From: a virus
Length of the DNA stretch: 35,874 bases
Reading direction: 5' to 3' (one strand)
Virus record (IMG/VR): IMGVR_UViG_3300042402_006268
Coordinates: 1 to 35,874 of that record
Shown: piece by piece, positions 1 to 35,874 of the stretch
How positions within the stretch are numbered: position 1 is the stretch's first letter
Layout of the letters: each line of letters starts with the position of its first letter
Position numbers and translations under genes: made by a program
Notes under the pieces: generated by a model
Seen by the model: only the letters and a program-made list of their open reading frames with translations
What the model was told of the DNA's origin: nothing
Database searches by the model: none

Positions 1-2
1 AT

Positions 3-3000
3 CCTGGTAGTGGTAACTACAATGTAACTACAGAGTTTATTGGTAGAACTGCTGCAATTTTGTCGGATCTGACCATTTCACAATTGTTTACACTACCACA
101 TATGTATAACTCAATATTAACGGTTGAGGGACAGACTGCGGGTAACACACAACAACAAATTGGTGCGACGGCAACCACAGGAATACCAACTAATAGTAAT
201 TTGAGAATAAACACCACAAAGGGTCTTCAAAAACTCAATGAAGTTTATTCGATTTATGAATCGAGAGGTTTGATCGAAAAAGGATTTCCACGATTAACAC
301 TGAATGCTCTTGTTTTTAAACTACAAACGTTAGATAAATTAATAAATGAATCCTTTGGTAAACAAGATATGTCTGTATTAAGTGATATTGAAGAATACGG
401 AAAAATAATCACAGAATTCAGAGCTAATGTTTATGGTAATTTTGACGGAAACTGGTACACAAAATATATTGATCCAACAGATGTTATAATCATAGGAAAC
501 AAAAAGTTTTACGGTTTGAAGAAAACTCTTCAGGATGGTTTGAGCCAACAAACTGCGTTGACAGATTTAGACAAAATTATAAAAGATAATAAAAAAGAGT
601 TGTTAAATAATAAAACATTTGGTAACAACGGAACCTATACTATAAATGGTAAAACTCAACAATCTGAACTTTCGTTTAACTTAAGTATTGGAAATTTGGT
701 TGGGACAATTAATCCTGACGAGTTAACACCACAGGATATTGAACAAACTTTTATTATAAGGAAAAATAGACTTCCAAGTCCAAACGATAATTTAGAATTG
801 TTCGGGAATGAACTTAAGACTGAGTTAAGCTTCTCCTCAAAATATATAGATCCAAAAACCTTAGAAGTAGTTGATGAACCGAAACGTTTCTATATTTTTG
901 GTGAACCAGCATTAAATGGATCATCACCACCTAATACTTTTTTACCAATATTAGATGCTCTACAAAAAAACTTTTCATCTCAATCACAAAAAATTGAGGA
1001 AGAGTTGTCTAAAGCTCTTGCGGAAAAAATTAAGAACAGTGAAAATGGATTAGGATTTAATCCAACTATAAGAAACGTAATGGCGGTCATTATGGCCAGT
1101 GCTGACGCGTTTTTGAGATTGATGGATGAAGTCCACAGAGAAGCTTGGGAAGTAAGGAAAAACCCTAACAGATTACAGGCAATTATTTCGGGTAGTAAAA
1201 ACTTTGGTGTCGATAATAAAGATGTAGTACAAAAAGATGTTTCAAGTACTGAAAGTTTGAGTGATAACAACATTGTATACCCTTGGCCTCAATACTTTGA
1301 GGAAGAACAAGACGATAAAGGTAATGTTAAGTTTACTGTAAAATACCCTGGTGACCCTGAAGTAATTAACAGAACCAAAGGTTATCTTTGGGATTTGTGG
1401 CCCGAAGTAGAATTTACAGAGCAATACATCACGGGATCGATTCAAAAACAAGAAGTACCAGATCCAATTGATTACAATAACGAAATAGAGTTTACACAAT
1501 ATATTGGTGTTAATGCCGTTGAATTTCCTAACATAAATCAGCCATATCTTAACTTAACTGAAGTATCATTCTTCTATGAGATGTGGGAAAGACAGTATTT
1601 GGGTAGTAACTATACAAAACTATTCAAGGAAACGGGATACGAAAATGAATTGTATGCAGCTTTAGGTGAGTTTGAATTTTACAATATCAAACAAGCGGTT
1701 GAAGAATCCCCTCAACTACAAGGAATTTTGAAAAGATTTAAGTTCAATTATAACAATTTTATCAATTTTCTTAAAAATATATCTTTGGGTGGTGAGGGAC
1801 AAAACTGGAACTTATTTGTCAGAGATGAGTTTGTAACGCCATATATCAAAGAATATATAGTTCAGGATTTTGAACTTTATAGTGTTGCGACTTTAAGTGA
1901 AAACTCACCATCGGTTCAGGGTCTTGAAAGTTCGACCAAAAAGATTCAGGATTACATTGCAAGTAGCAAGTCCAATAGTGTATCGTTTATTGACTCACCA
2001 CCTTTTACAAATTTGGGTTGGGTTAAGACAAATCTTGCAAACGGTCAATCTATTGGTGTATTGGAAGATGCGAACCAAACAACGAAGTCACTATCTTTTT
2101 ATCAGGACAAGAAAACTATTTCGAACATATTTGATGATCCATACTATAATAATTTTTGGACTTCAATTGATTGGATGAATAATGATGGATCTAATGTTGC
2201 TCAGTCAATATTAAACATCAATACATTCCTTCAGTCAAATGGACAAGCATATCCAACACAATCTTTGGGTGGACTTTCCACTCAAACACAACTTGCCGAT
2301 TTCTATCAAAGTAGAGAACAGAAGAACTTCTTCCCAACGGAGTCTACATTGAACTATGGAAATGACTATGTAATTACCAGTGGGAACGTAAGTTCAATAC
2401 AGACAACATCACTATTCAATACCCCTTACTTTGCAAATGCGATTAACGTTGGCGCTGAAAAACAAAAACAAGGTGATGTAAATCCTTATGTTGGGTTGGG
2501 TTACCTTGCATTGAATTCATTGCCGCTTATCACCCTACGTGAAAAGTTGAAGGAGGTTAATTTAACCAACAAGACAATCACAGATTTGGATTATCTGTAT
2601 GCCACTTTCACTAAGTTTGCTGCGATTCACAGGATACCCTACGCTTGGATGTTAAAATACGGATCGATATGGCATCGTTACAAGACATTTATCAATAATC
2701 AAAGTGACATTTTGGATGACATTTGGACTGATTTTCCTTATTTGGAAAACTACGATCCAATCAGCCAAAATCCATCCACACAATACACGGTGAAGGACTA
2801 TAATGGTGGTACTACAAATATATCACTTCAGTTGTCCTTGAATGTTACGACACCAATCAACTTGAATCACGATTCAATCAGTGCGGGATTCTACCCACAA
2901 CTGATCAATAATTTTTATTACTTCTTTGCCAATGAGGATTTGGTATCGGGGTATACCGCATCTGATTGGTCCAATGCATATTCACAATCTTTTAGAATTG

Positions 3001-5912
3001 CAAAAACAAACCAATCAACAATTGCCTTCGGACCTGGTAGTGATTTAAATGACACTGGTAAAACTTTCTCACAGGTTAACTGGTATCAGTTTTATGATAC
3101 GACTAACGATCCTTACTTGAAGTATAACTTATCTCAGGGTTATATGTTATTTCCCTCTACAGGTGCATTGAATTTCAATCAGGCTCGATTTGAATGTACA
3201 AATTCTACAGGACAGATTGTGAAACCATTCCTTAATAACCCTGCGGTTTACAACGGAACAACAAGAGGTGTTTGGTTGGCACCACAATTTGGTTATTACG
3301 ACAACTCGTTGATCGAAAGACCGACACCGTTACAGTATCTGAAGGTGGTATATTCTGCCACCTCACAACAGGAAGCATTCAGTATTCAAAGTGAAAGTGT
3401 GTACTCTTCAATTGAAGAAGTATTAGGTGTGTTTAAACCTGAGGTACTTGATTTGTTTGAACAATACTTCTTGAATTGGTGTAATCCGATAACGGAAGGT
3501 GTGGACACATCAGAGGTGACAATTCTGAGATCTCCATCGGCTTTCTTCTCATCTGAGGACTTGGGAAACGATTTGTATTACTCAAAATTATATACCCTTA
3601 TGATGAACTTCTTTATTGTCCCGAAAGTTCAACTTACAGGACAAGAAAATAAAGACGGGGCAATCCTTGCCACAAGTCAGATGGGTAGTATCACCACTTT
3701 CTTAAAAGGATTCTTCAATACAGATGTAATCTTAAAGTTGGGTAATCCAAGTAACTTTAGTAGAAGAACATTCGGAAGCTTTACGAACAACAGAAACCTA
3801 CAACCTGTAGATAAAATTAACTTTGGTCCTTATGTGAATGGTTCTGTACCAGGGGATGCGGGCACCACACTGGCTCAGAGCATCGGAGAATTCCCTGAGG
3901 TTTGGTCGGCACTACAAAACAAAATTGGATTCTCATCAATACCTGGTCTACAATATACAAACAGCGGGTCATACTATACCAACTTCTTTAAAGATTTTGG
4001 AATTGCCTTTACTGAAACAAACGTAAATGAGTTGTACCAAATCATAAAAATGTATGGTGGTGCAAAACTGGCAGACAACTCCCTGACACCTGCACAATTC
4101 TATAGTGCGTTCTCTGATTTCTTGACCCTTCAGGAAAAGTTCCAATTCAATGCGATGAACCACACATTCATCCAATTGAACAAGAACCTACCAAATGTAA
4201 CGGAAACTAGAGTCAACAACACAATATCATCATTGGATGGTAAAACAACCAAGGTGGAGTTGTGGGAAACGTTCAAAAATTTCAACGATAAATGGATCGC
4301 TGGTGGTGACTTCGAAACAAGAACTCTATTTGAGGATTTCTTGTTTATGGATAGAGGTAACAGAGATGTTGGTAACCAAATAATCGTTGATGTAATATCA
4401 CTATTAGGATATCTACAATCTAAAACTGCGACTTTCTCACTATATTCCTTGATAGGGGAACTACTAGCTAAAAACAATTTCATATTCTTTGCCCTTCCAT
4501 CATACGTAAACTTCTACGGAATACAAACAGCATTAAAAACGGCAGGAAGACAACTTGATCCCGAAATTGCAAACTCAGCCTTCGGAACATTCTTAACTGT
4601 AGACTATCAAAACTCCAAACCAAAGTTCCTTTGTATGTATGTTGACAAACCATCAGAACACCTTGATTTAAAAGAAAATCAAAGTGTTAGATTCAGAACA
4701 GATACATTCGATCTTAGACGCGGAGTTAATAATCCAATTTTGGAAAATCAAGAAAATAAAACTGATTGGGCGTTTTCAAATAAAGTTGTTGGATTTAATT
4801 TGGATTTTGGGATAAGAAATCAGAATATGTTTCAATCGATTAGTTTAAATCAGAACCAATACAAAAACACTGCGGAGACTTTTCAAGTGTTAACTAACTT
4901 AGGTAATCAGGCTAGTGGTGATAAAGTGGCACAACAATCACAATCGTTGTATAATGTATACAGATCAAGAAGTTATACTTGTGAAGTTGTTTCGATGGGT
5001 AATGTAATGATTCAACCTACGATGTATTTTAACTTGAGACACGTTCCGATGTTCACAGGTCCATATCTAATTACAAACGTATCGCATAATATTAGTGAAA
5101 ATGGGTTTAACACTCAATTTACTGGTGTAAGAGTTCCAATTTATTCATTTCCTGATATCGATTCGTTGGTTGTTTCAGTGAATAAGGATTTGCTGAAGAG
5201 ATACAAAGAAAGGTATAAAACTAAAGCGTCATCATCAGTAAGTGCGGAAAACGCAAGTAATACTACGAATTCTGGAACTACAGCAAATGGACAAGGATCT
5301 GCTATGGGTGTTAATCAACCTTGTAGAGATCTTACAAAGTATCAGGACCTTGATTTTGTTGATACTGAAAAAGTATTAATACCTAAAGCTGAAATCAAAA
5401 ATTATTTAGCTACGTTGACAAGTACTAGTCAAAACCTAAAGATTTATGCCTATGGAGTTGTCAACATTAAAAATGGAACCGCAAGTAATGTTGTAGTTCA
5501 GGGAAATAATAACAACTTATTTGGTATTGGTACTAATGTTGAGTGGAAGGGTAATGTTTCTACATTTATTTCGGCACAAACCTGCATTCAAAATTCAAAC
5601 GGACAAACACAACCAATTGCGGTATTTGAGAATTTTACAGATTCAATAGATTTCTTTATATCTTCGAATAATAACTTCACAGGTATAATAGGTAATCTCG
5701 TTAATTTAAATGCTAGTATCATTGAAGCTCAGAGTATTGCGGACGCATTGACACAATTATACCTATCGACTTGGATTAACCGATATGGGTTTGGTAAGTC
5801 GGCAGTACAAATACAACAGGAAGTTATAGGACAAATTGGTACAAAAATTACTCAAAAGGAGTATGATGAAATAAAAACCGCATTTTACAACGCTGTGGTA
5901 TATCTACAGTGA
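3..5912 (+). CDS. Giant virion protein, baseplate-hub-like C-terminal module (5'-truncated)
   Basis: The reading frame is already open at base 3, so the true start lies left of the window; the TTG at 60 is only the first start-like codon. About 1969 residues are visible. Most of the protein is unrecognised, rich in Asn, Tyr and Phe, with no signal peptide. Near nt 4950-5160 the pattern (basic/aromatic strand, MGNVMIQPTMYFNL, GPYLITNVSHNI, then FNTQFTGVRV) resembles the last beta-domain of gp27/gpD-type baseplate hub proteins, where a 'G-Y-V-V-H-I' strand precedes a 'T-F-G-R' strand. A Ser/Asn-rich linker (nt 5220-5320) follows, then a tail (nt 5320-5900) with NNLFGIG and FENFTDSIDFFI, like FlgJ-type glucosaminidases, but without the expected catalytic Glu. 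Phe codon choice flips near nt 4740, where the hub module begins. Likely a baseplate hub or tail component. Virion role fairly sure; exact function inferred. Confidence 0.75.
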   Translation, partial: PGSGNYNVTTEFIGRTAAILSDLTISQLFTLPHMYNSILTVEGQTAGNTQQQIGATATTGIPTNSNLRINTTKGLQKLNEVYSIYESRGLIEKGFPRLTLNALVFKLQTLDKLINESFGKQDMSVLSDIEEYGKIITEFRANVYGNFDGNWYTKYIDPTDVIIIGNKKFYGLKKTLQDGLSQQTALTDLDKIIKDNKKELLNNKTFGNNGTYTINGKTQQSELSFNLSIGNLVGTINPDELTPQDIEQTFIIRKNRLPSPNDNLELFGNELKTELSFSSKYIDPKTLEVVDEPKRFYIFGEPALNGSSPPNTFLPILDALQKNFSSQSQKIEEELSKALAEKIKNSENGLGFNPTIRNVMAVIMASADAFLRLMDEVHREAWEVRKNPNRLQAIISGSKNFGVDNKDVVQKDVSSTESLSDNNIVYPWPQYFEEEQDDKGNVKFTVKYPGDPEVINRTKGYLWDLWPEVEFTEQYITGSIQKQEVPDPIDYNNEIEFTQYIGVNAVEFPNINQPYLNLTEVSFFYEMWERQYLGSNYTKLFKETGYENELYAALGEFEFYNIKQAVEESPQLQGILKRFKFNYNNFINFLKNISLGGEGQNWNLFVRDEFVTPYIKEYIVQDFELYSVATLSENSPSVQGLESSTKKIQDYIASSKSNSVSFIDSPPFTNLGWVKTNLANGQSIGVLEDANQTTKSLSFYQDKKTISNIFDDPYYNNFWTSIDWMNNDGSNVAQSILNINTFLQSNGQAYPTQSLGGLSTQTQLADFYQSREQKNFFPTESTLNYGNDYVITSGNVSSIQTTSLFNTPYFANAINVGAEKQKQGDVNPYVGLGYLALNSLPLITLREKLKEVNLTNKTITDLDYLYATFTKFAAIHRIPYAWMLKYGSIWHRYKTFINNQSDILDDIWTDFPYLENYDPISQNPSTQYTVKDYNGGTTNISLQLSLNVTTPINLNHDSISAGFYPQLINNFYYFFANEDLVSGYTASDWSNAYSQSFRIAKTNQSTIAFGPGSDLNDTGKTFSQVNWYQFYDTTNDPYLKYNLSQGYMLFPSTGALNFNQARFECTNSTGQIVKPFLNNPAVYNGTTRGVWLAPQFGYYDNSLIERPTPLQYLKVVYSATSQQEAFSIQSESVYSSIEEVLGVFKPEVLDLFEQYFLNWCNPITEGVDTSEVTILRSPSAFFSSEDLGNDLYYSKLYTLMMNFFIVPKVQLTGQENKDGAILATSQMGSITTFLKGFFNTDVILKLGNPSNFSRRTFGSFTNNRNLQPVDKINFGPYVNGSVPGDAGTTLAQSIGEFPEVWSALQNKIGFSSIPGLQYTNSGSYYTNFFKDFGIAFTETNVNELYQIIKMYGGAKLADNSLTPAQFYSAFSDFLTLQEKFQFNAMNHTFIQLNKNLPNVTETRVNNTISSLDGKTTKVELWETFKNFNDKWIAGGDFETRTLFEDFLFMDRGNRDVGNQIIVDVISLLGYLQSKTATFSLYSLIGELLAKNNFIFFALPSYVNFYGIQTALKTAGRQLDPEIANSAFGTFLTVDYQNSKPKFLCMYVDKPSEHLDLKENQSVRFRTDTFDLRRGVNNPILENQENKTDWAFSNKVVGFNLDFGIRNQNMFQSISLNQNQYKNTAETFQVLTNLGNQASGDKVAQQSQSLYNVYRSRSYTCEVVSMGNVMIQPTMYFNLRHVPMFTGPYLITNVSHNISENGFNTQFTGVRVPIYSFPDIDSLVVSVNKDLLKRYKERYKTKASSSVSAENASNTTNSGTTANGQGSAMGVNQPCRDLTKYQDLDFVDTEKVLIPKAEIKNYLATLTSTSQNLKIYAYGVVNIKNGTASNVVVQGNNNNLFGIGTNVEWKGNVSTFISAQTCIQNSNGQTQPIAVFENFTDSIDFFISSNNNFTGIIGNLVNLNASIIEAQSIADALTQLYLSTWINRYGFGKSAVQIQQEVIGQIGTKITQKEYDEIKTAFYNAVVYLQ

Positions 5913-5937
5913 TATGTATTATTTTGGTTTTTTAATA

Positions 5938-5945
5938 TATTTATA
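5938..5945 (+). promoter_or_regulatory. Candidate phage promoter motif TATTTATA
   Basis: TATTTATA ends 13 bases before the ATG at 5959, in a 46-base AT-rich gap. The same core TATTTAT occurs before four other genes (10557, 15063, 17432, 33144). It resembles a reversed T4 late promoter (TATAAATA), but all five copies face the same way as the genes. Function inferred. Confidence 0.4.
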
Positions 5946-5958
5946 AGAAAAAAGTTTT

Positions 5959-6183
5959 ATGAACTTAAAAAATTTATTAGATAATTATCTTAGAAAAGAT
6001 ACGAGAATCTCTGAAAAACAAATTTCTCAGGAATATAAAGAGGTTTGTGATTTAGACACCGGTGATTGCTACACTGTAAGAATGAAAGACGGACTTATTG
6101 AAAGAGTTGATAATTCTATGAAAATAAACAGAACATTAAAAGTTGAAACACCACACGGTGTTAAAACACTTTTAAATGGTTAA
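5959..6183 (+). CDS. Small hypothetical protein (74 aa)
   Basis: Not recognised. It is a short soluble-looking protein with a basic, amphipathic N-terminus (MNLKNLLDNYLRKD), a central DLDTGDCYTVRMKDG segment that looks like a beta-hairpin, and a C-terminal VETPHGVKTLL stretch. There is no membrane segment or signal peptide. The ATG is the first start in frame after the stop of the giant virion gene and is preceded by an A-rich leader and the candidate TATTTATA promoter. It lies 12 bases before the next gene and probably shares its transcript, which ends at the terminator near 6857. Its place between a tail gene and the acidic coiled-coil protein gives no firm hint of role. Confidence 0.7.
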   Translation: MNLKNLLDNYLRKDTRISEKQISQEYKEVCDLDTGDCYTVRMKDGLIERVDNSMKINRTLKVETPHGVKTLLNG

Positions 6184-6195
6184 AAAAATTACAAA

Positions 6196-6831
6196 ATGAA
6201 GATTGACGAAAAAATCATTTCCGAATTAAGAAGACATAATGAAATTAATTCATACATCATAGAGCAAGAGGTCACTGACCCCTTAGCTGAACCAACAGGA
6301 ACAGAAGCGGCACCTGCTGACGATACTGCTGCTGATTTAACTGCGGATGAGGTTCCCGAGCCTGTAGATGTTGCTACCGATCCTGATGTTGAGGTGGTTA
6401 ATAATTCTGTAGACTCTGTGGATGATACTGGAACCGAAGAATTAGATATTACAGATTTGGTTACAACACAGAAAAAAGTTTCAGAAAAGCAGGATGAGTA
6501 TATGGATATGATGATTTCTAAGTTGGAAGATTTGGAAAACAAACTATCCACAATGGATTCAATCTTCGACAAAATTAATTCTTTGGAAAATAAAATCGAA
6601 AAATATAGAGAGAAAACTCCTGAAGAAAAATTACATCTTAGAAGTTTAGACTCATATCCATACAATCAGAAGTTAACTGATTTCTTTGTGGATAAACAAG
6701 ATGAGATGGAAAAATCTGGCAAACACGAATATGTTTTGACCGATGAGGATGTAGAAAACTATTCACCAAATGAGATCAAAAGCACTTTCAATTCTTATTT
6801 ACAGAATAAGAATCAAAATCAAATGAGATAA
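6196..6831 (+). CDS. Acidic coiled-coil protein of unknown function (211 aa)
   Basis: Not recognised by family. Three parts are visible. The N-terminus (about 1-25) is a short charged helix. Residues about 26-95 are strongly acidic and low in complexity (Ala, Asp, Glu, Pro, Val, Thr) and probably disordered. Residues about 95-140 form a heptad-like helix (MMISKLEDLENKLSTMDSIF and following), consistent with a coiled coil. A compact C-terminus (HLRSLDSYPYNQKLTDFF onward) looks conserved and ends in a Gln/Asn-rich tail. An acidic disordered segment plus coiled coil is seen in phage scaffold and chaperone-like proteins, but nothing here proves that. It is the last gene before a strong terminator. 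Confidence 0.75.
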   Translation: MKIDEKIISELRRHNEINSYIIEQEVTDPLAEPTGTEAAPADDTAADLTADEVPEPVDVATDPDVEVVNNSVDSVDDTGTEELDITDLVTTQKKVSEKQDEYMDMMISKLEDLENKLSTMDSIFDKINSLENKIEKYREKTPEEKLHLRSLDSYPYNQKLTDFFVDKQDEMEKSGKHEYVLTDEDVENYSPNEIKSTFNSYLQNKNQNQMR

Positions 6832-6856
6832 ATAATCGTTCATATTATATCTGCAA

Positions 6857-6883
6857 AAAGTCTCACCTTGGTGGGACTTTTTT
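6857..6883 (+). terminator. Rho-independent terminator
   Basis: A 9-bp stem, AGTCTCACC (6859-6867) against GGTGGGACT (6870-6878) with one G-T pair, is followed by T6 (6878-6883), and an A-run flanks the left side. It closes the transcript of the acidic coiled-coil gene and separates it from the replication block. Confidence 0.85.
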
Positions 6884-6894
6884 GTTTAGGGTAG

Positions 6895-6925
6895 TTTGAC
6901 TCTTCTATGTTTTCACTTATACTTG
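6895..6925 (+). promoter_or_regulatory. Host-type promoter before the ssDNA-binding protein gene
   Basis: TTTG (6895-6898) lies 19 bases before TATACTTG (6918-6925). This matches the Bacteroidota primary-sigma pattern (TTTG near -33, TAnnTTTG near -7) with one mismatch. The same bases also read as TTGACT-N16-TATACT, a good general sigma70 promoter. It sits directly after a terminator and before the replication genes, so it probably drives early or middle expression by host RNA polymerase. Confidence 0.55.
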
Positions 6926-6949
6926 ATAAAGATAAAAGAGTAAATAATT

Positions 6950-7798
6950 ATGACAAATTCAAGTTTAGACGCGGTACTCGCTCAATATGAGAAGAATACC
7001 ACAAGGTACGACTCTGGTAACCAGATGTCACAGGAAGAACGTATGAAGAAATACTTCACTACGATTCTTGATAAGAACAACAAATCAGGACAAAAAAGAG
7101 TTCGGATCCTCCCAACCAAGGATGGTTCTTCTCCTTTTGTTGAGGTATGGTATCACGAAATTCAAGTTAATGGACAATGGGTTAAATTATACGATCCAGG
7201 TCAAAACGATAATGAGCGTTCACCACTAACCGAGGTTTATGAGGCGCTTATTTCAACAGGTAAGGAATCAGATAAAGATTTGGCTCGTCAATACAAAGCA
7301 CGTAAGTTTTACATTGTAAAAGTTGTAGACCGTGATGCTGAAGATGATGGTGTTAAGTTTTGGAGATTCAAAGACAACTACAAACAAGAAGGTATTCTTG
7401 ATAAAATTATACCAATTTGGAGAGCAAAAGGTGACGTTACTGATGCAGAAAATGGTCGTGACCTCATCATAGAATTAACAAAGTCTAAGACACCCGCAGG
7501 TAAGGAATATACTGTTGTTCAGACTATTATGTATGATGATCCTTCACCTCTTCACACTGACAAAGTATTAATGAAGGAATGGATGGAAGACGAAATGACT
7601 TGGTCAAATGTATACTCCAAAAAACCAGTAGAATACTTAGAAGCTATTGCTCGTGGTGAGACTCCAATTTGGGATAATGAAACTAAAAAGTATATTTACG
7701 GTGATGACGTAGAAATTAGTATGGGTGGTAAATCAGAATCAAAACAAATTGTTGATCCGCAAGCGAATGCTACGGTTGACGAAGACCTACCATTTTAA
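6950..7798 (+). CDS. 32: T4 gp32-like single-stranded DNA-binding protein
   Basis: This protein would coat single-stranded DNA at the fork and during recombination. At 282 aa it is close to T4 gp32 (301 aa). Visible features: a charged N-terminal region, an OB-fold-like core (RVRILPTKDG, HEIQVNGQWVKLYD, then KFYIVKVVDRDAEDDGVKFW, similar to the gp32 strand that ends in a basic/aromatic segment), and an acidic tail ending DEDLPF, the hallmark of SSB tails that recruit partner proteins. The protein has no cysteine, so the His-Cys3 zinc site of T4 gp32 is absent. The ATG follows a weak AAAGAG site, a host-type promoter and an upstream terminator. A terminator follows the gene, so it can be made alone at high level. 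It stands just ahead of uvsX, its usual functional partner. Confidence 0.85.
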   Translation: MTNSSLDAVLAQYEKNTTRYDSGNQMSQEERMKKYFTTILDKNNKSGQKRVRILPTKDGSSPFVEVWYHEIQVNGQWVKLYDPGQNDNERSPLTEVYEALISTGKESDKDLARQYKARKFYIVKVVDRDAEDDGVKFWRFKDNYKQEGILDKIIPIWRAKGDVTDAENGRDLIIELTKSKTPAGKEYTVVQTIMYDDPSPLHTDKVLMKEWMEDEMTWSNVYSKKPVEYLEAIARGETPIWDNETKKYIYGDDVEISMGGKSESKQIVDPQANATVDEDLPF

Positions 7799-7806
7799 TT
7801 AATAAG

Positions 7807-7832
7807 GTGCAGGAAATACCTGCACTTTTTTT
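7807..7832 (+). terminator. Rho-independent terminator after the SSB gene
   Basis: A perfect 7-bp stem GTGCAGG (7807-7813) / CCTGCAC (7819-7825) with a 5-base loop is followed by T7. It lies between the SSB gene and the small gene at 7857. Partial read-through is likely, because no clear promoter is visible before 7857. Confidence 0.85.
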
Positions 7833-7856
7833 CAACTTTTAAAAATCAAAAAAAAT

Positions 7857-8069
7857 ATGAACAAAAGACTTAATGACGCGCTAGTCAAAAAATACGAAGC
7901 TCAGATTGCTGAAGCTGAGGCCACACTCGAAATCTACTTTACTAATTCAGTGGGTATTGGAGAACATCCACAACACTTGGAAGAAATGGATAAGTTTGTT
8001 ACACAACTTACCGATGCGATGGATAAGAAAAAAGTTCTTGAAGAATTTTGGAAATACAATCAAAAGTAA
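7857..8069 (+). CDS. Small helical protein upstream of uvsX (70 aa)
   Basis: No named family recognised. The first 25 residues are a charged helix (KKYEAQIAEAEATLEIYF), then a NSVGIGEHPQHLEEMDKF segment, then a second helix rich in Lys and Glu. It resembles a small two-helix protein; the 'VGIGEHP' turn looks like a conserved signature. It starts after an A-rich leader (AAAAAAATATG) 24 bases past the terminator. Its stop overlaps the uvsX start by one base (TAATG), so the two are probably translationally coupled, which suggests a role near recombination or SSB function. That role is inferred from position only. Confidence 0.75.
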   Translation: MNKRLNDALVKKYEAQIAEAEATLEIYFTNSVGIGEHPQHLEEMDKFVTQLTDAMDKKKVLEEFWKYNQK

Positions 8070-9076
8070 TGGCACTTAAGAAAAAAGATTTCGGAGATAT
8101 CAAAAAGAAGTTTTCAACTTCTGCAAAATACAAACCACAAAGATTTTTTGATTTAGGTCAGGATTTCTTAGAAGCGGTTGGACTTCCTGGTCCTGCGATT
8201 GGTCACTTGAATATGCTCTTGGGACACTCAGATACGGGTAAAACAACTGCTTTGATTAAGAATGCAGTTGATGCTCAAAAAAAAGGGATACTACCTGTCT
8301 TTATTATCACTGAACAGAAATGGAGTTTTGAACACGCAAGACTTATGGGTTTTGAGTGTGAGGAAGTTGTAGATAAAGAAACGGGCGAACTTGATTGGGA
8401 TGGTTTCTTTATTTTTAACAATAATTTCAGTTATATTGAACAAATTACGGATTATATTAACGAGTTGTTAGATGCTCAAAAAAATGGAGAACTCGAGTAT
8501 GACCTTCTGTTTATGTGGGATTCGGTTGGTTCGGTTCCTTGTAAGATGACTTATGAAGGTAAAGGGGGTAAACAACACAATGCTGCGGTATTAGCGGACA
8601 AAATTGGTATGGGTATCAACCAAAGAATATCAGGGTCCCGTAAAGCAGATTCAAAGTGGGAAAACACTTTGGTTATTGTAAACCAACCTTGGGTAGAATT
8701 ACCAGACAACCCCTTTGGGCAACCCAAAATTAAAGCAAAGGGTGGTGAAGCAATTTGGTTGAACTCGTCTTTGGTTTTCTTATTTGGTAATCAGAAAGGT
8801 GCGGGTACGACTAAAATCACAGCAACAAAAGACAAAAGAACTGTTAAGTTTGCAAGTCGTACTAAAGTATCGGTGTTGAAAAATCACATTAATGGTTTGG
8901 GTTATGAAGACGGTAAGATTATTGTGACACCTCACGGTTTCTTGGCGGGTAAGGAAGCATCGGAGGAAAAAACTTCAATTGAAGCATACAAGAAAGAATA
9001 CTCAGAGTATTGGAAAAGTATCATCGGAGCTGATGGTGATTTTGATTTGAAGGAAGAAAGAGAAGTTATTGAATAA
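8069..9076 (+). CDS. uvsX: UvsX/RecA-like recombinase
   Basis: A RecA-family ATPase that would form filaments on ssDNA, catalyse strand exchange and start recombination-dependent replication. Seen in the 335 aa: Walker A GHSDTGKTT (52-60), a catalytic Glu region after it (TEQKW, 81-85), Walker B DLLFMWDS (145-152) with Asp151, and a VNQPWV strand near residue 213 followed by a GGEAIWLNSS segment, as in RecA loops. The acidic C-terminus (KEEREVIE) is typical of UvsX/RecA. I chose the ATG at 8069, which overlaps the upstream stop (TAATG) and gives MALKKKDF. The in-frame ATG at 8048 would add seven residues and overlap the upstream gene by 22 bases, so it is less likely. Neighbours are SSB, nuclease and helicase genes. 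Confidence 0.93.
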   Translation: MALKKKDFGDIKKKFSTSAKYKPQRFFDLGQDFLEAVGLPGPAIGHLNMLLGHSDTGKTTALIKNAVDAQKKGILPVFIITEQKWSFEHARLMGFECEEVVDKETGELDWDGFFIFNNNFSYIEQITDYINELLDAQKNGELEYDLLFMWDSVGSVPCKMTYEGKGGKQHNAAVLADKIGMGINQRISGSRKADSKWENTLVIVNQPWVELPDNPFGQPKIKAKGGEAIWLNSSLVFLFGNQKGAGTTKITATKDKRTVKFASRTKVSVLKNHINGLGYEDGKIIVTPHGFLAGKEASEEKTSIEAYKKEYSEYWKSIIGADGDFDLKEEREVIE

Positions 9077-9092
9077 CATTAACTAAACATAG

Positions 9093-10097
9093 GTGATTCG
9101 TACATTAATTGTTGATGCAGACAATCTGTTTAAAATAGGTTTCCACGGGGTAAGAGAATTTTACCACGACGGTAAACATATTGGAGGTATTTTTCATTTT
9201 TTGAATGTTGTTCGTAAACTTTTAATTAACCAAGAATACGATAAGGTTTTCGTGGTATGGGATGGTCCTAACAATTCCATTCAGCGTAAAGCCATTTATT
9301 CGGAATATAAAAACAATAGGACTTCTTCTTTGACTGAATCAAAGAGGGAGTCCTTTTATTTTCAAAAGAACCGAGTCAAACAATATTTGGAAGAAATGTT
9401 TGTGAGACAGGTTTGTTTGGAAGGATGTGAATCGGATGATGTTATTGCCTATTATTGTCAAATATCACTTGATGAACAAAAAACTATTTTTTCATCCGAT
9501 AAGGATTTAACACAACTTATTTCTGATAAAGTTATGATATATTCACCGATTCATCGGGAGACTTATGGGTATGGAGAAAAAGTTAAAATTGGTCAATTAA
9601 TTATACCAATCGAAAATGTCGTAACACTTAAGGTTTTCTTGGGTGACAAATCCGACAATATTCCTGGTATTGATCGTTTAGGTGAAAAAACTTTTGTTAA
9701 ATTCTTTCCTGAGATTTTGGACAAACCTGTTTCTGTTGATTACATTATAGAACGGACCAAGGAGATCCTTTCTGAGGACAATTCCTTGACCGTGTTAAAC
9801 AATCTAATCAATGGTAAGACAAAGACACAAACACTCGGAAAAGAGTTCGTTAAAACGAATATTTCACTTATTGATCTTAGTCAACCACTATTATCGGAAG
9901 AAAACAAAGAAGAAATTAGAAACTATTATTTTGAGGAGTTAGACCCTGAAGAAAGAGGGTATAAAAACATACTTAGATTTATGGAAGAAGATGGAATCTT
10001 TAAGTATCTTCCAAAAACAAACGACGGGTGGGTAGAGTTTGTACAACCGTTTTTAAAGCTCACCAGAAAAGAAAAAAGAAGAATTAAAAAAAATTAA
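9093..10097 (+). CDS. rnh: 5'-3' exonuclease, T4 RNase H/FEN family
   Basis: A flap/5' nuclease that would remove RNA primers from Okazaki fragments. All metal-binding motifs of the family are visible: Asp8 and Asp10 (VDAD), Asp57 in VVWDGPNN followed by RK and YKNNR (65-76), ESDDVIA (113-119), SSDKDL (134-139) and GDKSDNIPG (184-192), which opens the helix-hairpin-helix region that binds duplex DNA. Length (334 aa) is close to T4 RNase H (305 aa). The C-terminus is very basic (LTRKEKRRIKKN). The start is GTG at 9093; no in-frame ATG fits before Asp8. It lies 16 bases after uvsX and 3 bases before the next gene, so all are probably on one transcript. Confidence 0.92.
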   Translation: MIRTLIVDADNLFKIGFHGVREFYHDGKHIGGIFHFLNVVRKLLINQEYDKVFVVWDGPNNSIQRKAIYSEYKNNRTSSLTESKRESFYFQKNRVKQYLEEMFVRQVCLEGCESDDVIAYYCQISLDEQKTIFSSDKDLTQLISDKVMIYSPIHRETYGYGEKVKIGQLIIPIENVVTLKVFLGDKSDNIPGIDRLGEKTFVKFFPEILDKPVSVDYIIERTKEILSEDNSLTVLNNLINGKTKTQTLGKEFVKTNISLIDLSQPLLSEENKEEIRNYYFEELDPEERGYKNILRFMEEDGIFKYLPKTNDGWVEFVQPFLKLTRKEKRRIKKN

Positions 10098-10100
10098 ATT

Positions 10101-10553
10101 ATGAAAGAAATTAATGATATAACGAAGATGGAGTTTTTGTTGACCCTCAATGACAATATTGTGGTACAACGATACTTCAACGTTAAGAATTACAATCCGA
10201 CTGCTCGTAACAGCTACACTATGGTTGAACTTATGAATCAGATTAAAGAACAGATTCACGAGGACTTGAAAGCGAAATCCTGTTATTTTTTGCTTGACAA
10301 CTACCATCAAATTTTGATAGATCCAAGTGTACTTTCCACCTCAAATACCGATGGTCCTGAGTCGTTTAATATGTATTTGAAGCTCGGAGACCTGACAATT
10401 TGTCACTCAGGGTGGGATGCTAAAATATACCCACCTAAAATAAGATACACCGTAGATGTGCGTCCACACCTAAAAAGTGTACTTTCACACCTAACTGACA
10501 TTTTTTCAAATCAAAATTTAGTGTACAACTACTTGAATATTCAGCTAGTATAA
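10101..10553 (+). CDS. Hypothetical protein between nuclease and helicase genes (150 aa)
   Basis: Not recognised. It is a compact mixed alpha/beta protein: an N-terminal MKEINDITKMEFLLTLNDNI segment, a long amphipathic helix (YTMVELMNQIKEQIHEDLKA), then strand-like regions (CYFLLDNYHQILID, YLKLGDLTICHSGWDAK, KIRYTVDVRPHLK) and a C-terminal helix. No membrane segment, signal peptide or metal motif is seen. It begins three bases after the nuclease stop and precedes the helicase gene, the region where T4 relatives keep small replication accessory genes such as the helicase loader gp59. No sequence likeness to gp59 can be claimed by eye. Real gene: very likely; role: unknown. Confidence 0.75.
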   Translation: MKEINDITKMEFLLTLNDNIVVQRYFNVKNYNPTARNSYTMVELMNQIKEQIHEDLKAKSCYFLLDNYHQILIDPSVLSTSNTDGPESFNMYLKLGDLTICHSGWDAKIYPPKIRYTVDVRPHLKSVLSHLTDIFSNQNLVYNYLNIQLV

Positions 10554-10556
10554 GCG

Positions 10557-10564
10557 TATTTATA
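10557..10564 (+). promoter_or_regulatory. Candidate phage promoter motif TATTTATA before the helicase gene
   Basis: TATTTATA ends 29 bases before the helicase ATG at 10594. A direct repeat CGTATT lies at 10555-10560 and 10577-10582, two helical turns apart. It is an exact copy of the motif at 5938 and 33144. It could give the helicase its own late or middle transcript. Confidence 0.35.
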
Positions 10565-10593
10565 AAACACGAAAAACGTATTAACGATAGACT

Positions 10594-11967
10594 ATGAGCG
10601 ACGAAAAAAACTTTGGATACCTTGGAAACACATTTCAAATACAATTACTTAATAACATTATACTTTTCAAAGATTTTGCTGCATCTATCGTTGATGTATT
10701 AGATCCCAAGTACTTCGATAACCAATACTTCCGTTTGATTATGCAAATGATCAAAGAATATTATGTGAAGTATGAACACGTCCCAAATTTTGATACACTC
10801 GATCAACTCACCAAAAGTGAGATAAGTGCACCTATGGCTCAAAAAATGGTTTTGGATATGGTCAAACAGGTAAAGGATGCACCATTAGAAGGTCATAATT
10901 TTGTACAAGAAAAATCCCTGAAATTTTGCAAACAACAAGAGTTACAGAAGGTGATGACAAAGGCACAAAAGATTATTGATAAAGGTGACTTCGAAAGTTA
11001 CGACCATTTGGAAGAGATGGTTCGTGAAGCTTTACAGGTCGGTGAAATTGATCCAGGGACTAACGATGTGTTCAGTAATTTGGATGAGGTTCTACAAGAC
11101 GATTACAGACATCCAATTCCAATTGGCATTACTGGTATTGACAACCTTCTTAAAGGTGGATTGGCTAAAGGTGAGATTGGAGTAATCCTTGCACCTACTG
11201 GTGTTGGTAAAACAACAGTTCTTACAAAATTTGCCAATCACGCGTTTAATTTGGGTTATAACGTACTTCAAGTATTCTTTGAGGACAATCCGAAAATCAT
11301 CCAAAGAAAACACTTCACACTGTGGACAGGTATTGCACCTGACAACCTGTCACAATTCAGGGATGAAGTAATGGAAAAAGTTCGAACAGTTCAGGCTAGT
11401 ATGCCAAATAAACTGACACTAAAAAAATTACCTTCAGATACATTGACACTAAATCAGATTAAGAATCAGATTAGAAAGTTAATTGCTGAAGGAACAAAAG
11501 TTGATTTGATAGTGTTAGATTACATTGACTGTATTATGCCTGATAAAAACTTAGGTGATGAATGGAAAAGTGAGGGATCTGTGATGAGAGGTTTCGAGTC
11601 GATGTGTCACGAACTTGGTTTAGTAGGATGGACTGCAACACAAGGTAACCGATCTTCCATATCATCTGACGTAGTAACTACTGACCAAATGGGAGGTTCA
11701 ATTAAAAAAGCTCAAGTTGGTCACGTAATTATAAGTGTTGCAAAATCTCTCCAACAAAAAGAGATGAATTTAGCAACTATTGCCATCACAAAATCTCGTA
11801 TTGGAAAGGATGGTATCGTATTCGAAAACTGTAAATTTGATAACGAAATGATTGTTATTGATACTGAACAAAGTGTCACCTTCTTAGGTCTTGAAGAACA
11901 AAAAGAAGAAAAAAACAAACTACGTATCAAAGAACTGTTGGAGAGAAGAAAACAACAAACAACTTAA
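10594..11967 (+). CDS. 41: DnaB/gp41-like replicative DNA helicase
   Basis: A hexameric 5'-3' helicase for the replication fork. In the 457 aa, the N-terminal helical domain (about 1-150; FGYLGNTFQIQLLNNIILF, LDPKYFDNQYFRLIMQMI) is that of DnaB/gp41. The RecA-like motor follows: IPIGITGIDNLLKGGLAKGE, Walker A APTGVGKTT (200-208), Walker B DLIVLDYID, a GWTATQGNR motif with sensor Gln, and ITKSRIGKDG before the last strand, as in DnaB. The C-terminus is highly charged (EEQKEEKNKLRIKELLERRK). Length is close to T4 gp41 (475 aa). A primase partner is expected but is not in the window. The gene has its own candidate promoter and ends 18 bases before nrdB. Confidence 0.93.
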   Translation: MSDEKNFGYLGNTFQIQLLNNIILFKDFAASIVDVLDPKYFDNQYFRLIMQMIKEYYVKYEHVPNFDTLDQLTKSEISAPMAQKMVLDMVKQVKDAPLEGHNFVQEKSLKFCKQQELQKVMTKAQKIIDKGDFESYDHLEEMVREALQVGEIDPGTNDVFSNLDEVLQDDYRHPIPIGITGIDNLLKGGLAKGEIGVILAPTGVGKTTVLTKFANHAFNLGYNVLQVFFEDNPKIIQRKHFTLWTGIAPDNLSQFRDEVMEKVRTVQASMPNKLTLKKLPSDTLTLNQIKNQIRKLIAEGTKVDLIVLDYIDCIMPDKNLGDEWKSEGSVMRGFESMCHELGLVGWTATQGNRSSISSDVVTTDQMGGSIKKAQVGHVIISVAKSLQQKEMNLATIAITKSRIGKDGIVFENCKFDNEMIVIDTEQSVTFLGLEEQKEEKNKLRIKELLERRKQQTT

Positions 11968-11985
11968 TTAAAATAAATAAAAACT

Positions 11986-13269
11986 ATGAATAACAACATT
12001 TTTAGTATGGCACTAAAAGATCACCGATATGTGATCAAAAGAAGCGGTGAAAAAGTCTTCTTCGAATCTGAAAAAATAAAAAATGCGGTTACTAAAGCTA
12101 TGGCGTCAGTCGGAAAGGTTGACTTAGAAATGGCTGAAAAAATTGCAAGGATTGCAAAAAGAAGTCTTTTCAAAGGTGATAAAGATAGAGTTCCTCACGT
12201 GGACGAAGTTCACGATATGGTGGAGAACAAACTTATGGACAATGGTTTAAATGACGTGGCCAAGGAATATATCATTTATAGATCAAGACACAAACCCAAT
12301 ATTTTTCAAAAAAGAACAAATTTAAAACCCTACGAATACCCTCAATTAGTCGAATATGTTGATGCTATAAGACACTCATATTGGGTTCACACGGAGTTCA
12401 ATTTTACTTCCGATATTCAAGACTTTAAAGTTCACCTTTCTGAAAAAGAACAAAGTGCGGTACAAAGAGCAATGTTGGCGATTTCACAAATTGAAATAGC
12501 GGTAAAATCTTTTTGGGGGGACATCTTCAAGAAACTACCAAAACCTGAAATCGGGAATGTCGGGGCTACCTTTGCAGAATCAGAAGTAAGACACGCGGAT
12601 GCGTACTCACATTTGATTCAACTACTTGGTTTGAATAAAGAGTTCGAAAATATCCTTGAAGTACCAGCAATTCGCAGAAGAATCAAATACTTGGAAAAAA
12701 CAATTCACAATTCTAAATCTGTTGAAAATCAAGATTATTTTGAATCTGTAGTATTGTTTTCGATGTTTGTCGAGAATGTATCACTATTTTCTCAGTTTTT
12801 GGTTATTATGTCATTCAACAAACATAAAAATGTTTTGAAAGGTATAAGTAATGCGGTTGAGGCCACATCTAAAGAAGAAAATATTCACGCAGGTTTTGGA
12901 TTCGATTTGGTTAATTTAATCAAGGAAGAAAATCCAACTTGGTGGAATGAAGAATTAATTGAAGATTTGATTGATGCGACAAAAGATGCTTACGAAGCGG
13001 AATCTGAAATTGTTGATTGGATTTTTGAAAAAGGTGATCTTTCTTTCCTAACGAAGGCACAAACAATGGAATTTATCAAACATAGATTTAATACCTCCTT
13101 GAATTCTATTGGAATTGATAGTATATTTGAAATCAATCAACCTTTGTTGGAAACAACTGAATGGTTTGATGATGAAATTTTAACAACGAAACACACCGAT
13201 TTCTTTAATAAAAGAAGTATCAATTACAGTAAGAAATCGAAATCGATAACAATGAATGATTTATTTTAA
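11986..13269 (+). CDS. nrdB: Ribonucleotide reductase radical-generating subunit NrdB with N-terminal ATP-cone
   Basis: This class I R2 subunit makes the radical that NrdA uses to convert NDPs to dNDPs. Residues about 14-103 form a full ATP-cone (VIKRSGEKVFFESEKIKNAV ... VHDMVENKLM ... AKEYIIYRSRHK), the allosteric switch normally found on NrdA. The ferritin-like R2 domain follows, with metal ligands that fit Glu170, Glu200, His203 (SEVRH), Glu263 (FVENVSLF), Glu298 and His301 (KEENIH). Tyr207 sits four residues after His203, where the radical Tyr122 of E. coli lies. The first ligand appears to be Glu rather than the Asp84 of E. coli. The C-terminal tail ends SITMNDLF with a Tyr nearby, as needed for docking on NrdA. 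Cone-bearing NrdB is known from Leeuwenhoekiella blandensis. The gene lies 9 bases before nrdA. Confidence 0.93.
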   Translation: MNNNIFSMALKDHRYVIKRSGEKVFFESEKIKNAVTKAMASVGKVDLEMAEKIARIAKRSLFKGDKDRVPHVDEVHDMVENKLMDNGLNDVAKEYIIYRSRHKPNIFQKRTNLKPYEYPQLVEYVDAIRHSYWVHTEFNFTSDIQDFKVHLSEKEQSAVQRAMLAISQIEIAVKSFWGDIFKKLPKPEIGNVGATFAESEVRHADAYSHLIQLLGLNKEFENILEVPAIRRRIKYLEKTIHNSKSVENQDYFESVVLFSMFVENVSLFSQFLVIMSFNKHKNVLKGISNAVEATSKEENIHAGFGFDLVNLIKEENPTWWNEELIEDLIDATKDAYEAESEIVDWIFEKGDLSFLTKAQTMEFIKHRFNTSLNSIGIDSIFEINQPLLETTEWFDDEILTTKHTDFFNKRSINYSKKSKSITMNDLF

Positions 13270-13278
13270 TATATAGAT

Positions 13279-14985
13279 ATGGAAGATAGAAAACCTTTTG
13301 ATTGGATTAACGAAGAGTCTGTTACTTTTCTTCGTAGAGGATATTTGAGTGAGGGTGAAGAACCTTTAGAAAGAATTATGACGATAGCAAAACACGCTGA
13401 AGAACTTTTGGGTATGAAGGGTTTTGCCGATAAATTTTATGAGTATATGGGTAAAGGTTGGTATTCTTTATCTTCTCCTGTATGGGCTAACTTCGGTAAA
13501 AAAAGAGGTTTACCGGTTAGTTGTTTTGGATCAAACATTGGAGACAATATTGAGTCCATTCTTTACACTCAGGCCGAAGTTGGTCAAATGAGTAAAATGG
13601 GTGGAGGTACCTCAGGATATTTTGGAAACATTCGTGGTAGAGGCGCAGAAATCACCGACAATGGACAAGCACCAGGATCAGTTCATTTTATGAACCTATT
13701 CCAAAGTGTGGTCGATAACATTTCACAGGGGTCTACCCGTAGAGGTCGTTTTTCACCGTATTTACCAGTGGAACATCCCGATATTATGGAGTTCTTGGAA
13801 ATCGGAACAGAAGGGTTTCCAATTCAAGAGTTGACTCACGCGGTTACTGTTACCGATGAGTTTATGAATGATATGATTGCCGGTGACAAAAAGAAAAGAG
13901 CTATTTGGGCTAAGATCATTCAACGAAGAGGTGAGATTGGTTATCCATACATTATGTTCACCGATACAATGAACAAAAATGCTCCCGAGGTTTATAAGGA
14001 CAAAGAAATGAAAATTTATAACTCAAACTTGTGTTCCGAAATTGCACTTCACAACTCAGAAGAGGAATCTTTTGTCTGTGTATTGTCATCTATGAATCTT
14101 CTTCACTATGATGAGTGGAAGGACACAGACGCGATTGAGTTGATGGTTTACTTCCTTGATGTTGTTGTGACAGAGTTCATCACCAAAATTGATGAGATTA
14201 GAAATAATGGAACTATTGAGGGTCAAAGAGCATTCTTCTACCTTGAAAAGGCATACAATTTTGCTAAAAGACAAAGAGCACTCGGTTTGGGTGTATTGGG
14301 ATGGCACTCACTTCTTCAGTCTAAGGGACTTCCTTTTGATAGTAAGGACAGTGCGAGATTGAATGTAGAAGTTTTTAAACTAATAAAAGAAAAGTCATAC
14401 GAGGCTTCTGCCACTTTGGCTAAAATGTTTGGAGAACCCGAACATTTGATAGGATATGGGAGAAGAAATGTTACCTTGAATGCAATTGCACCGACAACAT
14501 CTTCAGCATTTATCTTAGGTCAGGTTTCTCAGTCAATTGAACCAATTTGGTCTAATGCTTATGTTAAGGACGTGGCTAAATTAAAAGTCACCATTAAGAA
14601 CCGAGTACTTCAGAAGTTGTTGGCGTCTATGAAAAAGGACACCAAAGCGACTTGGGATAGTATTAAACAACACGATGGTTCAGTTCAACACTTAGATTTC
14701 TTAACACAAGAAGAAAAAGATGTATTCAGAACTTTTGCGGAAATTAACCAATCAACAATCATCAACCAAGCTGCAGTTAGACAGGATTTCATTGACCAAT
14801 CACAATCACTGAACTTAATGATTTCACCTGATATGCCAACCAAAGATGTTAACAAACTACTTATGGATGCTTGGCAGTTGGGTGTCAAAACACTGTACTA
14901 CCAACACTCAATGAACTCAGCACAGGCATTCGCGAGAAAAAGACTCAATCTAAATGATTTGGTTTGTACTTCCTGTGAAGCGTAA
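13279..14985 (+). CDS. nrdA: Ribonucleotide reductase catalytic subunit NrdA, lacking an ATP-cone
   Basis: The catalytic R1 subunit, which reduces ribonucleotides. In 568 aa the active-site set is complete: Cys82 (LPVSCFGS), Asn250/Cys252/Glu254 (NSNLCSEIA), Cys267 (CVLSSMNL), the radical-path pair Tyr540-Tyr541 (KTLYYQHS) and the C-terminal redox pair Cys563/Cys566 (VCTSCEA), which is re-reduced by thioredoxin or glutaredoxin. MGGGTSGYFGNIR and GSTRRGRFSPYL are also class I signatures. The protein begins directly with the R1 N-terminal helices (FDWINEESVTFLRRGYL) and is much shorter than E. coli NrdA (761 aa): there is no ATP-cone, which sits on NrdB instead. No thioredoxin or glutaredoxin gene is in the window, so the host's may be used. 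A terminator follows. Confidence 0.95.
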   Translation: MEDRKPFDWINEESVTFLRRGYLSEGEEPLERIMTIAKHAEELLGMKGFADKFYEYMGKGWYSLSSPVWANFGKKRGLPVSCFGSNIGDNIESILYTQAEVGQMSKMGGGTSGYFGNIRGRGAEITDNGQAPGSVHFMNLFQSVVDNISQGSTRRGRFSPYLPVEHPDIMEFLEIGTEGFPIQELTHAVTVTDEFMNDMIAGDKKKRAIWAKIIQRRGEIGYPYIMFTDTMNKNAPEVYKDKEMKIYNSNLCSEIALHNSEEESFVCVLSSMNLLHYDEWKDTDAIELMVYFLDVVVTEFITKIDEIRNNGTIEGQRAFFYLEKAYNFAKRQRALGLGVLGWHSLLQSKGLPFDSKDSARLNVEVFKLIKEKSYEASATLAKMFGEPEHLIGYGRRNVTLNAIAPTTSSAFILGQVSQSIEPIWSNAYVKDVAKLKVTIKNRVLQKLLASMKKDTKATWDSIKQHDGSVQHLDFLTQEEKDVFRTFAEINQSTIINQAAVRQDFIDQSQSLNLMISPDMPTKDVNKLLMDAWQLGVKTLYYQHSMNSAQAFARKRLNLNDLVCTSCEA

Positions 14986-15010
14986 TATTTGAAATAGTAG
15001 ATATAAAGAA

Positions 15011-15037
15011 ACTCGACAAAACTTGTCGGGTTTTTTT
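15011..15037 (+). terminator. Rho-independent terminator after nrdA
   Basis: A 9-bp stem, ACTCGACAA (15011-15019) against TTGTCGGGT (15023-15031) with one T-G pair and a 3-base loop, is followed by a T7 run. It separates the replication/nucleotide block from the baseplate genes. Confidence 0.85.
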
Positions 15038-15062
15038 ATTTCAAAAAAAAATATCAGGAATA

Positions 15063-15069
15063 TATTTAT
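15063..15069 (+). promoter_or_regulatory. Candidate late promoter motif TATTTAT before gene 25
   Basis: TATTTAT, in the context AATATATTTATGAAAT, stands between the nrdA terminator and the gp25 start, with five bases to the ATG at 15075. If it acts like a T4-type late promoter, transcription would begin almost at the start codon, giving a leaderless or near-leaderless mRNA. Confidence 0.35.
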
Positions 15070-15074
15070 GAAAT

Positions 15075-15539
15075 ATGGCAGACGGTCAAACATACGGTAT
15101 TAATTTTCCATTCAGAGATAGTCCTGTTGGGGATTACCTTTCTTTATCTGTAACAACTGAGGAAGAGATTAGAAGTAATCTTCTTCATCTATTGTTAACA
15201 AGAAGAGGTAGTAGATATTATCTACCTACATTTGGTACAAGATTGTATGAGTTTATTTTTGAACCATTGGATGGACCTTCTTTTGAAGCTATTAAATCAG
15301 ACATTAAAGACGCGGTCGGGGAATTTATTCCTAACCTTACGATCAACAATATTTCAATTACACCATACACTGACGATGCTGAACTAATCGGAGATTTAAA
15401 CGTCACTAATTTAGGTGTGGGGGGTGTTTACAGAGTACCTGGTAGAGGGACTGAAGAATATACTGCAAAAATAAGAATAGATTTCACAGCAGACGATATT
15501 GCTTTCGGACAACGAGATTTCGTAATTATAAATATTTAA
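15075..15539 (+). CDS. 25: Baseplate wedge protein gp25 (GPW_gp25 family)
   Basis: gp25 joins the inner baseplate wedge to the tail sheath and is conserved across contractile tails (T4 gp25, P2 gpW, type VI secretion TssE). The 154 aa show the family core: EEEIRSNLLHLLLTRRGSRY, then PTFGTRLYEFIFEPLD, then a short ferredoxin-like part with strands NLTINNISITPYTDDAE and a basic/aromatic final strand. T4 gp25 is 132 aa, so the size fits, with about 20 extra residues containing VTNLGVGGVYRVPGRGTEEY. It starts just after the nrdA terminator and lies six bases before gene 6, the same pairing of gp25 and gp6 that builds the wedge core in T4. Confidence 0.93.
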   Translation: MADGQTYGINFPFRDSPVGDYLSLSVTTEEEIRSNLLHLLLTRRGSRYYLPTFGTRLYEFIFEPLDGPSFEAIKSDIKDAVGEFIPNLTINNISITPYTDDAELIGDLNVTNLGVGGVYRVPGRGTEEYTAKIRIDFTADDIAFGQRDFVIINI

Positions 15540-15545
15540 TACCAA

Positions 15546-17384
15546 ATGGCAAACAGAAGAATTTCCTATACTGAAAGAGACTTTGAAGGATTACGTCAAG
15601 ATCTTATCAACTATACTCAACAATACTATCCAGATACTATTGATAACTTCAATGATGCGTCTGTGTATTCAGTATTTCTGGATTTAAATGCAGCTATCGG
15701 TGACAACCTACACTACCATATTGACAGAAGTATTCAGGAGACTGTTCTTCAATATGCACAACAAAGATCATCAATCTATAATATCGCAAGGACTTACGGA
15801 CTTAAAATACCTGGTAACAGACCATCAGTCGCTTTGGTTGACTTATCAATTACAGTTCCTGCATTTGGTGATAAAGAAGACACACGTTATTTGGGGATCT
15901 TAAGATCAGGTTCACAATTTCTTGGTGCGGGTCAAGTATTTGAGAATGTATACGACATTGACTTCGCATCACAATACAACAATCAGGGGTTTCCAAACCA
16001 AACAAAAATTCCAAATTTTGATTCAAACAACAGACTAATCAACTACACGATAACCAAAAGAGAAGTGGTTGTTAACGGTGTTACCAAAATATTCAAAAAG
16101 GTTATCAACCCGTCAGATGTAACACCATTCTACGAATTTTTCCTCCCCGACAGAAATGTGTTGTCCGTAAGTGCTATTATCCAAAAAGACGGAACAACTT
16201 ATCAAACCACACCGACGTATCAGGAGTTTTTAAATCCATTGAATAGATGGTATGAAGTGGATGCTTTAGCTGAAAATACCATATTTGTAGAAGATCCAAC
16301 AAAACCAAGTGACAGACCTGGTATTAAAGTTGGAAGATACATCGAGACAGATACAAGATTTATAACAGAATTTACACCTGAAGGTTTCTTAAAGTTAACC
16401 TTTGGTAATGGAACCACAACCCCTGAACAACAATTGGCCCAGTTTTCTAGAACTGGAGTTCCTTTAAGAATTCAGGATTACCAAAACAATATTGGATTAG
16501 GTACAACCGTAAAACCAAATACCACTTTGTTTGTTCAATATAGAATTGGTGGTGGATTGGCATCTAACGTGGGGGTTAATGTAATCAATCAGGTTGGAAC
16601 AATTAACTTTTTTGTAAATGGACCATCAGAGAATCTTAACCAAACAGTTATTGGTTCACTACAGGTAAACAACGTAACAGCTGCGATCGGAGGGGCAAAC
16701 CAACCCACAATTGAAGAGGCAAGACAGATGGTAAGTTTTAACTTTGCGGCACAGAAAAGAGCGGTAACAATCAACGATTATAAGTCATTGATTTCGACAA
16801 TGCCTGGTAAGTTTGGTGCACCTGCTAAGGTATCAATTACAGAACAAAACAACAAAATTTTAATTCAAATTTTATCTTACGATACAAATGGTTCTTTGAC
16901 TGCTAATGTGTCAAATACTTTAGCTCAAAATATTGCAACATATTTGTCAAACTATCGTATGATAAATGATTATATTCAAGTCGAAGCTTCACAAGTCATT
17001 GACTTGGAATTTGAATATTCAATTGTATTTGATTCAACACAAAATCAGGGTCAAGTTATTACACAAGTTATCGATCAAACTCAAACATTTATGAGTCCAC
17101 AAGTCAGAGATTTGGGGGAGAATGTTAATATATCAAATCTACGAAGAATCATTCAAGATATACCAGGTGTTGTATCGGTTGCAGATATAAAAGTATTTAA
17201 TAAAGTCGGTGGACAATATTCATCAAGTGAAACATCTCAAAGATACTCAAACAATGAGACAAAACAGATTCAATTAATTGACGAAACAATTTACGCACAA
17301 CCAAATCAAATTTATCAGGTTAGATTCCCTAACAAAGACATCAAAGTTAGAATCAAAAATCTCAAAACAGTAGATTTCTCCTAA
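15546..17384 (+). CDS. 6: Baseplate wedge protein gp6 (Baseplate_J-like)
   Basis: gp6 forms the ring of dimers at the centre of the baseplate wedge. The 612 aa (T4 gp6: 660) carry the family's start: ERDFEGLRQDLINYTQQYYP, FNDASVYSVFLDLNAAIGD, a YHIDRSIQETVL helix, and an AQQRSSIYNIARTYGLKIPG segment. The C-terminal half has the baseplate J core near residue 397 on (AAQKRAVTINDYKSLISTMP, KVSITEQNNKILIQILSYDT, LAQNIATYLSNYRMINDYIQ). A large insertion (about 100-390) holds beta-strand-rich sequence typical of gp6 of large myoviruses. It sits directly after gene 25. No cysteine cluster or membrane segment. It ends 69 bases before the next gene, with no clear terminator. Confidence 0.92.
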   Translation: MANRRISYTERDFEGLRQDLINYTQQYYPDTIDNFNDASVYSVFLDLNAAIGDNLHYHIDRSIQETVLQYAQQRSSIYNIARTYGLKIPGNRPSVALVDLSITVPAFGDKEDTRYLGILRSGSQFLGAGQVFENVYDIDFASQYNNQGFPNQTKIPNFDSNNRLINYTITKREVVVNGVTKIFKKVINPSDVTPFYEFFLPDRNVLSVSAIIQKDGTTYQTTPTYQEFLNPLNRWYEVDALAENTIFVEDPTKPSDRPGIKVGRYIETDTRFITEFTPEGFLKLTFGNGTTTPEQQLAQFSRTGVPLRIQDYQNNIGLGTTVKPNTTLFVQYRIGGGLASNVGVNVINQVGTINFFVNGPSENLNQTVIGSLQVNNVTAAIGGANQPTIEEARQMVSFNFAAQKRAVTINDYKSLISTMPGKFGAPAKVSITEQNNKILIQILSYDTNGSLTANVSNTLAQNIATYLSNYRMINDYIQVEASQVIDLEFEYSIVFDSTQNQGQVITQVIDQTQTFMSPQVRDLGENVNISNLRRIIQDIPGVVSVADIKVFNKVGGQYSSSETSQRYSNNETKQIQLIDETIYAQPNQIYQVRFPNKDIKVRIKNLKTVDFS

Positions 17385-17420
17385 CCTTATATTCAGTTTA
17401 ATTTACTACCACCTAAAATT

Positions 17421-17440
17421 TGATAAATAACTATTTATCA
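17421..17440 (+). promoter_or_regulatory. Palindrome containing TATTTAT before the long tail operon
   Basis: A perfect 9-bp inverted repeat, TGATAAATA (17421-17429) and TATTTATCA (17432-17440), with a 2-base centre, contains TATTTAT (17432-17438). It ends 13 bases before the ATG at 17454. It could be a promoter with twofold symmetry, an operator for a dimeric regulator, or an RNA hairpin. No T-run follows, so it is not an obvious terminator. Confidence 0.45.
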
Positions 17441-17453
17441 CAAAAGGATAACT

Positions 17454-20400
17454 ATGCCGAAATCTTATAGAATTAGAACACAACCTGGTGTTGATAAGTC
17501 GATACAAGTACAAGTAGAACAAGATTTTGATTTTCTTGAAATTCTTTCCTTGAAATTAAGACAGGAAGATGTTTATACTAGATTCTGTGCGGACTATGGT
17601 GTTGTTGTTGGACGAGTTTTTGCTAATGGGGGAACAGGTATACCGAATGCAAGGATATCCATTTTTATTCCTTTGGACAATTTAGATGCTGAGGATCCGA
17701 TTATATCGACACTGTATCCTTATACTTCTGTTGACCAAAAAAATGAAGATGGTTATAGATATAATCTTCTACCTTATCGTCCATCTTATCGTGGACACTC
17801 AGCCACAGGAACATTTCCTGACGTTCAAGATGTATTAACAAGAAGTGAGGTTCTTGAAGTTTACGAAAAATATTACAAATACACCACGAAAACAAATGAG
17901 TCAGGTGACTTTATGATTGTTGGTGTGCCTCTTGGACAACAACAAATTTTTATGGATTTGGATTTGTCAGATATGGGTTGTTTTTCATTAAGACCACAGG
18001 ATTTGGTTCGTACTGGTTTGGGGGTTGTAGAACAATTTGACGGAACACAATTTAGATCATCTCAGGATTTGGCATCACTTCCACAGATTGTAACAAGTGC
18101 TGCTGACATCGATGTGGGTAGTTTTTGGGGTCAGGAAGACTTATGTAATATCGGAATTACAAGACTTGATTTTGATTTGGAGGGTTTGGGTGTAAAGATA
18201 GAACCAACTGCCGTGTTTATGGGTTCTATTTTTTCTTCAGAAGATGCCGATTCAATTAGGAAAAATTGTAAACCCACAAGTGAAGGTGGTAACTTATGTG
18301 ATTTAATAACAGGTGAAGGTACAATTCAATCCATTAGACAAACGATACTTGTTGATGAAAACGGAGACCCTGTATTGGAGGAATTTAAATTAGCCAATGG
18401 TGGTAAGATTATCGATACTGATGGTGCGTTCTTGGTGGAGATTCCTATGAATATGGATTATGTTATTACCAATGAATTTGGTGAACAAATTTTATCAAAC
18501 GACCCGTCAGTTGGAATTCCAACTACCGGTAAGTACAGATTCAAAGTTAAGTTTCAAGCGGAAGTTGAAAGTGTACCCACACCATTTCAACAATTCTTAC
18601 CGATTTTAGGAACGGCACAAAGGGCCAATTTTATCATACCTCAAATCAGAGAATATGGGTGGAGTGGAACGTCTGCAAATCCAGGTATAGATCCTGATTC
18701 ACTTTCTAATCCCGACAGCCCAAATTATAATGTCAACTATACTGCAAACACTCAGTGGCAACAATACAATAAATCGTATTCTTTTTCAGTAGATTGGAAC
18801 GATTACCCTGACAAACCAGCGGCGATTGCCTGTGAGGATTTTTTCTATAAAATGAAATACAACAAGGTTTATACTCCATCTGTTTTAATTGACGAGTATA
18901 GAAAAGGTTCAGGAAGGGCTAGATTCATTGGAATCAAAGAAATAACAGAAAGAAGTTGTCGTACAACAAACAACCCTTTTCCGGTTACAGAAGGACTAAG
19001 AAATTTCGATTTAATATTCTTTTTGTTCAATATTCTTTTAACAATTTTTACACCTGTAATTTTGTCTTTAATTTTAATTGGTCACGTTATTTGTTTTATA
19101 TGGCCAGTATTACGATTTATTTTGAATGTTGTAATAAATGCAGTTATAGGTGTTATTTTCCTTATATGTTTGGCTATCAGGGCAATAACCTTTGGTTTAT
19201 TGAAATTAAAATGCTCAAGAATAAGAACGGTAAATATTCCCAAAGAGTGTCCTTTAACTTCAATACCTTTGCCCAATTTATCATATCCTGACTGCGATGC
19301 CTGTGATTGTGAATCAAGACCTGCCGGACAAGCTGAAAATTTACCTGAAGGTGTAGATAACTCGACAGTATTGTTTAATGCCAATCAATACGAATTTTAC
19401 GACAGATTGATCGCACTTGATGGTGATGATGAAATCAAAGAAAGTTGGATGGCAAAATATCAGTATGGTTTTCAATCATCAATGGCTGGATTCGATGATG
19501 GTGAAAATAACTATGATTTCACAAAGGCTCCATTTATGGATGACGATAGAGATGCAGGTGGAAACCCATTCACAAAATATAAAACTTGGTCTTTAGACAT
19601 TCCATTACCTGAGAGAATTAATCTATTCAACCTCAAATCGAAATACCACACGACAGGGTCATTTAACCAAATTGAGGTGAGGGTAAATAAAGATAATCCA
19701 TCGAATGCCGGATTATTCCACAAAGATAATGTTTTGGCAATTGTTTGTGATCCTGAAACCTTGAATCTTTTTCCTAATGGTCAAATTCTTACATTTCAAA
19801 ACGTAGACAATTCGGTGGATCCAAACATAAGTGGTTTTACCACAGGATACACTAAAACAGGTAACTATGGAGTGACTGTTGTTAATGCTAACGCTGCAAA
19901 TCCTGGTACCGCAGCATCAAGAACCTATCAAGTGACAGGTACAACAGAGGGTTTTGTACAAGATTCAAGTGGTCAGTGGGTAAGACAGTATAATTTTCCT
20001 GCCGACGTGGAATACTATCAAGTTATTACTGCACATACTGTGTCTTCATATACTGCAATAACACAATCAGTCGGTGGTGGTGTTCCACAAGCACCAAATG
20101 AGGCAGGTTATAATGCAGGTTCTAACCTAAGTTTTCTTCAAAGATATATCTTTGGATACCAAAGAGTTCAAAGGTTCGGTACTGCAATTAATGACCCCTA
20201 TGAGTATCCCGATGATAATACCACGGGTATTGGAGATACCGGTATGTTTGAACAAAATGGACCTAACTTTAGGTTGAATTCTGATTACTTAAATCACATA
20301 GTTGTTTTCTTGGTTAGGGGTGTTGATATGTACACAGATAGACAAGATATTGAATATGATTTATCAAAACTTTATGGTGTATCGTCGGGTGGTCCTAAAA

Positions 20401-22487
20401 TAAGAGGATACTATAAAATGAACGTACCGATACAACCGTACACTTCAGGTACGGATTGGAGATTACCAAGACACAATTTAATTGCTAATAACGCATCAAG
20501 TTCAAATGGTTTTCTATTTTTTGATAGTTGGACATTCACTCCTGGTACAAATTTCCAATCTTTTAACACAAAAAATCACTTGGATTATTCTTGTTTAGAT
20601 TCTTCAAATGTAAAAATAGGCAATTCTAATAATACGAACTATTCATCTGATTTCAGTAATACAAACCAATCACTTTCACTTAACAAGTCAGTGACATCTT
20701 GGGATACTATGATTAATTATGGTTCCCCCGTTGATGGTTACAGAAGTGGTTACCAAAACTTAGAAATTGTTGAGGGTGGTAGTGTTATTATGGCGAATAG
20801 TACTAGTACACCTGCGAGATCAAACTACAGATACTTTTCACCAACATATTTTACACAATATCCCACTGATACTTTACCAATGACCAGCTCATCGAAAATT
20901 GTTATGAGAGCTGAGAGACTGCCAAGTTCAGATGTTAGGGACAGAAGATTTGTTTTACATCAAAATGGTGCATTTGCGATGTATCAATTGAGTGATGGTG
21001 GTGAGTCATCTTTATTGGTCCCAACATATACAACAGGAACTGAAACAAATGGTGATCTATCTGATGATTTTGCGGAAGACGGCGGAAATGTTGCTCAAAC
21101 TGTTTTGGCTACATTTAATTGTGAAACTATGGTTCCGTTAAAATGTTACTCAGGTGACGGAGAAAATTTTGACGTAAGACCGTTGACTGACGATTGTTAT
21201 TACGTTGGTAATGCTCAACAAGGAGTCACAAAGATGTATAAGGGTTGTTACTACTTACTTCAAAGAAACTTCTTTATTGCTGCTGACTTTAACATATTCG
21301 CAGAATGGAGACAAAGGTTTAGATTTATGTTTGCACTTTGTAGGGGTGTTGTTTCTTTAACTTTCACTAATAATTGGATTAATGGTGGACTTTATATGTA
21401 TAGTTTCTTCAAAGATGACATTTATAATCAACCATTAAGTGCCACAACATATAATAGTTTACCCACTTACAAATATTGTAGAAATTGTGTTGCATTTGGT
21501 GAAACAAACAACCAATTCTTCTATAGGGCAAGTCCATATAATGAAGGAACGGATCAATTCACAGGTAAACCATCACCAACTAAAAACAACGGAGATCCAT
21601 ATAGTGCGCAGAACCTTAGACTTTTAGGTAACCCTACAACTTTAATGGACTTAGGACCAAAGGATCAATTGTTAGCTGAGGTTTGTTTAAGTGGTGATTT
21701 TGACGGATATGTGGCAAACCAAGTTCCGTCTACAACTTATCAAGAAACTGCGGACCTTTTACAATTATTCGCGATAAGTAGGTTGTCAAATTCAAATCTA
21801 CTTGAATTATGGACTAGTACAGGTGACTCTTCAATACAAAGTTTATTTAGTAGATCGAAAGACAGATTGGATGGTGATATAGTTCAACTTCTTAGTATCA
21901 ATTCAGAGCTGAGTGTAAAGCCATATACTGGTGACAATTATGGTGATAGTAATTTGTCATTTACAAACAACCCTGTGGGACCAACCTTAGGTCTGTTTTT
22001 CTCCGCGGATACGATTACGCGTGATTTGATAACACCAGGTAGGATTACATTCCAAGATTCTACAATTAGTTACCTAACGAATTATTACGGATTCGAAGAT
22101 CAAACGGTACCATATCAGGCTTGGAAAATAGACCCTGCAGGTGGAACAATTTTCGGTACACAATTGAACGATTGGAGTGCTAAATACAGTACCGATATCA
22201 CATTAATAAAATATCAAAGTGTTGATAGATTATTAGGTGGAAATACTTCATCTCAACAACCTACATTCCCATCTGAAGTGACTACACCTACCACTCAAAT
22301 TCCTGGTTTTATTTATAATTCTCAATCTACAGGGGGAATAAATCCGACAATCACACCTAAGAATACTTTGAGTGGTCCATTACCAGGATCAATGATTACG
22401 GGGGCACCTTTCTTCTTCTATTTTGGATTGAGAAGAGGTAAGACTGCTATGAATAAATTTATAACTACTTATTTGATAGGTGCGTAA
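17454..22487 (+). CDS. Large baseplate/tail protein with internal hydrophobic segments (1677 aa)
   Basis: Not a named family that I can recognise. The N-terminus (MPKSYRIRTQPGVDKSIQVQ) leads into a carboxypeptidase-regulatory-like beta-sandwich (VVGRVFANGGTGIPNARISI near 49-70 and KTNESGDFMIVGVPLGQQ near 143-160), split by an insertion. A second such pattern appears near 250-340 (VDENGDPVLE ... DTDGAFLVEIP). Residues 518-585 are almost all hydrophobic, with only Asp519, Arg554, Arg576 and Lys584 charged: room for two to three membrane helices. A Cys cluster follows (587-625, including CDACDCES). The rest is beta-rich, Asn/Ser/Thr/Tyr-rich virion-like sequence. The start has an AAAAGGA Shine-Dalgarno-like site, uncommon here. 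It begins the coupled tail operon after genes 25 and 6, which suggests a baseplate or tail-tip part. Virion role likely; membrane role inferred. Confidence 0.75.
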   Translation: MPKSYRIRTQPGVDKSIQVQVEQDFDFLEILSLKLRQEDVYTRFCADYGVVVGRVFANGGTGIPNARISIFIPLDNLDAEDPIISTLYPYTSVDQKNEDGYRYNLLPYRPSYRGHSATGTFPDVQDVLTRSEVLEVYEKYYKYTTKTNESGDFMIVGVPLGQQQIFMDLDLSDMGCFSLRPQDLVRTGLGVVEQFDGTQFRSSQDLASLPQIVTSAADIDVGSFWGQEDLCNIGITRLDFDLEGLGVKIEPTAVFMGSIFSSEDADSIRKNCKPTSEGGNLCDLITGEGTIQSIRQTILVDENGDPVLEEFKLANGGKIIDTDGAFLVEIPMNMDYVITNEFGEQILSNDPSVGIPTTGKYRFKVKFQAEVESVPTPFQQFLPILGTAQRANFIIPQIREYGWSGTSANPGIDPDSLSNPDSPNYNVNYTANTQWQQYNKSYSFSVDWNDYPDKPAAIACEDFFYKMKYNKVYTPSVLIDEYRKGSGRARFIGIKEITERSCRTTNNPFPVTEGLRNFDLIFFLFNILLTIFTPVILSLILIGHVICFIWPVLRFILNVVINAVIGVIFLICLAIRAITFGLLKLKCSRIRTVNIPKECPLTSIPLPNLSYPDCDACDCESRPAGQAENLPEGVDNSTVLFNANQYEFYDRLIALDGDDEIKESWMAKYQYGFQSSMAGFDDGENNYDFTKAPFMDDDRDAGGNPFTKYKTWSLDIPLPERINLFNLKSKYHTTGSFNQIEVRVNKDNPSNAGLFHKDNVLAIVCDPETLNLFPNGQILTFQNVDNSVDPNISGFTTGYTKTGNYGVTVVNANAANPGTAASRTYQVTGTTEGFVQDSSGQWVRQYNFPADVEYYQVITAHTVSSYTAITQSVGGGVPQAPNEAGYNAGSNLSFLQRYIFGYQRVQRFGTAINDPYEYPDDNTTGIGDTGMFEQNGPNFRLNSDYLNHIVVFLVRGVDMYTDRQDIEYDLSKLYGVSSGGPKIRGYYKMNVPIQPYTSGTDWRLPRHNLIANNASSSNGFLFFDSWTFTPGTNFQSFNTKNHLDYSCLDSSNVKIGNSNNTNYSSDFSNTNQSLSLNKSVTSWDTMINYGSPVDGYRSGYQNLEIVEGGSVIMANSTSTPARSNYRYFSPTYFTQYPTDTLPMTSSSKIVMRAERLPSSDVRDRRFVLHQNGAFAMYQLSDGGESSLLVPTYTTGTETNGDLSDDFAEDGGNVAQTVLATFNCETMVPLKCYSGDGENFDVRPLTDDCYYVGNAQQGVTKMYKGCYYLLQRNFFIAADFNIFAEWRQRFRFMFALCRGVVSLTFTNNWINGGLYMYSFFKDDIYNQPLSATTYNSLPTYKYCRNCVAFGETNNQFFYRASPYNEGTDQFTGKPSPTKNNGDPYSAQNLRLLGNPTTLMDLGPKDQLLAEVCLSGDFDGYVANQVPSTTYQETADLLQLFAISRLSNSNLLELWTSTGDSSIQSLFSRSKDRLDGDIVQLLSINSELSVKPYTGDNYGDSNLSFTNNPVGPTLGLFFSADTITRDLITPGRITFQDSTISYLTNYYGFEDQTVPYQAWKIDPAGGTIFGTQLNDWSAKYSTDITLIKYQSVDRLLGGNTSSQQPTFPSEVTTPTTQIPGFIYNSQSTGGINPTITPKNTLSGPLPGSMITGAPFFFYFGLRRGKTAMNKFITTYLIGA

Positions 22488-24187
22488 TGAGTAACACGGA
22501 TTCTGGTATATTATACATTCCTGGTTCTCTTAGATTTAAGAGTAACACAAACAAAGATTTGTTTGTGCAGGTTCCTTTGCAAAATGATTTCAGAGAATTT
22601 ATTGAAGGTGACAGAAGTTCTTTAATAAATCTTGAACAAATTTTTGAGGCAGAAAGACAAGGTAGTTCGAGATTCAGAGTGGCTGGTAAAATCACTAATA
22701 TTTTTGATAATACAATAACAGGTAAAACTAATTATACTCCGTTTACCAACTCCCTCTATTACGTTGATGCTGTAAATTCTGTTAACACGGGAATTTGGAA
22801 AGGTTACCCTCAGTCAAGTGAGTTTTCTTTTTTTAGAACAGAAGGAATAAGTGGACATACCACATTCATTCCCAAAAGTGCTGGAACATATAACTACAAT
22901 GTTTACTTGTCATATAGTTATAGTAGTTCCACCACACAAGTTATGAGTTACAGAGACTCAGATTTAGGTGTTAGTGTTGATAATTTTATTTCAGGTGATG
23001 GTATCCCATTTGTTATCCAAAACAATCAATTCGATGGAAAACCATATATCTATTTTTATTGTGCTACTCCACATAATTTACAAATAGGTCAGTATGTTGA
23101 ATTATCCGTAACTTCAAATAATACTAACCTATTTCAAGTTTATGATTTGGGGGATGAAAATTTTGGTTCTGCTGAAACGGTTTTTGCTTTGTATGACATT
23201 GGTTACACGGCATTAACAAATAATATAGGTGGAACATTCAAAAGAATTGCTGATATTCAAAATAGTGGTGAAACAAAATCAAAATATTATGTTAGACTAC
23301 ACAAAATTTTAACCACACCTTCACAGTCTGATGTAACCAAAATGGGATTCGAAAATTCTATTTTTGCAAGTCAGAAAAAATTGGAATATTCTGCGTTGAC
23401 ACCAAACAACATAGAAAGGATATCTCAAAAAAATGACACTCAAAGTTTTTCATTTTCATTTGACGAAGACATAGACATAAGTGGACTTTTGGATTCTAAT
23501 AAAAAACCAATAAAAGAACTTTTTGTCACTGTAATAGAAAAGGGTTATATGGGTTGGTTTAACAAACCATATAACTCCACATTCTCAAGCGCTATTGATA
23601 TTGGGTGGTCATTTAACTTTGAAAAGGATATGGTTTCTAACTGGTGGAACCACTCATCTTATGACAACAAAGATGATATTCCTGTCAGTAGTTATACAAT
23701 CAATGGTAGAACTTTCTTTTACAATCAGGACCTACCCGTTGGGCACGTAATCAAAGGTGATTTTTGTGAATATAATGAAACTGAACAACAAGAATATGTT
23801 CTATCAAAAATGTCACACAAGTTTTCATACAACCCTGATGTTTTTCAGAATAACGACACCCCTGAATTTCCTTCAGGTTATGCCTACCAAACACACTATT
23901 CAATTCCGATCAGGCAGTATTCAACATATATAGAATCTGCTGAACCTCAAGAAGTTGATAATCTTCCTGATTGGGCGTATTACTCACAATATTATGAAGC
24001 TTGGTATTGGAGGGATATCTACACATATGGATTTACAGATGCCGATGGATTTGGGGTAGACCTACCATTTATTAACGGATCCCATTACCCCTTTGCTCAG
24101 GTATTGTTTTTACAAACCCCTGTAATCAAAGACACGAGTATTTATGCACAACTCATAATACAGCCTATAATTGACGAATGTGAATAA
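22487..24187 (+). CDS. Putative virion structural protein (566 aa)
   Basis: Not recognised. The ATG overlaps the stop of the 1677-residue gene by one base (TAATG), a sign of translational coupling. The protein is beta-rich with many aromatic residues, Ser, Asn and Thr and no signal peptide or membrane segment. The N-terminal part (GILYIPGSLRFKSNTNKDLF, LQNDFREFIEGDRSSLINLE) looks conserved. A Tyr/Trp-rich C-terminal third (DLPDWAYYSQYYEAWYWRD-like stretch near nt 23960-24020) precedes a final strand region VLFLQTPVIKDTSIYAQLII. The composition matches baseplate or fibre-attachment proteins, and it is in the baseplate operon. Exact job unknown. Confidence 0.75.
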   Translation: MSNTDSGILYIPGSLRFKSNTNKDLFVQVPLQNDFREFIEGDRSSLINLEQIFEAERQGSSRFRVAGKITNIFDNTITGKTNYTPFTNSLYYVDAVNSVNTGIWKGYPQSSEFSFFRTEGISGHTTFIPKSAGTYNYNVYLSYSYSSSTTQVMSYRDSDLGVSVDNFISGDGIPFVIQNNQFDGKPYIYFYCATPHNLQIGQYVELSVTSNNTNLFQVYDLGDENFGSAETVFALYDIGYTALTNNIGGTFKRIADIQNSGETKSKYYVRLHKILTTPSQSDVTKMGFENSIFASQKKLEYSALTPNNIERISQKNDTQSFSFSFDEDIDISGLLDSNKKPIKELFVTVIEKGYMGWFNKPYNSTFSSAIDIGWSFNFEKDMVSNWWNHSSYDNKDDIPVSSYTINGRTFFYNQDLPVGHVIKGDFCEYNETEQQEYVLSKMSHKFSYNPDVFQNNDTPEFPSGYAYQTHYSIPIRQYSTYIESAEPQEVDNLPDWAYYSQYYEAWYWRDIYTYGFTDADGFGVDLPFINGSHYPFAQVLFLQTPVIKDTSIYAQLIIQPIIDECE

Positions 24188-25001
24188 GTATCGTTTTACT
24201 CTTAATCCTAACACGCAACAGATTACTATTCCAATTGATTTGTCTTGGGAAAATGCTGGTCGTGGTGAGGCGGTCAGTGCTTATGAATCTGATATAATTT
24301 CACAGGTTATCAACCCAATAGATGACTTTGAAGTCACTAGATTTGCACACAGTTTTTGGAACATAGAAAACACCAAAACAAATATTAACTACGAGTTTTT
24401 CTTTTTTGATGCTCAAGATAATCAAGTTACAGCAACGACTAATTGTAGTTTGTGGTTGAGTGATTATCAATCAGCAGGATTCACAGATGACGAAATTTAC
24501 TATTTTGCCAACTCTTTTAAAAATAGTTTTTTCAAGTTGGATTTCTATGATAACAAACAAACAGAAACTCAAAGACTTTATTTTACAGTTATTTTACCGA
24601 CACAGCAGGGATTGGTAGAACCCGGATTTATCGGTAGTGTAGATAACCCGACAGAAGTTTTGGTGAAGTACCCAACTTATGTTTTAGATTATGTTGGTGA
24701 CAAAGAAGGTTTCTTTTTGTATTGGTTGAAAGATACGTCTTACTTGGATATCGATACTTTTTATTTTACTGTCAAGTTTTTTAACGCAAAAACGGGACAA
24801 TTTGTTCGTATGATGAACCAATGTCAGGGACAACTACCAAACAAATTTAACTTCAATCAATCTGAAAAATTCTACTACAAATGTGAGTTGGATTATTCTA
24901 ACTATGAATATAAAATGTATTCAGAGGCAGCTGGTGGGTCGACAACAAGAGTTGGTACGGAGACGAATCCGATAAAATGGTACGAATATATTAATCCCTA
25001 A
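24180..25001 (+). CDS. Putative virion structural protein (about 273 aa)
   Basis: Not recognised. The start is uncertain: GTG at 24180 (chosen, VNKYRFTL) overlaps the previous gene by 8 bases, and TTG at 24171 would add three residues. The ATG at 24178 is out of frame. The protein is rich in Phe, Tyr and Asn and looks all-beta, with repeated strand patterns (YEFFFFDAQDNQVTATTN, LYFTVILPTQQG, FFLYWLKDTSYLDIDTFYF). It has only three Cys and no signal peptide. Its C-terminus (NPIKWYEYINP) runs into the TAATG that starts the next gene. It is probably a small baseplate or fibre-connector protein in the coupled tail operon. Confidence 0.7.
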   Translation: MNKYRFTLNPNTQQITIPIDLSWENAGRGEAVSAYESDIISQVINPIDDFEVTRFAHSFWNIENTKTNINYEFFFFDAQDNQVTATTNCSLWLSDYQSAGFTDDEIYYFANSFKNSFFKLDFYDNKQTETQRLYFTVILPTQQGLVEPGFIGSVDNPTEVLVKYPTYVLDYVGDKEGFFLYWLKDTSYLDIDTFYFTVKFFNAKTGQFVRMMNQCQGQLPNKFNFNQSEKFYYKCELDYSNYEYKMYSEAAGGSTTRVGTETNPIKWYEYINP

Positions 25002-26083
25002 TGGAGCCTATTATCTACAAATATAGAGTATCACCTGAGGTTCTTAAAACGGACATCGTTCAGGTAACCTACGACAACGAAACGTTCGGGGTATATTCAG
25101 GTATGCCACAGATTTTGAGTGGAGGAACAGGAGGGTCAAGTTTACTGACAGGTTTATCTCTAACAATATTGTTTACACAAACTTATAATGATTTGGGTTA
25201 TTATTCACCATTTGATGGACTTATGGTTCAGAAAGATGTTGTTACTAATTTTCTATATTCTGCCGACACAACTGACAAATATAAAATTACATTATATAAT
25301 ACATCACAAGAATCACTAAAAAGTTTCTTACAGTTTTCAGATTATCTTGTTGATTGGGGTGATGGATCTGCTATTCAAACATTGAATACTTCCATCAATG
25401 AATTGACACACACATATCCTGCTCAACCTCAAAACTATACTATAACTTTAATTCAAAAAAATCCTTGGGGAACCACTGCAATTGAAAAGCCATTATTTGT
25501 GCCTCAGACAGGTGCAACAATTAACAATCCATTTGGAAATATTACATTTACCCCACAAGGAGGTAATTGGTCAGGTATACCATTGAATTATAACTTTATA
25601 TTCACAGGTGACAGTAATAACACCATTCAGGGTCAAATATCTTCGAATTTTACAACAGTACCGTTCTTGGTATCGGGATACACGCAATCTCAATTAAAAG
25701 ACTTGAAAGGATATGGACCAACACCTTATGATCCTGCAAAAATCATCAGTAAAAATGGGGAGTTTTACGGACAAATATTGAATATAAATCCATCTTATAC
25801 CTCGTATACTATTAACAATATTGAGTACTTTGATTACCCCGACAGAACAACATTCTTTATGGTGGAATCCTCAGGTATTACAAGTAGTGAAATAATTGCA
25901 ACAGGAATAACAAAACAAGAAGTTCTTTTAGACTTTGTTTCCTCACCGGAAATTCAATCAGAAGTATTTATAGAACGTGGAAAGCAATCAGCATTTGAAG
26001 GACTACAGAGACTTGGAGAAGTTGATAATCTCGGAGACCTTGTCCGTTATGGATATGGTTTCTATAAAATAAACGATCAGTAA
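25001..26083 (+). CDS. Putative virion protein with PKD-like domain (360 aa)
   Basis: The ATG overlaps the upstream stop (TAATG). The N-terminal part (MEPIIYKYRVSPEVLKTDIV ... YSGMPQILSGGTGGSSLLTG) is unrecognised. Residues about 105-170 match the PKD pattern: YLVDWGDGSAIQTL, then ELTHTYPAQPQNYTITLIQK, i.e. the WGDG turn followed by HTY and a final strand. PKD domains are Ig-like spacers common in surface proteins of Bacteroidota and in some tail proteins. The C-terminal third ends in a helical segment (SAFEGLQRLGEVDNLGDLVR) with a Tyr/Gly-rich tip. No signal peptide, so virion assembly rather than secretion is likely. The next gene starts two bases after the stop. Confidence 0.75.
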   Translation: MEPIIYKYRVSPEVLKTDIVQVTYDNETFGVYSGMPQILSGGTGGSSLLTGLSLTILFTQTYNDLGYYSPFDGLMVQKDVVTNFLYSADTTDKYKITLYNTSQESLKSFLQFSDYLVDWGDGSAIQTLNTSINELTHTYPAQPQNYTITLIQKNPWGTTAIEKPLFVPQTGATINNPFGNITFTPQGGNWSGIPLNYNFIFTGDSNNTIQGQISSNFTTVPFLVSGYTQSQLKDLKGYGPTPYDPAKIISKNGEFYGQILNINPSYTSYTINNIEYFDYPDRTTFFMVESSGITSSEIIATGITKQEVLLDFVSSPEIQSEVFIERGKQSAFEGLQRLGEVDNLGDLVRYGYGFYKINDQ

Positions 26084-26084
26084 A

Positions 26085-26993
26085 ATGGCACTAGGAACAT
26101 ACGGAATTACAAGACCCGCGGATATGTCACCCGAGGATGTTGAAATAATCCTCAACTATACTCCTTCAAGAGACGTAACAGACGGTTTTGTCTTAACTAA
26201 ATTGGATGCATCAAGTATCCTTACACCCTACTTTCACAACAACAACACAGGCGGAGTTCCTGGGGTGGAATTATTAGGTGGACTTTATAACTTAAAACTT
26301 CCAGCTGCGGAGTTTAATAAATTGGGTATCTATACCCTTATGATTCGTCCTGCGGAGATAAGAACAACAATTACAGATTGTGCTGTATTGTCAGCCCTAC
26401 CAAACGTAAAAGGTCTTGTTATTGATTTGAATAATGTACCCTCACAGTTCAGAAACAAATTTGTCAATCAGGGTTTAGTTGGTTTTAGAATTGAATACCT
26501 TAACCAAGACGGAACGAAGATTCCAAATTTCTATAGAATTGTAACATCTTCATTCTATTGTGAACCAGTTGTCACCCAACAGGTAAACAGTTCACAAAAG
26601 GCAATCAGATATCGTTACGTGGAGAATGGTAGTGACTTGTTATTCCTGACGGTATCACCATCAAGTGCTCCGACAAACAAACCATCGGCAACTCCGTTTA
26701 TCGGACAACCAAATCAGAATATTATAATCACAAATACTTTCTTCAATCCAATGACGATTGAGATCCAAGTGGCGGAACAAGATCTTGATACCCTTGGAAT
26801 TGCACTTTACGGTAACCAAACTAAGAGTATTGAAGATGGTATCTACACAATTTACGATTACCAAAATAACATCTATCAACAATATAACTTATACGAAATA
26901 CGTGATGAGTTTAACGCTCTGTTGTTTGAGGTTAGACAAAACAGAGGAACCAATATCGATTTCAGTAAAAACTTTACAAATATTATTGAATAA
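26085..26993 (+). CDS. Putative baseplate/tail structural protein (302 aa)
   Basis: Not recognised by named family. The N-terminus (MALGTYGITRPADMSPEDVE) is distinctive and looks like a conserved docking segment. Beta-rich sequence follows (GVELLGGLYNLKLPAAEFNK, YTLMIRPAEIRTTITDCAVL, VKGLVIDLNNVPSQFRNKFV). A linker with Ser, Pro and Thr (VSPSSAPTNKPSATPFIGQP) splits the protein near residue 200. The C-terminal part (IEIQVAEQDLDTLGIALYGN, QQYNLYEIRDEFNALLFEVR) ends with an Asn/Phe-rich tail. Its stop overlaps the start of the next gene (TAATG). Place and coupling suggest that it assembles with the neighbouring baseplate proteins; function is otherwise unknown. Confidence 0.72.
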   Translation: MALGTYGITRPADMSPEDVEIILNYTPSRDVTDGFVLTKLDASSILTPYFHNNNTGGVPGVELLGGLYNLKLPAAEFNKLGIYTLMIRPAEIRTTITDCAVLSALPNVKGLVIDLNNVPSQFRNKFVNQGLVGFRIEYLNQDGTKIPNFYRIVTSSFYCEPVVTQQVNSSQKAIRYRYVENGSDLLFLTVSPSSAPTNKPSATPFIGQPNQNIIITNTFFNPMTIEIQVAEQDLDTLGIALYGNQTKSIEDGIYTIYDYQNNIYQQYNLYEIRDEFNALLFEVRQNRGTNIDFSKNFTNIIE

Positions 26994-29950
26994 TGGCGAG
27001 CAGCAAATTCAGATATCCACCCGCACCTAATAATGGGGGTGATACTTTTTCAGATAACATAGTTGGATTACAACTTGTTGATGGAGGAGGCCTTACGCAG
27101 GGTAATTTTGAATTTACAACATACGTTACAGAAAAGGTAAACAGAACCTTTGATACTGGTGTATTTTCCGATCCAATATCATTATCAGATTTAGATGTTC
27201 AAAGTGTAGTCAAGGCAAAAGAATTGATAGCTAAAAACTACAGGGTATATCCTAACTATGATGTATCTCAGGTAACTAACTTTTCACTATACGGGTCACT
27301 CAGAAAAAGACTTCAAGTTTCAATTACTCACATAATCAATTTTTTTCCAGGTGCGATTGAGATTTATACTTTAGATACCTCGTTCAATACAGGTTATACG
27401 GCATTTAATATTTTTTACGATCAGGATGGTGACGTGACAACATTCGATGTTGATGTTAGTATGTTCAGAAATCCTTTTGACATTGACTATTCAGTAAACT
27501 CAACTCGTAACATTTCTACAAGACCTTTTGCTACGAGTCCATTAAGAAATATGACGGTTGAATACCAAAAATATGCTTTGTTCTTTTCGGGTATTGAAAC
27601 ATCATATGATTTTGTTGATTTTATTCCGTCAGAATCAGTCGCATCAGGAAATGTTACTATAAGTGTTTTAGGTAATCCTTTCTCAGGTCAGTCACAGTCA
27701 ACTGATGTTATTATTTTGAAACCTAATAAACTTGAAACAGAAAATGCTTTTCAAGAACCGTTCGATGAAGTAGAAGATTTTCTTATCAACAGAATGGTGG
27801 TACCAAAATACACCGCAACATTTCAATATCCTGCACAAAATGATGCAGGAAATTACTACATCGCAACTGACATTATTACTTGGCCTCAGGACGGTTTTTG
27901 GAACTTGGATATTCGCACAGCGGCTTTTGATGATTATCTTTTCAAGATTGAAAATGTATCAATAAATCTTGATGAACTAATCACGGATCTTATTAGTAGA
28001 TTTTTGACAACAGGAGCATTCAAAGAATTTGATACACAAGATCAAAAAGTTGAAAAAACTTTACAGGTTTACGGAAGGGCTTATGACGAAACAAAAAAGT
28101 TTATAGATGCATTGGCATATATGAACTCTGTAAATTACAATACAGGTAACGATATCCCTTCACAATTATTACAGAATTTAGCGCAAACCTTGGGTTGGAA
28201 TACCAACATTTCACCAATTACAAATGAACAATTTTTAGAATCAATCTTCAGTGCACCAAATCAATCGATCTATCCTGGTATGAGTCGTGATATGACACCA
28301 AATGAATTGAACTATCAATACTACAAAAATTTGATATTAAATTCAGCATATCTATTCAAATCAAAGGGAACAAGAAGGGCGGTTGAATTTGTGATGAGAG
28401 CTGTGGGTGCCCCTGAATCGTTGATAGAATTTAATGAAACAATTTATTTAGCCGACGGACCAATCAACGTAAAAATATTTGATGAAGAATATCAGCAAAT
28501 ATCAGGTGGAACAATATCAATAACAACACCAACATTTGACCCAACAAGTACCTATTTGCTACAAGGTATTCAATATTCCTCATTTACTAGTGATAGTATT
28601 GTGGAGGAGATCGATGTTACCGCAGCCGACTATCCACTTGACGTTTTGGGTTATCCTTTGGCTCCTGAACCAAACTCAAACTACTTCTTTGAAAAAGGTG
28701 CAGGATGGTTTGAATCAAGTCCACAACACAGAAGTAACGATATTGTAGATAGATCAACATCTGTATTCACGGGTGCAAATCCAAACGTTCAAACGGTGTT
28801 AGCTCCGTTTACATACGGACAAGAATATTTTAATAGATTTAGAAACTTCCCTTATATGACTCTTGGTTTTGGATTGACCAAGACAATAGATAACGTGAAG
28901 TCTTGGACAAACTTCGATTTAGGACTTAGAAAATCTACCTCACCATTAAGTGAAACTTATTATCAAGTTGATGATGAACGTTTGGTTCTTAATGCCAAAA
29001 ACATTGAGTTGAACCTAAATATGGGACAGGCACTTCTCTATGATGTGTGGGATATGTCTGTTAAATACAATTACCCAATTCCATCAACAGGATTAACCGC
29101 ACCCTACCCAAGTCCTGACCTTGTAGACTGGACCAACATCAATCCACAACCACAGACCAAAACATTCTTTGAGTTTGCTCAGACATTCTACAATAGTATG
29201 ATCAACGTAAGAAACCGTCAGACAAGTTCTGATGGTAGAGGTGGTGGATATCCAACACTTCAAGCGTTATATCAAAACTACTTAAACTCTGAAAATGCCG
29301 TAAACATTCCATCAAACCAATACACCTATCAAAAAATGATTGATTTCACTTTGGGATTGGGTGATTATTGGATGAGATTGGTGGAACAGATGTTACCAGC
29401 GACAACAATTTGGTTGGGGGGACAAAAAATGGAGAACTCTCCGATGCACAGACAGAAAGTTGTTTGGAGACTACAGAGAGGATGTGAAATTGTAATTGTT
29501 CCTTGTGTTCCTTGTTTCTTTGAAGGTCCATTATTTGCCTACGATTGTATTGATCAAACTGTTACTTGTCCGATTTTACCAACACCAACTACAACATTCC
29601 AACAAGTTCTCAATCAAACTTTGGATACGATGGTTCAGTTGAGTGGTTATACAAGTAACCAATGTAATCTTAATAGTATTACAAGCGTTTGGTATGTTGA
29701 CCTTAGATTAGATAGTACAATTTTAGTCCAAGAAAGTTTCTACACAGGTTTCGGTCCTGTAGATGTGCCTACACTAAACCAGTGGATCACAGCACTCAAT
29801 GAAAAGTTGGAAGGTTTATATATGTATGGTTTAAATTACTATATAAGTGGAACCAATATAATTATAAGTAACTCTTCTTGTATGGATGAATTTACTGATA
29901 AAACCCTCCAATTAAATATTGGTTTGGACTTAACAATTAACTGCGGATAA
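26993..29950 (+). CDS. Large baseplate/tail protein with gpI-like helical region (985 aa)
   Basis: The N-terminal third is beta-rich. Residues about 315-480 hold a helical stretch ([20 protein letters not shown], a [16 protein letters not shown] helix, then [20 protein letters not shown] at about 453-472). The 'SKGT-R-A-EF' motif is like that of P2 gpI-type tail proteins, which link baseplate to fibres. This is a motif-level match only. A later part ([20 protein letters not shown]) also recalls tail protein families in which the last domain ends in LPATTIW. A Cys-rich patch follows (nt 29480-29570, six Cys including PCVPC). The final 130 residues appear homologous to the end of the next gene product. 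The start and stop both overlap their neighbours (TAATG). Likely a baseplate wedge or fibre-docking protein. Confidence 0.75.
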
Positions 29951-32900
29951 TGGCTTGTCGTACTGGTAATACTGGAGTTTCTTCACCTTGGACATACCAC
30001 GATTGTTGTGGTGTTTTAATAACTGGAACAACAACTGACCAACCTATTTGTTATGAGAATAGTTTACCACTTTCTTTTGGTATAGTTGACAGTGGTTCTG
30101 CTTGTTCTCCAAACTGTACAATTTATTTATCGGGATGTTGTAGTGGTGACTTATATGGTTTGAATAGTACAACTTGGGCTAGTGGAGTTACAGGTACTTG
30201 GTACTTCAGTGGTGTACCTTTATTACCTGATGGTTGTTACACGATTGTAGATACTTCAGGATCAACAATAATAAATGATCTTGTTTTCAGTGCTACAAGT
30301 TATAGTCTCGGGGTTTCGGGTTGTTCAGTTTCTTTATGTGAATGCGATTGTAATTGTGTTGAGATCACAATTGATCCCATTTTACAATTTGTATATCCAC
30401 CACAAGGTGGATTGTATTATGTTGACTACAAAAAGTGTGGACTAGGCGATACAACCTATAGTGCGTCTACAGGTGGTACTTTAACATTTAATATATGTTC
30501 GTTAAGTGGTGAACCAATACTTGCTTATTTTTATACTGGTGGAACACCGGCTGACATAGTAAGTGGATACACACCTTGGGATGTAAACAACACTGGAATT
30601 TACATATCCTCATCAACAATCAACACTTGCACGTCAGAACCCTGTGATGCTCCAAGCCCATCACCTACGCCGACACCAACATTAACTCCAACCGCAACGG
30701 TAACACCGACATATACTCCGACAAATACGCCAACTCCAACTGCAACAATTACTGAAACACCAACTAATACACCAACACCAACCGCAACCACAACTGAAAC
30801 ACCCACTAACACACCAACGCCCACTGTTACAATTACTCCTACTGAAACACCAACTAACACACCAACACCGACAGTCACACCAAGTACTAGTGGTGATTCA
30901 GTATCTAATGATTTAAATGCGAGTTTTACACTTACAGGTGAATGTTTTAATGGAGTCTTTAGTGCAGGTACAGGACAAGTACAGATATTCCCTACGGGTG
31001 GTATTGCACCCTATTCTGTTGAGTGTGATTCAGGACAAAGTTTACCTATTGTTGTAGGTATTACCACAGGTGGTAGTGCAATCTTCACAGGGTTAAGTGC
31101 CGATACATACACTTTTAGACTTTCGGATTCTTCAGGTGGTGTCAATGACTTCATTTTAATCAATGTTATTGTTGATGACTGTTTTAATGCGGGACTTATT
31201 AATATTGTCGACACCACTTGTGGGGACAGTAATGGTAGTTTAGAAGTTTCGGTAGATACAGACTCATATCCATTATCTGTTGATTTATACCTTGACAATG
31301 GTGGAGGTTATATATTGTTTAACAGTTATACTTTATCAACCATACCAAGTTATATTTCAAATTTACCTGAAGGTGATTACTATGCGGATGTAACTGATTT
31401 TGGAGGTGCCACGGCAACTACTTTTAGTAGTATTGTAACTATATCTGGTTCAACTCCTTTAGACTATACCTTAGTTGTAATTAATAACTCTAACTGTGGT
31501 ATACCTTCAGGGCAGGTTGAGATTACAGGTTTGACAGGTGCATCGTACACTTACTTATGGTCCAACGCTCAGACAACAGACATAATCACTGGTTTGACCG
31601 CGGGTACATATTCAGTAACTGTTACAGATGAGTTTGGTTGTGAGTTAACCAAAACCGCCGAGGTATTAAACTCATCGAGTTTGGGAGTAATTTCAATCAC
31701 AACAACTCAACCAGGATGTTTAACTTCTAATGGAACCGTCACTATAAATATATCAGGAGGTTCAGCACCTTATTATTATTCTGCGGCTACTGAATCCACT
31801 ACCACATCTTCTACTTCGTTTACTTTTACGGGTGTTACCGCTGGTAATTTTCCGATTTTTGTTCAGGATGCGAGTTTATGTCAACTTAGTACATCAACAA
31901 TAGTTAACGGTGCTGGTGGATTAACTTCTGTTTCGATTACTCAATCGCCTACAAACTGTGATAGTGCCGTCAATTTAGATATAATTGTTGATGGTGCGGG
32001 TACTCCGTTTACCTATAGTTATACGGGACAAACAAATCCAAGTAATACATCGACTTATATTACGAATTTAAACAGTCATACTTTTTTAAATCTTCCACCT
32101 GATACATACGATGTCAAAATAACTACTTCAACGGGTTGTGAATATTCGGTTGTCGAGGTCGTTAGTACAACACCAAAATTTTCAGTTAGCGCAACAACAA
32201 CAGGTGCCACTTGTGGTTCATCAAACGGTTCTGTCGTTATTGAAGTTGGTACTGGTTACACTGGTGTTTTAGATTATGTCTTGAGTTCTGGTCAATCAAT
32301 TTTGGATGTCAACTTATCTTCATACACCTTTAACAATTTGGTGGCAGGTTCTTACGTAATTACTGTTACAGATCAAGATGGTTGTTTTATAACAGAAGAA
32401 TTTGACATTACCACAAGTGGTGATTTTGGTTATCTGTTGACAACAACAAACTGTGTGCTTGGTGACGATGGTACTGCTAGTGTTACAGTTTTTGCCGGTG
32501 AACCACCATTTATATATTCTTGGTCAAATGGTGAATCTACTTCGAGTATCAGCGGTTTATCGGGTGGGACTTATAGTGTTGTTGTTACGGATGATAATGG
32601 GTGTTTTGAGGAAAAATTCTTTACTATCATATGCACATCTCAACAGGTTACAAATTATAATATTGTTCCTGTTTGTGATGATATGTTTACAACAACTGTC
32701 GGGAATAAAAGAGATATGGTAGAAATGTTGAATGAAGGATTTTTGGATATTATATCTGGTGAATCGGTAACAAATTGTGTGTTAAATGAGGCTGTCTTTA
32801 TTTGTCAAATCGTGGTATCAGGATATAGTGGAACAACCCTTTGGGTTTCTGGAGGTACCGTTCCTTTTTATACTGGATATACTTTGAATGACGTTCCATC

Positions 32901-33087
32901 AGACCAACTTTGGGCGGACACAATACAGACAATATTAGGAGGAATCCCTGAGATAGAAAATGTTGAAATTAATCAACTGACAAACACGGTGAAAATATTT
33001 TCAAACTGTAATGGGGAAGATGATCCTCTAAGAAATGGATACATTGATATAGATTTACAAATCGATTACGACATCAGTTGCGTTTAA
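29950..33087 (+). CDS. Tail/adhesin-like protein with SprB-type repeats (1045 aa)
   Basis: The start overlaps the upstream stop (TAATG). Four regions are visible. (1) Residues 1-236 are Cys-rich: 18 Cys, with DCCG, GCC and CECDCNC clusters. (2) Residues 236-311 are a Thr-Pro linker. (3) Residues about 315-895 hold roughly seven Ig-like repeats of the SprB type; the clearest read [20 protein letters not shown] ... [20 protein letters not shown] ... [10 protein letters not shown] and [20 protein letters not shown] ... [10 protein letters not shown]. SprB repeats are known from gliding adhesins of Bacteroidota. (4) The last 150 residues look homologous to the C-terminus of the previous gene product. 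There is no signal peptide, so this is a virion part, probably a host-contact fibre. The repeat family is clear; the binding role is inferred. Confidence 0.82.
30655..30882 (+). repeat. Thr-Pro-rich low-complexity tract (degenerate DNA repeat)
   Basis: 76 codons encode almost only Thr and Pro with some Ala, Glu, Asn, Val and Ile ([20 protein letters not shown] and so on). Three internal units of the form [10 protein letters not shown] recur. Codon third bases vary, so the protein repeat is kept while the DNA diverges. It joins the Cys-rich head to the SprB repeats and probably forms a stiff extended spacer. A related tract is in the gene at 33168. Confidence 0.9.
30895..32634 (+). repeat. About seven SprB-like beta-sandwich repeats
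   Basis: Each unit is roughly 75-95 codons. Units share an early Cys after a strand ([39 protein letters not shown]), a Pro-Tyr or Tyr-Trp-Ser middle ([21 protein letters not shown]), a GL-x-GTY turn and a VTVTD-x-GC end. Boundaries are by eye; the first two and the fifth units are more divergent. Confidence 0.75.
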
Positions 33088-33130
33088 TCAAAAATTCATT
33101 TAAATAAAATAACAAATCTTTCAATGATTT

Positions 33131-33164
33131 ATGGTATTTCGAGTATTTATATCTAAAATACCAT
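33131..33164 (+). promoter_or_regulatory. Inverted repeat enclosing TATTTATA before the fibre gene
   Basis: A perfect 9-bp inverted repeat, ATGGTATTT (33131-33139) and AAATACCAT (33156-33164), encloses TATTTATA at 33144-33151. The right arm ends three bases before the ATG at 33168. The 80-base gap has no T-run terminator. It could be a promoter inside an operator, or an RNA hairpin that hides the start codon. Confidence 0.45.
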
Positions 33165-33167
33165 TTA

Positions 33168-34100
33168 ATGAGTCAAGTAATTTTAAGGCTTTCTTTAGAT
33201 TCAAATGCCATCGGTCCGTTCAGTATATATACTGGATCTACCTCTACACAACCACTTTTAACAGGACAAACTCGTGATCAATTAGTTGCAGGTGTTGTAA
33301 TTAATTTGGATGCTGCGGTAACGGGTACTACATATACTTTAATATTTCAAAATAATCAGCCAAATTGCGACCAAAATACTGTTTCAAAACAGATCACAGT
33401 TTATGGTAATGATAATACGCCAACACCTACTCCGACTCAGACCCCAACACCGACCGTAACACCAAATTTAAGTCCGTCTGCAACACCTACTCATACACCT
33501 ACACCAACATCTACACCGCCCCCTGGTAATAACATAGCATACCTATTTATAGAACCACAAAACAATTCATCAGATATTGGTGGTTATATGTATAACAACT
33601 ATTCAGCATTTACCGATTTCTTTGGGTTTACAAATCTTTCCTCTCCTGATTTTAGCAATCAGGCTCAATTTGAAATAGATATGAACTACTACATTGATTA
33701 TTCGGGTTGGACTGATAGTACTTTACCACTTATAAGAACTCAATCAGTTCCACAATCAAGTGGTGGTGTAGATAGTTTTGGAAACACAATTGTAGAATTT
33801 AATTTTACAACTCACGAAATACCGGCAGGAACAGTAAATGGTTCTGGTTGGTATACTTGGATTATTCCTACATCAGCAACTAACGGAATGATTCAAACAA
33901 TTATTGATTTGAGCATAAACGGAAACCCAAATAGTTTCATAACATTTGGGACAGATGCTTCACTATATCAACACGAATTTGAATATACGGGTACAAATAT
34001 TCCTTCAGGAAATTACAGAGTATACTCAAGTTTTGTAGATCCAGCATTCTATATTGCCAATTCACAAGATATTTACTTTAAAGGTGGACAAGTAACCTAA
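33168..34100 (+). CDS. Putative tail fibre protein with Thr-Pro linker (310 aa)
   Basis: The N-terminal 83 residues (MSQVILRLSLDSNAIGPFSI, LLTGQTRDQLVAGVVINLDA, TYTLIFQNNQPNCDQNTVSK) form a small beta-domain that looks like a fibre attachment module. Residues 84-119 are a Thr-Pro-rich linker. The C-terminal 190 residues are an unrecognised beta-domain rich in Tyr, Asn, Ser and Phe (IAYLFIEPQNNSSDIGGYMY, GWYTWIIPTSATNG, FTDFFGFTNLSSPDF), plausibly a receptor-binding head. There is no signal peptide and only one Cys. The gene has its own candidate promoter inside an inverted repeat, unlike the coupled genes before it, and precedes the Gly-Ser/Thr repeat fibre gene by 15 bases. Fibre role inferred from layout and composition. 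Confidence 0.75.
   Translation: MSQVILRLSLDSNAIGPFSIYTGSTSTQPLLTGQTRDQLVAGVVINLDAAVTGTTYTLIFQNNQPNCDQNTVSKQITVYGNDNTPTPTPTQTPTPTVTPNLSPSATPTHTPTPTSTPPPGNNIAYLFIEPQNNSSDIGGYMYNNYSAFTDFFGFTNLSSPDFSNQAQFEIDMNYYIDYSGWTDSTLPLIRTQSVPQSSGGVDSFGNTIVEFNFTTHEIPAGTVNGSGWYTWIIPTSATNGMIQTIIDLSINGNPNSFITFGTDASLYQHEFEYTGTNIPSGNYRVYSSFVDPAFYIANSQDIYFKGGQVT
33417..33524 (+). repeat. Second Thr-Pro-rich tract
   Basis: 36 codons encode [20 protein letters not shown] and a similar continuation ending in PPP. It is of the same type as the tract at 30655-30882, about 2.5 kb upstream in a different gene, and likewise separates an N-terminal attachment part from a C-terminal domain. Confidence 0.9.
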
Positions 34101-34115
34101 AAAAAAAACAAAAAA

Positions 34116-35874
34116 ATGAGTCTGAACTACAAAAACCCTCTAACGTCTGGTCAAAACGACTACCAACAATCAGTACCAAGAAGCGCTAATCTTGGAGTAA
34201 CCTTTAGTGTTCTAAACACCGGTGGATATATGGAGGTTTGGGATCTAACTGATTTAGTTCTGACAGGACTTACAAGTCCAGCACCTGGTATTATAACTGG
34301 TGATACAATTCCTATTAACATTCTGATTGGTGATGGTGAGGTATATTCACCAACAACGATTACACTCGCTTCAGACAATATTTCTTCAGGTAGAAGAAGA
34401 TTAGGGATGCTGGTCTATGTTAGAGAGACTGGTTTAGTGTATCAATATGTGATTGATAACTATGACACACTTTGGGATGACGCGCTCGTGGCATCGGGTG
34501 TTGGTGGATCGACTGTAGTTGAAACTGAATATGGTACATTAGTAAAAGGTAATTCACCAGAAGGTTTAGCCTTTATTGACGCTTGGACAGGATCAACCAT
34601 AGATGGTTACGATGCAGATTACTCAACAGCTAAATGGAAAATATTTCCTGGTTCTTTAGCTGCAATCACAGGTGCAACGTTTGATAGTGGTACAGGAACA
34701 TTAGAATTAGAAAATAGTACGGGTGGTACAATATCGGTAAGTGGAATAGGTTCAGGTACCTCAGGTTCGAGTGGTACATCAGGTTCTTCGGGAACATCAG
34801 GTTCATCGGGAAGTTCAGGTTCAAGCGGCACATCAGGGAATAGTGGTTCTTCAGGGACCAGTGGTACATCAGGAACTAGTGGTATATCAGGTGTTAACGG
34901 TACTGATGGTACATCAGGATCAAGCGGTACCTCAGGATCAAGTGGTACTTCAGGAAATGGTTTTGATTGGGAAGGTGGATGGATCTCAGGAGTAACGTAT
35001 TTTCAAAATGATGTTGTTTCATATAATAATAGCTCGTATATTGCTTTAACAACAATTTTACCAGGTAGTTCAGCACCTGATAATAATTCAGACTGGGATT
35101 TAGTTGCAGGTGGTGGTTTTGGATCGTCAGGAACTTCAGGTTCATCAGGTACTAGTGGAAATGACGGTTCAAGTGGAACTTCAGGTACAAGTGGTTCATC
35201 TGGCACTAGTGGTTCTTCAGGCACGTCAGGTACCTCAGGTTCAAGTGGTTCATCAGGAACTAGTGGAACTTCAGGTACTGGTGGGTCATCAGGAACCAGC
35301 GGTACTTCAGGTAGTAGTGGGACTTCAGGTACGAGTGGTAGTTCGGGTTCATCAGGAACTAGTGGTACTTCAGGTAATAGTGGGACTTCGGGTACGAGTG
35401 GTAGTTCGGGTTCATCAGGAACTAGTGGAACTTCAGGGACTTCGGGAACATCAGGTTCAAGTGGTTCTTCAGGAACATCAGGTACTTCAGGAGTTAGTGG
35501 TGTAGATGGAACTTCAGGAACCTCGGGAACATCAGGTTCAAGTGGATCTTCAGGAACATCAGGTTCATCAGGAACAAGTGGAGCATCAGGTTCATCAGGA
35601 ACAAGTGGAACATCAGGTTCATCAGGGACTAGTGGTACTTCAGGAAGCTCAGGTTCATCCGGTACATCAGGAACAAGTGGTACTTCAGGTTCGAGCGGTT
35701 CATCAGGGACATCAGGGACATCAGGAACTTCGGGTATATCAGGTGTGAATGGAACAGACGGAACTTCAGGAAGTTCAGGAACTAGTGGTACAAATGGTAC
35801 TTCAGGAAGTAGTGGAACTTCAGGTACAAGTGGAAGTTCTGGTGAATCTGGAACAAGTGGTTCTTCTGGTAGTT
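34116..35874 (+). CDS. Tail fibre with long Gly-Thr-Ser/Gly-Ser-Ser repeats (3'-truncated)
   Basis: An open frame runs from the ATG at 34116 to the right edge with no stop: 586 codons seen. The first 211 residues form a non-repetitive N-terminal domain (MSLNYKNPLTSGQNDYQQSV, VTFSVLNTGGYMEVWDLTDL, RRRLGMLVYVRETGLVYQYV), typical of fibres that replace a T4-like attachment. Then comes a collagen-like Gly-X-Y stretch with X and Y nearly always Ser or Thr (34755-34958), then a 54-residue domain (282-335) with the pattern of CBM5/12-like carbohydrate-binding modules (GWISGVTYFQNDVVSYNNSS, YIAL, SAPDNNSDWDLVA), then a further repeat (35121 to the edge). A-rich leader (A10 CA6 before ATG). Probably a long, thin fibre that carries a sugar-binding module. 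The end is unknown. Confidence 0.85.
   Translation, partial: MSLNYKNPLTSGQNDYQQSVPRSANLGVTFSVLNTGGYMEVWDLTDLVLTGLTSPAPGIITGDTIPINILIGDGEVYSPTTITLASDNISSGRRRLGMLVYVRETGLVYQYVIDNYDTLWDDALVASGVGGSTVVETEYGTLVKGNSPEGLAFIDAWTGSTIDGYDADYSTAKWKIFPGSLAAITGATFDSGTGTLELENSTGGTISVSGIGSGTSGSSGTSGSSGTSGSSGSSGSSGTSGNSGSSGTSGTSGTSGISGVNGTDGTSGSSGTSGSSGTSGNGFDWEGGWISGVTYFQNDVVSYNNSSYIALTTILPGSSAPDNNSDWDLVAGGGFGSSGTSGSSGTSGNDGSSGTSGTSGSSGTSGSSGTSGTSGSSGSSGTSGTSGTGGSSGTSGTSGSSGTSGTSGSSGSSGTSGTSGNSGTSGTSGSSGSSGTSGTSGTSGTSGSSGSSGTSGTSGVSGVDGTSGTSGTSGSSGSSGTSGSSGTSGASGSSGTSGTSGSSGTSGTSGSSGSSGTSGTSGTSGSSGSSGTSGTSGTSGISGVNGTDGTSGSSGTSGTNGTSGSSGTSGTSGSSGESGTSGSSGS
34755..34958 (+). repeat. First Gly-(Thr/Ser)-Ser triplet repeat block
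   Basis: 68 codons with Gly at every third position, mostly GTS and GSS, interrupted by GIS-GVN-GTD. Ser is coded by both TCA/TCG and AGT/AGC, so the DNA repeat is imperfect. Confidence 0.9.
35121..35874 (+). repeat. Second Gly-(Thr/Ser)-Ser triplet repeat block, runs off the edge
   Basis: 251 codons to the edge, again Gly at every third position. Variant units GND, GTG, GNS, GVS-GVD, GAS, GIS-GVN-GTD and GES break the pattern at intervals. The GIS-GVN-GTD unit of the first block recurs near 35732-35760, hinting at duplication of larger blocks. The 9-base DNA period may make the region hard to assemble. Confidence 0.9.

Follow-up and report, generated by a model that had tools for sequence, protein, structure and literature searches.

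We found that the radical subunit of a phage RNR carries an ATP-cone of a distinct viral type, which is kept under selection. The DNA, from an uncultured phage (IMG/VR virus record IMGVR_UViG_3300042402_006268, positions 1-35,874; all 35,874 bases are referred to here as the window), is predicted to encode a complete phage class Id (NrdAi/NrdBi) RNR of putative manganese type, in which the cone is fused to NrdB and NrdA has none. A cone on NrdB in a virus is not new as such, since it is known in bacteria and some phages, and viral members of the group were already mentioned in the 2018 Leeuwenhoekiella blandensis paper; what is added is the viral cone type and its maintenance. We regard it as probable, though far from certain, that this cone is an overall-activity switch, most likely a less sensitive variant thrown by one dATP, and that selection has kept it as such. 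The features on which the argument draws, all on the + strand, are as follows.

10594..11967, + strand: DnaB-like replicative helicase, upstream neighbour
11986..13269, + strand: NrdB (NrdBi, class Id radical subunit) with fused N-terminal ATP-cone, open reading frame of 427 aa (Pfam, 5OLK match, AlphaFold2, Foldseek)
12028..12294, + strand: ATP-cone domain, NrdB residues 15-103 (PF03477, E 1.5e-20; cone fold in the AlphaFold2 model)
12211..12213, + strand: codon of His76, helix-3 inner-site residue (alignment; role from PMC12662201)
12250..12303, + strand: helix 4 and shortened junction to the core, residues 89-106, YIIYR-SRHKP-NIF, without an Arg102 equivalent
12304..13182, + strand: ferritin-like metal/radical core, residues 107-399 (PF00268; 6SF5 superposition)
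12493..12516, + strand: class Id signature Glu170-Lys174-Trp177 in a broken first bundle helix (alignment; helix break at 173-176 in the model)
13279..14985, + strand: NrdA (NrdAi) without ATP-cone, open reading frame of 568 aa (Pfam; NCBIfam TIGR02510 above cut-off)
15075..17384, + strand: gp25-like and gp6/J-like baseplate wedge genes, downstream neighbours (phage context)

The window holds one NrdB gene, and NrdA starts 9 bases downstream of it. Genes for gp32-like, UvsX-like and exonuclease proteins and the DnaB-like helicase lie upstream, and these, taken with the baseplate genes on the other side, mark it as a tailed phage whose replication and baseplate genes resemble those of T4. Comparisons with phage records gave no close isolate; a baseplate wedge gene shares 27% identity with Flavobacterium phage immuto and Microcystis phage Mel-JY01, which is too weak for naming a host. 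Two long open frames elsewhere in the window, one of 1950 aa (60-5912) and one of 1677 aa (17454-22487), lack a PHROG match, and the latter is also unmatched in phage records.

The position of the cone is supported by domain, structure and model matches, and an earlier note, made from the sequence alone, was right in placing a complete cone at about residues 14-103 of NrdB and none on the 568-residue NrdA. Pfam places the ATP-cone at residues 15-103 and Ribonuc_red_sm at 110-384 (E 4e-59) of NrdB, and on NrdA it finds only the lgN and lgC domains (all-alpha and barrel) and no cone. The best solved relative of NrdB is that of L. blandensis (5OLK; residues 9-427 aligned, E 1.2e-157), which is also matched when the cone by itself is used as query (E 1.2e-14). 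The AlphaFold2 model of NrdB (mean pLDDT 84.7) shows a cone fold at residues 15-103, with a beta hairpin (15-17/23-25) and helices at 28-42, 47-61, 72-85 and 89-101 (block pLDDT 77-93); with this model Foldseek matches 5OLK across cone and core (E 1.7e-34), and 6SF5 superposes on the core (TMt 0.99, rmsd 0.9). Wherever the locus of a cone-bearing NrdB also includes an NrdA (263 cases), the gene order is beta-alpha, and none of these NrdAs has a cone match. As a separate observation, one Bacteroidota genome (L344, G253) has an NrdB core and NrdA in one open frame of 933 aa (824 aa within the locus), which may be a beta-alpha fusion of natural origin.

Sequence and model also place NrdB in class Id. 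The first metal ligand is Glu170 in place of Asp, as the earlier note had read it, and NrdB has Trp177 with Lys174 three residues ahead of it, the Glu/Lys/Trp signature of class Id/NrdBi (PMC6754362), in which the Trp is conserved and the Lys is a feature of the characterised subgroup. The remaining metal ligands are present together with Trp133, Tyr207 and Tyr414; Tyr207 is also present in L. blandensis, and no tyrosyl radical was seen in the class (PMC6754362), whose cofactor, expected here too, is Mn(III)Mn(IV). The model also shows, at 173-176, the helix break that sets class Id apart, and the nearest solved relatives by sequence and by fold (5OLK, 6SF4, 8DQ3 and 6CWO) are class Id enzymes. 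The proposed kinship with L. blandensis is supported. NrdA has the finger loop NLCSE at 250, a Tyr-Tyr pair at 540 and the C-terminal Cys pair CTSC at 563.

The cone itself departs from the bacterial pattern. In structures of cones that bind two dATP, the ribose of the inner dATP is held by a Gln on helix 3, which corresponds to His59 in E. coli (PMC12662201), and the outer dATP is held by a helix-4 Tyr and two Arg residues, +3 and +7 by our own counting after the YR pair (PMC12662201, PMC11226230); the +7 Arg is Arg102 of L. blandensis, there the sole protein contact to the dATP gamma phosphates (PMC5794259), and is equivalent to Arg109 of S. thermophilus NrdD and Arg91 of P. copri NrdD. We typed 261 cone-bearing NrdBs in an alignment-free manner, by the number of residues between the YR pair and the next [DNS]-aliphatic-F motif. 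In 100 of them (82 bacterial, 18 viral), helix 3 has Gln, the segment is nine residues long and the +7 Arg is found without exception (100/100), whereas in the other 161, the window's type (159 viral, 2 bacterial), the segment has five residues and the +7 Arg is never found (0/161). Because at most 80 loci were sampled per scan and few evolutionary events underlie the counts, they describe types and are not independent trials. The helix-3 residue of the window's type is His in 159/161 and Gly in the other two (L181, L182); by alignment, His76 of the window corresponds to Gln72 of L. blandensis, Gln79 of S. thermophilus NrdD and His59 of E. coli NrdA. The +3 Arg is not general even among Gln-type NrdBs, and some members of the window's type have no basic residue in the segment at all. 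When modelled by the same method, helix 4 has 13 residues in the window's NrdB as compared to 19 in that of Muricauda. By these counts, the window's lineage has lost one conserved contact that holds the second dATP in the bacterial cone, although residual basic residues (R101, K103) might replace the lost Arg. The earlier note's view that the nucleotide contacts look intact is thus correct for the inner site, with VIKRSG, KI and YIIYR all present, but not for the outer site, where the Arg102 equivalent is absent, nor for helix 3, where Gln has become His.

What is left of the cone is tightly conserved. Among 80 close relatives, the inner-site residues K18, R19, K30, I31 and H76 and the outer-site aromatic Y98 are invariant (conservation 1.00), and the equivalents of the tetramer interface (D77, E80, M84, K93, I96, I97, R99) are conserved at 0.95-1.00; interface conservation is not universal within the type, as a sister viral subclade (L229-L252) has Lys for the interface Asp. 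Pairwise dN/dS values (Nei-Gojobori) among the close relatives, from pairs that are not independent, lay at about 0.06-0.09 in the cone and at 0.03-0.055 in the core, both far below one, which indicates that the cone is maintained by purifying selection. Some other phages have not kept it. One cone-less phage NrdB (L176) is nested in Flavobacteriaceae both in the NrdB tree (98/89) and in the NrdA tree (100/99), and another (L195) groups with a Paceibacterota gene (98/89 on NrdB), and no cone remnants were found upstream of cone-less viral NrdBs including these two. Since such genes are nested among those of cone-bearing bacteria, it appears that the cone was lost repeatedly in phages but retained in the lineage of the window; when a phage loses its cone, this has been interpreted as adaptive for rapid lytic growth (PMC6370689). 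The question raised in the earlier note, why a phage would keep dATP inhibition, is a fair one: the domain is under purifying selection here and was dropped by other phages.

The oligomer states, nucleotide number, metal and dATP sensitivity of the window's enzyme are inferred, the oligomer states by homology to L. blandensis, the source of the mechanism and the interface residues (PMC5794259), and to Facklamia ignava (PMC6187632). With ATP in the cone, NrdB would be dimeric and would form an active alpha2beta2 complex with the cone-less NrdA; with dATP at the inner site, the cones of one NrdB dimer would pack against those of another through helices 3 and 4 to give an inactive beta4. The missing outer clamp, together with His in place of the inner Gln as in E. 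coli NrdA, would make for a one-dATP and/or less dATP-sensitive switch, and the shortened stalk would turn the cone relative to the core. Given that the outer clamp is lost and the interface kept, the simplest prediction is that a single dATP suffices to throw the switch, or that the switch responds less readily to dATP.

A caveat to this reading is that a cone does not guarantee inhibition: the class I RNRs of T4 and T. brucei have dATP-binding cones and yet are not inhibited by dATP (PMC3267527). One could thus envision a folded, nucleotide-binding cone that acts in ATP activation or assembly and leaves the enzyme unchecked, the behaviour of those two enzymes. The lineage-wide loss of the outer-dATP clamp would fit such weakened inhibition, and lytic phages have been argued to benefit from loss of the switch (PMC6370689). 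However, the cone-cone interface of the dATP tetramer hardly varies among close relatives of the window, which is hard to explain if the cones never meet, and we consider this, the main rival, possible but distinctly less probable than a working switch. A cone that acts just as in L. blandensis, with two dATP per cone, a beta4 complex and junction Lys, Arg or His residues substituting for Arg102, is a doubtful proposition: the highest identity and best fold match are to 5OLK, and the residue that stacks on the outer base, Tyr98, is retained, but the clean division of the +7 Arg between the two types, and the segments lacking any basic residue, speak against substitution. The altered outer site could also be taken as the mark of a functionless relic, which we find scarcely credible in view of dN/dS below 0.1, an intact modelled fold, an inner site conserved in 80 relatives and the clean removal of the cone where phages have no use for it.

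The earlier note also suggested that the gene was captured from a Bacteroidota host. Such a recent capture would be in keeping with the frequency of cone-bearing NrdBi in Flavobacteriales, and the nearest cellular genes to the window's NrdB (66-67% identity) are indeed in Bacteroidota MAGs. On a tree of the NrdB core alone, with the cone left out, however, the window falls in a 26-row clade (97/97) that is viral apart from two near-identical genes of 1.5-Mb Bacteroidota MAGs (L094 and L361), and these sit inside the viral clade; on the NrdA tree, they again fall within the clade that holds the window (18 rows, 100/100). The cones of flavobacterial genes are of the Gln type, and a single clade of all Bacteroidota cone-bearing NrdBs is rejected (AU test, p = 0.00016). 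The trees do not nest the gene inside Bacteroidota, and recent host capture is very improbable. We rejected the notion that L094 is a phage contig contaminating its MAG: it is surrounded by genes of cellular type (DUF5916, Cu/Zn superoxide dismutase, DUF6962, SRAP, methyltransferase), and the agreement of a second, related MAG further disfavours contamination. A clade of the window's viruses without the two MAGs is not rejected by the AU test (p 0.28), and we therefore do not claim transfer from virus to cell. The NrdB tree unites another viral subclade (L208-L252) with the window, but the NrdA tree sets it apart (98/90), a conflict that may reflect subunit exchange or tree error.

A tree of the cone alone gives three groups of NrdB cones, namely bacterial Gln cones, the Gln cones of Staphylococcus and Sporosarcina phages, and the His type together with Salicola phage, and it hints at more than one cone fusion. 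A single origin for the NrdB cones as a whole is not rejected, however (AU p 0.097), and the cone has only about 90 columns; we therefore do not claim independent fusion. The cones of the Staphylococcus and Sporosarcina phages (L082, L083, L085, L090, L091, L254, L259-L261) group with other Bacteroidota cones and not with flavobacterial NrdB cones, perhaps as a separate acquisition. It is tempting to suppose that viruses evolved a His-type, single-dATP cone of their own on NrdB, with a short helix-4 stalk, that it was selected and passed to a small Bacteroidota lineage, and that it possibly arose by a fusion distinct from that in flavobacteria, with a phage NrdD cone as one conceivable source; we put this forward tentatively and think it on the whole unlikely.

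Large uncultured phage lineages keep the NrdB cone under purifying selection, and other phages that encode this enzyme have lost the domain. The two types, Gln/Arg cones and His cones without the Arg, provide a comparative set for asking if phages tune dATP inhibition by removing the second site and not the domain.

Among characterised systems, L. blandensis NrdAi/NrdBi (5OLK, 6SF4, 6SF5; PMC5794259, PMC6754362) is like the window's enzyme in its N-terminal NrdB cone, cone-less NrdA, Glu/Lys/Trp signature, inner nucleotide site and helix 3/4 interface residues; the window differs in His for Gln72, a segment four residues shorter, the lack of Arg102 and its viral lineage. F. ignava (PMC6187632) shares a class Id NrdBi with an ATP-cone and the nrdB-nrdA order, and its cone is functional, giving beta4 with dATP, but it has an extra N-terminal glutaredoxin domain (Grx-cone-NrdB) and binds one ATP but two dATP per cone. 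Parallels are also found in phages. The window's NrdB has 81 matches among GenBank phage records that cover 80% or more of its length, most of the matches listed being Staphylococcus phages, and a profile confirmed cones in six (four staphylococcal/mammaliicoccal phages, Sporosarcina phage Lietuvens and Salicola phage SCTP-2); among IMG/VR relatives, the cone is present in 80/80 of the matches listed. Staphylococcus Twortvirinae phages, Lietuvens and SCTP-2 all have a cone on NrdB and a cone-less NrdA nearby, but the cones of the Staphylococcus and Sporosarcina phages are of the Gln/Arg type, and SCTP-2, of the His/short type like the window, is distant (48% identity); the SCTP-2 NrdA (L084 4300-6966) contains an intein with a LAGLIDADG domain. 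The cones of E. coli class Ia NrdA and T4 NrdA share the helix-3 His with the window, and that of E. coli binds one dATP (PMC12662201), but in both the cone is on NrdA, and inhibition in E. coli proceeds through alpha4beta4.
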